Below, piece by piece: positions 1 to 47,105 of a stretch of 47,105 nucleotides of DNA. The notes beneath the pieces are model-generated. The model had not been told where the DNA came from and searched no databases. It saw nothing but the letters and a program-made list of their open reading frames with translations. Numbering within the stretch: the stretch's first letter is position 1; every line of letters begins with the position of its first letter. Made by a program: the position numbers and the translations under genes. The stretch is from Clostridia bacterium (GTDB lineage: Bacteria; Bacillota; Clostridia; Christensenellales; Aristaeellaceae). The DNA lies in NCBI GenBank assembly GCA_017404985.1, contig JAFRBK010000012.1:1-47105 (forward strand), in the 5' to 3' direction.

Positions 1-3000
1 ATACGTATCCACAGGCGTTGTGCCGTTCATCAGCGTTACTGTTACTACAGCGCCTTCCGGCCAGCCATGTCCGCCCGCTGCGTTCGTCCATTCCTTCTCG
101 ACATGAATGCTGGTTGTTTCTTCTTTGTTTTCAAAAGCAATATCATCCGAGCTGGCCAGCTTAACTGCGTTCAGCTTTCCGTCCTGATCAGTAACCTTCA
201 CTTGTACAGTCTTTGTGGAATTGTCATACTTGATTCCGTTATAAGTGTATTGGTTATTTTCGTTTGCTTCTTCAGGAATATCTTCCTTTATAGTATAGGT
301 AAATGTTTTCTCGGTCTCGCCACCCATATCAGCTTGGCGATATACAATAGGTGTAAATGTGATGCTACCATCTGTTTCGACAGAACCAGTAGCAACCTGT
401 TGGTTAGCTTCATTCTTGACTGTGAATGTAAACTTGCCCTTGGTCAGCGTTCCGCCTTCATAGCTCTTCTCACCGTCCAGCGTGATAGAAGTATCATCAG
501 TATGATACTCATTGATATAAGTCTCTGTTCTTACCTGATCAGCGACAATAGAACCTGTTCTTTCGTTAACTTCGCCATCAGCCAGTTTATAATACTCTGT
601 CCCGATAGTATTCTCTATCTCATGAACGGTATACCTATATCCTACCGGAATACCGGAAATAATGACATGACCATCCGCACGCAGCTTTATAGTTGCTTTC
701 CCTTGCTCGAACTTAATAGTATCCTTTCCTTTAATTCCCGAAACAACAAATCTGCTGTCGTCAGGTCTATCTCCGATCGGCTCGCCATTCGCTTTGGTTA
801 ATTGAATTTCAAAGGTAAAGTCAACATTCCGCTGCTTTGTTCCAGTAACCGTTTTCCTGATTTCCAGATCACCGGTATTCTGTTCGCCAACGCTGTTGCT
901 CAGCATTGTGTTTTCATTAATGATCTTGTTGGCATTATCAGAATGAATTTCATTGCCGGAATGCGTACACTTTTGGCAAATAATGGTTCCGCCCCAAACG
1001 CCACCCAGATTTGTCACATGAGCAGAAGGTGCCAGCATGACGCCAACGCCTTGTTTTGTAGTTTTGACCTCGCCAGTGTACAGGCCGCGGTTTGTATTAA
1101 GAATATTATAAAGAACCTTGGATGAGTTTTCTCTTCCTCCTCGTCCGAAATCACCTTCCAATGTAGTTCCGTTATAGCTGATTTCCGGATTGAACGAATC
1201 TCCGTTATCCATAATCACATTAACAACAGTAAAGCGGTTCGATGCATCATTGATAATAATACCGCTGTTCGTGATTTCAGAGGCATAGACCGTCATAATA
1301 TTGACAGTTTCACTTGGTCTCTTACCTTCGTCAGCAAGATATTCAGATAAGTCTCTCAGATTGGACATGTCAGAAATAATATTGATCGGACCATATCCAT
1401 TCTCTGCGCCTGCTTTCATAACAATGGATCGTTCACCGGGGTTTAGAGTCTGATTTACTCCATTAAGCAGATCGTACGTGTTTGTATTGCCCGCATAAAC
1501 ATATCCATTTCTGGATTTACTCAGCAAACCTGCGGCAACATCAGAGTTAACAGAATCAAAATAGTTGATGTTTTCATTAATATTACGGATCGTAATAATA
1601 CCATCTGTGAATTTAACAGTAACTTCTTCGTTTCCATCTTGAACTTTTACTGTACCGTTTTTATAGTCATAATATGTATTTCCAATTTTCTCTTTAAGAA
1701 CATATCTGCCCGCAGGTAAACCCTCAAATTTGAATGAGAATACGCCTTCTGCATTAGTTTTGCCTTCAGCTACCGCTGTAATGGTAACGGTTTGCTCTGT
1801 CGATGGATCTGTATATTGGAATTCTACCGGCTGTTCAACTTCATTACCATCTTTATCTTTTGTGAGAACAAACAACTCCAGATGAACCGTCTTGTCCTTA
1901 TAAGGTTTTCCGCCTTCTTTTACGTATTTCTTAACAACTGAAATAGAATTAACATAAGTATTTCTACCGGAAAAACCATATTCAGCTGTGATTGGCCCAG
2001 TGACAGAAGCCGCAGCAATATTGGCTTCCATATCGCTTATATGCCCGGCCAATTCTTCCGTATACAGACCGAAGTCGGTAGCTGTTTGCAAATAGCTGTC
2101 GATATATCCCTTTGTTACACCACCGGTGTCCTTCACAAAGTGAATCGTATTATAGAAATACTGTACGCCGTTCTGGTGATCTATCTCCTCCTCTAGCGTT
2201 TGATCTATTGTGAATGAATAACCATTTATTGATGAACCAGGAACAATTTCTTTTAAATTATCATGCCCCTCTTTTACAATTTCTGAAATCTTATATGTAT
2301 CAGGATTTGAAGGATTCTTAGGCTGCAAAATATATACTTTAATTGAAGTTTCGTTTCCTGTAAATTTTTTATCCTTTTTAAAATGTCCATTCTGATCCAG
2401 CCATATGACTTCTTCATCTGGAGCATCCTCTGCTGTCCCACTGAGGAAATCTTCTGCAGTGAAGGTTTTATCTGCTCCCGAAAGAGTCAGTGGAAGAACC
2501 ACATATTTTCTTCCATCACCTTTTCCAAACTGAACAACAACATAATCATGAATATCTGCTGATATTTCGAGACCAGGTTGATTCATGGTAACCTTTATCC
2601 CGTATAACTTATCGGGATATGATTTCTTTATTTCAATAATGTTTTGTCCATTAATCTCATAATTTGAAATATATTCATATCCGTTTTCCGGTGTGTCTTT
2701 AGCATCACGTTTTAAGTCATCAGGATTATCTTTATCCTTTAATGTCCAAGTCATATCGTAGTTAATATGATAAATCCTGGTTTTTACTGTATATTTCTTT
2801 TGGTAATAAACGGTTTTTCCCGCAGGACCATATTCCCTGAACTGATCAAATGGTACATCAACAACACTATTTCCATTCAGAGTAACTGGTTTAATTGCCC
2901 AGCCTACTTTTCTTTCACCATCTGTCATCTCCGCAAGAACGTAGTAATAATCACTAAGTTCTGGTGGTTCCAATTGTGTATTCGGATGTGTAGTATCAAT

Positions 3001-3513
3001 TCTGTTTTGTCTGCCGGAACCTACAGAAATAGTTTTTACTTCCGAAGTTCGGCTGTAACTGCGGATTTGCGTATTATATGTTTCACCGATGATTACCTTG
3101 TAGTCAGAATTATCCTCTTTCGAAATATACACAGGGTATTCGTCAATTATGTTTGTTGGAGTAACAAACTCAGATAAAGATCCTGAAGGGTAAATTGCCA
3201 GAACTTTCCCTTCTGGGCTTTCTGGATGTTCTACTCCTTGGCAATCCTTTAATATAACTATTGGGTTTTCGAGTGCCGTGCTTATTACGCCGTCACTCGC
3301 AATCGTTTCATATTTTTCAGCGATATATGAGTTATCAGCCTGTTGCACAGCAATATAATACCGGTTCGCTTCCGGTGTATACCCGTCTGGGCCGGAAATT
3401 TCAAATGTAACAAAGCCAGATCCGGCAGCGACAGCGCTACTCATCGGGACCATCTGCAGGACCATGATCATCGTCATCAGGTAAGCAAGAAGCTTCTTTG
3501 CTTTGTACTTCAT
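1..3513 (-). CDS. Giant secreted surface adhesin (choice-of-anchor A, pilin-like and Cna_B domains), C-terminus outside window
   Basis: The frame is open without a stop from the ATG at 3513 to base 1 (1171 codons), so the gene is truncated by the window edge. An AAAGGAGT ribosome site lies about 8 bases upstream. The protein starts with a signal peptide (MKYKAKKLL, then a hydrophobic run to SSAVAAG). Residues about 32-500 are beta-rich and unrecognised. Around residues 500-860 lies a choice-of-anchor-A-like fold, ending in the hallmark APSAHVTNLGGVWGGTII and GNEIH. It is interrupted at about 517-638 by a SpaA/Cna-like domain (VVKKYVKEGGKPYKDKTV, FEGLPAGRYVLKE). Next are a pilin-type domain (about 882-985; DLEIRKTVTG, GIPVGYRYTVHE), an FctA/Spy0128-like domain (about 1005-1128; FTYTIKED) and a Cna_B repeat beginning IHVEKEWTNAAGGHGWPEG. 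Such modules form isopeptide-stabilised adhesin stalks. Any LPXTG or other anchor lies outside the window. The gene is more AT-rich than most of the window. Confidence 0.9.
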   Translation of the reverse strand, partial: MKYKAKKLLAYLMTMIMVLQMVPMSSAVAAGSGFVTFEISGPDGYTPEANRYYIAVQQADNSYIAEKYETIASDGVISTALENPIVILKDCQGVEHPESPEGKVLAIYPSGSLSEFVTPTNIIDEYPVYISKEDNSDYKVIIGETYNTQIRSYSRTSEVKTISVGSGRQNRIDTTHPNTQLEPPELSDYYYVLAEMTDGERKVGWAIKPVTLNGNSVVDVPFDQFREYGPAGKTVYYQKKYTVKTRIYHINYDMTWTLKDKDNPDDLKRDAKDTPENGYEYISNYEINGQNIIEIKKSYPDKLYGIKVTMNQPGLEISADIHDYVVVQFGKGDGRKYVVLPLTLSGADKTFTAEDFLSGTAEDAPDEEVIWLDQNGHFKKDKKFTGNETSIKVYILQPKNPSNPDTYKISEIVKEGHDNLKEIVPGSSINGYSFTIDQTLEEEIDHQNGVQYFYNTIHFVKDTGGVTKGYIDSYLQTATDFGLYTEELAGHISDMEANIAAASVTGPITAEYGFSGRNTYVNSISVVKKYVKEGGKPYKDKTVHLELFVLTKDKDGNEVEQPVEFQYTDPSTEQTVTITAVAEGKTNAEGVFSFKFEGLPAGRYVLKEKIGNTYYDYKNGTVKVQDGNEEVTVKFTDGIITIRNINENINYFDSVNSDVAAGLLSKSRNGYVYAGNTNTYDLLNGVNQTLNPGERSIVMKAGAENGYGPINIISDMSNLRDLSEYLADEGKRPSETVNIMTVYASEITNSGIIINDASNRFTVVNVIMDNGDSFNPEISYNGTTLEGDFGRGGRENSSKVLYNILNTNRGLYTGEVKTTKQGVGVMLAPSAHVTNLGGVWGGTIICQKCTHSGNEIHSDNANKIINENTMLSNSVGEQNTGDLEIRKTVTGTKQRNVDFTFEIQLTKANGEPIGDRPDDSRFVVSGIKGKDTIKFEQGKATIKLRADGHVIISGIPVGYRYTVHEIENTIGTEYYKLADGEVNERTGSIVADQVRTETYINEYHTDDTSITLDGEKSYEGGTLTKGKFTFTVKNEANQQVATGSVETDGSITFTPIVYRQADMGGETEKTFTYTIKEDIPEEANENNQYTYNGIKYDNSTKTVQVKVTDQDGKLNAVKLASSDDIAFENKEETTSIHVEKEWTNAAGGHGWPEGAVVTVTLMNGTTPVDTY

Positions 3514-3570
3514 GTTAGTAACTCCTTTGCCAGTTAAACTTAAGAACCTTTTATTAATTGTGACATATGT

Positions 3571-3600
3571 AGCCGTGCCTCCGTAAAGCAAGACACGGCT
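3571..3600 (-). terminator. Possible terminator after the 3610-4257 gene
   Basis: A 7-bp stem (AGCCGTG/CACGGCT) with a 16-base loop lies just past the stop codon at 3610. It is followed on the minus strand by an AT-rich run without a clean T tract. It may be only a weak or partial terminator before the giant adhesin gene. Confidence 0.35.
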
Positions 3601-3609
3601 GAAAATCCA

Positions 3610-4257
3610 TTATGAGTTTTCTATCGGTTCTAATAACCTGATCACGACCTGCCAGCGATTTTTATAATTGTCGCGTGTAATCACAATCGGCATTTCTTCG
3701 CCGGTCTCGTTCTCAATATCTGTCCAGTTTTCTCCGTCGGGGCTGATCTGCCATTGCAACAGATATGGCTGAGTTTCATACTCATCCAAAACGGCCCTCA
3801 TATGAGCAGGCTGCCCAAATGTATGGTCTTCTGTTTCCCAAATAAACTCGATTTCCGGGAATGCCTCAGCGATCACGATGTATTCACCGTCAGCGGTCAG
3901 GTCTTTGACATCGCTCACTCTGATATAAACCATTTCATCTTCCTGGTCTTCGTTGTACACTTCATACCAGTCAGCGTTCGCAGGCTTTACCCAAACTATT
4001 TGTTTTGTTTCAAAATGGGCTATCGGTTCAGTATCTTCTTCCAGACTGCCGTATACGTCTGCGCCTTCCGGATTGGCAATTGCTGCTTTATAGTACCCCA
4101 TCATCTCTATGACAGACTCCGCAGTTTTTGCGGACATCAGAGATTGGCTGGGGGCAGCAATTTTCTTTTCTTCTGCAAATGCAGAAACTGAAATGAGCTG
4201 GAATACAAGAACCAGAACCATCATGAATGTTATTGCCTTGCTCTTTACGAATTTCAT
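3610..4257 (-). CDS. Secreted protein with C-terminal Ig-like QW module
   Basis: The ATG at 4257 is chosen because AAAGGGG lies about 9 bases upstream and the protein then begins with a normal signal peptide (MKFVKSK, hydrophobic core, AFAEE). A longer in-frame start exists upstream but lacks a ribosome site. The product is 215 aa. The central part is unrecognised, with a possible small SH3-like stretch (IVWVKPANADWYEVY). The C-terminal roughly 80 residues contain LLQWQISPDGENWTDIEN, an Ig-like module also present at the C-terminal end of the upstream 688-aa protein. It lies 93 bp downstream of that gene with no terminator between, so the two are probably cotranscribed. No LPXTG and no lipobox are seen. 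It is probably an exported partner of the neighbouring surface proteins. Confidence 0.75.
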   Translation of the reverse strand: MKFVKSKAITFMMVLVLVFQLISVSAFAEEKKIAAPSQSLMSAKTAESVIEMMGYYKAAIANPEGADVYGSLEEDTEPIAHFETKQIVWVKPANADWYEVYNEDQEDEMVYIRVSDVKDLTADGEYIVIAEAFPEIEFIWETEDHTFGQPAHMRAVLDEYETQPYLLQWQISPDGENWTDIENETGEEMPIVITRDNYKNRWQVVIRLLEPIENS

Positions 4258-4350
4258 GACTACAGCCCCTTTATCGTCATTCTTCCTGATTTCAATGTTC
4301 CAATGCAGCATTAAACCATATTCCAAACTGGATTCTGCAGAACTCTGCCA

Positions 4351-6417
4351 TTATTCAGCCTGCACGGTCTCCTCGGGATTCTCAGGTTCATCCTGAAGAT
4401 CAGTTTCAGTCTGTTCGGGCTGTTCAACTGTTTCAGCCTGCTCAGTTGCTTCAACCTGTTCAATTGCTTCGGCCTTTTCAGTATTCTGCTCAGGCTGTTC
4501 AGTTTCCTTTATTCCCTCGATCGTCATTTCGACGGTCCAGTAGTAGAGGTAATTCTCCTTCGTAACAACGATGTCCAGCTGTTCTCCATTCGCGTTTTCG
4601 ACATCGTTCCAGTTTTCATCATCCAGGCTCCATTTCCACTGCAGCGTGTAGATGAGCCCTTCCGCGCCTTCGATGTCAGCAATAAAGCGTGCGGTATCAC
4701 CGAAGTGAAGCTCTTCACCGTCCCACTCAGCATGGAAGCCAATAGAGCAATTCTCCGGTACTTCGATCTCTGCAGTTTCTTCTGTATTTTCTTCAGATTC
4801 GACGTCTTCGGTGGTTTCTCCTTCAACTTTTTCAGAATTTTCTTCTTCAGCGGTTTCTTCGGCAGTTTCGCCCTCGATGGTCTCTTCCTCGGTACCTTCT
4901 TCATCGACAACTTCGGCAGCAACCAGGCGGAAAGTGTCGGAGTAGGTGTCATCCGCGATCTTGAAGCGGAATTCGTTATTTATGTTCTCTTCAGTCACGT
5001 CCAGAACCATGGATTCGCTGTAGCCGATCTTCTCCCAGGCTTCGTCGTCAGCATCGGCGGCCTTGGTCTGCCAGACGATGTAGGCATCGGTCAGGTCCGC
5101 GTCGGCGTTCGCCTTCAGGGTCACCTGCGTGCCGGCAGCGATCTCTTCGGAGTCCACGGTGATCCAGCCATGGATCGGAGTAGCTGCAGCTTCTTCGGTT
5201 CCTTCGGTCTCTTCCGTTCCATCGGCGTTTTCGGTTCCTTCAGCTTCTTCTGTTCCATCGGTCACTTCGGCAGTGCCATCGGTAGTTTCGGTTCCTTCAG
5301 CAGTTCCTTCATTAATATTGGAAGTTTCTCCTTCAGTGGTTCCCACTTCGGAGGATTCTTCTTCGCCGTCGGTATCTTCGTCTTCTTCGGTATCTTCGGT
5401 TTCAGCTTCGGGTTTGACTGCTTCGGCCTTCATTTTGAAGGAGGTGTTTGTATCAGCACTCAGGACGATATCGTAAACCTGGCCGGCAACGGCGCTCAGC
5501 TCGTAGGTGTAGATGGCATCGGTAGAGGCGGGATCATCATTTTCAACGGCGGTGAACTTCACGCTCTTTTCGTTAATGGAAGCGTTCAGGGTTTCGCCGG
5601 CTTTCATCGTCAGAGACAGGACGATCGTCTCCGTCGAATCGGCGAACAGGCAGATCAGGAAGTCCTCGCCGGCAACTACGGTGCCGGAAACTTTCTTGCC
5701 GGCCATCAGGCCCTTGGCTTCCGGAACGGCTTCTTTCTCACTCTCATCCTCTTCCACTGGTTCCTGCTCCTCGGATTCATCTTCCAGCGCAGAGTTGGCG
5801 ATGACTTCCGGAGTCACGGCAGGAACTTCCTGGGCGATCTTTTCGGGCGTGACAAAACCTTCGTCTCCGTCTTCGAAGATTTCATATTCCGGTTCGCCGT
5901 TTTCATCTGTTCCTTCATTATTATATTCGTCATCGGAACCTTCTTCGGCGTCGTCCGCATCGCTGGCTTCATCGCCATCATCGCTTTCATCGGCCTGTTT
6001 GGCGGCAGCTTCTTCATCGGCTCCTTCAGTCTGCTGGGCGGCAGCTTCTTCTGCAGCCTTGCGGGCAGCCTCTTCTTCAGCGGCTTTCTTGGCAGCTTCT
6101 TCTTCCGCGGCCTTCTTGGCGGCGGCTTCTTCAGCAGCTTTCCGGGCAGCCTCTTCTTCAGCAGCCTTGCGGGCAGCCTCTTCTTCAGCGGCTTTCCGGG
6201 CAGCTTCTTCTTCGGCAGCCTTGCGGGCTTCTTCTTCTGCCAGTCTGGCCGCTTCGTCAGCGTCCTGCTGTTCAACGCCTGCTTCTGGCTGCTGTTCGAC
6301 GACGGTTGCTTCATTATTATCTGAAGCAGCGTCCTCAGCGAATGCAGCCACGATGCAGGAAACCAGCAGCGCGATAATGCACAGGATGGAGATGCCTTTC
6401 TTGAACCGATTCCTCAT
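4351..6417 (-). CDS. Large secreted Ala/Glu coiled-coil surface protein with Ig-like modules
   Basis: The product is 688 aa; its start is supported by GAGGTAAGG about 6 bases upstream. Residues 1-27 form a signal peptide ending AFA/EDA. An internal LLVSC could act as a lipobox, but the hydrophobic stretch continues past it, so signal peptidase I is favoured. Residues 58-127 are tandem RKAAEEEA-type octapeptides predicted to form a long charged helix, TolA-like. Residues 140-235 are acidic linker. About 240-335 is a beta domain resembling pre-peptidase C-terminal domains. About 340-412 is a TEGT-rich acidic repeat. About 415-510 and 560-640 are Ig-like modules, the second with [17 protein letters not shown], homologous to the next gene's C-terminus. 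The tail is Glu/Gln rich. There is no LPXTG. The overall shape suggests a cell-wall-spanning stalk; function unknown. Confidence 0.8.
6037..6246 (-). repeat. 24-bp tandem coding repeats (RKAAEEEA)
   Basis: About eight to nine imperfect 24-base units encode octapeptides alternating Ala and Glu with Lys/Arg. Synonymous and Lys/Arg differences separate the units, so they are not freshly duplicated. The array could vary in length by slippage. Confidence 0.8.
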
Positions 6418-6571
6418 GATCCCTTACCTCTTTCTACTTCGTCCTTAAGTAGTAAGCTTTCTATCTCCGCATTCCCTCTGATTCCGATCCGTTCCAGTTA
6501 CTTTTTAGTTACATTCGGTCGTATTTTGGTAATCTGGAATGTTTCAAAATGGGTATACGAATCCAGAAAAA

Positions 6572-6600
6572 ATGATATCATAAAAAAACACGCTTTGCAA
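6572..6600 (-). promoter_or_regulatory. Sigma-A type promoter of the surface-protein genes
   Basis: On the minus strand TTGCAA is followed after 17 bases by TATCAT. It would give a leader of about 150 bases before the start at 6417. In that leader, bases 6423-6456 can fold (CTTAC/GTAAG outside TACTT/AAGTA) and partly cover the ribosome site. Confidence 0.5.
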
Positions 6601-7266
6601 GGGGTTTGCGGAATTTTTTGAAAATTTTGTCTGTTGTGCCCTCAAAGCCTTGATTTTATTGGATTTTCTCGATTTTATTCCTCATTTATTGTCCTTACTT
6701 AATATGAGTTTGTCATTTTGTGTATGTAACCTTTTCGTCATGTTTTGAACCGTTTTTTGACGGTTTCTTCATATTTTTGACGCTTTTGGAGCAGCGTAAA
6801 TAGTGGTATTTGGAATGTAAATTTACCATTATTTACAGTTTTTTGGCAGTGTAACTGGTTCATCTTTCCGTTTTCATCGTCCAAAACCCCTGAAATCACT
6901 TGTTCGGTATCGGTTTCAAAGGATTTGTCCCCGATCGGATGGCTAGCGAATGCGATTTTTGTTTCATCATTTTATCCAATTTCGTTGTCCAAAATCGGTT
7001 TTGGGCATAACACCCGATCTGGGAAGGATTTTTCCTGAAAAAGCATGGTTTACAAGGGCTTTCCGCTGATGAAAAATATTTTCCCTCTCCTCTTGACAAC
7101 ACTCTTTTTCTCCCCGTTTTCACCTCCGGAATCGGTATTTGGAGCTGCCAATTCGCCGTCTGGGAGAACGTCCGGCCCTTTTGGATCAAGGGTTTGCGGG
7201 TTTGGGACAGCACCAAAAGCCTGAAAAAACCAAAGTCTGTTTTTTGCGGATTTTGGGCTCTTTGCA
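6601..7266. other. AT-rich gene-free stretch
   Basis: No supported gene is seen between 6418 and 7360. The part beyond the promoter at 6572-6600 is low in GC and rich in T runs. It contains an imperfect 13-base inverted repeat at 6796-6836, followed on the plus strand by six T. A 146-codon open frame at 6896-7336 (minus) has no ribosome site and overlaps a terminator hairpin, so it is not called. Confidence 0.6.
6796..6836. repeat. Imperfect inverted repeat, 13-bp arms
   Basis: Arms GTAAATAGTGGTA (6796-6808) and TACCATTATTTAC (6824-6836) match at 12 of 13 positions with a 15-base spacer. They are followed by TTTTTT at 6838-6843. It could be a regulator site or the terminator of an unseen small RNA. 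Confidence 0.45.
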
Positions 7267-7304
7267 TTGAAAAATCACGCTCCGGAATCATCGGAACGTG
7301 ATTT
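7267..7304 (-). terminator. Rho-independent terminator of the ROK kinase gene
   Basis: AAATCACG pairs with CGTGATTT (8 bp), then after one mismatch TCCG pairs with CGGA around a 7-base loop. A T run follows on the minus strand. It lies about 60 bases past the stop at 7361. Confidence 0.75.
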
Positions 7305-7360
7305 AAAGTTCTGCTTTTTCTGCTTTCTCGTTTCATGATTTGGAATGGGTTTTGGCCGGA

Positions 7361-8248
7361 TTACCCTTCCGGGATCCCCGCCGCCTGCTTTGCCAGCAGC
7401 AGGGCTCCTGTAGCTCCGCTTTTGGTACCCAGACCGGGTTCTGTAATATAGGCATCGATTTTCTCCAAAATGGCCTGATGGCGGATGTATCCATTTAGCA
7501 ATTCCTGCGTTTTTTTCCGGATCATCGGGAAAAGATGCTTCTGCTGCATCACACCGCCGCCCAGGATGATTTTATCCGGGGACAGGATGCAGATTGCGTT
7601 CATGCACATCTGGGCCAGATACCAGGCTTCCAGTTCCCAGGTTTCATGGTCCTGCGGGAGCTCGTATGCCTTCCTCCCCCACCGTTTTGCGATCGCTGGC
7701 CCGGATGCCAGTCCCTCCAGGCAGCCTTTATGGAAGGGGCAGAATCCGTCCGGGGTGGGATCATTCTTCGCGGGCTGAAGCAGCATATGCCCCATTTCAG
7801 GATGTAGAAGCCCGTGAACCAGATGTCCTTCCACGACAAGGCCTGCGCCAACGCCGGTGCCAATCGTTACATACATGCAGCTGTTCAACCCTTTAGCCGC
7901 GCCCAGTTTCCATTCCGCAAGCGCTGCGGCGTTCACATCCGTATCAATCATGGCCGGCACATGCAGGCTCTCCTGAAGCGTGGGCAGCAGCGGCTGGTTA
8001 GTCCAGCCCTGCTTCGGCGTGCTGGTAATATATCCGTAGGTCTGCGATTTCGGATTCAGGTCCACCGGGCCGAAAGATCCGATGCCGAGGGCGATAATAT
8101 CCTTTGATTTGAACCATTCGACCATCGCCGGGATGGTTTTGGCCGGGGTTTCGGTCGGAATACTGGTTTGTTCCAACAGCTCGTTGTTCTCATTGCCGAC
8201 GGAAAGGACCATTTTGGTTCCGCCGGCTTCAAGGGTGCCAAGGCGCAT
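7361..8248 (-). CDS. ROK family sugar kinase, fructokinase-like
   Basis: The 295-aa product matches ROK fructokinases in length and motifs. It would phosphorylate a hexose, most likely fructose (possibly mannose or glucose), with ATP in the cytoplasm. The N-terminal ATP-binding motif is GTLEAGGTK. DTDVNAAALAE carries the probable catalytic Asp104. TIGTGVGAG is the second phosphate-binding loop. The ROK zinc site appears as HPEMGH with Cys170, His173 and Cys176 in CPFHKGC. The ATG at 8248 has AAGGAGG about 10 bases upstream. It is the downstream gene of the minus-strand group but is separated from the peptide-binding-protein gene by a strong terminator, so it may have its own promoter. Exact substrate cannot be read from sequence. 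Confidence 0.88.
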   Translation of the reverse strand: MRLGTLEAGGTKMVLSVGNENNELLEQTSIPTETPAKTIPAMVEWFKSKDIIALGIGSFGPVDLNPKSQTYGYITSTPKQGWTNQPLLPTLQESLHVPAMIDTDVNAAALAEWKLGAAKGLNSCMYVTIGTGVGAGLVVEGHLVHGLLHPEMGHMLLQPAKNDPTPDGFCPFHKGCLEGLASGPAIAKRWGRKAYELPQDHETWELEAWYLAQMCMNAICILSPDKIILGGGVMQQKHLFPMIRKKTQELLNGYIRHQAILEKIDAYITEPGLGTKSGATGALLLAKQAAGIPEG

Positions 8249-8306
8249 GGGATGGGGCCTCCTTCAACAGATTTCTTCTCCGTAGAGATTTTTTGCTTTG
8301 TTTTGG

Positions 8307-8333
8307 AAAACCCGGATGCCGCTGGCATCCGGG
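8307..8333 (-). terminator. Strong terminator of the family 5 binding-protein gene
   Basis: A perfect 10-bp stem CCCGGATGCC/GGCATCCGGG with a 3-base loop is followed by TTTT on the minus strand, about 18 bases past the stop codon at 8351. Confidence 0.85.
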
Positions 8334-8350
8334 TGCTGGTTTCCTGTTTG

Positions 8351-10666
8351 TCAATCGCCGAAATCAATGGAGCCGTCGGCGGCTTCTTCCGGTTCTTCGG
8401 TTTCCTCAACCACCGGCGGGAGTCCGAAGTAGGCCTTCACAATGGCCTGGGACCAGGTCACCGTGCTGGTGATTTCGTAGTTCTGCAGGTACTTATTGAA
8501 GAAGTCGAAGTAAATGTTGGAATAAATCGGGATCGTCGGTAGCACTTCGTTGTAGCGTTTCTGGAAGGCGACCCACTTGCTCACGTATTCAAAGACGTCG
8601 CCGGGCTCAGTCTTCCGCATATTGACGGCGTCATAGTAGAGCTCCTCGTCGTCGGAATAGGTGTTGTTCCAGATTTCATGGTTCGCGGTATCGTCCGTGG
8701 AATAGGTGATGGACGGGTCAACCACGATATGGAAGTTGGTCGCCAGGTAAATCATGTCAGTGGTGCGTTCCGTCTGGCGATAGTAAGCCTTCAGGAGGTC
8801 TTCCATCGGGGCTTCCTCGATCGTCAGTTTAATACCGACCTGGGCGAGATTACTGACGAAGTTTCCTTCTTCTTCCATGAAGTCCTTCATATGGTTGCCC
8901 TTGGGCATCAGCATCTTCAGATCCAGGGCGACCAGCTGCTCGTCAATCTGCTTACAGCGGACATCGTCCACGCCTTCACGGAACTCGCCGCCTTCACGGT
9001 TCAGGGTCCAGCCGCCCTTTTTCAGCATCTTCACAGCTTCCTCAAGATCAACTGTGTATTCAACCAGAGCACCTTCCCACTCATCCGCCAGGGCTTCCCA
9101 GGCGGCCGTGATCTTTTCCAGTTCCTCGTCCGTCGTATAGTACCGGTTTGAGAACTTCTTGGTCGGATCCTCTTCGCCGTCCTCTACCCGGATCCGGACG
9201 GTTTCCTCATCAATGAAGTTCACTGGCCAGGCAACCTGGCGGTTCAGCAGCAGGTATTCCCACTGTTCGATTCCGAAGTATCCGTCGACCCGGATGCCGT
9301 TGCTTTGGCCGTATTCGTTGGTCTCCGGATTCAGCACGCCGCAGTATTCCCGCGTCAGCAGATCCCGGTCCATACACCAGGCGATCGCCTGGCGGACTTC
9401 CTTTTCATGGACGGTGGGCCAGTCATAGGTGAAGGTCAGGAAGGCCAGCCCGATACGCGGATAGTTATCCATCTGCACGCCGTACTCGCCGACCGCCGTA
9501 CGGGCCGCCGCCACGGTGGGGCCGTAAGTCACTTTGTTCAGCAGGTCCAGCTCGCCGCTGACGAGCTTGTCCACCATGGTGTCATTGTCCGCCACCGTAA
9601 AGGACACCTTCTCGATGGTGGGCTTGACCAGGTAGTATCCGTTGCCCTGGGCATCCAGAAGCTGGTTGCCTTCCACGTCCAGCATCGGGATGTACTCCAC
9701 GGGGCCGTTCTCATAGCCACCCGGCAGGCTGTTGTGGTACCAGGCTCCTTTGAAGTAGGGGTTGATTTCGAAGTGGCAGGTCACGCCGTCCCAGCTGGTC
9801 AGCGTATAGGGGCCGGAAACGACGCTGGGATGGGAATTGTACCCGGTTTCGGGATCCAGGATCGTCTTCCTCAAAAGGTCAGCCGTGAAGATCGGCTCGG
9901 CGATGCTCAGGTCTTCATTCCCGATATATACGCCGTATCCGCCTTCGCCGGAATAAACCTTGCAGCCGGGAGCAATCTGGCGGATCGGATAGGGCTCGCA
10001 CAGCAGAAGGCCGAGCTCGAAGAAGTACGGCAGGAAATCCGCGTCCAGGTAGATCCAGATTTCACGGTCGTTATGCACTTCGATACCGGTCAGCGCCTTC
10101 TGGTTCTCCGGAACCGGCTGGCCGGCAATGGCCATCTTCCTGCCTTCGATATACTCGTTGTATCCCAGCAGGTGCTCCGCCCGGTAGATCTTTCCGCCGA
10201 TCTGCTCCACTTCGGGGCTCATCATCAGAAGCATGGAGAACGCGTAGTCCCAGGCTGTGATCTTGGTGCCGTCGGAATAGTACAGATCGTCGCACAGCAG
10301 GATCTTGTAGATCTTGTTGCCGAATTCATCCTGGCCGGCAATCACGTCTCCGTCCACAACGGAGGGGTCGAAGACGTATTCGCCCTGGTTCTGGTCCCAG
10401 TTGATCAGGTTGTATCCGTGGATCATGGCGCGCACGTCGATATCCGCGGTGTCATTGCCGAACATCTCCGTGAAGAAATCGCCCTTGGTGATGGTCGGAT
10501 GGCCAACCTTCAGCTCGTCCGGAAACTCGATTTCCTCTTCCGGGGTTTCCGCGGCGGCTTCGCCTTCCGGTGCCGGGGTTTCCGTCGCTTCCGCGGAGGA
10601 CAGCACCGGCAGCGCCAGAAGCATCAGGGTCAGGAGCAGACAGAGGATCGTTTTCAGCTTGTTCAC
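8351..10666 (-). CDS. Extracellular solute-binding protein family 5 (oligopeptide-type), orphan
   Basis: The 771-aa product is an ABC binding protein of the OppA/DppA class (SBP_bac_5). It would capture peptides or similar solutes outside the membrane. It starts with GTG at 10666 behind AAAGGG. The signal peptide (MNKLKTILCLLL to LSSAEA) has no Cys after the hydrophobic core, so no lipoprotein anchor is evident, and a Thr/Glu/Pro-rich linker follows. Family features include DLYYSDGTKITAWDYAFS near the N-terminal third and SGPYTLTSWDG in the middle. It is longer than the usual 500-600 aa; the extra length is mostly central acidic segments. The C-terminus is an acidic EETEEPEEAADGSIDFGD tail. 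No permease or ATPase genes are adjacent, so it must use permeases elsewhere or have a sensory role. Confidence 0.85.
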   Translation of the reverse strand: MNKLKTILCLLLTLMLLALPVLSSAEATETPAPEGEAAAETPEEEIEFPDELKVGHPTITKGDFFTEMFGNDTADIDVRAMIHGYNLINWDQNQGEYVFDPSVVDGDVIAGQDEFGNKIYKILLCDDLYYSDGTKITAWDYAFSMLLMMSPEVEQIGGKIYRAEHLLGYNEYIEGRKMAIAGQPVPENQKALTGIEVHNDREIWIYLDADFLPYFFELGLLLCEPYPIRQIAPGCKVYSGEGGYGVYIGNEDLSIAEPIFTADLLRKTILDPETGYNSHPSVVSGPYTLTSWDGVTCHFEINPYFKGAWYHNSLPGGYENGPVEYIPMLDVEGNQLLDAQGNGYYLVKPTIEKVSFTVADNDTMVDKLVSGELDLLNKVTYGPTVAAARTAVGEYGVQMDNYPRIGLAFLTFTYDWPTVHEKEVRQAIAWCMDRDLLTREYCGVLNPETNEYGQSNGIRVDGYFGIEQWEYLLLNRQVAWPVNFIDEETVRIRVEDGEEDPTKKFSNRYYTTDEELEKITAAWEALADEWEGALVEYTVDLEEAVKMLKKGGWTLNREGGEFREGVDDVRCKQIDEQLVALDLKMLMPKGNHMKDFMEEEGNFVSNLAQVGIKLTIEEAPMEDLLKAYYRQTERTTDMIYLATNFHIVVDPSITYSTDDTANHEIWNNTYSDDEELYYDAVNMRKTEPGDVFEYVSKWVAFQKRYNEVLPTIPIYSNIYFDFFNKYLQNYEITSTVTWSQAIVKAYFGLPPVVEETEEPEEAADGSIDFGD

Positions 10667-10719
10667 AATATCAGGCCCTTTCCTATTATTACTGTGCGCC
10701 TTCCCGCGCGTTTATCCGG

Positions 10720-12720
10720 TCAGTCGAAGCAGTCGCCCACATGGTTGATCATGACTTCCACGCCCAACGGAGTTTCATAGTCTTCAAAGATATAGAATGC
10801 GTTGCCGGGCGCCTTCTTCGGAACCTTGGCCTCTTCAACCGGAGGACGTTCCCAGGAGGCATTGGTGAACACAGCGTTATTGCCGTCCTCCGCCTTGGCA
10901 GCCAGATAATAGTTGAGGGACTCCTGCTCGATCCAGGTGTAGGTCACCCGCTGTCCGTTAACAATGGCCGGCAGGTTGTTCACCGTCTGGGTCCAGCCGT
11001 TCTCATCGCTCAGGATTACCACCTTGACGACTTCGTCGCCGTTCATCAGGCTCATCGCTAGGTTGAACGGCCGCTGGCCGGTGGCGTTCCCGTCGTCGTT
11101 CCAGATCTTGGAGACAGCCGCGCTGACCAGTTCGGGTTCGTATTCGTTCACAATGCTGTATTCGCGGATGACCGTCCGGTACAGGGGCACCGCGTCCTCC
11201 GAGATGGAATAGTTGATTTCCGTCTTGGAAACATCGTCTTTATAGCGGGGAAGCCCTTCAAAGGTATGGCGCCATCCGTTGGCCTCGTTCAGGACGACGG
11301 TATTTACCTGGGCCCCGTCGGCGTACAGCCGGACGGTCACTTCCGCGGGACGGTTGCCGTCCTGGTTGTTGTTGTCGTTCCAGCTCTTGATGACCGGGAT
11401 GTCCACCGTTTCGGCATCGGGTTCCGGCGTGGGGGCCGGGACGTAATGGTTGTACAGTTCAACCGTAACCGTTTCGCCCGCCTTGATCATGATGGAGCCG
11501 CCGGTTTCGCTGTCGCTCCGCAGATAGAACATGTCGATCAGCTCATTGGCGTTGCGCTCCACCACGGTGTAGGATCCGGGCTTCACGTTATCGATAGTGT
11601 AAACGCCGTCTGTAAACTTCTCGAACTTGAGGCCCGTGATCGGGAAACGGTCGTCATCAATATAATCCGACGCGAGAATATCGAAGGTCAGGTTGCCTGT
11701 CCGGACATTGGGATCCGGCAGGGTTTTGGGGTCTTCCGGCTTGGGAACCACATACACCAGGTTCACAGACAGTTTCCCGGGTTCAATTGGGGTGCTTTCA
11801 TCACCATATTCGTAACCCTTCACCTGGCAGGCATCCACGATCCTGTCATCCCGGTCGGAATGCTGCAGCAGATAGCCTTCCACCAGGGTATCTGCGTTGA
11901 TGTCCTCCAGCAGGTAGGTTCCGGGAATCACATCAAACGTAAGAAGTTTGCTTTCCTGTTTGTCGTCAATCACTTCGTTATATGTAAGGATTTTGGGAAA
12001 ATTTGAATCCGGGCCGGACAGCCTCAGCTTCAGCCCGCTCAGGTCCGCGCCTTCCGGCTGGTTCGACACTTCCACCTGAACCTGCAGTGTGCCGTGCATC
12101 ACCGTATTGGTAATCGTGGCTTTGTTGCCGCTGATGGATATACCGGTCTCCCTGTAATACATGGGAACTTCCACCTGCTTCACCGAATATTCGGCAGGCT
12201 CGGTGGATCCAACCCGGTTGGCCGGGAGGTTATTCCAGGTCACAGACCAGCCATTGGTAGAATTCACAGTTTTGGAAACGCCGAAAGGTTGGCCGTTTTC
12301 CAGCAGCTGAAGCTGGATATCGGATGGACGTGTTTCGTATGTGCCGCTTTTGTCGTTCCAGTCAATGGCGCCGGTAAAGCTCACCTTGTTCTGGGGTTTG
12401 TTCTGGAAGGTATACTGCACAGTAGCAATATCTCCGGTAACGGTATCTGCGGAACTGCGGTATAATCTTGCCGACAGGTCCTCCATGGCCGAACCGGAAG
12501 GCACAACAGCCGTCCATCCGTTGGCCATAGTCAGTTCCTGACCGCCCACGGTTATTTTCTCCGGGCGCAGGCCGTACAGATTGTTGTCGTCAAGCCATTC
12601 CACCGTCAGCACCGTCTGTGCTGCGGGGGCCGTTCCCTCCGCCTGTGCGGCAGCGAAACATCCCAGCACGAGTGCCAGAACGAACAGGACGGGTAGGATA
12701 CGCTGCAACCGTTCTTTCAT
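10720..12720 (-). CDS. Secreted multi-Cna_B domain surface protein without LPXTG
   Basis: The ATG at 12720 is chosen for GAGGGGAGA about 8 bases upstream and the signal peptide it reveals (MKERLQRILPVLFVLALVLG, CFAAAQAEG). A VLGC within it could be read as a weak lipobox. The product is 666 aa. Cna_B-like domains lie at about 36-107, 112-207 (IDWNDKSGTYETRP), 430-525 (IKSWNDNNNQDGNRPAEVTV) and 527-620 (SKIWNDDGNATGQRP). Two SpaA-like domains lie between about 209 and 425. Such domains form Lys-Asn isopeptide bonds and build rigid stalks. The C-terminus has no LPXTG, transmembrane helix or basic tail. It ends ETPLGVEVMINHVGDCFD. A strong promoter lies directly upstream. The binding-protein gene follows after 53 bp and may be cotranscribed. 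Confidence 0.88.
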   Translation of the reverse strand: MKERLQRILPVLFVLALVLGCFAAAQAEGTAPAAQTVLTVEWLDDNNLYGLRPEKITVGGQELTMANGWTAVVPSGSAMEDLSARLYRSSADTVTGDIATVQYTFQNKPQNKVSFTGAIDWNDKSGTYETRPSDIQLQLLENGQPFGVSKTVNSTNGWSVTWNNLPANRVGSTEPAEYSVKQVEVPMYYRETGISISGNKATITNTVMHGTLQVQVEVSNQPEGADLSGLKLRLSGPDSNFPKILTYNEVIDDKQESKLLTFDVIPGTYLLEDINADTLVEGYLLQHSDRDDRIVDACQVKGYEYGDESTPIEPGKLSVNLVYVVPKPEDPKTLPDPNVRTGNLTFDILASDYIDDDRFPITGLKFEKFTDGVYTIDNVKPGSYTVVERNANELIDMFYLRSDSETGGSIMIKAGETVTVELYNHYVPAPTPEPDAETVDIPVIKSWNDNNNQDGNRPAEVTVRLYADGAQVNTVVLNEANGWRHTFEGLPRYKDDVSKTEINYSISEDAVPLYRTVIREYSIVNEYEPELVSAAVSKIWNDDGNATGQRPFNLAMSLMNGDEVVKVVILSDENGWTQTVNNLPAIVNGQRVTYTWIEQESLNYYLAAKAEDGNNAVFTNASWERPPVEEAKVPKKAPGNAFYIFEDYETPLGVEVMINHVGDCFD

Positions 12721-12791
12721 CTGAATGTCTCCCCTCTGTGATCTCGCGGGCTTCATTTTTAGCCCGAAATGGGCATACTGATACAAAATTA

Positions 12792-12820
12792 ATTATAGAG
12801 GTTCCGCGCCCCAAAATCAA
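12792..12820 (-). promoter_or_regulatory. Promoter of the Cna_B gene
   Basis: TTGATT, 17-base spacer, consensus TATAAT on the minus strand, about 70 bases before the start codon at 12720. Confidence 0.75.
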
Positions 12821-12902
12821 TAGGAAAAGTGTGGAAAAATGTTTTTCCTCAGTCCTCCCCCGGGCAGGGCGGGCTGCGGTGGCTTTTTTCAGCGGTTTGG
12901 GG

Positions 12903-12908
12903 TATAAT
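12903..12908 (+). promoter_or_regulatory. Possible -10 box for the DUF5058 operon
   Basis: A consensus TATAAT lies 37 bases before the ATG at 12946, but no good -35 box is seen at the right distance. Confidence 0.4.
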
Positions 12909-12945
12909 ACCGCGGAAAAATGATTGATCCGGGAGGAATGGACCA

Positions 12946-13692
12946 ATGGGTATTCTTGACCAACTGAATTCCGGAAGCCTCTATCTGATCTGCGGAATCA
13001 TTGTCGGCTTTATTGCCGTGGTCTGCGTCGTGTTTATGGTGCGGGCCTGGCGGGCGGGAAAAGCGCTGGGCATGGACACAGTCCGGATGAAACGGGCGAT
13101 CACCTCCAGCGTAACCTTTTCTCTGCTGCCCAGCGTAGGTATTCTGCTGGGGGTGCTGGCCCTGAGCGGCAGTCTCGGCATTCCCTGGCCCTGGCTTAGG
13201 CTGAGTGTCATCGGCGCCCTGCACTATGAAACCCAGGTGGCAGCAGCTGCCTCCGAGCAGGCGGGAATCCGGCTGGGCACCGATCCCATGACGGCCCAGG
13301 CCTTCGGAACCGTAGCCCTGCTGATGAGCATCTGCATCATGTGGGGCATGATCCTGGCGGCGCTTTTCAATAAAAAATACGTCAGCAAGCTGCAGAAGGC
13401 AGGGCCGGAAAAATCCTCCGGTGTGGGCTTCGGCGACTCGGCCATGGTCGCCATGTTCATCGGCATGGTCAGCGCCTATATCGGCAGCTATGTGGGCTCC
13501 TTTGTTTCCGGAAACGGGCTGTTCTCCTTCTCCGGCTCCTGGACGTCGCTGGCCGTAGTAGCCGTGTCCGCCGCGGTCATGGCCCTGTTCACCTTCCTGG
13601 CGGAGAAGAAGCACATGGAATGGCTGGACAATTTCTCAATCGCCGGCAGCATGCTTTGCGGCATGCTGGCCGCCGCCCTGATCGGACAGTAA
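12946..13692 (+). CDS. DUF5058-type integral membrane protein
   Basis: The 248-aa product is hydrophobic with about six membrane helices. It resembles DUF5058 proteins (for example LICGIIVGFIAVVCVVFMVR near the N-terminus and the conserved ITSSVTFSLLPSVGILLGVL). The function of this family is not established; a transport role is likely from context. The ATG has GGGAGG 8 bases upstream. A second membrane protein gene follows after 13 bp, then an M20 peptidase whose start overlaps that gene's stop. The three are almost certainly one operon. The pairing suggests a two-component membrane carrier for a peptide or acylated amino acid that the peptidase then cleaves. That role is inference. Confidence 0.75.
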   Translation: MGILDQLNSGSLYLICGIIVGFIAVVCVVFMVRAWRAGKALGMDTVRMKRAITSSVTFSLLPSVGILLGVLALSGSLGIPWPWLRLSVIGALHYETQVAAAASEQAGIRLGTDPMTAQAFGTVALLMSICIMWGMILAALFNKKYVSKLQKAGPEKSSGVGFGDSAMVAMFIGMVSAYIGSYVGSFVSGNGLFSFSGSWTSLAVVAVSAAVMALFTFLAEKKHMEWLDNFSIAGSMLCGMLAAALIGQ

Positions 13693-13705
13693 GGAGGAAG
13701 GCGCA

Positions 13706-14422
13706 ATGAGTGAAAAAATGATTCTTTCCGATTCCCCGGAAAAGCAGAAGGCGTATGAAGCCTATATGAAAACCACCCATACCCTGGGCCGCCTGGTGTC
13801 GGTCGTCACACTGGCCCTGCTGGTGGGCGCGCCCTTTGTGATTGGCTCCGTGCTCGGTGCCATGCCGGACCTTGGCGCAGCCGGCCGCGGGTTTTTGTCC
13901 GTAGGCCTGGTGTGGACTGTGTCCAGCGTGGTGGAATACCTGGTCTATACGCCCATGCTCGGCGCCGGCGGCAGCTATCTGGCCTTCATCACCGGCAACC
14001 TGATCAACATGAAAATCCCCTGCGCCATGAATGCCCGGGAACTGGTGGACGCCAAATCCGGCACCCCGGAGAATGAGGTGATTTCCACCCTGTCCATTGC
14101 GGCGTCATCCCTGGTGACCATTGTGGTGCTGGCCGTCGGCGTCGCCCTGTTGATCCCCCTGCGGCCGGTGCTGGAAAGCCCGGAGCTCCAGCCCGCCTTT
14201 GCCAATGTGGTGCCGGCCCTCTTCGGCGCCATGGCCTATAAGTATTTCCGCAAGGACCTGCGCCTGGCGCTGATTCCCTTTGCTGCCATGGCCATCCTGT
14301 TCATGTTCGTCCCCTCCCTGACCTCTTCCACCAGCTTCATGATTATTCCGGCCGGTGCTCTGGCCATTGGGCTGGCCTGGATAAAGTACCGCCGGAACCG
14401 GAAGGGAGAGACAAAGGCGTGA
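13706..14422 (+). CDS. Integral membrane protein, partner of the DUF5058 protein
   Basis: The 238-aa product has a short cytoplasmic-type N-terminus and then about six hydrophobic segments, ending in a basic RRNRKGETKA tail. I do not recognise a named family with certainty. A well-defined motif is SSVVEYLVYTPMLGAGGSYL, followed by FITGNLINMKIPCAMNA, a pattern suggesting a re-entrant or substrate-lining region. AAGGAGGAA precedes the ATG. The gene ends in GTGA, so the next gene's GTG start overlaps the TGA stop and translation is coupled. By position it would be the second subunit of a transporter with the DUF5058 protein. Confidence 0.7.
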   Translation: MSEKMILSDSPEKQKAYEAYMKTTHTLGRLVSVVTLALLVGAPFVIGSVLGAMPDLGAAGRGFLSVGLVWTVSSVVEYLVYTPMLGAGGSYLAFITGNLINMKIPCAMNARELVDAKSGTPENEVISTLSIAASSLVTIVVLAVGVALLIPLRPVLESPELQPAFANVVPALFGAMAYKYFRKDLRLALIPFAAMAILFMFVPSLTSSTSFMIIPAGALAIGLAWIKYRRNRKGETKA

Positions 14423-15861
14423 CAATCCTGACCATCATCGGCTGCCTGCTGGGGGCCGTGCTGCTGCTTCTGCTGGCTTCCCTGGTTCATACACTTTCCA
14501 TTCCCGCCAGGAAATCTTCCTATAAACCATCCCCGGATCCGGAGCGGGCCATGGCCTATGCCCGGAAGCTGTCCAGGATGGTGCAGGCAGAAACGGTTTC
14601 CCGGCCGGACACCGTGGACCTGGAAAAGTTCCTGGCCTTCCACAGGGTGCTGGAGGAGCTCTTCCCCCTGGTGCACCGGAAACTGGAAAAGATCGAGATC
14701 GGCGGAAGCCTGCTTTATCACTGGAAGGGCCAATCTAGCACGCGGCCCCTGGTGCTCATGAGCCATCAGGATGTGGTGCCCGCCGAGGGCGAATGGGAAT
14801 TTCCTCCCTTCTCCGGAGAAATCACAGACGGCAAAGTCTGGGGCCGGGGTGCGTCGGATACCAAGTGCTCGGTCATGGCCTTCTTTCAGGCCGTGGAGGA
14901 ACTGCTGGCGGAAGGGTTCATTCCCCCGAACGATGTCTGGCTCTCCTCCTCCTGCACGGAGGAAACCGGCGGGGACGGCTGCACGAAACTGGTAGAGGAA
15001 CTGAAGCGCCGGGGCGTGAAGCCCTGGCTGGTCTGCGACGAGGGCGGCGGCATCATCCGGGAACCTATCGGCGGCATTCACGGAAACTTTGCGATGCTCG
15101 GGGTATTTGAGAAGGGCACTGCGGAAGTCCGCTTCACGGCCTCCGGCGACGGCGGCCACGCCAGCGCGCCAAAAGCGGGTTCCCCGATTCCCCGGCTGGC
15201 GGACTTTGTGCACGAGGCGGAGCATCGGCGGATCTTCCGGCGAAAGATGCCGAAGGAAGTCGCCGCAATGTTTGAAACGCTGGCGCCCTATGCCTCCTTC
15301 CCGCTCCGATGGGTATTCACGAACCTCTGGCTGTTCCGGCCCCTGCTTTTGCAGGTTCTCCCCGCGATTTCCGCCCAGGCCGGCGCGATGATCCGGACGA
15401 CGGCAGCCTTCACGATGCAAACCGGTTCCGAAGCCTATAACATGATGCCCCAGTCAGCCACGGTCACCGCCAACCTCCGGTTCATTCCCCACCAGGGGAT
15501 GAAGGAAAGCCTGGCAGTTTTGGAAAAGCTGGCCCGAAAGCACGGCGTGGAAATGGAATTCCTGCGGGGGAATGACTATACGGCGCCGACGGATATCAGC
15601 GGAGAACCCTTCCGGCTGGTGCAGGCAATGGTGGAAAAAACCTTCCCCGGCTGCCCCGGCTGCCCCTACGTGATGACCGGGGCGTCCGATTCGAGGTTCT
15701 ACCAGCCGATCTGTGACAGCGTGGTCCGCTTCGCGCCGGTCATCTACGGGCCGGAACAGATGAAGGGCATGCACGGTCTGAATGAAAACATTGAAATCGA
15801 CTGCCTTCCCGGCGCCGTTGATTTCTACCGGAACCTGATTGCCGCCGTTCCGAAAAGCTGA
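14419..15861 (+). CDS. Membrane-anchored M20 family metallopeptidase (carboxypeptidase or deacylase type)
   Basis: The product is 480 aa and starts with GTG overlapping the stop of the upstream gene. An N-terminal transmembrane helix (TILTIIGCLLGAVLLLLLAS) is followed by an M20 domain like those of the Gly-X carboxypeptidase group. Zinc and catalytic motifs are visible: LMSHQDVVP, GRGASDTKCSVMAF and the general-base pair in SSCTEETGGDG. Further conserved sites are the lid-domain GDGGHASAP and ASDSRFYQ near the C-terminus. It would hydrolyse a dipeptide or N-acyl amino acid, on the side of the membrane set by the anchor. Coupling with two membrane proteins suggests that the released amino acid or peptide is a transported substrate. 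Confidence 0.88.
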   Translation: MTILTIIGCLLGAVLLLLLASLVHTLSIPARKSSYKPSPDPERAMAYARKLSRMVQAETVSRPDTVDLEKFLAFHRVLEELFPLVHRKLEKIEIGGSLLYHWKGQSSTRPLVLMSHQDVVPAEGEWEFPPFSGEITDGKVWGRGASDTKCSVMAFFQAVEELLAEGFIPPNDVWLSSSCTEETGGDGCTKLVEELKRRGVKPWLVCDEGGGIIREPIGGIHGNFAMLGVFEKGTAEVRFTASGDGGHASAPKAGSPIPRLADFVHEAEHRRIFRRKMPKEVAAMFETLAPYASFPLRWVFTNLWLFRPLLLQVLPAISAQAGAMIRTTAAFTMQTGSEAYNMMPQSATVTANLRFIPHQGMKESLAVLEKLARKHGVEMEFLRGNDYTAPTDISGEPFRLVQAMVEKTFPGCPGCPYVMTGASDSRFYQPICDSVVRFAPVIYGPEQMKGMHGLNENIEIDCLPGAVDFYRNLIAAVPKS

Positions 15862-15901
15862 ATGGAAGAAAAACCTGTCAAATTGATCCATAGAAAAATA
15901 G

Positions 15902-15930
15902 TTGCAAGATTGTGAATAATATATTACAAT
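15902..15930 (+). promoter_or_regulatory. Promoter of the YARHG-domain gene
   Basis: TTGCAA, 17-base spacer, TACAAT, about 95 bases before the ATG at 16026. Confidence 0.6.
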
Positions 15931-16025
15931 ATGGAAAACATGCGGGATGGGAGTGCCATGTCTTCCATCGGGCCGTATGAATCACTGTGAATACTTCAGC
16001 ACCAAAAAAGATTTGGAGGGAAACG

Positions 16026-16955
16026 ATGATGAAGAAGACGCTGGCATGGGTTCTGGCTGTTTTGTTTGTGATGGGCGGGCTGATGACCGCGGCCTCCGCA
16101 AATCAGGATTACCTGATCGCGGACAGCAATAAGCGCCTGCTGACGGAAGATGAGCTGTGGGAGTGGGACTATGAATCCCTGGGGTATATTTATAATGAAA
16201 TTTTTGCCCGCCACGGCTATTCCTTCACCCCGGGCGGCAAGTATGATACCTATTTCCGCACCAAGCACTGGTATCATGAAGGCGTGAAGAACGGCGCCTA
16301 TACGAAGATTGAATGGGCCAACAAAGACCTGATCAAGCAGGTCCGCCAGGACATGCGGGATATGAATACCACGAACCCCAGCGGCAAGTCCGTATGGGAC
16401 TATTTCTCCCAGAGCTTTATCAAGCTGCAGGGATTTGAAACGCTGGAGTTCACCAACAATACGCAGTACCAGACCGTTTATTCCGCTCCGTCCGCCTCAT
16501 CCTGGATCGGCGCCAAAGGCAAGGCCAAAGTCAGCATGAACGATGAAGTCGCCGCCGCGGGCCAGGAAAACGGCTGGCTGCTGGTGATGTATGAAACCAG
16601 TGGTGGCCGCGAACGGGTTGGATATATCAACATGTCCAAGATTAAGGGACAGGTCTCCGGTGCAAACTACTACAAGCAGCTATCCTTTGAATACAGCCCC
16701 GCGACCATTACCAGGGCCTGCAACCTGACGGATGACCCGATCCAGCAGAGCTCCCAGATCGCCGGCCTGCAGCCTGGTGATTACGTGACCTACCTGACCA
16801 CCTTCTATGGTTCCCGTGCTTGGGACTACGTGGAAGTCACGCTGGCGGACGGGCGGACGGCCCGCGGCTTCGTTCCCACGGAAGACCTGGATAACGGCAC
16901 TGAGGATGGTGCCCAGGATGATGAAATCAACGTCAGCGAGGATGATGTCGGTTAA
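16026..16955 (+). CDS. Secreted YARHG-domain protein with SH3-like repeats
   Basis: Two adjacent ATGs (16026 and 16029) sit 6 and 9 bases after GGAGG; either may be used. Upstream in-frame codons from 15987 lack a ribosome site. The product is about 309 aa with a signal peptide ending AASA/NQD. A YARHG domain is clear at residues 51-84: GYIYNEIFARHGYSF, then YFRTKHWYHEG. YARHG domains are found in secreted and peptidoglycan-associated proteins. Residues about 135-200 and 215-285 look like SH3-type modules (YSAPSASSWIGAKGKAKV; DYVTYLTTFYGSRAWDYVEV). The C-terminus is acidic (DDEINVSEDDVG). It is monocistronic between its own promoter and a strong terminator. It probably binds the cell wall. 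Confidence 0.82.
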   Translation: MMKKTLAWVLAVLFVMGGLMTAASANQDYLIADSNKRLLTEDELWEWDYESLGYIYNEIFARHGYSFTPGGKYDTYFRTKHWYHEGVKNGAYTKIEWANKDLIKQVRQDMRDMNTTNPSGKSVWDYFSQSFIKLQGFETLEFTNNTQYQTVYSAPSASSWIGAKGKAKVSMNDEVAAAGQENGWLLVMYETSGGRERVGYINMSKIKGQVSGANYYKQLSFEYSPATITRACNLTDDPIQQSSQIAGLQPGDYVTYLTTFYGSRAWDYVEVTLADGRTARGFVPTEDLDNGTEDGAQDDEINVSEDDVG

Positions 16956-16973
16956 TTTCCTGCCTGATGAAAT

Positions 16974-17003
16974 CAGCTCCGGTTCGTTTCTGAACCGGAG
17001 CTG
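16974..17003. terminator. Convergent terminator between the YARHG gene and ktrA
   Basis: A perfect 12-bp stem CAGCTCCGGTTC/GAACCGGAGCTG with a 6-base loop is followed on the plus strand by TTTGTTATTT. It can also serve the minus-strand gene ending at 17008. Confidence 0.85.
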
Positions 17004-17007
17004 TTTG

Positions 17008-17655
17008 TTATTTGCCTTTCATTTTGTTCACCGTGTCATAGCGTCCGAGCACCACAAAATTATCTCCCTTTTTGATCGGTTTGTCGATGTCCGGGGGAAT
17101 CTTCAGCTCCCCGCCGTCCCGCATCGCCAGCACGTTGGCGCTGAAACGGGAGCGGAGTTCCAGCTGGCGGATGGTTTGTCCCTGCCAGCTGTCTGGCGCT
17201 TCCAGCTCCACAATGCCATATTCCTTGGACAGTTCGATATATTCCATCACGCCGGCGGAAGTCAGGCCCATGGCCAGCTTATGGGCCATTTCCCGCTCAG
17301 GAATAATGACCTGGTCTGCCCCCAGGCGTTCCAGCATCTCCCGGTGCATGTCATTCTGCGCCTTGCACAGCACATAGGGCACCTTCAGTGCCTTCAGGTT
17401 CATGGTCACCAGGGCGGAAGCCGCCAGGTCCGTGCCGATCGCCACCACCGCCCGGTCAAAATGCTCCGCGCCCAGCTTATCCAGCACGTCCTGGTCCCGG
17501 GCATCCGCTGTCACTGCCCGGGTCACCCGGTCCGCGATTTTATTGACCAGCGATTCATCCAGGTCGATCGCCAGCACTTCTTCCCCCAGCGCGTACAGCC
17601 GGGTGGCCATCTCGGTGCCGAAGCGCCCGAGACCGATCACGATATAGGATTTCAC
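17008..17655 (-). CDS. ktrA: KtrA/TrkA-type potassium channel gating protein (RCK)
   Basis: The 215-aa product has an N-terminal Rossmann RCK domain (VIGLGRFG at residues 6-13, acidic residue AIDLDE ending strand 2) and a C-terminal RCK_C domain from about residue 135. This is the normal length and order for KtrA. It forms a cytoplasmic ring that binds ATP, ADP or NAD and opens the KtrB channel. Translation starts with GTG at 17655 after GGGGAGGAG. It lies 15 bases downstream of the channel gene with no terminator, so the two form an operon. The symbol rests on family membership and the adjacent channel. Confidence 0.9.
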   Translation of the reverse strand: MKSYIVIGLGRFGTEMATRLYALGEEVLAIDLDESLVNKIADRVTRAVTADARDQDVLDKLGAEHFDRAVVAIGTDLAASALVTMNLKALKVPYVLCKAQNDMHREMLERLGADQVIIPEREMAHKLAMGLTSAGVMEYIELSKEYGIVELEAPDSWQGQTIRQLELRSRFSANVLAMRDGGELKIPPDIDKPIKKGDNFVVLGRYDTVNKMKGK

Positions 17656-17670
17656 GTAATCTCCTCCCCT

Positions 17671-19047
17671 TTATCCGATCAGCAGATCGGTATTGGCATA
17701 TTTGAACTTCTGTCCGGCGGTTTTCCCCTTGAGGAAGCCGAAGCTGATCGTGAGGATACCCACCCGGCCGAAATACATAAACACAATGATCATCAGCTTG
17801 GCCGGAACCCGCAGAGTCGGTGTAATCCCTGTAGTCAGGCCCACGGTTCCGATCGCGGAAGCCGTTTCATACAGGGCATCCGTAAACTCCACCGGGGAAA
17901 GCGCGCTGATCAGGGTGCCGCCGAAAAATACCAGGGTCACCATAACAATGAACAGCACGATCGCATTCAGTACCTGGTCGTTTGAAATCGTACGGTGGAA
18001 AACATGGACGGTGTAGCGTCCGCGCATCCGGTTCCAGATGAAAACAAACAGCACCACAAAGGTCACGGTTTTCAGACCGCCGGCCGTGGAGCCGGAGGAT
18101 CCGCCGATGAGCATGTTGAAGATGGAAATGGCCTTGCTGGCAGGCGTCAGCGCCCCCTGGTCCACCCCTGCAAACCCGGCCGTGCGCAGCGTCACAGACT
18201 GGAAGAATCCGGCCAGAATCTTCCCCGGCCAGCTCATGGGCCCCAGAGTATCGGGATTGTTCCATTCCAGCACGCAGAAGGAGATGGTTCCCCCCAGCAG
18301 CAGCGCACCGGTAGTGATCAGCACCAGTTTGGTATATACGCTCCATTTCCGGAAGGAATGCACCCGGAGCACCTCATCCCAAACCAGAAAGCCCAGTCCG
18401 CCCAGGATCACCAGGGCGGAAAGCGTCAGAATCACGACCGGATCCGTCTGGTACGGAATCAGGGACGCGCCCGGGGATAGAAAGCCAAGGATGTCGAACC
18501 CGGCGTTGCAGAAAGCGGAAACGGAGTGGAAGACTCCCAGGCTCACCGCATGAAGGAACGGGAACTGGAAAAGGAAACGGATCGTCAGAATCAGCGCGCC
18601 GGCCCCCTCGACGATGAAGGCCCGGATCAGCAGCCGTTTCTGCAGGACCAGGATATCCCCCATGTTTTCCACGCCGATGGCTTCCGCCATGACCATCTGG
18701 CCCTGAATGCTCATTTTTTTTCGAAAGGTGAAAAATGCCAGGGATGCGGCAGACATGAAGCCCAGGCCGCCGATTTCGATCAGGATCAGAATCACGCCCT
18801 GGCCCAGGTTGCTCCAGAGGGCCCACGTATCTCCCATGACCAGGCCGGTCACGCAGGTCGCGGAAGTGGCGGTAAACAGGGCGGTAAGAAAATCCTGGCG
18901 CTTTCCGGTACGGGAAGCAATCGGTAACGACAGAATCGCCGTGCCGATCAGAATCAGCACCAGAAAGGTAACGGCAATCACCCGGCTGATACTGACAGCG
19001 CGGCGGCGCTCCCGGACTTTCAGGACACGTTTTCCCGTGGACCTCAT
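17671..19047 (-). CDS. ktrB: KtrB/TrkH-type potassium uptake channel
   Basis: The 458-aa product is an integral membrane protein with four pseudo-repeats carrying selectivity-filter glycines: TSATCVTGLV, SAFCNAGFD, TAGFAGVD and AIGTVGLTTG. The K+-binding loops and the length fit KtrB/TrkH. It imports potassium (often with Na+) together with KtrA. The assigned ATG lies unusually far (about 15 bases) from GGGAG. An ATG immediately after GGGAG reads only MKKSL before a TGA that overlaps the channel ATG. So either a tiny leader cistron couples translation or the start is weak. A promoter at 19094-19122 is back to back with the glycosyltransferase promoter. Confidence 0.92.
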   Translation of the reverse strand: MRSTGKRVLKVRERRRAVSISRVIAVTFLVLILIGTAILSLPIASRTGKRQDFLTALFTATSATCVTGLVMGDTWALWSNLGQGVILILIEIGGLGFMSAASLAFFTFRKKMSIQGQMVMAEAIGVENMGDILVLQKRLLIRAFIVEGAGALILTIRFLFQFPFLHAVSLGVFHSVSAFCNAGFDILGFLSPGASLIPYQTDPVVILTLSALVILGGLGFLVWDEVLRVHSFRKWSVYTKLVLITTGALLLGGTISFCVLEWNNPDTLGPMSWPGKILAGFFQSVTLRTAGFAGVDQGALTPASKAISIFNMLIGGSSGSTAGGLKTVTFVVLFVFIWNRMRGRYTVHVFHRTISNDQVLNAIVLFIVMVTLVFFGGTLISALSPVEFTDALYETASAIGTVGLTTGITPTLRVPAKLMIIVFMYFGRVGILTISFGFLKGKTAGQKFKYANTDLLIG

Positions 19048-19093
19048 AGGCTTTTCTTCATCTCCCTGTAACTTTCAGAAAAACTACCTTCGA

Positions 19094-19122
19094 AGTATAC
19101 ACCAAACCGGCCTGCCAAACAA
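19094..19122 (-). promoter_or_regulatory. Promoter of the ktrB-ktrA operon
   Basis: TTGTTT, 17-base spacer, TATACT on the minus strand, about 45 bases before the start codon. Confidence 0.5.
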
Positions 19123-19138
19123 GGATAGACGGGAAGAG

Positions 19139-19167
19139 TTGAGAAAAAACACAAAAAGAGGTACAAT
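19139..19167 (+). promoter_or_regulatory. Promoter of the glycosyltransferase gene
   Basis: TTGAGA, 17-base spacer, TACAAT, each one mismatch from consensus, about 40 bases before the ATG at 19207. Confidence 0.7.
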
Positions 19168-19206
19168 TTTACCGGGATTTGAAACTGACTGACGGAAGTG
19201 AAATTG

Positions 19207-20190
19207 ATGGAAGCAAGGCCCGTCCTCTGGATCGTTGTCCCCTGCTACAATGAAGAGCAGGTGTTGCCGTTGACTGCACCGATGTTTACCGCCAAGCTGC
19301 GGGAGCTGGCGGAGAAAGGAAAAATCAGCGAAAACAGCCGCGTGCTGTTTGTCAATGACGGCTCTTCGGACCGGACCTGGGAGATCATCAGATCGCTGGC
19401 CACCCAGGATGAACACGTGCTGGGCATCTGCCAGAGCCGGAACCGGGGGCACCAGAACGCGGTGCTGGCCGGGCTGATGGAAGCAAAAGACCGCTGCGAT
19501 ATCACGATTTCCATTGACTGTGACGGCCAGGATGATATCGACGCCATGGATGAGATGGTGGAAAAGTACCTGAATGGCGCAGAAGTGGTCTACGGTGTCC
19601 GTTCCCGCCGGGATACGGATTCCTGGTTCAAGCGGTTTACCGCCGAGTCCTTTTATAAGCTGATGAACAAACTGGGCGCGGAAGTGGTGTTCAACCATGC
19701 CGATTACCGCCTGATCTCCGCCAAAGTCCTGCAGCATTTCGCTGATTTTGAGGAGGTCAACATTTTTTTGCGGGGCTTGGTGCCGCTGGTCGGTTTTCCA
19801 AGCGACCAGGTGTATTATGAACGAGCAGAGCGATTGGCCGGCAAAAGCCACTATCCGCTGAAAAAAATGCTGGCGCTCGCCTTCAACGGAATCACCAGCC
19901 TGAGCATCAAGCCGATTACCCTGATTACCGGCTTCGGCGTCTGTTTCAGCGTCATCGGCCTGATCCTGATGATCTGGGCCATTATCGAAGCGATTCTGGG
20001 CAACACCGTCGCCGGCTGGACCTCCACAATCTGTATCATCTGCCTGTTGGGAGGAATTCAGCTGATCAGCCTGGGCGTCATCGGCCAGTATATCGGCAAA
20101 ACCTATCTGGAGTCGAAACGGCGCCCCCGGTACATCATTTCGGCGAAAACCTGGGAATCAGAGGAAAGGCACTGGATCGAGGAGAAATAA
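19207..20190 (+). CDS. Membrane GT2 glycosyltransferase, DPM/GtrB type
   Basis: The 327-aa product is a family 2 glycosyltransferase of the undecaprenyl/dolichyl-phosphate sugar transferase type. The N-terminus has VVPCYNEEQ and VNDGSSDRTW. SIDCDGQDD is the metal-binding DXD region. Two transmembrane helices follow at about residues 235-290, as in GtrB/YkoT-like enzymes. It would transfer glucose or a related sugar from a nucleotide donor to undecaprenyl phosphate on the inner face of the membrane. The ATG at 19207 is 9 bases after GGAAG. A GTG at 19198 touches the ribosome site and is less likely. It is a single-gene unit with its own promoter and terminator, with no flippase or acceptor-specific transferase beside it. 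Confidence 0.87.
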   Translation: MEARPVLWIVVPCYNEEQVLPLTAPMFTAKLRELAEKGKISENSRVLFVNDGSSDRTWEIIRSLATQDEHVLGICQSRNRGHQNAVLAGLMEAKDRCDITISIDCDGQDDIDAMDEMVEKYLNGAEVVYGVRSRRDTDSWFKRFTAESFYKLMNKLGAEVVFNHADYRLISAKVLQHFADFEEVNIFLRGLVPLVGFPSDQVYYERAERLAGKSHYPLKKMLALAFNGITSLSIKPITLITGFGVCFSVIGLILMIWAIIEAILGNTVAGWTSTICIICLLGGIQLISLGVIGQYIGKTYLESKRRPRYIISAKTWESEERHWIEEK

Positions 20191-20203
20191 AAAGCGACAC
20201 AAA

Positions 20204-20231
20204 ACGGGCCGGCTTCAGAAAGCCGGCCCGT
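20204..20231. terminator. Convergent terminator
   Basis: A perfect 12-bp stem ACGGGCCGGCTT/AAGCCGGCCCGT with a 4-base loop. It lies between the plus glycosyltransferase stop (20190) and the minus gene stop (20249). T residues follow on the minus-strand side (TTTTGTG). Confidence 0.85.
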
Positions 20232-20248
20232 CATCATGGGCGGTCTGT

Positions 20249-20683
20249 TTATTGTTTGTCCGTTTTTTCTTCCTTTTTGCCGTCAGTATCGTCCGGCAGT
20301 TCCGGGAACAGTTCCTTGCCGCAGGCGGGGCACAGGGCCTCCTCGTCAAAGTCCACGTCCTCCGGATCGATCTTGACTACGGTACCGCAGTGCGGGCACT
20401 CATATTCAATGGGGCCCTCGTCCTGATCCTTGTCCGCCTCATAAACGGTCTCATTCCCGTCGTCGTAATAGTCTGCTTCCAGGTCCGCCAGGTCCTCATC
20501 AATGCTTTCCACGTAGTTGCTCAGTTCCCCGTGGGATTCTGCCAGGGCTTCAAAGGAATCACCGACTTCCCCGAGCACATCAAGAATGCCCAGGATCAGC
20601 CTGTGGCTGTCCTTTTCCGGGTTCAGCTTCATGCCTGCCGCTAAACCCTGCAGATAACTGATTCTGTCCGTCAGCTTGCTCAT
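20249..20683 (-). CDS. CD1247-like protein with C-terminal zinc ribbon
   Basis: The 144-aa product has a helical N-terminal region (MSKLTDRISYLQGLAAGMKL, then heptad-like helices to about residue 70), an acidic linker, and a zinc-ribbon with paired motifs CPHCG and CPACG. The N-terminal domain resembles clostridial CD1247-type proteins, often found near efp. The molecular function is unknown. It ends in a charged KKEEKTDKQ tail. It is the last gene of the thrC-peptidase-efp group, 21 bases after efp, with CGGGAGG before its ATG, and is followed by a strong terminator. The context suggests a translation- or cell-division-linked housekeeping role, but this is not shown by the sequence. Confidence 0.75.
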   Translation of the reverse strand: MSKLTDRISYLQGLAAGMKLNPEKDSHRLILGILDVLGEVGDSFEALAESHGELSNYVESIDEDLADLEADYYDDGNETVYEADKDQDEGPIEYECPHCGTVVKIDPEDVDFDEEALCPACGKELFPELPDDTDGKKEEKTDKQ

Positions 20684-20704
20684 GGTATGCCTCCCGGAAA
20701 AGCC

Positions 20705-21262
20705 TTACGCTCTCTTCAGATACTCACCGCTGCGGGTGTCAATCTGAATCTTGTCACCGGTGTTGATGAACAGCGGCACCTGCAGGCTGAAACCGGTTTC
20801 CAGCGTAGCGGGCTTGTAGGTATTGGACGCGGTGTCCCCGGCAAATCCGGGTTCTGTATCAGTCACTTCGAGAACAACAAAGTTCGGAGCTTCCACGGAG
20901 AAGGCGCTTCCCTTGAAGAAGCGAACCGTCACGTTGGTGCCTTCCTTCACGAAGGGGATGGCATCTTCCACCTGGTCCTTGCTCAGGGGCAGCTGCTCAT
21001 AGGTTTCGGTGTCCATGAAGTAGTATAGATCGCCGTCATTGTATACGTACTGCATGTCCTTGGTTTCGATAATGGCCTTGGGCATTTTGTCGGTGGGGTT
21101 GAAGCTGCGCTCCACCACCGCGCCGGTCATCACGTTCTTGATCTTGGTGCGGACAAAGGCCGCTCCCTTGCCGGGCTTCACGTGCTGGAAGTCAACGATG
21201 TTCCAGACGCCGCCGTCCCACTCGATGGTAATGCCCTTTTTGAAATCCCCCGCTGTAATCAT
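20705..21262 (-). CDS. efp: Elongation factor P
   Basis: The 185-aa product matches EF-P over its full length, with three beta-barrel (KOW/OB) domains. The lysine that is modified in many bacteria is present as Lys32 in [10 protein letters not shown]. The conserved end reads [20 protein letters not shown] enters the ribosomal E site and relieves stalling at polyproline stretches, relevant here to the Pro-rich surface proteins. The ATG has GGAGGAGAG upstream. It is 46 bases from the upstream peptidase gene and 21 from the zinc-ribbon gene downstream, so it sits in an operon with both. Confidence 0.97.
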
Positions 21263-21308
21263 AGTATTCTCTCCTCCGTATATTGAATAATGTTGTTGAT
21301 AAACATCC

Positions 21309-22382
21309 TTACAGGATAATCAACTGCTTGTCCGCTGTCGTCAGCGGTACGCAGTCGTTTTCCCTCACCAGGCAGGTATCCTCAATCCGGACGCCGCCCA
21401 CCCCGGGAAGATAGACACCGGGTTCCACGGTAATCACCACGCCGGCTTTGATCACGTCCTTGCAGGTGGGGCTCAGCCGGGGTTCCTCGTGGATGTCAAT
21501 GCCGACAGAATGGCCCAGCCCGTGCCCGAACCGGCCCGCATAGCCCCGGGCATCAATGATGTCCCGTGCCAGCTTGTCGATCTCGAATCCGGTTTTCCCG
21601 GCCATCAGGGCGTCTTCACACATCGTCTGGGCCCGGAGCACGGTCTCATACACCTTCTTCATTTCGTCCGAAGGCTGGCCCAGTGCCACGGTCCGCGTCA
21701 TATCGCTGCAGTATCCGTCCACCTTGGCGCCGAAGTCCATGGTAATCATGTCGCCCTTCTGCAGCACCCGTGAACCGGGAATCGCATGGGGCAGGCTGCC
21801 GTTTTCGCCGGAAGCGATAATTGTGTTGAAGGCGTTTCCGTCCGCGCCCAGCTTCAGCATGGTGAAATCCAGCTCAATCTGAAGCTCCTTTTCGGTCATC
21901 CCGGGCCGGATCTTCGAAAGAATGGCGCTGAAGGCTTCGCTGGTGATGTCGCAGGCTTTGCGGATCGCCACAACCTCCGCCGGGGTTTTGATCCGGCGCA
22001 GTTTCTGGGGCGCCTCGTTCAGCGGAACCACGCCGACTTCTTCCCCGACAGCGGCTTTAATCTTCTGGTACCGATCCACCGACAGCCAGTTGGTTTCCAC
22101 CATCAGCTCGGTGATTCCGCCTTCCTTAACCAGTTCCGCCAGCCGGTCCTTCTCCTGGTGGTCCTTGTCGGTCATCACCACCGTGAAATCAGGCGCCTGT
22201 TTTTCCGCCTGTTCCGTATAGCGGAAATCGGTCAGAATCACCCGCTTGCTCAGGGAAAGGAACACCATGCCTTCGCCGGTATACCCTTCCGTCAGGTAAA
22301 ACATATTGGAGGGATCATGAACTGCCACCGCCGAATGCGGTTTCAGCTTCAGCAGCTCCTCCAGGCGCTCGGACGCGCTCAT
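21309..22382 (-). CDS. M24 aminopeptidase P family (Xaa-Pro peptidase)
   Basis: The ATG at 22382 is preferred because GGAAAGG lies 9 bases upstream; a longer frame to 22421 lacks one. The 357-aa product has an N-terminal creatinase-like domain and a C-terminal pita-bread catalytic domain. All five metal ligands are visible: Asp216 and Asp227 ([16 protein letters not shown]), His291 (GHGLGHSVG), Glu320 (TVEPGVY) and Glu334 (VRIEDTCLV). It would remove N-terminal residues before proline, or cleave Xaa-Pro dipeptides, in the cytoplasm. The pairing with efp directly downstream is common in Firmicutes. Confidence 0.93.
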
Positions 22383-22446
22383 TTCATCACGCCTTTCCGA
22401 ATGTGCTCGCCGCAGCAGCATATTCTGTCGGTTATTCTATCATAGT

Positions 22447-23934
22447 TTATGCCAACTCCGCAAGCACTGCCTCGCCCATGGCGTTCTTTTCGCATTCCCT
22501 GCGATGGCGTACCGGCAGTTCCCGCAGCCTGCGGACCTGCTCCGGCATCGGCACGCCGGTAAGCTTTTCCAGTTCCTCGCCGGCGGAGAAAGGATCTCCG
22601 GTCCCGGCTTCACCCGTCAGGCTGGCCAGTACATCCGCGGCAAACTTGTATGGGCTCGCAGTGGAAACGATCACCGTCGGGGTGCGGTCATTGGTCGCTT
22701 TCCGGTATTCCCGGAGCACATGGCCGGCCACCGCTGTATGCGGGTCGAACAGGTAATGGTTCTGGTCGAAGCGGTTCCGGATCTCCGCCCGGGTATCCTT
22801 GTCGTCCGCGCAGTCTCCCCAGAAAACACTTCCCATCCATTCGCGCCGCTGATCGCCGACGGAGAAGCTGCCGCATTCCTTCAGCTGTCGCATCCAGGTG
22901 GCGATCAGTCCGCCGTCCCGGTCCGCCGATTCATAGAGCAGCCGTTCCAGGTTCGAGGAAACCAGAATGTCCATGCTCGGGCTGATCGTCTTGAAGAACG
23001 TGCGGTGGGTGGAATAGATGCCCTGATGGAAGAAATCGGTCAGCACGTTGTTCCGGTTGCTGGCGCAGATCAGCTTGTTCACCGGCAGGCCCATGTTCCG
23101 GGCATAATATCCTGCCAGGATGTTGCCGAAATTGCCGGTGGGAACACAGAAATTCACCGGATCGCCGGCCCGGACAGCGCCGGAATTCACCAGGTCTGCG
23201 TAAGCGGAGAAGTAATACACCACCTGGGGCACCAGCCGGCCGAAATTGATGCTGTTGGCGGAAGAAAGCACGCGCCCTGTCTGATGAATCTTCTCGTTGA
23301 ATTCGGCAGAGGAGAACAGCTCCTTGACGCCGGTCTGGGCATCGTCAAAATTGCCCTTCACGGCGATTACGTGTGTATTGTTTCCGCCGGTCGTCACCAT
23401 CTGCAGCTTCTGTATGTCGCTGACGCCGTCCAGCGGATAGAAAACCGTGCAGCTTGTGCCGGCCACATCCCTGAATCCTTCCAGGGCGGCTTTGCCGGTG
23501 TCCCCGCTGGTGGCCACCAGAATGCTCACTTCCCGCGTTTCCCCGTTCTTTTCCGCTGCCCGACGAACCAGATGCGGCAGCAGCTGAAGCGCGATATCTT
23601 TGAAAGCCAGTGTCGGCCCGTGGAAGAGCTCAAGCACATAGGTGCCGTCGTCCAGCTTTTTCAGCGGGGCGACCGCCGGATCATTGAAACGGTCTTCTCC
23701 GTAGGCGGCAGCCACATCCGCCTCAATCTCCGGGATGGAATAATCCTCCAGGAAGAGCTTCAGTACATAGACGGCCCGCTCCTGGTAGCCCAGGCCGCAG
23801 AGCTTACCGATCTTTTCGCCGGATACCTGGGGGAACATGGCCGGCACAAACAACCCGCCGTCCGGGGCCAGCCCCTGCAGAATCGCCTGGCTGGCAGTCA
23901 CGCAGCACCCGCCGCGTGTAGAAAAAAACGACAT
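22447..23934 (-). CDS. thrC: Threonine synthase
   Basis: The 495-aa product is a PLP enzyme converting O-phosphohomoserine to threonine. The PLP lysine is Lys112 in GPTLAFKD. The N-terminal signature is STRG and GLAPDGGLFVP. The phosphate-binding loop is VATSGDTGKAALEGF, and PTGNFGNILAGYYA is the second conserved loop. The length matches the longer fungal/proteobacterial-type threonine synthases. It heads the group with the Xaa-Pro peptidase, efp and the zinc-ribbon protein (gaps of 64, 46 and 21 bases). No clear promoter is seen in the 40 bases upstream. A terminator for the preceding minus gene lies at 23977-24010. Confidence 0.95.
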   Translation of the reverse strand: MSFFSTRGGCCVTASQAILQGLAPDGGLFVPAMFPQVSGEKIGKLCGLGYQERAVYVLKLFLEDYSIPEIEADVAAAYGEDRFNDPAVAPLKKLDDGTYVLELFHGPTLAFKDIALQLLPHLVRRAAEKNGETREVSILVATSGDTGKAALEGFRDVAGTSCTVFYPLDGVSDIQKLQMVTTGGNNTHVIAVKGNFDDAQTGVKELFSSAEFNEKIHQTGRVLSSANSINFGRLVPQVVYYFSAYADLVNSGAVRAGDPVNFCVPTGNFGNILAGYYARNMGLPVNKLICASNRNNVLTDFFHQGIYSTHRTFFKTISPSMDILVSSNLERLLYESADRDGGLIATWMRQLKECGSFSVGDQRREWMGSVFWGDCADDKDTRAEIRNRFDQNHYLFDPHTAVAGHVLREYRKATNDRTPTVIVSTASPYKFAADVLASLTGEAGTGDPFSAGEELEKLTGVPMPEQVRRLRELPVRHRRECEKNAMGEAVLAELA

Positions 23935-23976
23935 CCGTTCATCACACTCCGGGTTTTATTTCTGGTTTCATCCTTG

Positions 23977-24010
23977 AAAAAAGAGGCGGGGTTTGCGCCT
24001 GCGCCTCTTT
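23977..24010 (-). terminator. Terminator of the P-loop ATPase gene
   Basis: A 9-bp stem AAAGAGGCG/CGCCTCTTT with a 13-base loop runs into a TTTTTT tract on the minus strand. It lies 18 bases past the stop codon at 24028. Confidence 0.8.
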
Positions 24011-24027
24011 CATCGGCCTTCCCGGCC

Positions 24028-24438
24028 TCAGATCAGATACTTCTTCAGATATTCCGGCAGTTCCTCCGGATCCGCGCTCAGGCTGAGAACGAAGTCCACC
24101 TGATGCTTGGCGCCCAGCTCCACCAGGGTGTTCACGATGGGCTCAGTCTTATCCAGTTCCGTGTGGCACAGTTTCAGAAACGCATCCACGAACACAGTGC
24201 CCAGATCGAAATTGGAGGAAATGATGCCGCACAGGAAGCCGATAAACATTTCGGCGCTGTGAATATGATAATCTTCGGCGTTAATAAACCGGACCTTGTG
24301 GTCCACGTCGAACATGTAGCGATTGTCGTCATCCAGGAAAATCACGTCGTGCGCGGCTTCCCGGGCGGTGGTATTGGTCAGGTCGATCAGGCGCTTGGTC
24401 TTGCCGGACCCTTTCCTGCCCGCAATTACCTGTATCAT
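24028..24438 (-). CDS. Small P-loop ATPase of unknown function
   Basis: The ATG at 24438 follows AGGAGGGG by 8 bases; upstream in-frame codons overlap the promoter. The 136-aa product has a Walker A motif at residues 6-14 (AGRKGSGKT), a Walker-B-like VIFLDDD near residue 35, and a second acidic strand TVFVDAFLKL. It is short for a full AAA or PilT ATPase and has no recognisable partner domain. It resembles small clostridial ATPases often annotated loosely as twitching-motility proteins, but nothing here supports a motility role. It is monocistronic with a near-consensus promoter and strong terminator, which suggests a well-expressed housekeeping gene. Confidence 0.8.
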   Translation of the reverse strand: MIQVIAGRKGSGKTKRLIDLTNTTAREAAHDVIFLDDDNRYMFDVDHKVRFINAEDYHIHSAEMFIGFLCGIISSNFDLGTVFVDAFLKLCHTELDKTEPIVNTLVELGAKHQVDFVLSLSADPEELPEYLKKYLI

Positions 24439-24475
24439 GGGAGAACCCCTCCTTTTTGTTTTTTTCGCTGTGCGT

Positions 24476-24504
24476 ATTATACGATATTTTGGCTTTTCAT
24501 GCAA
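24476..24504 (-). promoter_or_regulatory. Promoter of the P-loop ATPase gene
   Basis: TTGCAT, 17-base spacer, consensus TATAAT on the minus strand, 37 bases before the ATG at 24438. Confidence 0.8.
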
Positions 24505-24519
24505 CTTTTTCTCCGGATA

Positions 24520-24535
24520 CCCCGCCGTTGCGGGG
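24520..24535 (-). terminator. Possible terminator of the DegV gene
   Basis: A CCCCGC/GCGGGG stem with a 4-base loop lies 45 bases after the DegV stop. It is followed by TATCC and an A-rich run, not by a T tract. It may only weakly stop transcription. Confidence 0.3.
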
Positions 24536-24579
24536 CTGGTTCGGAAAACGCCTGTCCGGCAGTCAATCAGCCCGCCGGA

Positions 24580-25443
24580 TTACCGGTGGGTTCCCATGAA
24601 GAACAGTGCCAGCGTCCCGGGGCCGGAATGGGCGCCGATCACGGAACCGATCTCACTAATCAGCGTGGTTTCCACCCCGTACTCTTCCTTCAGAATCTTC
24701 TTCAGGAATTCAGCGTCCTCCATGCAGTCCGCGTTGGAGATGAACACAGGGGATCCCTCCCGGATCGTTTCCCCGAGATGGGCTGCCATGGTCCGGATCG
24801 ACTTTTTCCGGCCGTGGGTCTGGGACATTTTGATCAGGTGGCCCTCATCGTCCACATGCAGCACAGGCTTCACATTCAGGGCAGTTCCGAGCAGGGCAGT
24901 AGCCGTGCTGATCCGTCCGCCGCGCTTCAGGTATTTCAGGTCCTCCACCGTAAACCAGTGGCAAACGTGATGAATTTCCTTTTCCAGGCTGGCCGCGTTC
25001 TCCTCCAGGGTCATGCCCTGCTCACGGTTCATTTTGGCCAGATACACAAACAGCCCTTCGCCCGCAGAGGCAGCCAGGGAATCCACGGAACGGATCGTCC
25101 GTTCCGGATAACGGGAACTGAGGTCCGCCGCCACTTTTTTGCTGTTTTCACAGGTAACGCTCAGGCCGCTGGAAAAAGCGAGATACAGAATATCCTTTCC
25201 CTCTTCAAGGATCGGGGTAAACATCTGGTAATAGGCATCCTCATTGATCGCGGATGTCTTGGCCACGCGGCCTTCCCGCATCTGGCGGTAAAAATCCTTC
25301 AGCGGCAGCTCAAGATCCTGCCGGGCCACGCCGTCGTCTGTAAACAGAAACGGCATCCGGATCAGCCGGATATCCCACTGTTCCAGCAGTGCGGGAGCCA
25401 AGTCACATGCGGAATCCGTCACCAGTACATATTGTTCAGACAT
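24580..25443 (-). CDS. DegV family fatty-acid-binding protein
   Basis: The product is 287-288 aa. Two adjacent ATGs (25446 and 25443) follow GGAGG by 4 and 7 bases; the second is the better spaced. The fold is DegV: VLVTDSACDL at the N-terminus, then TSAINEDAYYQMF, LAFSSGLSVTCENS and VEDLKYLKRGGRIS, with GTHR at the end. DegV proteins bind a fatty acid in a closed pocket and can serve as FakB subunits delivering it to the FakA kinase for phospholipid synthesis. No fakA is visible in the window. It is divergent from paaK, with a consensus promoter. Confidence 0.93.
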   Translation of the reverse strand: MSEQYVLVTDSACDLAPALLEQWDIRLIRMPFLFTDDGVARQDLELPLKDFYRQMREGRVAKTSAINEDAYYQMFTPILEEGKDILYLAFSSGLSVTCENSKKVAADLSSRYPERTIRSVDSLAASAGEGLFVYLAKMNREQGMTLEENAASLEKEIHHVCHWFTVEDLKYLKRGGRISTATALLGTALNVKPVLHVDDEGHLIKMSQTHGRKKSIRTMAAHLGETIREGSPVFISNADCMEDAEFLKKILKEEYGVETTLISEIGSVIGAHSGPGTLALFFMGTHR

Positions 25444-25493
25444 CATTTATCCTCCCGGGGAATACATTTGACAGAAAAACCGTCAACCAATGG

Positions 25494-25523
25494 ATTATAT
25501 CCTATTTCTTTTCCACATGTCAA
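25494..25523 (-). promoter_or_regulatory. Consensus promoter of the DegV gene
   Basis: Perfect TTGACA, 18-base spacer, perfect TATAAT on the minus strand, about 50 bases before the start codon. Confidence 0.85.
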
Positions 25524-25624
25524 CCTTTCCGCTGCCGTCTGAAGTCAGGTTTTTCCTTGTTTTTCGGTCTTTTTCCAGTGTTTGGGAAAACAGGAAGAAA
25601 ACAGGCAATCCCTCGGTTCCGCTC

Positions 25625-25653
25625 TTCCCTTCCGGTAAAAAAAACAGTATAAT
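25625..25653 (+). promoter_or_regulatory. Possible promoter of paaK
   Basis: TATAAT at 25648-25653 is perfect, 28 bases before the ATG at 25682, but the -35 position reads only TTCCCT. Confidence 0.4.
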
Positions 25654-25681
25654 CTCTTCATCTGAAAAGAGGAGGGTGTGC

Positions 25682-26989
25682 ATGAAGCAGTATTACCAGC
25701 CGGAAATCGAAACCGCTCCGCGGGAAAAGATTCTGGAGATTCAGAATGAAAAAATCGTGAAACAGGTCCGCCATGTCTGGGACCATGTGCCTTATTACCG
25801 CCACCTGATGGAGGAAAAAGGAATCACCCCGGAGGATATCCAGGGAGTAAAGGATATTCCGAAGCTTCCGTTCCTGTCCAAAGCCGATCTGCGGGACGCC
25901 TATCCCTATGGCCTGCTGGGCACGGACCTGAAGAACTGTGTCCGCATCCATTCCACTTCCGGCACCACCGGGCGCCGGGTTGTTGCCTTCTACACCCAGG
26001 CGGATATTGACCTGTGGGAAGACTGCTGCGCACGCGCAATTGTCGCGGCCGGCGGTACAAATGAAGATGTGGTGCAGGTCTGCTACGGTTACGGGCTGTT
26101 TACAGGCGGCTCCGGCCTGCACGGCGGCTCCCATAAAGTCGGCTGCCTGACCCTGCCCATGTCCTCCGGCAATACCGAGCGCCAGATCCAGTTCATGATG
26201 GATCTGGAATCCACCATTCTGTGCTGTACCCCGTCCTACGCAGCCTATATCGGTGAAGCCCTGGCGGAGCGCGGCTACAAGCCGGAGGATAACAAGCTGA
26301 AGGCCGGCATCTTCGGCGCCGAGCCCTGGACGGAGGAGATGCGCCGCGAGATTGAAAAAAGCCTCGGCATCAAAGCCTATGATATCTACGGCCTGACGGA
26401 AACCAGTGGTCCCGGGGTGGCTTTCGAGTGTGAGGAACAGACCGGCATGCATATCAATGAGGACCACTTCTATGCCGAGATCATTGACCCGGAAACCGGC
26501 GAAGTCCTCCCCGACGGCGAAATGGGCGAGCTGGTCTTCACCGCGCTGGACAAGGAAGCTTTCCCCCTGCTCCGGTACCGTACCAGGGACCTTTGCGTCC
26601 TGTCCCGCAAGCCTTGCTCCTGCGGCCGCACCCATGTGAAGATGGCGAAGCCCATGGGGCGCAGCGACGATATGTTGATTATCCGCGGCGTCAATGTCTT
26701 CCCCAGCCAGATTGAAACCGTGCTGCTGAATGAAGGCTATACGCCCAACTACCAGATCGTGCTGGACCGCGAGCGGCATAATGATACCTTTGATGTCTAT
26801 GTCGAAGTCAGCCCGGACCAGTTCTCCGACCTGATGTCCCAGATCCAGCGCATGGAAAAGAGCCTGGAGAATGCCCTGCGCACCATGCTGGGCATCGGCC
26901 CCAAGGTTCACCTGGTCGCCCCGAAGACCATCACCCGCAGCGAAGGCAAGGCGGTCCGTGTGATCGACAAGCGCAAGCTGCATGACTGA
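25682..26989 (+). CDS. paaK: Phenylacetate-CoA ligase family enzyme
   Basis: The ATG at 25682 is preceded by GAGGAGGG; about 64 in-frame upstream codons lack support. The 435-aa product is a PaaK-type adenylate-forming ligase. Motifs include the P-loop HSTSGTTGRR, DIYGLTETSGPG, and the C-terminal hinge GRSDDMLIIRGVNVFPSQIE. It activates an aryl acid (phenylacetate or indole-3-acetate) to its CoA thioester with ATP. A Cys pair in KPCSCGRTH may bind metal. The next gene, 18 bases on, encodes a two-ACT-domain protein, the usual partner in clostridia and archaea. There it accompanies aromatic 2-oxoacid ferredoxin oxidoreductases, which are not seen here. Confidence 0.92.
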   Translation: MKQYYQPEIETAPREKILEIQNEKIVKQVRHVWDHVPYYRHLMEEKGITPEDIQGVKDIPKLPFLSKADLRDAYPYGLLGTDLKNCVRIHSTSGTTGRRVVAFYTQADIDLWEDCCARAIVAAGGTNEDVVQVCYGYGLFTGGSGLHGGSHKVGCLTLPMSSGNTERQIQFMMDLESTILCCTPSYAAYIGEALAERGYKPEDNKLKAGIFGAEPWTEEMRREIEKSLGIKAYDIYGLTETSGPGVAFECEEQTGMHINEDHFYAEIIDPETGEVLPDGEMGELVFTALDKEAFPLLRYRTRDLCVLSRKPCSCGRTHVKMAKPMGRSDDMLIIRGVNVFPSQIETVLLNEGYTPNYQIVLDRERHNDTFDVYVEVSPDQFSDLMSQIQRMEKSLENALRTMLGIGPKVHLVAPKTITRSEGKAVRVIDKRKLHD

Positions 26990-27007
26990 CGAAGGAGGGA
27001 TTTCGCG

Positions 27008-27433
27008 ATGGCAATTACACAGATCTCCATGTTCCTGAACAACCAGCCCGGCCAGCTGGTGGAAGCGGTCGGCGCGATTTCCGCAGCCGGCTCCAACATC
27101 CGGGCCATGAGCATTGCCGAAGCCAACGATTTCGGCATTCTCCGCGCTATCATTACGGAACCGGACCGGGTCTGCCCCCTGCTGGAGCAAAAGTTCCTGA
27201 TCATGCGCAATGAAGTGCTGGCTGCCCGCATGGATGACCGTTCCGGCGCGCTCCACGAAATTCTGACCGTGCTGAACGAGGGCAACATCAACATTGAATA
27301 CATGTACGCCTTCACCGGCACCGGTCCTGAGGAAGCCTATGTGGTCTTCCGGGTCAGCGATGTCCGGACGGCGGAAGAAATGCTCCAGGCGAACGGGATC
27401 GCTACCCTGTCGGATGACACCCTGAAGCTTTGA
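27008..27433 (+). CDS. Tandem ACT-domain protein, PaaK partner
   Basis: The 141-aa product consists of two ACT domains. The first is at about residues 1-65 (QISMFLNNQPGQLVEAVGAI, with NIRAMSIAEANDFG). The second is at about 70-140 (DDRSGALHEILTVLNEGNIN, IEYMYAFTG). ACT domains bind amino acids and act as sensors. The fusion-free pair after paaK is a recurring arrangement and suggests feedback control of aryl-CoA formation by an aromatic amino acid. AAGGAGGG lies upstream. Cotranscribed with paaK. Confidence 0.88.
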   Translation: MAITQISMFLNNQPGQLVEAVGAISAAGSNIRAMSIAEANDFGILRAIITEPDRVCPLLEQKFLIMRNEVLAARMDDRSGALHEILTVLNEGNINIEYMYAFTGTGPEEAYVVFRVSDVRTAEEMLQANGIATLSDDTLKL

Positions 27434-27529
27434 TGCGTCCCGGGCGATACTTCGGAGCCCTTGATTCCTTTGTGTTTTTTCGGTTTTTCCCCTGAATATC
27501 CCTGAAATTGCGCCATCTGGTCGTTTTTC

Positions 27530-27559
27530 AACCGTTGCAGGCCATTGTTTTCAACGGTT
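27530..27559. repeat. Inverted repeat over the -35 region of the 75-aa protein gene
   Basis: AACCGTTG (27530-27537) and CAACGGTT (27552-27559) are perfect 8-base arms with a 14-base spacer. They flank and overlap the -35 box at 27545-27550. They also read as near direct repeats (TTTTCAAC). A regulator site is likely, though the protein is unknown. Confidence 0.45.
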
Positions 27560-27573
27560 TGCTGTGCTATAAT
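27545..27573 (+). promoter_or_regulatory. Promoter of the 75-aa protein gene
   Basis: TTGTTT, 17-base spacer, TATAAT. The leader of about 60 bases carries a GCGCCG/CGGCGC hairpin at 27607-27621 just upstream of the ribosome site. Confidence 0.7.
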
Positions 27574-27637
27574 TCCGCGCGTGCAAGGAGCACAGGAATA
27601 TGATGTGCGCCGAAACGGCGCGAAAGGAAGATGGCTT

Positions 27638-27865
27638 ATGAAGAAGATCATTTGCAAGGTCGAGTACGATACCGATGCTTCCGAGCTGCTGCAGAAGAAG
27701 GTTTTCGGCGTATTCGGAGATCCCAAGGGTTATGAAGAAACCCTGTACAAGACTGCCGACGGGAAGTTCTTCCTGTATTGCTTCGGCGGTTCCGAATCCC
27801 CCTATCCGGAAGAAACCATCAAGCGCGTTGCTTCCAACAAGGTGAAGGATTGGCAGAAGGCGTAA
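27638..27865 (+). CDS. Conserved 75-aa protein of unknown function
   Basis: The ATG at 27638 follows AAAGGAAG by about 8 bases. The protein starts MKKIICKVEYDTDASELL and contains VFGVFGDPKGYEETLYKT and FFLYCFGGSESPYPEE, ending VKDWQKA. It looks like a small soluble beta-alpha protein related to short conserved hypotheticals of Clostridia. No catalytic motif, Cys pair or membrane segment is seen. It is monocistronic, with a good promoter and a very strong terminator. That implies substantial independent expression. Confidence 0.75.
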   Translation: MKKIICKVEYDTDASELLQKKVFGVFGDPKGYEETLYKTADGKFFLYCFGGSESPYPEETIKRVASNKVKDWQKA

Positions 27866-27885
27866 TTCCATCCTGTATTCGGATC

Positions 27886-27917
27886 AAACCCCGTCCGGAC
27901 GTTTCCGGACGGGGTTT
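27886..27917. terminator. Very strong convergent terminator
   Basis: A perfect 14-bp stem AAACCCCGTCCGGA/TCCGGACGGGGTTT with a 4-base loop lies between the 75-aa gene and the convergent ribU gene (stop 27938). Confidence 0.88.
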
Positions 27918-27937
27918 CCGTTTGCGTTCCGCCGTTC

Positions 27938-28549
27938 TTATTGGCGGGTCTTCATATGCAGGATGGGGCTCAGCGGCTTGTAAATCAGGAAAGTGATCAG
28001 GGAGATTACGATACCCTTCAGCAGATTGAATGGCGCTGTAACAAACAGCAGCAGTTTCCACTCGGTATCGACAAAGGGCAGGGTTTTGGTAGCCATCCCG
28101 ACAATTGCATTGATATCCATATGGTAGGCCGCCATATAGGCCGGAATCAACACCAGCCAGTTTACCAACACGCCGACAACAATCGTGCATAACGTGCCGG
28201 TTGCCATGCCCACCAGCGCGGATTTGCGGTTTTTGTTCCGGCTGTAAATCAATGCCGCCGGTAGTACAAAAGCAACGCTCATAATCAGGTCTGCCAGGTC
28301 TCCGATCCCTATCGTCGAGCCGAGGCCCTTAATCAGCAGATGGATGCCGGTTTTCAGCACCAGAATAATCAGCGCCGGCAAGGGCCCCATGGCAAAAGCG
28401 CCTAACAGCGCGGGTAGGTTGCTGAAGTCCAGCTTGTAGAATGCCACGATGGGGATCTCAACGGTAAGAAACAGCACCGCAGAGAGAGCCGTCAACGCAG
28501 CAATCCGCGTCATCGTGAAAACCGAAAATTTGTTTGTGGTCCCAGACAT
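27938..28549 (-). CDS. ribU: ECF transporter substrate-binding subunit for riboflavin
   Basis: The 203-aa product is a six-helix S component. The riboflavin-type signature is FYKLDFSNLPALLGAFAMGP in the first half, with later helices APFNLLKGIVISLITFLIYK. It binds riboflavin (or FMN) and imports it with the shared ECF module (EcfA, EcfA', EcfT), which is not in this window. The assignment is strengthened by an FMN riboswitch directly upstream in the same direction. AAGGAGGGG precedes the ATG and lies just after a stable hairpin of the riboswitch expression platform. Confidence 0.93.
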   Translation of the reverse strand: MSGTTNKFSVFTMTRIAALTALSAVLFLTVEIPIVAFYKLDFSNLPALLGAFAMGPLPALIILVLKTGIHLLIKGLGSTIGIGDLADLIMSVAFVLPAALIYSRNKNRKSALVGMATGTLCTIVVGVLVNWLVLIPAYMAAYHMDINAIVGMATKTLPFVDTEWKLLLFVTAPFNLLKGIVISLITFLIYKPLSPILHMKTRQ

Positions 28550-28571
28550 AAAGAAAACCCCTCCTTATATA

Positions 28572-28633
28572 CGCGCGCCCCTCAAAAGCTGCTTCGCTCT
28601 GAGGGGCGGAAGGGCGCGCTCCGGGAAACCCGG
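28572..28633 (-). promoter_or_regulatory. Expression platform of the FMN riboswitch
   Basis: Two mutually exclusive stems are visible. CGCCCCTCA/TGAGGGGCG occupies 28576-28584 and 28600-28608, just before the ribosome site. The alternative GCGCGCCC/GGGCGCGC uses 28573-28580 with 28612-28619. A CCGGG/CCCGG hairpin sits at 28621-28633. There is no T tract, so control is more likely at translation than by termination. Confidence 0.5.
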
Positions 28634-28650
28634 TATATCGCGCTGTCCGT

Positions 28651-28770
28651 TTCTTCTCTCATCCAGACTGTAACTGTCGGCTTCGGATTTTCACCGAATC
28701 GGCCGGATCGCAGAGATCCGGTTCGCGGGCTGTACCGCCGGTAGGGAATTGCACCCGTCCCCGAAGAAGC
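28651..28770 (-). promoter_or_regulatory. FMN riboswitch (RFN element)
   Basis: On the minus strand the conserved aptamer blocks appear in order: CTTCGGGG, CGGGTGCAATTCCC, ACCGGCGGTA, AGCCCGCGA, GATTCGGTGAAAATCCGA, AGCCGACAGT and GGATGAGAGAAG. FMN binding would shut off ribU expression. Confidence 0.95.
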
Positions 28771-28799
28771 TTCCAGTGGGTTTGCGTGATTTCTCGATT

Positions 28800-28828
28800 A
28801 TTATACCCTTCTGTGTTTTGTACGTCAA
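28800..28828 (-). promoter_or_regulatory. Promoter of the riboswitch-ribU transcript
   Basis: TTGACG, 17-base spacer, perfect TATAAT on the minus strand, about 25 bases before the aptamer. Confidence 0.85.
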
Positions 28829-28865
28829 TGTCAAACATTGTCCTTTTCGTGATCAAAAAACATCC

Positions 28866-28894
28866 TTTTCACGAACGGATTCCCATGATATAAT
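28866..28894 (+). promoter_or_regulatory. Extended -10 promoter of the beta-mannosidase gene
   Basis: TTTTCA, 17-base spacer, TATAAT preceded by TGA (extended -10), about 34 bases before the ATG. Confidence 0.7.
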
Positions 28895-28927
28895 GCCTCA
28901 AAACTGCCGAAAACAGGAGGAATTCCG

Positions 28928-31354
28928 ATGCTTCTGAATGATTCATGGACCATGATAGACGGTGAAAGCCGTTACGCCTGCTCCGTTCCCTGCTCTGCGA
29001 TGCAGGTGCTGCTTCGGGAGGGAGTCATTCCGGATCCCTATTACCGGGAAAACGAATGGATTTCAACCCCTGTCAGCGAGCGGGATTTTACCTTTGAAAA
29101 GGCTTTTGTGCCCGACGCCTCTCTGCTGCAGGCGGATCAGGTGATCCTCTCCTTTGAGGGCATCGATACGCTGGGTCGGGTGTTTCTGAACGATGCGCTG
29201 CTCGGGGAAACGGACAACATGCACCGGACTTGGGAATATTCTGTAAAAGAGCTTCTCCTACCCGGGGAGAACCGTCTCCGGGTGGAACTGCGGTCCCCGC
29301 TTCGTTATGCCCGGGAGATGCAGGAAAAGCGCCCGCTGACAGGTTCCGCGGAAACCTTCCCCGGTTATCCGCATCTTCGCAAGGCCCATTGCATGTTCGG
29401 CTGGGACTGGGGCCCGATCCTGCCGGACCTTGGCCTGTGGCGGGATGTCAGCCTCCGGGGCGTCACCGGCGGCCGGATTTTCAGTACGGGCTATACGCAG
29501 GAGCACGCGGACGGGAAAGTGGTCCTGCACTGCAGGGCGGATCTGGAGCTGCTGAAACCCGGCATCGAAGCCCGGTTGTCCGTTACCTCCCCGTCCGGGG
29601 AAACTGTTCGAATCATCCTGAAAAACGGCAGGGGTTCCGTTACAATCAACAATCCGGAGCTCTGGTGGGTCCGCGGCCTGGGCGAACAGCCCCTCTATAC
29701 CTGCCGGGTCGAACTGCTGTTTGAGGATGCCGTGCTGGACGTTCAAACCCGCCGGATCGGCCTCCGCACCCTGACGGTCTCGCGGGAAAAAGACCTCCAT
29801 GGCCGTGAATTCTGCTTTGTGAACAACGGAGTCAAAGTCTTCGCCATGGGCGGCAACTATATTCCGGAGGACCAGATTCTGCCCCGGATCACGCCTGAAC
29901 GGACCCGCCGTCTCCTGGAGGACTGCAGGGAGGCCAATTTCAACTTTATCCGGATCTGGGGCGGCGGTTTCTATCCTGCCGATTCCTTCTATGACTGGTG
30001 TGACGAGAACGGCTTCATGGTCTGGCAGGACTTTATGTTCGCGTGTTCAGCCTATGTACTCTCCCCGGAGTTTGAAAAAACCGTGCGTGAGGAAATCCGG
30101 GAGAATGTCCGTCGGCTTCGGAATCATCCTTCCCTGGCCCTGTGGTGCGGCAACAATGAAATTGAGTCTGCATGGGTAGGCTGGGGCTGGCCCGATGATC
30201 CGGAAGCCCGCGGGGATTACCTGCGCCTGTTTGAAGAGATCATTCCCGACATTGTCCGGGAAGAGAACCCGGATACCTTCTACTGGCCTTCCTCCCCTTC
30301 CACCGGCGGCGGGTTTGACAATCCCAGCGGCAACGACGGCGGCGACATGCATTATTGGGATGTCTGGCATTGCTTCAAGCCGATCGAGGCTTTCCGGGAA
30401 ACCCTGTACCGCTTCTGTTCCGAGTACGGCTTTGAGAGCCTGCCGGACATGAAAACCATCCGTGCCTTTGCCGATGAAAGCAAGGGGGATTTCGACCTGA
30501 CCGGCCCCGTCATGGAAGCCCACCAGAAGTGTAACCGCGGCAGCGAAAAAGTGTTGTATTACCTGGCCCAGATGGTCAACTATCCCTATGATTTCGCCCG
30601 TCTGGTTTATTGTTCCCAGTTGGTCCAGGCGGACTGCATCCGTTCCAATGTGGAACATATGCGCCGCCACAGGGGCATCTGCATGGGCTCCTCCTACTGG
30701 CAGATCAACGATTCCAATCCGGTGGTCTCCTGGTCCGGCATTGATTATTTCGGCCGGTGGAAAGCCCTGCATTATGCCGCCCGGCGATTCCATGCCCCGT
30801 TGCTGATTTCCTGTGACGACACTGATCCCTCGCATCCGGTCATCGCGGTCACCAATGACACCCGGGAATCCGCAGCCGTCCGGGCCATCTGCAGGCTGAG
30901 GGACCATCGGGCCAAAGTGCTGCGCGAATACGAGGCGGACCTGACGGTCCCTGCCCTGTCTTCCGTCACCTGTATGGAACCTGACCTCGCCGGCGAAGTC
31001 GCCACGCTGGAACAGCGGCGCACCTGTTATCTGGAATATGAGCTCACGGAAAACGGCATCCCGGTCTCCGGCGGCACGTCTCTCTTCCTGCGGCCGAAAG
31101 CCTTCCGTTTCCTGCCCGCCCGGATTCAGGTGGCCGTGAAGAGCGAAAAAACGGCCTTCCGCCTGACCCTGTCTGCCGACGTGTTTGTCAAGAGCGTCTG
31201 CCTGAGCCTGAAAACCCATGATGCCGTCTTCTCCGACAACTGGTTTGACATCCACGGGGAACGCCCGGTCACGGTCACCCTTCCCAAAACAGGGGAACTG
31301 GCAGGTCTCACCGCCAAAGCGCTCGAAAAAGACCTGCAGATCGTCCATTACTGA
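28928..31354 (+). CDS. GH2 beta-mannosidase
   Basis: The 808-aa product is a glycoside hydrolase family 2 enzyme of the beta-mannosidase type: an N-terminal sugar-binding jelly roll, Ig-like domains, then the TIM barrel. Mannosidase features are FGWDWGPILPDLGLWRDV near residue 160 and NFIRIWGGGFYP near 340. The acid/base is Glu411 in WCGNNEIES and the nucleophile is Glu499 in FCSEYGFES. No signal peptide is seen, so it probably acts in the cytoplasm on short beta-mannosides. AGGAGG lies upstream. It is monocistronic between its own promoter and a strong terminator, with no sugar transporter beside it. Other beta-glycosides remain possible. Confidence 0.92.
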   Translation: MLLNDSWTMIDGESRYACSVPCSAMQVLLREGVIPDPYYRENEWISTPVSERDFTFEKAFVPDASLLQADQVILSFEGIDTLGRVFLNDALLGETDNMHRTWEYSVKELLLPGENRLRVELRSPLRYAREMQEKRPLTGSAETFPGYPHLRKAHCMFGWDWGPILPDLGLWRDVSLRGVTGGRIFSTGYTQEHADGKVVLHCRADLELLKPGIEARLSVTSPSGETVRIILKNGRGSVTINNPELWWVRGLGEQPLYTCRVELLFEDAVLDVQTRRIGLRTLTVSREKDLHGREFCFVNNGVKVFAMGGNYIPEDQILPRITPERTRRLLEDCREANFNFIRIWGGGFYPADSFYDWCDENGFMVWQDFMFACSAYVLSPEFEKTVREEIRENVRRLRNHPSLALWCGNNEIESAWVGWGWPDDPEARGDYLRLFEEIIPDIVREENPDTFYWPSSPSTGGGFDNPSGNDGGDMHYWDVWHCFKPIEAFRETLYRFCSEYGFESLPDMKTIRAFADESKGDFDLTGPVMEAHQKCNRGSEKVLYYLAQMVNYPYDFARLVYCSQLVQADCIRSNVEHMRRHRGICMGSSYWQINDSNPVVSWSGIDYFGRWKALHYAARRFHAPLLISCDDTDPSHPVIAVTNDTRESAAVRAICRLRDHRAKVLREYEADLTVPALSSVTCMEPDLAGEVATLEQRRTCYLEYELTENGIPVSGGTSLFLRPKAFRFLPARIQVAVKSEKTAFRLTLSADVFVKSVCLSLKTHDAVFSDNWFDIHGERPVTVTLPKTGELAGLTAKALEKDLQIVHY

Positions 31355-31387
31355 AAAAGAATCCCCAAATTACAGACGTTATGGCAG

Positions 31388-31428
31388 GCGAAACCCTCCG
31401 GCTCACGGATGCCGGAGGGTTTCGCTTT
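31388..31428 (+). terminator. Terminator of the beta-mannosidase gene
   Basis: A perfect 15-bp stem GCGAAACCCTCCGGC/GCCGGAGGGTTTCGC with an 8-base loop and a short TTTAT tail. It abuts the stop of the convergent TM1266-like gene. Confidence 0.88.
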
Positions 31429-31672
31429 ATACTTTGGAATAAGCCGCTTTTGCCGTAATGCCACGGATGCGGCCCAGGGCGCCGGTCAGGGCGTTGATGG
31501 CATCGTTGGGGGCGTCCATGGCCACGCAGATCACGCTGACCTGCTTTGCCCGGTATGGGATTCCCAGGCGCCCGATAATGTATTCCGCATATTTGTGCAA
31601 AAGGTCGTTGACCGCGGCGACAGCACCCTCATTTTCCACAATAATGCTGATGACAGCTACCCTGGTTTCCAT
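31427..31672 (-). CDS. TM1266-type iron-only hydrogenase system putative regulator
   Basis: The 81-aa product matches the TM1266 family in length and pattern: METRVAVISIIVEN, then AEYIIGRLGIPYRAKQVSVI, ending AAYSKV. It has an ACT/NikR-C-like ferredoxin fold and is associated with [FeFe]-hydrogenase maturation genes, though its direct role is unproven. GGGAGAGGG precedes the ATG. It stands alone here, without hydE, hydF or hydG in the window. It supports an anaerobic, hydrogen-metabolising host. Confidence 0.88.
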   Translation of the reverse strand: METRVAVISIIVENEGAVAAVNDLLHKYAEYIIGRLGIPYRAKQVSVICVAMDAPNDAINALTGALGRIRGITAKAAYSKV

Positions 31673-31751
31673 ACATTGCCCTCTCCCGCTCGGCTTTTTC
31701 TTCCCTTCGCCTGTCCGAAGGATTCACGCTCATATATTCACAAGTATGGAC

Positions 31752-31780
31752 AGTATATCCGGGTTCCCGTTCCCTGTCAA
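31752..31780 (-). promoter_or_regulatory. Promoter of the TM1266-like gene
   Basis: Perfect TTGACA, 17-base spacer, TATACT on the minus strand, about 80 bases before the ATG. Confidence 0.75.
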
Positions 31781-31809
31781 CGCTGCCGTTTTTCCCTGGA
31801 AATCAGGGC

Positions 31810-31839
31810 TTGACTTTTTTTCCCATTTTCATGCATAAT
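31810..31839 (+). promoter_or_regulatory. Promoter of the diguanylate cyclase gene
   Basis: TTGACT, 18-base spacer, CATAAT with an upstream TG, about 45 bases before the ATG at 31885. Confidence 0.55.
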
Positions 31840-31884
31840 ACAAGTTGATGTAGCGGTATATTATCAGGAAAGCAGGACCTGTTC

Positions 31885-32961
31885 ATGAGTTTTTTTATGG
31901 ATTTTTTGCACCAGAAAGTGCCCCGTGCCGGCCGGGAGATTCCCGCGTACTACCGGCGGGCGTTGGTGATCAGCGATACGATTCTGATCGCCTATTTTGT
32001 GGTGTGTTCTGCCTTCTTTCCGCTGTTTGCGGGTCAGCTGCAGCGGGCTCCCCTGTGGGCCATCGTTGCTGCCGCCGCAGGGCTTGTCGCCGTCCGGAAG
32101 CTGAACCTTCGGATGAATATGGTTTGCTTCACTGTCCTTTGCGCCGCCTGGGTTTTCTGGAATGTCTACGCCCTGGGCTGGAGCTCAGGCACCCAGCATT
32201 TCCTGACGCTGCTGCTGGTACTGGTCTTTTTCAACGTATATGATAAGCCTGTCTATAAAATCATCTGGTTTGTCGCCATTCTTGTCTTCAGGATCTGGCT
32301 TTTCTCCTGGTCGCAGCAGCATACCGCTGTCTTTCACCTGGACACATCCGCAAATACGATCTATCAGACGATCAATACCGTTGGTTTCTTTATCATTCTC
32401 GCGGCCCTCTGTATCGTTTTCTCCACCAGTATTCAGGACACGGAGCGCCAGCTCCGCCTCCGGAACCAGACACTGTACAAGGAAGCCGGCACCGATCCGC
32501 TGACCGGCCTTCCCAACCGCCGGTCCATGGTGGAAAAGATCGAGAAATTCCGGCAGGATTCTTCCGGCGAACCTTTCTGCATCGCTATCGCAGACCTGGA
32601 CTTTTTCAAGAACGTCAACGACACATATGGGCATAATTGCGGCGATTATACGCTGGTCAAGCTGACCGAGCTCTTTACCCAGCACGCCGGCGGCCACTAC
32701 AGCGTCTGCCGTTGGGGCGGTGAGGAATTCTGCTTTTTTCTCCCCAACCTCAATATCGATGAAGCAGGCGTGATCATGAACGACCTGTGCTTCGCCGTGG
32801 AACGGATGAAGCTGAGCTTTGAAGGCCACGATTTCAGCATTACCATCACGATCGGCGTCGAGGAAAACGATTATTCTTCCCCGCTGGAAGACCTGCTCAA
32901 AGGGGCGGACACCAAGCTCTATATGGGCAAAAAACGCGGCCGCAACCAGGTGGTCTGCTGA
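31885..32961 (+). CDS. Membrane diguanylate cyclase (GGDEF)
   Basis: The 358-aa product has about six transmembrane helices in residues 28-182, a short coiled linker, and a GGDEF domain from about 195 to the end. Catalytic features are TDPLTGLPNRRS, the metal-binding IADLDFFKNVND, and GGEEF at 278-282. No RxxD inhibitory site is found at the usual position, so product inhibition may be absent. It would make cyclic di-GMP from GTP in response to a signal sensed by the membrane region, which I do not recognise. No effector gene or c-di-GMP riboswitch is seen nearby. It is monocistronic and followed by a good terminator. Confidence 0.92.
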   Translation: MSFFMDFLHQKVPRAGREIPAYYRRALVISDTILIAYFVVCSAFFPLFAGQLQRAPLWAIVAAAAGLVAVRKLNLRMNMVCFTVLCAAWVFWNVYALGWSSGTQHFLTLLLVLVFFNVYDKPVYKIIWFVAILVFRIWLFSWSQQHTAVFHLDTSANTIYQTINTVGFFIILAALCIVFSTSIQDTERQLRLRNQTLYKEAGTDPLTGLPNRRSMVEKIEKFRQDSSGEPFCIAIADLDFFKNVNDTYGHNCGDYTLVKLTELFTQHAGGHYSVCRWGGEEFCFFLPNLNIDEAGVIMNDLCFAVERMKLSFEGHDFSITITIGVEENDYSSPLEDLLKGADTKLYMGKKRGRNQVVC

Positions 32962-32978
32962 TTTTCGCGTATGAATTG

Positions 32979-33023
32979 GAATCGCCCCTGCGAATCATTT
33001 CACAGGGGCGGTTCCTCTTTTTT
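32979..33023 (+). terminator. Terminator of the diguanylate cyclase gene
   Basis: GAATCGCCCCTG pairs with CAGGGGCGGTTC (12 bp with one G-U) around a 12-base loop. It is followed by a T-rich TCTTTTTTG run. Confidence 0.85.
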
Positions 33024-33033
33024 GTATTGTTTC

Positions 33034-34041
33034 TTATTGCTGAACCACGTAAATTACCTGGGGAGTCGGTTCCGCTGCCGGCGGTTCCGGCGTCACATAG
33101 ACGATAATCGGCGTGGGGGTCGGCTGGGCGCTTCTGGTCACATAGACCACTTCCGGCGTCGGTTCCGCCTGCGCTTCAACAATCGGGGCAATCTCCGCGT
33201 GCAGCAGGTCGCCGCGGATATATCCCATGATTCCGTTCAGAAGCTTCACGGCATACCAGATTTCTCCGGAGCTGTTCAGTACTTCCTCTGTAATCTCAAC
33301 CAGGGTTCCGGCCTGGCGGATAACTGCTACCCGGGTGCTGTAGATGCTGGCCGAAGCACGTACATTGACCTTGTTTTTCAAGGTATATCCTTCGCCAACC
33401 ACCGGTGTGGTCCGGACAATCGTTTCCGTCTTAACAACAACCACCTTGGTCTTCGGAACCGGGACAGGAACCGGCCAGGGCCATCCTGTTCCGGCAGCTG
33501 CTCCCGCACCTGCCGCTGCACCTGCTCCTGCCGCTGCGCCCGCTCCCGCGCCTGCGCCGCTGCCGGAAGCAGCTCCCGCAGCTGCTGCGCTCGCTGCAGC
33601 GCTGGAAGAAGCTCCGGTTCCGCCGCTGCCCGCAGACGCTCCGGCCCCCGCAGCTGCAGCACCTGCGCCCGCGCCGCTGCCGGATCCTGATCCGGAACCG
33701 GTCGCAGCGGAGGTAGATGTAGTCGTCACGGTCACAGACGTGCTGGTGCTGGACCCGCTCCCCGCTGCTGCGGAAGCCGCGGCTCCCGCAGCAGCCGCGC
33801 CCGCTCCCGCACCGCCTCCAGCGCCGGAACCGGAACCCGAAGCCCCGCTGGTCGAGCTGGTGGATGTTGTGACGGACACGGAAGTACTGGTGCTGCTGGT
33901 GCTCCCAGCGGAGGCTTCCGCTTCCGCGGCGGCAGCAGCAGCGCCTGCACCTGCGCCGCTTTCCGGATCCGCAAACCCGGTGGTGCACAGGCTCAGGATC
34001 ATCAGGCTGATCAGAATCAGCGTTAATGCGTTTCTCTTCAT
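33034..34041 (-). CDS. Secreted silk-like Gly/Ala/Ser-rich protein with SH3 domain
   Basis: The ATG at 34041 follows GGGAGAGAA and opens a signal peptide (MKRNALTLILISLMILSLC, cut near GFA/DPE). Upstream in-frame codons overlap the promoter. The product is 335 aa. Residues 28-184 are almost only Gly, Ala, Ser and Thr. Two Ser/Thr/Val blocks (47-65, 96-112) alternate with silk-fibroin-like GAGAGAAAAG runs. A Pro/Val hinge (WPWPVPVPVP) follows. An SH3_3 domain lies at about 222-284 (VNVRASASIYSTRVAV, MGYIRGDLLHAE). The C-terminus has three Pro-Thr/Val-Tyr-Val repeats. The SH3 domain suggests cell-wall binding; the rest may be an elastic or glycosylated spacer. Function unknown. Confidence 0.8.
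   Translation of the reverse strand: MKRNALTLILISLMILSLCTTGFADPESGAGAGAAAAAAEAEASAGSTSSTSTSVSVTTSTSSTSGASGSGSGAGGGAGAGAAAAGAAASAAAGSGSSTSTSVTVTTTSTSAATGSGSGSGSGAGAGAAAAGAGASAGSGGTGASSSAAASAAAAGAASGSGAGAGAGAAAGAGAAAGAGAAAGTGWPWPVPVPVPKTKVVVVKTETIVRTTPVVGEGYTLKNKVNVRASASIYSTRVAVIRQAGTLVEITEEVLNSSGEIWYAVKLLNGIMGYIRGDLLHAEIAPIVEAQAEPTPEVVYVTRSAQPTPTPIIVYVTPEPPAAEPTPQVIYVVQQ
33490..33960 (-). repeat. Low-complexity Gly/Ala/Ser coding repeats
   Basis: Encodes residues 28-184 of the silk-like protein. The block pattern is Ser/Thr-rich then Gly/Ala-rich, present twice, with near-repeats STSTSVSVTT and STSTSVTVTT. Codon use is varied within the Gly and Ala runs, so the protein pattern is conserved beyond simple nucleotide slippage. 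Confidence 0.75.
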
Positions 34042-34148
34042 GGTGCGTTCTCTCCCTGTTTTTTCGGTCACTGAGCGGCCCGGAACCGAGCCGTACCGGG
34101 ATTCAACAACGGTATAATCCCCCAGAGGGATCTTCTGCGACAATCTGA

Positions 34149-34177
34149 ATCATATCACAAACCCCGGCGGTTTGCAA
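34149..34177 (-). promoter_or_regulatory. Promoter of the silk-like protein gene
   Basis: TTGCAA, 17-base spacer, TATGAT on the minus strand, about 110 bases before the start at 34041. Confidence 0.55.
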
Positions 34178-34179
34178 CC

Positions 34180-34290
34180 TTTCGCCGAATTCCCGAAGGC
34201 TGAATCTTTCGTCGGATCCCTGAAAGCTGAAATCCGCCCGCCGGGAATCCCATCGCCCGCCTTTTCGCCGGATTCTGAAGGGCTGAAAAG
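34180..34290. repeat. Degenerate 27-28 bp direct repeats
   Basis: Three related copies start at 34180, 34207 and 34263, each of the form TTTCGYCGRATYC then GAARGCTGAA. The last interval is 56 bases, twice the unit, as if one copy had decayed. They lie between the silk-like gene promoter and the gdhA terminator. Confidence 0.4.
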
Positions 34291-34318
34291 GCGGCACAGC
34301 CTTTTGGCTGTGCCGCCT
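34286..34318 (-). terminator. Terminator of gdhA
   Basis: A perfect 13-bp stem AGGCGGCACAGCC/GGCTGTGCCGCCT with a 4-base loop and TTTT on the minus strand, 17 bases past the stop at 34335. Confidence 0.88.
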
Positions 34319-34334
34319 GAAAGGGGGCGGATGT

Positions 34335-35783
<1,449 letters not shown>

Positions 35784-35788
35784 TGCAG

Positions 35789-37471
35789 TTACTGGATTAA
35801 TCTTGTATTTTCACTGTCCATAAAGTCGACCCGGGATCGGATCCATTTTTTCAGATAGGCCACCGCGTTGTCAAAGCTGCCGCCGGCCCGCTTCGCTGCC
35901 TGATCATTGGTGCCCCAGCGTTCAAAGTTCATTTCCGCGGAACTGCGGATGGCCTCGGCGTATTCGTCCAGGCTTATCAGCACATGGCTTTCCCCGCCCC
36001 GGTCTCCGTTTTCTTCCCCCAGCAGAATCGCTGCCGCCGGGCGGAAGCGCGTGTTCCAGAGTTCCTGCGCTTTCTGCGTAAACGCCTCATGCGTGGTCAG
36101 CAGCCAGTTCAGGTTCCCCGGGCGTCGGCTTTGGGAGGTCATATAGTTTCCCTCTGCCTGAATGCCCCGCTCTTCCATATTGCCGAAGCACAGGTCATAA
36201 TCCCAGGCCGGCCCGGCATAGATCAGCGGGTCCGTTTCGTCTGAGTCTTTATACATGTACTGGCTTCCGCCGAGGAAGTCAAAATTCTTGCACCATTCCT
36301 CCAGCAGGTATTTCAGGGCAAAAGATTCCAGATCGATGTATTCCCGGAAATCCTTGCCTGTTTCTTCGCTGATCCCGTCTTTTGAAATCAGGGCCCTGTG
36401 CAGGTCCGCCACCCGTTCCGCCAGGTATTTCACCTCCGCCTCCCCCGGGCAGGTGGGTTCCACAATGCGGATGCAGAGCCTTCCCTCCGTTTCGAATCCA
36501 GGTTTGCTCGTGTATCCGAAGCGGTGCAGTTTCTCGATTTTAAAAATGTATCCGCCGGTCACGTCCTCCGGTTCGGAGGGAAGCCGGTATCCCCGGATTT
36601 CTTTCAGCCCGCCCCAGGTTTGTTTGAATTTCTTATAGGTATTCAGTTCCTCCGGATTCAGTTTCTCCGTTTCTTTCTCCAGATTCCGGATAGCGATCCG
36701 ATTCTTCTTAATCTGGACCTTCTCCGTCATCAGGTACAGCCCTTGGTATTCCCCGTTGATCCACAGGTCCGTCTGCACGCATTTAACCGCAAAGGGCAGG
36801 CCGATTTCCCGGGCCGTATCCAGCACAATCTGGTTTCGCAGCAGGCTGATATCCGCATAGTTGGCCAGCAGCACCCAGGTTTTCCCCGCCGGAATGCCCG
36901 CCACGGAAACCGCATCCGGAAGCTTCAGCTCATATGGTTTCTTGGAATAGGCAAAAGTGCTGTTGCCCCTGCCTTTCAGCTGGCTCAGCAGCCCCCGGTA
37001 TGCCACGGTACCGTCTGCCTCCGTCAGCAATGCCTGTCCTTCTGTGATCACGTTTTCCTTGCTCTTGTTGACAGCCTTCATTTCCTTTGCGTCCACCGTC
37101 AGGCACAGGGACAGCACCAGGGATCCCTGCATCAGCTGAAGCTGGGCCAGCCGCTTGCCTTTTGCATCGGCCACCTGGATCCGCCTGCCCGCAAACCGGC
37201 TCAGGTCCACTTCCTCCCCCGCCGAAACAGCGGCCTTTTCATCACCCAGATACAGGATGTCCTGCCCCGGCATCGAAAGGATGGCACGGCTCAGGTCCCG
37301 GTTTCCGGGCACACAGAGCAGGCTGTCATTTCCTTTCTTTCGGCTCAGAAAAAGCGTCTCCGGATCATCGGCAAAAGCCAGGGACAGGGTAGTGTCTGCA
37401 GCAGCTGCTGCGCATTGAAAGCAAAGGAGCAGCAGTGCCGCCAGCACTGCCGCCGCGATATGTCTGGTCAT
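35789..37471 (-). CDS. Secreted CotH family kinase-like protein
   Basis: The 560-aa product starts with a signal peptide (MTRHIAAAVLAALLLLCFQC, AAAAAD). It has a bacterial Ig-like N-terminal portion, then a CotH domain from about residue 155. Signature stretches are KGRGNSTFAYSKKPYELKL, the NYADISLLRNQIV segment, INGEYQGLYLMTEK, and the metal-binding AWDYDLCFGN. CotH proteins are atypical protein kinases. In Bacillus, CotH phosphorylates coat proteins, but secreted homologues also occur outside sporulation loci. Its ATG overlaps the stop of the ABC ATPase gene (ATGA), so it is translationally coupled to the transporter. No spore gene is seen nearby. The substrate is unknown; neighbouring exported proteins are possible. 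Confidence 0.88.
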   Translation of the reverse strand: MTRHIAAAVLAALLLLCFQCAAAAADTTLSLAFADDPETLFLSRKKGNDSLLCVPGNRDLSRAILSMPGQDILYLGDEKAAVSAGEEVDLSRFAGRRIQVADAKGKRLAQLQLMQGSLVLSLCLTVDAKEMKAVNKSKENVITEGQALLTEADGTVAYRGLLSQLKGRGNSTFAYSKKPYELKLPDAVSVAGIPAGKTWVLLANYADISLLRNQIVLDTAREIGLPFAVKCVQTDLWINGEYQGLYLMTEKVQIKKNRIAIRNLEKETEKLNPEELNTYKKFKQTWGGLKEIRGYRLPSEPEDVTGGYIFKIEKLHRFGYTSKPGFETEGRLCIRIVEPTCPGEAEVKYLAERVADLHRALISKDGISEETGKDFREYIDLESFALKYLLEEWCKNFDFLGGSQYMYKDSDETDPLIYAGPAWDYDLCFGNMEERGIQAEGNYMTSQSRRPGNLNWLLTTHEAFTQKAQELWNTRFRPAAAILLGEENGDRGGESHVLISLDEYAEAIRSSAEMNFERWGTNDQAAKRAGGSFDNAVAYLKKWIRSRVDFMDSENTRLIQ

Positions 37472-38214
37472 TGTCTGGCCTCCCGGATGGCGCGGATAAA
37501 ATCCCGGCTCCGTTCTTCCCGGGGCGCTTCGAAAAAGGCTTTTGACGGTCCGGTTTCTACCACACGGCCATCCGCCATGAACAGGACCTTTCCGGATACA
37601 TTCCGCGCAAAATCCATCTCATGGGTCACAACCAGCATGGTCATCCCGCTTTCCGCCAGGCTCCGCATTACCGCCAGCACCTCGCCGATCAGTTCCGGGT
37701 CCAGCGCGCTGGTGGGCTCGTCAAAATAGATGATCTCCGGCCGGGTTGCCAGCGCCCGGGCAATGGCCACCCGCTGCTGCTGGCCGCCGGACAGTTGGAT
37801 CGGGTAAGCCTCCAGTTTATTCGCCATGCCAACTTTCTGCAGGGCTTCCAGCGCGATCTGTTCCGCCTCTTCCTTCTTCATCCCGGCCCCGGCAGTCAGC
37901 CCCAGGGTTACGTTCTGAAGCACAGTTTTATTCAGGAACAGGTTGAAATTCTGGAATACAAAGGCGGTCTTCTTCCGGATCCGGGCAATATCCCGTTTCG
38001 TGGCGTTATGCAGGTTGATTTTTTCCCCGTCAAACACCATGGTTCCGGTATCCGCCCGCTCCAGAAAGTTCAGGCAGCGCAGGAAAGTCGTTTTTCCGGA
38101 TCCGCTTGGGCCCAGAATCGCGACCACATCTCCCTTTTCCACATCCAGGTCGATGTCGTCCAGCACCAGCTGGTCGTTGAAAGATTTCCGGACACCGCGA
38201 ACTTCCAGCATCAT
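37468..38214 (-). CDS. Amino acid (cystine-type) ABC transporter ATP-binding protein
   Basis: The 248-aa product is a polar amino acid ABC ATPase. It has Walker A GPSGSGKT at 35-42, the signature LSGGQQQR, Walker B IIYFDEPTSALDP, and the switch histidine in VVTHEMDFA. Its ATG overlaps the permease stop (ATGA) behind GGAGGTG. It powers uptake with the permease upstream, and its stop overlaps the CotH start downstream. The substrate is inferred from the binding protein, most like cystine. Confidence 0.94.
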   Translation of the reverse strand: MMLEVRGVRKSFNDQLVLDDIDLDVEKGDVVAILGPSGSGKTTFLRCLNFLERADTGTMVFDGEKINLHNATKRDIARIRKKTAFVFQNFNLFLNKTVLQNVTLGLTAGAGMKKEEAEQIALEALQKVGMANKLEAYPIQLSGGQQQRVAIARALATRPEIIYFDEPTSALDPELIGEVLAVMRSLAESGMTMLVVTHEMDFARNVSGKVLFMADGRVVETGPSKAFFEAPREERSRDFIRAIREARQ

Positions 38215-38888
38215 GAGCGGACACCTCCGTAGGACGCCAGCCGTTTTTCTCCCCTGTGCTGAATCCAGGTCAGTACGGTACAGAAAATCAGGTAAATCAC
38301 AGCAACTTCCACATACAGTCCCAGGGACTCATATACCCGGCCGTTAATCACCTGGGCCTGGCGGAACATCTCCATGACAGTAATGGTCGCCGCCATGCTG
38401 GTTTCCTTCAGCATGGAGATCATGGAATTGCTCAGGGCCGGAAAAGCGGTCCGGAGCGCCTGTGGCAGCACCACATGCACCATGATCTTCGTCCAGCTCA
38501 TGCCAACGCAGTAGCCGGCTTCCAGCTGGCCCTTGCTGACGCTTTCCAGGGTTCCGCGGATTGTCTCCGCCATGTATGCCGCCTCATTCAGGCCCAGCAC
38601 CACGACTGCCGCAGGAAATGCATCCAAAAAGATCCCCACACTGGGCAGCCCGTAGAACGCAATATACAGTTGCACCAACAGCGGCGTTCCGCGGGTGATC
38701 CAGATATAGAAGCGGCACAGCTGCTTCAGCACCGGAACCCTGGCATACTGAATCAGGGCAACAATCAGGGCCGTCACCAGCGCCAGGGCAAAGGAAAGCA
38801 CTGTCAGGGGAATCGTCACCTTGACGCCGTATTCCAGCAATTTGGGGAAGGAATCCACCAGGATATTCCAGAGCCGTTCGTTTATCAT
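38211..38888 (-). CDS. Amino acid (cystine-type) ABC transporter permease
   Basis: The ATG at 38888 follows AAGGA by 9 bases; the longer frame has no ribosome site. The 225-aa product is a HisM/TcyB-type permease with about five membrane helices. The EAA loop reads EAGYCVGMSWTKIMVHVVLP and couples to the ATPase. An early NEAAYMAETIRGTLESV segment is typical of this family. A hairpin at 38914-38940 separates it from the binding-protein gene and probably lowers its level relative to that gene. Confidence 0.93.
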   Translation of the reverse strand: MINERLWNILVDSFPKLLEYGVKVTIPLTVLSFALALVTALIVALIQYARVPVLKQLCRFYIWITRGTPLLVQLYIAFYGLPSVGIFLDAFPAAVVVLGLNEAAYMAETIRGTLESVSKGQLEAGYCVGMSWTKIMVHVVLPQALRTAFPALSNSMISMLKETSMAATITVMEMFRQAQVINGRVYESLGLYVEVAVIYLIFCTVLTWIQHRGEKRLASYGGVRS

Positions 38889-38913
38889 CGTTTTGTTCCT
38901 TGAATTCATCCGA

Positions 38914-38940
38914 AGGCACAGGGAATGGCTCCCTGTGCCT
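38914..38940 (-). other. Intercistronic hairpin between binding protein and permease genes
   Basis: A perfect 11-bp stem AGGCACAGGGA/TCCCTGTGCCT with a 5-base loop and no T tract. Such hairpins commonly protect the upstream binding-protein message from 3' decay. Confidence 0.6.
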
Positions 38941-38978
38941 CCATTGGTTTTTCCGTCAGGCAATCCCGCCGCTTCGCC

Positions 38979-39767
38979 TTATTCGGCTTTCGTCAGGTCT
39001 TCGCCGAAGTATTTGATGCTCAGTGCTTCCAGCGTCCCGTCCTCCCGTGCCTTCGCCAGCACGTCGTTGATCGCAGCCACGAGGGATTCCGTCTTTTCCG
39101 TCTTCCGGACAGGGTAGGCCACTGCTTCGCCCGGGAACTCCAGCGCCACCTTGATGTTGGCTTCCGGGTGTTCCTTCAGGTAGTCGTCAATGGATCCCTT
39201 GGCGTTGATCGTTGCGTCCGCCCGGCCGTTTTCGACCATGGACAGAGTTTCGCCCAGGGTATCCACATACTGGACGTCAGCGCCTCTTTCCTCCGCCATC
39301 ATCGCATAGGTGGAGTTGGGGGAATTCGTGGTTTTCTTACCTTTCAGGTCATCGAGGGTTTTGATGTCCTCGTTGTCCTTCCGAACAACCAGCACGGCGG
39401 TCGTATAGGCATAGGGATCGGAAAACGCATATTTTTCCGCCCGGACCGGGGTAAACCCGACGCCGTTGCAGATAATGTCGAAGCGCCCGGTTTCCACGCC
39501 GGCCAGCAGGGATTCCCAGGCTGCTTCCTTGAAGTCCGGCTTCACGCCGAGGCCTTCCGCGATCAGCGTGCCGATCTCAACATCAAAGCCGGTCAGCGTA
39601 TCGGATTCATCGTGGTAGGTCCAGGGGCTCCAGTTTCCCTCTGTGCCAATCACCAGCGTTCCTCTTTCCCTGATTTCCGCCAGGGCATCCTTCTCCCCTT
39701 CCGCAAGGGCCAGGGCAGCGGTAGCGGCCAGCAGCAGGGCCAGCAGCAGGGCAATCCATTTCTTCAT
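38979..39767 (-). CDS. Amino acid ABC transporter binding protein, cystine-like
   Basis: The 262-aa product is a family 3 solute-binding protein with a signal peptide (MKKWIALLLALLLAATAALA) and no cysteine at all, so no lipoprotein anchor. The core reads RGTLVIGTEGNWSPWTY, GFDVEIGTLIAEGLGV, YAFSDPYAYTTAVLVV, and the end EDGTLEALSIKYFGEDLTK. These match TcyA/FliY-type cystine-binding proteins more than glutamine or arginine types. Substrate is inference from this resemblance and from the thioredoxin neighbours. AAGGAGGA precedes the ATG, 34 bases after the MarR gene. Confidence 0.87.
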   Translation of the reverse strand: MKKWIALLLALLLAATAALALAEGEKDALAEIRERGTLVIGTEGNWSPWTYHDESDTLTGFDVEIGTLIAEGLGVKPDFKEAAWESLLAGVETGRFDIICNGVGFTPVRAEKYAFSDPYAYTTAVLVVRKDNEDIKTLDDLKGKKTTNSPNSTYAMMAEERGADVQYVDTLGETLSMVENGRADATINAKGSIDDYLKEHPEANIKVALEFPGEAVAYPVRKTEKTESLVAAINDVLAKAREDGTLEALSIKYFGEDLTKAE

Positions 39768-39801
39768 AATGATAATCCTCCTTCATTTTTCACCTGGAGG
39801 C

Positions 39802-40266
39802 TTAATCCGCCTCCATGGCGTTCAGCAGTTTATACAGGAGCGTATAGAGCTGCAGAGCATCCTCGTACGGCAGGGTAATGCACTCCCCCACTTTCATGGG
39901 AATATCCTTCACCTGCTCCCGCAGCGCCCATCCGTTTTCGGTCACGGATACATAAACTACACGCTCATCCACCTTGCACCGGCAGCGGGCTACCCATCCG
40001 CTTTCCTCCATTTTTTTCAAAAGCGGCGTCAGGGTTCCGCAGTCCAGATACAGTTTTCGGCACAGGTCGCCGACCGTCGCCTTTCCCATTTCCCACATCG
40101 CCAGGCAGACAATATACTGGGTATAAGTCAGTCCAAGGGGCTTCAGCAGAGGGGTATACGCATTCACCACACGCCGCGCCGCGGCATACAGCGGAAAACA
40201 CACCTGCCCCTCCAGCATCAGCTGCGGATACGGATTCTCCGGTTCCTTCCGTTCCTGTTCACTCAT
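39802..40266 (-). CDS. OhrR-like MarR family redox-sensing repressor
   Basis: The 154-aa product is a winged-helix MarR protein of the OhrR subgroup. The redox cysteine is present at Cys23 in EGQVCFPLYAAARR. The conserved LGLTYTQYIVCLAMWE, LYLDCGTLTPLLKKMEESGW and DERVVYVSVTENG wing follow. In OhrR, oxidation of this Cys by organic peroxides releases DNA. Two further cysteines (WVARCRCKVDE) could give a disulphide. It lies 18 bases after trxA and 34 before the cystine-type binding protein gene. It may repress this operon through the inverted repeat at 41517-41563; that is inference. Confidence 0.9.
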   Translation of the reverse strand: MSEQERKEPENPYPQLMLEGQVCFPLYAAARRVVNAYTPLLKPLGLTYTQYIVCLAMWEMGKATVGDLCRKLYLDCGTLTPLLKKMEESGWVARCRCKVDERVVYVSVTENGWALREQVKDIPMKVGECITLPYEDALQLYTLLYKLLNAMEAD

Positions 40267-40284
40267 GGTTCTTCCCCTTCTGAT

Positions 40285-40599
40285 TCAGCAATGAGATTCA
40301 ATCCAGCTCTTCAGGGCCGGGCCGGGCTTGAAGCCAACGGAAATATCGGCCACCTTTCCGTTCTTCAGGATGATTACTGTCGGAACCGAGCTGATGCCGA
40401 ACCCGGCTGCCAGGGAACCGGCTTCATCCACGTCCACATTGTAGAACTTTGCCTTGTCGGCTAGCTGCTCGGACACTTCCTCAATCACCGGTGCCAGCAT
40501 GCGGCATGGCCCACACCAGGTAGCGGAAAAGTCAATTACCGCGGCCGCGTCCTTCTGTGCCTCGTTCAAAAATTCCTGTTCGTTGATCTTCTTAACCAT
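40285..40599 (-). CDS. trxA: Thioredoxin
   Basis: The 104-aa product is a classic thioredoxin with the active site ATWCGPCR (Cys29, Cys32) and the cis-proline loop SSVPTVIIL. It reduces protein disulphides in the cytoplasm with electrons from the adjacent reductase, whose gene ends 24 bases upstream. AGAGGAAAAG precedes the ATG. An extra C-terminal Cys (SHC) is present. Confidence 0.95.
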   Translation of the reverse strand: MVKKINEQEFLNEAQKDAAAVIDFSATWCGPCRMLAPVIEEVSEQLADKAKFYNVDVDEAGSLAAGFGISSVPTVIILKNGKVADISVGFKPGPALKSWIESHC

Positions 40600-40622
40600 T
40601 TTTCTTTTCCTCCATTCGTTTT

Positions 40623-41486
40623 TTACGCTTTTTTCTGGTCCAGATAAACCGCGGCACTGATGGCCGCCACATTGCCCTCGCCCGCCGCTTTTGCATACTG
40701 GTATGGGGTTCCGGTAATGTCTCCGCAGGCATAGACCCCCGGCAGGCTCGTCTCCATCTTCCGGTTCACCGCCACATGGGCGCCTTCGGTTTCCAGTCCG
40801 GGAACCAGCTGTCCGGGGGCCACAGCCTCCCGCAGGATGAACACCCCGTCAGCGGCGTATTCTCCGCTTTCCGTGGCTGCTTTCCGGAGGTTTCCGTCCT
40901 GCGACAGGCCGGTCACCTTTTCGCGGACCACCGTCACGTTTTCCGGCAGGTTCGTCTCCCCGGTATACATCGGGAAATAGATAACTGTCCGGCAGGCGCT
41001 TGCCAGAAAGGCGGCTTCCGGCTCCTCCCGGGGGCTGTAGCCGATCACAAGGACGTCCTTCCCCCGATACAAAGGAGCGTCGCAGGTAGCGCAGTAGCTC
41101 ACGCCCCGGCCCAGCAGTGCCTCTTCCCCCGGCAGGGGTTTGGCCTGCACGACGCCGGTCGCCAGGATCACCGTCCTGGCCTCGATCATGTCCTCCCCGG
41201 CCTGCAGGGCAAAATAATCCCCCATGGCATAAACCGCGCCGATCCGGGTCTCTGTGATCTCGATCTCCGCCTCCGCCAAATGGCGCTGGAATGCTTCCGC
41301 CAGTTCCGTCCCGCTGACAAACCCCGTCCCCGGATAATTCCGGATCTCATGGGCCTTTCCGATCTTTTCGCTCAGCTGCCGGCTGCCGAAAAGCAGGAAG
41401 CTTTTCCCCCGGTTTTTGGCTGTCAGCGCCGCGGAAATCCCCGCCGGCCCTGTTCCGATAATCGCGATGTCGACCCGTTCCACCAT
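40623..41486 (-). CDS. Ferredoxin-type flavin thioredoxin reductase (FFTR-like)
   Basis: The ATG at 41486 follows GGGGGA; upstream codons overlap the promoter. The 287-aa product has the thioredoxin reductase fold: FAD motif IIGTGPAGISAAL, redox pair Cys132/Cys135 in YCATCDAPLY, and C-terminal GDITGTPYQYAKAAGEGN. The NADPH-binding GGGDSA-type motif is replaced by IGYSPREEPEAAF, and the HRR 2'-phosphate site by YFPMYTGE. This is the pattern of clostridial pyridine-nucleotide-independent reductases that take electrons from reduced ferredoxin. NADPH use is therefore unlikely. It is the first gene of the redox-cystine-CotH operon. Confidence 0.9.
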   Translation of the reverse strand: MVERVDIAIIGTGPAGISAALTAKNRGKSFLLFGSRQLSEKIGKAHEIRNYPGTGFVSGTELAEAFQRHLAEAEIEITETRIGAVYAMGDYFALQAGEDMIEARTVILATGVVQAKPLPGEEALLGRGVSYCATCDAPLYRGKDVLVIGYSPREEPEAAFLASACRTVIYFPMYTGETNLPENVTVVREKVTGLSQDGNLRKAATESGEYAADGVFILREAVAPGQLVPGLETEGAHVAVNRKMETSLPGVYACGDITGTPYQYAKAAGEGNVAAISAAVYLDQKKA

Positions 41487-41516
41487 ACCATCCCCCGAAA
41501 ATCCTTTTTGCATATT

Positions 41517-41563
41517 ATATTTTATCAAAGATTTCAGAGTTGTCAATCCCTTTGATAAAATAT
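41517..41563 (-). promoter_or_regulatory. Promoter of the redox operon inside a perfect 14-bp inverted repeat
   Basis: Arms ATATTTTATCAAAG (41517-41530) and CTTTGATAAAATAT (41550-41563) are exact reverse complements with a 19-base spacer. The promoter lies within: TTGACA (41541-41546), 16-base spacer, TAAAAT (41519-41524) on the minus strand. The right arm also extends into an AT palindrome (ATAAAATATTTTAT). The layout fits repressor occlusion, most simply by the operon's own MarR protein. Confidence 0.7.
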
Positions 41564-41695
41564 TTTATGCCTGGTCTGTGCATTGTCATCCCCTGGGCCG
41601 TTTTCAGGCGGTGCTTCCCCGGCAGCCACGGATCCTTTTTCCGGCTCCTGCATCGATTACTCCCTTCTGCTGCCGCATGAAACGTGCTTTCAAGC

Positions 41696-41724
41696 TTGTT
41701 TTTTCCCTTCTTTTCTTTTATAAT
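41696..41724 (+). promoter_or_regulatory. Promoter of the HAD phosphatase gene
   Basis: TTGTTT, 17-base spacer, perfect TATAAT, 34 bases before the TTG start. Confidence 0.7.
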
Positions 41725-41757
41725 ACCGACAGTTTTTCGCTGAAGGAGGCCAAGCGC

Positions 41758-42399
41758 TTGAAAAAGACGATGCTGTTGTTTGATCTGGACGGAACCTTGT
41801 GGGATTCCGCGGCTCCTGTTGCCGAATCCTGGAATCAGGTCCTTCAGCGGGAAGTGCCTTCCCTGCCTCCGCTCACGGTGGATGATATTCACAGCGTTAT
41901 GGGGATGACCATGAAGGAAATCGGCCAATCCCTCTATCCTGACTGCCAGATTCCCAACCGCGAGGCCGTTTTTGATGAATGCTGTGACTATGAAGTGGAA
42001 TACCTCTATACCCATTGCGGCACGCTCTATCCGAACTTCCGCGCAACGTTGGAATCCCTGAAGGCCGAAGGCTACACCCTGGGCGTTGTCAGCAACTGCC
42101 AGCGGGGATATATCGATGCCTTCCTCGCCTCCTCCGGTGCCGCGGATCTCTTCGCGGATTATGAGGAGTGGGGACGCACCGGCCTGCCCAAAGGGGAAAA
42201 CATCCGCCTGGTCATGGAGCGCAACGGCTTTTCCCACGCCATCTATATCGGAGATACCCGAAAGGACCAGGAAGCCGCCCGCACCGCCGGCATCCCCTTC
42301 ATTCACGCTGCCTACGGTTTTGGCACGGTTGAAAATCCGGAAGGCGTCATCCGTTCCCTCGATGCCCTGCCCGCCGAACTCGCCCGCCTGGATCGATAA
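41758..42399 (+). CDS. HAD family phosphatase, phosphoglycolate-phosphatase-like
   Basis: AAGGAGG at 41743-41749 is 8 bases from TTG at 41758. The first ATG (41770) lies 20 bases away, so TTG is the likely start. The product is 213 aa with HAD motifs: LFDLDGTLWDS (nucleophile and acid/base Asp), VVSNCQRG (motif II), LPKGENIRLVM (Lys) and YIGDTRKD (motif IV). A helical cap lies between motifs I and II, as in Gph/PgmB-type enzymes. It would dephosphorylate a small metabolite; the exact substrate is not readable. Single-gene unit with a promoter and terminator. Confidence 0.87.
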   Translation: MKKTMLLFDLDGTLWDSAAPVAESWNQVLQREVPSLPPLTVDDIHSVMGMTMKEIGQSLYPDCQIPNREAVFDECCDYEVEYLYTHCGTLYPNFRATLESLKAEGYTLGVVSNCQRGYIDAFLASSGAADLFADYEEWGRTGLPKGENIRLVMERNGFSHAIYIGDTRKDQEAARTAGIPFIHAAYGFGTVENPEGVIRSLDALPAELARLDR

Positions 42400-42412
42400 C
42401 CTGTCAAAAAAG

Positions 42413-42445
42413 ACTCCCGGGAGAATTCTTCCGGGAGTTTCTTTT
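42413..42445 (+). terminator. Terminator of the HAD gene
   Basis: An 8-bp stem ACTCCCGG/CCGGGAGT with a 10-base loop is followed by TTCTTTTA. It abuts the convergent DUF4037 gene. Confidence 0.8.
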
Positions 42446-43385
42446 ATTCAGCAGCCAGAATATGCAAGTTCCGGATTTCATTGTCACGGATCCCGTCATT
42501 GACGGAATATGCATGCTTTTCTAGATCGCCGCAGACTGCTTCCGTCAGTCCCTGCTCTTGCAGCGCGTCAATGATTTCCGAGGCAATGCCCTCGATCGCA
42601 AAGGCCTTTTCCTCCGCCAGGCTGCCCTCGTTCCCCGTGGTAATCAGCCATTCCAGGCTTCTGCCCAGGTCCTCTCCGCCCGGCAAATCCTGCAGGGCCC
42701 GGAAAGACCATTTGTAGTATGGCATATAAACCCGGTTTAGCAGGAACACCGCCGCCAGAGTATGCTTCACGAACTCGCCCGCTGCCAGCTGGGCCGCCCC
42801 GCTCTCTCCGTGGCTCAAGCAGCGGCGGTAGTTATACTGCCCGCTTTGGGCCATCAGCAGCAGATGCCCTGCCAACCGTTTCCGGCGGATATCCTCCGGC
42901 ATCTTTTTCAGGATGCTCCTGGCATCCGTCAGCAGCCCCGGATCGTCCCGGAACACCTCGCCATTCACCGCCTCCGCCAGCGCATAGTCCGGCAGCCGCA
43001 GCCACCTTTCCGCCGTCAGTTCCTCCGGCAGGCAGCCGATTTTCTCCCGGAAATAGTCGTCAATCCGGAACACCCCGTGCCGTGCCCCGCCGACGGGGTT
43101 GATTTTCTGTCTGGTAAAGCCCTGAAACTCAGCCGGTAGCTTGGCATAGGCTCGTTCCAGCTGAAATGCGGTCCGCCGGTCCACGATGTCCTCCCCCGGC
43201 AGAAACAGGCAGAAACCCGGCTCAAAGTCATGGTCCCGGGAAATCTCATCGTCAAAACCGTAGCACTCGGATCCGCTGCCTGTCAGCGCTGCGGCGATAA
43301 TTTCCTCGTATTCCGGAAACTGTTCATGGATCATCGGTATCCCGCAGGCTTCATAATAGGCCCGGCTCAGTTCAATCCCTTTCAT
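42444..43385 (-). CDS. DUF4037 nucleotidyltransferase-like protein
   Basis: The 313-aa product has an N-terminal nucleotidyltransferase-like core with GSGSECYGFDDEISRDHDFE, in which the G-S and D-x-D pattern mark the metal site. A DUF4037-type helical C-terminal region follows (YNYRRCLSHGESGAAQLAAG, YMPYYKWSFRALQDLP). The reaction and target are unknown. Its start (GGAGGAAATCC then ATG) lies inside the TPR gene, with a 14-base overlap. The three-gene minus unit 44339-42444 is tightly coupled. Confidence 0.85.
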   Translation of the reverse strand: MKGIELSRAYYEACGIPMIHEQFPEYEEIIAAALTGSGSECYGFDDEISRDHDFEPGFCLFLPGEDIVDRRTAFQLERAYAKLPAEFQGFTRQKINPVGGARHGVFRIDDYFREKIGCLPEELTAERWLRLPDYALAEAVNGEVFRDDPGLLTDARSILKKMPEDIRRKRLAGHLLLMAQSGQYNYRRCLSHGESGAAQLAAGEFVKHTLAAVFLLNRVYMPYYKWSFRALQDLPGGEDLGRSLEWLITTGNEGSLAEEKAFAIEGIASEIIDALQEQGLTEAVCGDLEKHAYSVNDGIRDNEIRNLHILAAE

Positions 43386-44196
43386 GGATTTCCTCCGCGC
43401 GTTTGTTCAGTTCTGCTTCCTTCAGGAAATACCCATAGTGCCCGAAAACCGGCGCACATTTTTCGCATACAAAAGCATAGTATCCGTTCCGGGGCAGGCT
43501 CGCCGTATCCAGCAGCGCCGCCGCCCGGTCCAGGTATTCTTCCACTTCGCCTTCCGCTGCTTCCGCGCCGCGTTCCGCCTCCAGGGCGTCCGCCATATTC
43601 AGCCAGGTAATCGCCTGTTCCAGCTCCCCATGCTCCTGATGCTCCATCACGTCCAGCGCCAGCCGGAACATCCTGCCGGCCTCGGCGTATTCCCCGACTG
43701 CAGTAAGTGCCAGCGCCATATTGTTATACAGCCCGCCCAGGCGGCTGTCCGTCCGGTCCAGGTTTTTTTCATAGTTTGCCCGTGCCTTTTCAAAGCAGCG
43801 GAGCCCCGCCGCCGGATCCCCGAAGGCTTCCCGTACGGTGCCGGCATTAACCCACGTGGTTCCCGCGGTTACTGTATCCTCCATGCCCAGGGATTCCACC
43901 AGGGCCATAGCTTTTCCGGCATGGTGCAGGGCTTTCTCCCGGTCTCCTTGTTTCCGGTAAAAGCCCATCAATTCATTGTTCAGCATCAGCTGTCCCCGGC
44001 CGTCGCGGTTCTGCTCCGCTTCTGTCATCCAGTACAACAGATGGCGCTCCGCGGCGGTCCAGTCGCTTTTGTCCTCGTACTGCCGCAGTTTGTCCAGAAT
44101 CCGCCCAACAGGCACCGGTTCCGCCGGCTGTTCCTCCCCGGGCTTTCCGCACAGCACGCAGTTCGGCTCAATATAATCTTCTTTTTCCAGTTTCAT
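43372..44196 (-). CDS. Tetratricopeptide repeat protein with Cys motifs
   Basis: The 274-aa product is mostly TPR helices (about residues 55-225, for example ALALTAVGEYAEAGRMFRLA). An N-terminal CVLCGKP and a C-terminal CEKCAP could together bind zinc. It overlaps the DUF4037 gene by 14 bases. Its own ATG overlaps the TGA of the small upstream gene in ATGA, with GGAAGGAG just upstream. TPR proteins mediate protein contacts, so it may present substrates to the nucleotidyltransferase-like protein. That pairing recurs in Firmicutes, but the role is inference. Confidence 0.83.
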   Translation of the reverse strand: MKLEKEDYIEPNCVLCGKPGEEQPAEPVPVGRILDKLRQYEDKSDWTAAERHLLYWMTEAEQNRDGRGQLMLNNELMGFYRKQGDREKALHHAGKAMALVESLGMEDTVTAGTTWVNAGTVREAFGDPAAGLRCFEKARANYEKNLDRTDSRLGGLYNNMALALTAVGEYAEAGRMFRLALDVMEHQEHGELEQAITWLNMADALEAERGAEAAEGEVEEYLDRAAALLDTASLPRNGYYAFVCEKCAPVFGHYGYFLKEAELNKRAEEIHERD

Positions 44197-44339
44197 TGGA
44201 TGCTCCTTCCCTCATGCCAGCCATCCCCGCCCATGTTCTCCGCCATCGGATAGAATACGGTTGCAACCGGGGTGCCGGAAACCATCAGAATCAAAAACGG
44301 GGCCGCCGCGTTGACAGCCGACTTCAAGTTCTCAAACAT
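44193..44339 (-). CDS. Small 48-aa protein heading the TPR-DUF4037 operon
   Basis: The frame starts at ATG 44339 behind a strong GGAAGGAGGGCCGGAA site and ends in TGA 44193-44195, overlapping the TPR ATG. The peptide begins MFENLKSAVNAAAPFLILMV and continues SGTPVATVFYPMAENM, ending HEGRSIQ. A central hydrophobic stretch (about residues 12-31) could insert in a membrane. No homologue is recognised. The excellent ribosome site, ATGA coupling and upstream promoter make it a likely real gene rather than chance. Confidence 0.65.
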   Translation of the reverse strand: MFENLKSAVNAAAPFLILMVSGTPVATVFYPMAENMGGDGWHEGRSIQ

Positions 44340-44384
44340 TTCCGGCCCTCCTTCCTCTCCTGTGTGCACGTCTTCTTTCAGAAA

Positions 44385-44413
44385 AGCATATCACAGAAGG
44401 CATCCCCCGACAA
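44385..44413 (-). promoter_or_regulatory. Promoter of the small protein-TPR-DUF4037 operon
   Basis: TTGTCG, 17-base spacer, TATGCT on the minus strand, about 45 bases before the ATG at 44339. Confidence 0.45.
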
Positions 44414-44416
44414 GGC

Positions 44417-44441
44417 AAAAAAAGAACGCCGCAGCGTTCTT
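44417..44441 (-). terminator. Terminator of the leucine-rich protein gene
   Basis: An 8-bp stem AAGAACGC/GCGTTCTT with a 4-base loop and a run of seven T on the minus strand, just past the stop at 44452. Confidence 0.88.
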
Positions 44442-44451
44442 GATCCATCAG

Positions 44452-45342
44452 TTATTCGTACGAATCCGCGAAGGGGATATAGGTACCGGTCTGAAACATT
44501 TCATGGACGATTTCGTAATGGGGCCCACTCCGCCAGTTGTTGGCCGTCGGCTTCTTGTTATTCATAATGAAGGTATGCGGCAGTTTGCTCGGCAGGTCCA
44601 GCTGTCGGTAAGCCCAGTTCCTCTGCCACAGGTACAGGCGCTTCAGCTGCTTCAGATTAACCAGCACAGAGCAGTCCAGCACGTTGTTCTGGGCAAAATT
44701 CAGATCGATCAGGTGAGTCAGATTTTCCATCCAGGAGATATCGACCAGGTTGCAGGAAAACAACTCCAGGTACTCCAGCTTGGTCAGCTTCCCGATCTTG
44801 TCAATCCCTCTGTATTTCGGATCCCCACCCAGTCTCGCATTGTCCGCCAGAATCAGTACCCGCAACTCTGTCAGGTTTTCCAGAAAGGACAGGTCTGTAA
44901 TATCGTTATGTCCCAGGTCCAATCCCTTCAGCTCCGTGCAGTACTGCAGCACAGAAAAATCCTCGCTGGTATGCCGGCTGCACGACCCGTGCAGGGTCGA
45001 GAACGCTGTGGCATCCGTCCGGATTTGATGCTTCCCCTTGGCAAAGGAAATCGTCCACCCGAATTTCACATCCGGGAAAGCATTCTTCAGGCGGTTGATT
45101 TCCTTCTCCTCCACGACGGTAGCAAACATGTCCACCTGCTCCAGTTGCGGCAGCTGATGCAGGAATTCTATGAAAGAATCCCAGTCTTCCACCCGCTGCG
45201 TGCCCAGGTCAATCCGCACTGCATCCGAAGCCACGCTGCATGTGCCAAAGGTGACAGTCTTGGCATCCCCCTCCGCCGCTGCAAAAGGCAGGGAAAAAAG
45301 CATCAGAGCCATCAAAACCGACGGGATGAGTCCCCGTTTCAT
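44452..45342 (-). CDS. Secreted leucine-rich repeat protein
   Basis: The 296-aa product has a signal peptide (MKRGLIPSVLMALMLFSLPF, AAAEG) and leucine-rich repeats from about residue 120 to 240: LKGLDLGHNDITDLSFLENL, LRVLILADN, LEYLELFSCNLVDISWMENL and HLIDLNFAQNNVLDCSVLVN. The repeats fit the short bacterial (internalin-like) 22-residue type. No anchor motif is seen. It probably binds a protein or glycan outside the cell. The ATG follows GGGGGGAGAGGAG. Monocistronic. Confidence 0.83.
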   Translation of the reverse strand: MKRGLIPSVLMALMLFSLPFAAAEGDAKTVTFGTCSVASDAVRIDLGTQRVEDWDSFIEFLHQLPQLEQVDMFATVVEEKEINRLKNAFPDVKFGWTISFAKGKHQIRTDATAFSTLHGSCSRHTSEDFSVLQYCTELKGLDLGHNDITDLSFLENLTELRVLILADNARLGGDPKYRGIDKIGKLTKLEYLELFSCNLVDISWMENLTHLIDLNFAQNNVLDCSVLVNLKQLKRLYLWQRNWAYRQLDLPSKLPHTFIMNNKKPTANNWRSGPHYEIVHEMFQTGTYIPFADSYE

Positions 45343-45386
45343 GCTCCTCTCCCCCCTTCGCCCGAATTGTTTCGCTTACTGTGCGT

Positions 45387-45415
45387 ATTGTAATGGCGAA
45401 TCCGGGGCATGTCAA
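45387..45415 (-). promoter_or_regulatory. Promoter of the leucine-rich protein gene
   Basis: Perfect TTGACA, 17-base spacer, TACAAT on the minus strand, about 45 bases before the ATG. Confidence 0.8.
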
Positions 45416-45490
45416 CAGAAAAATACGGTTGCTACGGCACAGAAAAAACCGGTTGTGCTCTGCAGACAAAGACGCAGCCGGCTTGCCGGG

Positions 45491-45522
45491 AAAAAACGCA
45501 CAGCCGGTTTTTCCGGCTGTGC
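45491..45522 (-). terminator. Terminator of the last minus gene
   Basis: A perfect 10-bp stem GCACAGCCGG/CCGGCTGTGC with a 5-base loop, then TTTTTT on the minus strand, 44 bases past the stop. Confidence 0.88.
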
Positions 45523-45566
45523 CATAGGGTTATTTCTATGAGAAACCATTGAAGGAATAACTGTGC

Positions 45567-46883
45567 TTATTTAGCTTCCTTCTTGATGCCGTTCCACTGT
45601 CCGCCCTGAGCGAAGGAAGCGGTCACGATTTCATTCGCGTATTCCTGGGAAATCTTGCTGATGTACCACACGGTCTTGTTGTACATGTTCTTGCCGCTCT
45701 GCCAGCTTACGGTAACCTTGGAAGGAGCGGTTTCACTCTGGAAGAAGTCCACGCCGGTCATTTCGATGCTCTTCTCGCAGGCAGCGCCCTTCCGGTTGTA
45801 ACCAACAGTCCAACCATCAGCAGTCTTGCCTTCGAAAGCCTTGCCGTAACCGTCGATATCTTCTGCCCAGAACTGGCGCTCAGTAATGTGGTACATTCCT
45901 CTTACCCAACCGTCTTCATTATACCATACTGCAAATTCAATATCGAAATCATCCGGATTTACTCCAGCAGCCCACATAGCATCTATGACTTCTTTTTTGA
46001 AAGTTTCTTCGAGCTCTTCATTTTCTGCTGTTTCTACATATCTCGTGCTTGTATAAACATAATCATAGGCTTCTGACGTTTCAATATAATAGTCTCCGTT
46101 TTCGTCAAACACAATCACCTTATCGGTTTCAGGGTCTCTCGTATAAATCCACTTGTATTTTTTCCCGTCCTCGGGGTCAATATACCCGGTTTCATCGTCC
46201 TCTGATACTTCTATACGGACCCAATCTGGCACGTAATAAGATTCATCAACATGGCCCATTCCGCCAGTAGGAACCGTAATAGCGTATCCCGGATATCTCA
46301 CGCCAACATAGGGCTCTTTATAATCTTCATAATATACCGTTGTTCCTTTCCAAGTATTATATGAACCCTTTGTTGTCACAGCGTCTGTCGGAATTTTAAG
46401 AGAAGCAGTATAATCTTCCCTATCATACCATTTTGTCCAAGTATCATGAGGTTTTTCAGTTACAGTAAAAGAACCGTCATCATTCTTCTTTACAGAGTAG
46501 GAATAATGCGTCTTACCATTCTCATAGGGTTCTTCCGTCGTGAGAATGTCTTCATAACTGACTGTTCTGGTTTTTCCTTCCATACCCAGCTGAACAATCT
46601 TGCCGGTAATGTCAAAGGACACAGAACCATCAGTCAGCGTCAACGGAACCAGTTCATTGTTCCAGTTGGCGCTCAGGGAAACCAGCTGGCCGCTCACGAC
46701 GGTCACGGTTTCAGTCTTGCCATCATTGATGGTCTTCAGTTCCGGCACTTCCGGGTTCTCCGGCAGGCCTTCCACGTTCTTCAGGGTCTTCGGGATCGTG
46801 TACGCATCCGCAAACGCGGCGGACACGCCCAGCACCATCATCAGCGCCAGGGAGAGAGCAAGTACGCGTACCCAGTTTTTCAT
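45567..46883 (-). CDS. Secreted protein of unknown function with AT-rich middle
   Basis: The 438-aa product has a signal peptide (MKNWVRVLALSLALMMVLGV, SAAFADAY) and no anchor motif. No family is recognised. It is rich in Tyr, Trp, Asp and Glu, with segments such as PHDTWTKWYDREDYTASL, YKWIYTRDPETDKVIVFDEN and YGKAFEGKTADGWTVGYNRK. These suggest a beta-rich extracellular binding protein with possible repeated strand modules. Bases about 45895-46545 are clearly more AT-rich than both ends of the same gene, as if a central segment had been exchanged. GGAGG precedes the ATG by 10 bases; a promoter and terminator enclose it as one unit. Confidence 0.75.
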   Translation of the reverse strand: MKNWVRVLALSLALMMVLGVSAAFADAYTIPKTLKNVEGLPENPEVPELKTINDGKTETVTVVSGQLVSLSANWNNELVPLTLTDGSVSFDITGKIVQLGMEGKTRTVSYEDILTTEEPYENGKTHYSYSVKKNDDGSFTVTEKPHDTWTKWYDREDYTASLKIPTDAVTTKGSYNTWKGTTVYYEDYKEPYVGVRYPGYAITVPTGGMGHVDESYYVPDWVRIEVSEDDETGYIDPEDGKKYKWIYTRDPETDKVIVFDENGDYYIETSEAYDYVYTSTRYVETAENEELEETFKKEVIDAMWAAGVNPDDFDIEFAVWYNEDGWVRGMYHITERQFWAEDIDGYGKAFEGKTADGWTVGYNRKGAACEKSIEMTGVDFFQSETAPSKVTVSWQSGKNMYNKTVWYISKISQEYANEIVTASFAQGGQWNGIKKEAK

Positions 46884-46924
46884 TGATGTTACGCCTCCGA
46901 TTCTAAATTTTCTTGGGGATTACT

Positions 46925-46952
46925 ATTATAGCTGACATTTGTTGGAAATCAA
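46925..46952 (-). promoter_or_regulatory. Promoter of the last minus gene
   Basis: TTGATT, 16-base spacer, perfect TATAAT on the minus strand, about 40 bases before the ATG at 46883. Confidence 0.65.
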
Positions 46953-47061
46953 GTGCAAATCATGCCGGGAGTTTAACAGTTGACTGACACCAAAATCGCT
47001 GCAAAGCCTTATGTGGCTTTCTTTTTTTGCAAAATTTTCTTTGCTTTTTTGTTGTATGGAG

Positions 47062-47090
47062 TTGTATGTTTTCACAATATGTGGTATAAT
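47062..47090 (+). promoter_or_regulatory. Extended -10 promoter facing out of the window
   Basis: TTGTAT, 17-base spacer, TATAAT preceded by TGG (extended -10). It points to a gene beyond the right edge. Confidence 0.6.
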
Positions 47091-47105
47091 GGAGCTGTAT
47101 TTCAG

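What the first reader, a model, noticed from the sequence alone, without database searches (positions are those of the whole stretch)
35789..41486. Redox-cystine-CotH operon: FFTR, thioredoxin, OhrR, cystine-type ABC transporter and a secreted kinase
Seven minus-strand genes run with short gaps or ATGA overlaps and no strong internal terminator. Disulphide reduction from ferredoxin, peroxide sensing and cystine import form a coherent thiol-homeostasis unit, where imported cystine would be reduced by the thioredoxin pair. The coupled CotH kinase is unexpected and may link redox state to surface protein modification. I know of no described system with this set.
Basis: partly seen in the sequence, partly recalled or inferred. 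Interest (0 to 1): 0.7.

Follow-up and report, generated by a model that had tools for sequence, protein, structure and literature searches.

The report
Peroxide-sensor operon with ferredoxin-driven thioredoxin
A gut-type anaerobe carries what looks like one switchable gene block in which a peroxide sensor controls a thioredoxin repair pair probably powered by ferredoxin, with an amino-acid-type importer and a secreted kinase added downstream in one bacterial group.

Summary
The seven genes are real and in the stated order. Relatives show layers. The recurrent core is GPx-FFTR-Trx-OhrR: peroxidase, ferredoxin-type thioredoxin reductase, thioredoxin, peroxide sensor. The window's operon lacks the peroxidase gene; an unlinked copy exists. 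I found a candidate operator, palindrome ATATTTGATCAAATAT, at the promoter of the first gene: present (3 or fewer mismatches) before 36 of 90 first genes and 3 of 14 OhrR genes in loci without FFTR, but at 0 of 252 other junctions. The transporter and CotH kinase are additions of one clade: SBP follows OhrR in 16 of 21 close and 0 of 32 more distant loci; all seven genes stand together in 8 of 80. CotH sits 22-23 nt behind OhrR at two loci without the transporter, so co-transcription is plausible. 'Cystine' is only partly supported: two cystine-receptor pocket residues are invariant, but the Asp that holds the alpha-amine is Ala in 27 of 34 sequences, the window's included. Verdict: a coherent peroxide-response operon, new variant of a known kind; importer substrate and kinase role open.

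The parts
41548..41563 (-). upstream operator-like copy ATATTTTATCAAAGGG, just upstream of the -35
   Evidence: 4 mismatches to ATATTTGATCAAATAT, 31 nt upstream of the second copy; the same spacing of 31 in L004, L006, L011, L017, L018, L022
41517..41532 (-). operator-like copy ATCTTTGATAAAATAT overlapping the -10
   Evidence: 2 mismatches to the palindrome; with the other copy a 47-nt inverted repeat
41519..41546 (-). promoter-like TTGACA-16-TAAAAT
   Evidence: 11 of 12 consensus positions; TTGAC[A/C/T] stands 10-40 nt upstream of a box in 46 of 49 boxed leaders, out of 91 leaders
40623..41486 (-). ferredoxin-dependent-type flavin thioredoxin reductase (FFTR), 287 aa
   Evidence: best PDB matches 6gnc, 6gna, 6gnd, E 2.6e-83 to 1.8e-81, next 2.2e-36; CATC active site, NADPH motif in 0 of 91 aligned
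40285..40599 (-). thioredoxin, 104 aa, WCGPC
   Evidence: TIGR01068 above cut-off
39802..40266 (-). OhrR-type MarR regulator, 154 aa
   Evidence: PDB 1z91 B. subtilis OhrR E 1.5e-31; Cys23 83 of 83, Cys129 73 of 83
38979..39767 (-). family-3 solute-binding protein, cystine-receptor-like, 262 aa
38914..38940 (-). intercistronic hairpin AGGCACAGGGA..TCCCTGTGCCT without T tract on the coding strand
38211..38903 (-). ABC permease (polar amino acid type), 230 aa
   Evidence: TIGR01726 above cut-off; best equivalog 'cystine ABC transporter permease' 209.7 bits versus cut-off 300
37468..38214 (-). ABC ATPase, 248 aa
   Evidence: best equivalog TcyN 298.8 bits versus cut-off 406
35789..37471 (-). secreted CotH-type kinase, 560 aa
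35754..35783 (-). promoter-like site TTGACA-18-TAGAAT before glutamate dehydrogenase: probable boundary of the operon

Best explanation
The block is an OhrR-type peroxide-response operon. OhrR binds a palindromic operator (ATATTTGATCAAATAT family) at the promoter of the first gene and represses the operon (inferred). Peroxide oxidises OhrR Cys23 and releases it (inferred from OhrR of B. subtilis and Xanthomonas). Reduced ferredoxin feeds FFTR, FFTR reduces Trx, and Trx reduces thiol targets, in relatives the GPx-type peroxidase encoded first in the operon, here perhaps the unlinked GPx (inferred). In one clade the operon was extended downstream by an amino-acid-type ABC importer and a secreted CotH kinase, which read-through from the same promoter would make peroxide-inducible (inferred from gaps, overlaps and the lack of other promoters or boxes). 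The importer most likely brings in a cystine-like sulphur compound for reduction by Trx, but its ligand pocket is atypical.
For: Gene order and overlaps. FFTR identity. OhrR Cys23 invariant, 83 of 83. GPx directly upstream of FFTR in 33 of 74 loci with 700 or more nt upstream, Trx downstream in 67 of 74, OhrR downstream in 48 of 64. Of the 14 hand-chosen OhrR loci without FFTR, 8 have a GPx within 200 nt and 11 within 1.2 kb. Box at 36 of 90 first genes and 3 of 14 OhrR genes in loci without FFTR (6 of 14 at 4 mismatches), 0 of 252 other junctions. TTGAC[A/C/T] 10-40 nt upstream of a box in 46 of 49 boxed leaders. No OsmC/Ohr match in the window's genome, so OhrR probably has another target. 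SBP follows OhrR in 16 of 21 close loci. CotH lies 22-23 nt behind OhrR in L008 and L127 and 28 nt behind Trx in L024, loci without the transporter.
Against: 54 of 90 first-gene leaders lack the box at 3 mismatches. OhrR binding to the box is not shown. The final consensus was read, which holds the same leaders that one search counts; only the 24 of 40 GPx-first leaders found with the earlier pattern are out of sample. GPx is absent from the window's operon, and one search lists no box near the unlinked copy. SBP lacks the alpha-amine Asp. Homologous transporters occur unlinked to FFTR in other genomes of the family, so the link is facultative. No expression data.
Confidence: 0.7

Rival explanations
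1. Only FFTR-Trx-OhrR is an OhrR-controlled operon; the transporter, CotH and glutamate dehydrogenase are syntenic neighbours kept together by short evolutionary distance, with promoters that the simple scan misses.
For: The transporter is linked only in close relatives (16 of 21 versus 0 of 32); in eight relatives a TPR-DUF4037-HAD block stands where CotH is; glutamate dehydrogenase is also conserved there and has its own promoter-like site.
Against: OhrR-SBP gaps are 85 nt or less in 16 of 17 loci (one of them with a miscalled start) and 166 in one; ATPase-CotH overlaps by 4 nt in five loci counting the window; OhrR-CotH is 22-23 nt at two loci without the transporter; no minus-strand promoter-like site inside.
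Confidence: 0.25
2. The importer takes up an N-blocked or peptide-bound substrate rather than free cystine. Glu43 would hold a distal amine, Arg109 the carboxylate, and the missing Asp would reflect an amide nitrogen at the alpha position; an M20 hydrolase releases the amino acid in some relatives.
For: Ala189 in 27, Ser in 3, Asp in 4 of 34 sequences, at the place of FliY Asp-192; M20 hydrolase between SBP and permease in 6 of 16 hand-chosen loci where the SBP is not with FFTR; its best solved relative is aminoacylase-1.
Against: The four sequences that keep Asp (L007, L010, L014, L016) are all FFTR-linked, so the pocket is not uniform in this operon; 0 of 17 loci with both SBP and FFTR have the M20 gene; the closest receptor by sequence and fold is the L-cystine receptor 2yln; the own-genome M20 relative is only 34% identical.
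Confidence: 0.25
3. OhrR here senses disulphide, polysulphide or electrophile stress rather than organic peroxide, and the operon is a general thiol-repair and sulphur-import unit.
For: No Ohr in the genome; a second Cys at position 129 in 73 of 83; a transporter of cystine-receptor type in the operon.
Against: The gene most often linked besides Trx and OhrR is a GPx-type peroxidase.
Confidence: 0.25

Closest known systems
Clostridial FFTR (PDB 6gna-6gnd) and the C. difficile trxA1-trxB1 operon (PMC10880999, passages seen)
   Same: FFTR without NADPH motifs in an operon with its thioredoxin, tied to stress response
   Different: The passages name sigma factors and a 'still uncharacterized regulator'; OhrR, glutathione peroxidase and cystine have 0 occurrences in its main text
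OhrR of Bacillus subtilis / Xanthomonas (1z91, 2pex, 2pfb)
   Same: MarR-family sensor with N-terminal Cys; palindromic AT-rich operator at its promoter (operator recalled)
   Different: No Ohr gene found in the window's genome; the sensor sits in an FFTR/Trx operon, with GPx in relatives
L-cystine receptor of Neisseria gonorrhoeae (2yln) and YecSC-FliY (PMC7170509, passages seen)
   Same: Closest SBP by sequence and fold; cystine Glu and carboxylate Arg kept
   Different: Asp-192 equivalent is Ala; all three subunits under NCBIfam cystine cut-offs
CotH spore-coat kinase (5jd9, 5jda; PMC7821199, one passage seen)
   Different: An N-terminal beta-strand region of about 90 residues and a signal-like helix; not in a spore-coat locus

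Membership tests
FFTR (ferredoxin-dependent flavin thioredoxin reductase) | CxxC active site and flavoprotein fold | tested here: met
   CATC: both Cys 91 of 91; Pyr_redox_2
FFTR (ferredoxin-dependent flavin thioredoxin reductase) | NAD(P)H-binding motif missing | tested here: met
   0 of 91 with GxGxx[AGS] in the region
FFTR (ferredoxin-dependent flavin thioredoxin reductase) | Reduction by ferredoxin | not testable with these tools
   needs enzymology
OhrR | N-terminal reactive Cys and Tyr residues | tested here: met
   Cys23, Tyr27, Tyr37, Tyr48, Tyr51 each 83 of 83; Cys23 aligns with Cys in 2pfb and with Ser in the 1z91 and 2pex chains
OhrR | Controls an Ohr (OsmC family) gene | tested here: inconclusive
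   No PF02566 match in the window's genome (85% complete); 12 of 14 control genomes match
OhrR | Binds a palindromic operator at the promoter of its own operon | tested here: inconclusive
   A palindromic box stands before 36 of 90 first genes and at 0 of 252 other junctions; binding not shown
Cystine ABC transporter (TcyJLN type) | NCBIfam equivalog cut-offs | tested here: not met
   SBP 154.4 of 312, permease 209.7 of 300, ATPase 298.8 of 406 bits
Cystine ABC transporter (TcyJLN type) | Glu holding the cystine amine (FliY Glu-48) and Arg holding the carboxylate | tested here: met
   Glu43 and Arg109 34 of 34; role from PMC7170509
Cystine ABC transporter (TcyJLN type) | Asp holding the alpha-amine (FliY Asp-192) | tested here: not met
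   Ala in the window; Ala 27, Asp 4, Ser 3 of 34
CotH kinase | CotH fold | tested here: met
CotH kinase | Catalytic-site Asp positions (NFD and WD) | tested here: met
   12 of 12; D228Q called inactive in B. subtilis CotH; which Asp is D228 and D251 is recalled and read from the weak alignment
CotH kinase | Kinase activity on a surface protein | not testable with these tools
   needs a bench test

The most novel reading that the evidence does not exclude
An OhrR regulon in rumen and gut Clostridia joins three layers under one peroxide switch: a ferredoxin-powered Trx (in relatives also GPx) detoxification chain, an importer for an N-blocked or peptide-bound sulphur amino acid with an altered cystine pocket, and an extracellular CotH kinase that modifies the cell surface under oxidant stress.
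Probability: 0.17. Interest if true: 0.65.

Novelty: new variant of a known kind. Interest (0 to 1): 0.45.

Why it matters
FFTRs of anaerobes have little known regulation: a passage of PMC10880999 speaks of a still uncharacterized common regulator for C. difficile trx genes. Here many related FFTR operons carry a candidate regulator gene and a concrete 16-bp candidate operator that can be tested by gel shift. It also predicts a ferredoxin-driven peroxidase chain in strict anaerobes and a cystine-type receptor with a changed ligand anchor.

Tried and rejected
Rejected or weakened: cystine substrate as settled (pocket Asp lost); the SBP-permease hairpin as a terminator (no T tract on the coding strand); the contig-40 box as a proven second target (seven places at 2 or fewer mismatches against four for the reversed-pattern control; only contig 40 and the operon have 0 or 1). 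The contig-40 site lies upstream of a 1.4-kaa repeat protein and is only a lead. A box search upstream of 17 SBP copies not following OhrR found none. On re-checking, the four sequences that keep the Asp turned out to be FFTR-linked; I lowered the N-blocked rival from 0.30 to 0.25 and the novel case from 0.20 to 0.17 for that.

Led nowhere: paper searches for OhrR with GPx and TrxR in anaerobes, FFTR with GPx, CotH in rumen Clostridia, OhrR in Clostridia, MarR-controlled FFTR, and M20 with cystine transport showed no title or abstract start that describes this set (search listings only). That is a statement about the held open-access library, not about all print.

L001 and WIN were left out; L001 and L002 out. 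Start codons in the scripts are those of the longest ORF, so some gaps are negative or misplaced.

Full report
Observation. The seven genes exist as stated. FFTR (41486-40623), Trx, an OhrR-type MarR regulator, SBP, permease, ATPase and CotH follow one another on the minus strand with gaps of 23, 18, 34 and 75 nt and two 4-nt overlaps. A promoter-like TTGACA-16-TAAAAT stands at 41546-41519. The scan lists no further minus-strand site until one inside the 3' end of CotH (35874) and a second good one (TTGACA-18-TAGAAT, 35783-35754) before the glutamate dehydrogenase. That gene is the likely start of the next unit.

Identity of the redox genes. The reductase matches the solved chains 6gnc, 6gna and 6gnd at E 2.6e-83 to 1.8e-81 against 2.2e-36 for the next thioredoxin reductase; that these are clostridial FFTRs is recalled. 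Both active-site Cys are invariant and none of 91 aligned sequences has a GxGxxA-type NADPH motif. Ferredoxin as donor is inferred from the family. The regulator matches B. subtilis OhrR; Cys23 is invariant in 83 of 83 and Cys129 present in 73 of 83. The window's genome, 85% complete, has no OsmC/Ohr match although 12 of 14 control genomes do.

What the core is in relatives. In the 80 loci kept with FFTR (168 relatives were found, the best 80 kept), Trx follows FFTR in 67 of 74 with enough downstream sequence, OhrR follows in 48 of 64, and a GPx-family gene (one member checked: PF00255) stands just before FFTR in 33 of 74. Of 14 hand-chosen OhrR loci without FFTR, 8 have a GPx within 200 nt and 11 within 1.2 kb; 3 have none. 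So the recurrent module is GPx-FFTR-Trx-OhrR. The window's operon has no GPx; a GPx gene lies unlinked on contig 13 of the same genome. L004 and L005 carry GPx in front of the full set.

Operator. The promoter is wrapped by a 47-nt inverted repeat. Its arms are two copies of a near-palindrome. A degenerate pattern taken from the window and FFTR-first relatives was then found, at 3 or fewer mismatches, in 24 of 40 GPx-first leaders, which had not been used to derive it. With the palindrome ATATTTGATCAAATAT, read from that output, 22 of 40 GPx-first and 14 of 50 FFTR-first leaders hold a site with 3 or fewer mismatches. So do 3 of 14 OhrR genes in loci without FFTR (6 of 14 at 4). No site was found at 252 other junctions: OhrR with FFTR 68, FFTR behind GPx 40, permease 30, DUF4037 20, TPR 20, GDH 19, SBP not following OhrR 17, SBP following OhrR 16, CotH 11, GPx without FFTR 11. 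The HAD gene, divergent from FFTR in many loci and then sharing its leader, has it in 5 of 18. Among 91 leaders, 49 hold a box at 4 or fewer mismatches, 26 hold two, and 46 have TTGAC[A/C/T] 10-40 nt upstream of a box. About half of the leaders lack it. That OhrR is the binder is an inference from co-occurrence, including the OhrR copies without FFTR.

Conclusion. The finding is a coherent peroxide-type response operon with a testable operator and two clade-specific downstream additions. Its parts are known families; the combination and an OhrR control of FFTR were not seen in the listings of the searches named.

Noticed in passing
window 28647-28772 (-): FMN riboswitch, 114.1 bits.
   Followed up: no
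window 33034-34143 (-): Secreted-looking Ala/Gly/Ser-rich low-complexity protein with an SH3_3 domain.
   Followed up: partly
window 42444-44196 (-): Overlapping TPR and DUF4037 gene pair, next to this operon in many relatives and behind the ATPase in eight of them.
   Followed up: partly
window 14419-15861 (+): M20 family hydrolase, 34% identical to the hydrolase found beside some unlinked copies of the SBP in relatives.
   Followed up: partly
L090 6159-6174 (G000 contig 40): The only perfect match to the degenerate operator pattern in the genome, upstream of a 1.4-kaa beta-helix/LRR repeat protein.
   Followed up: partly
window 38979-39767 and SBP relatives: Signal peptides that I read by eye end without an obvious lipobox Cys, unusual for a binding protein of a one-membrane bacterium (expectation recalled).
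   Followed up: no
L149 6719-8919 region (-): A different polar-amino-acid transporter (ATPase 51%, permease 30%, SBP 28% identical) lies directly before an OhrR gene, a possible second pairing of OhrR with an importer.
   Followed up: no
L028: Permease and ATPase follow OhrR but the SBP lies on the other strand a few kb away.
   Followed up: no
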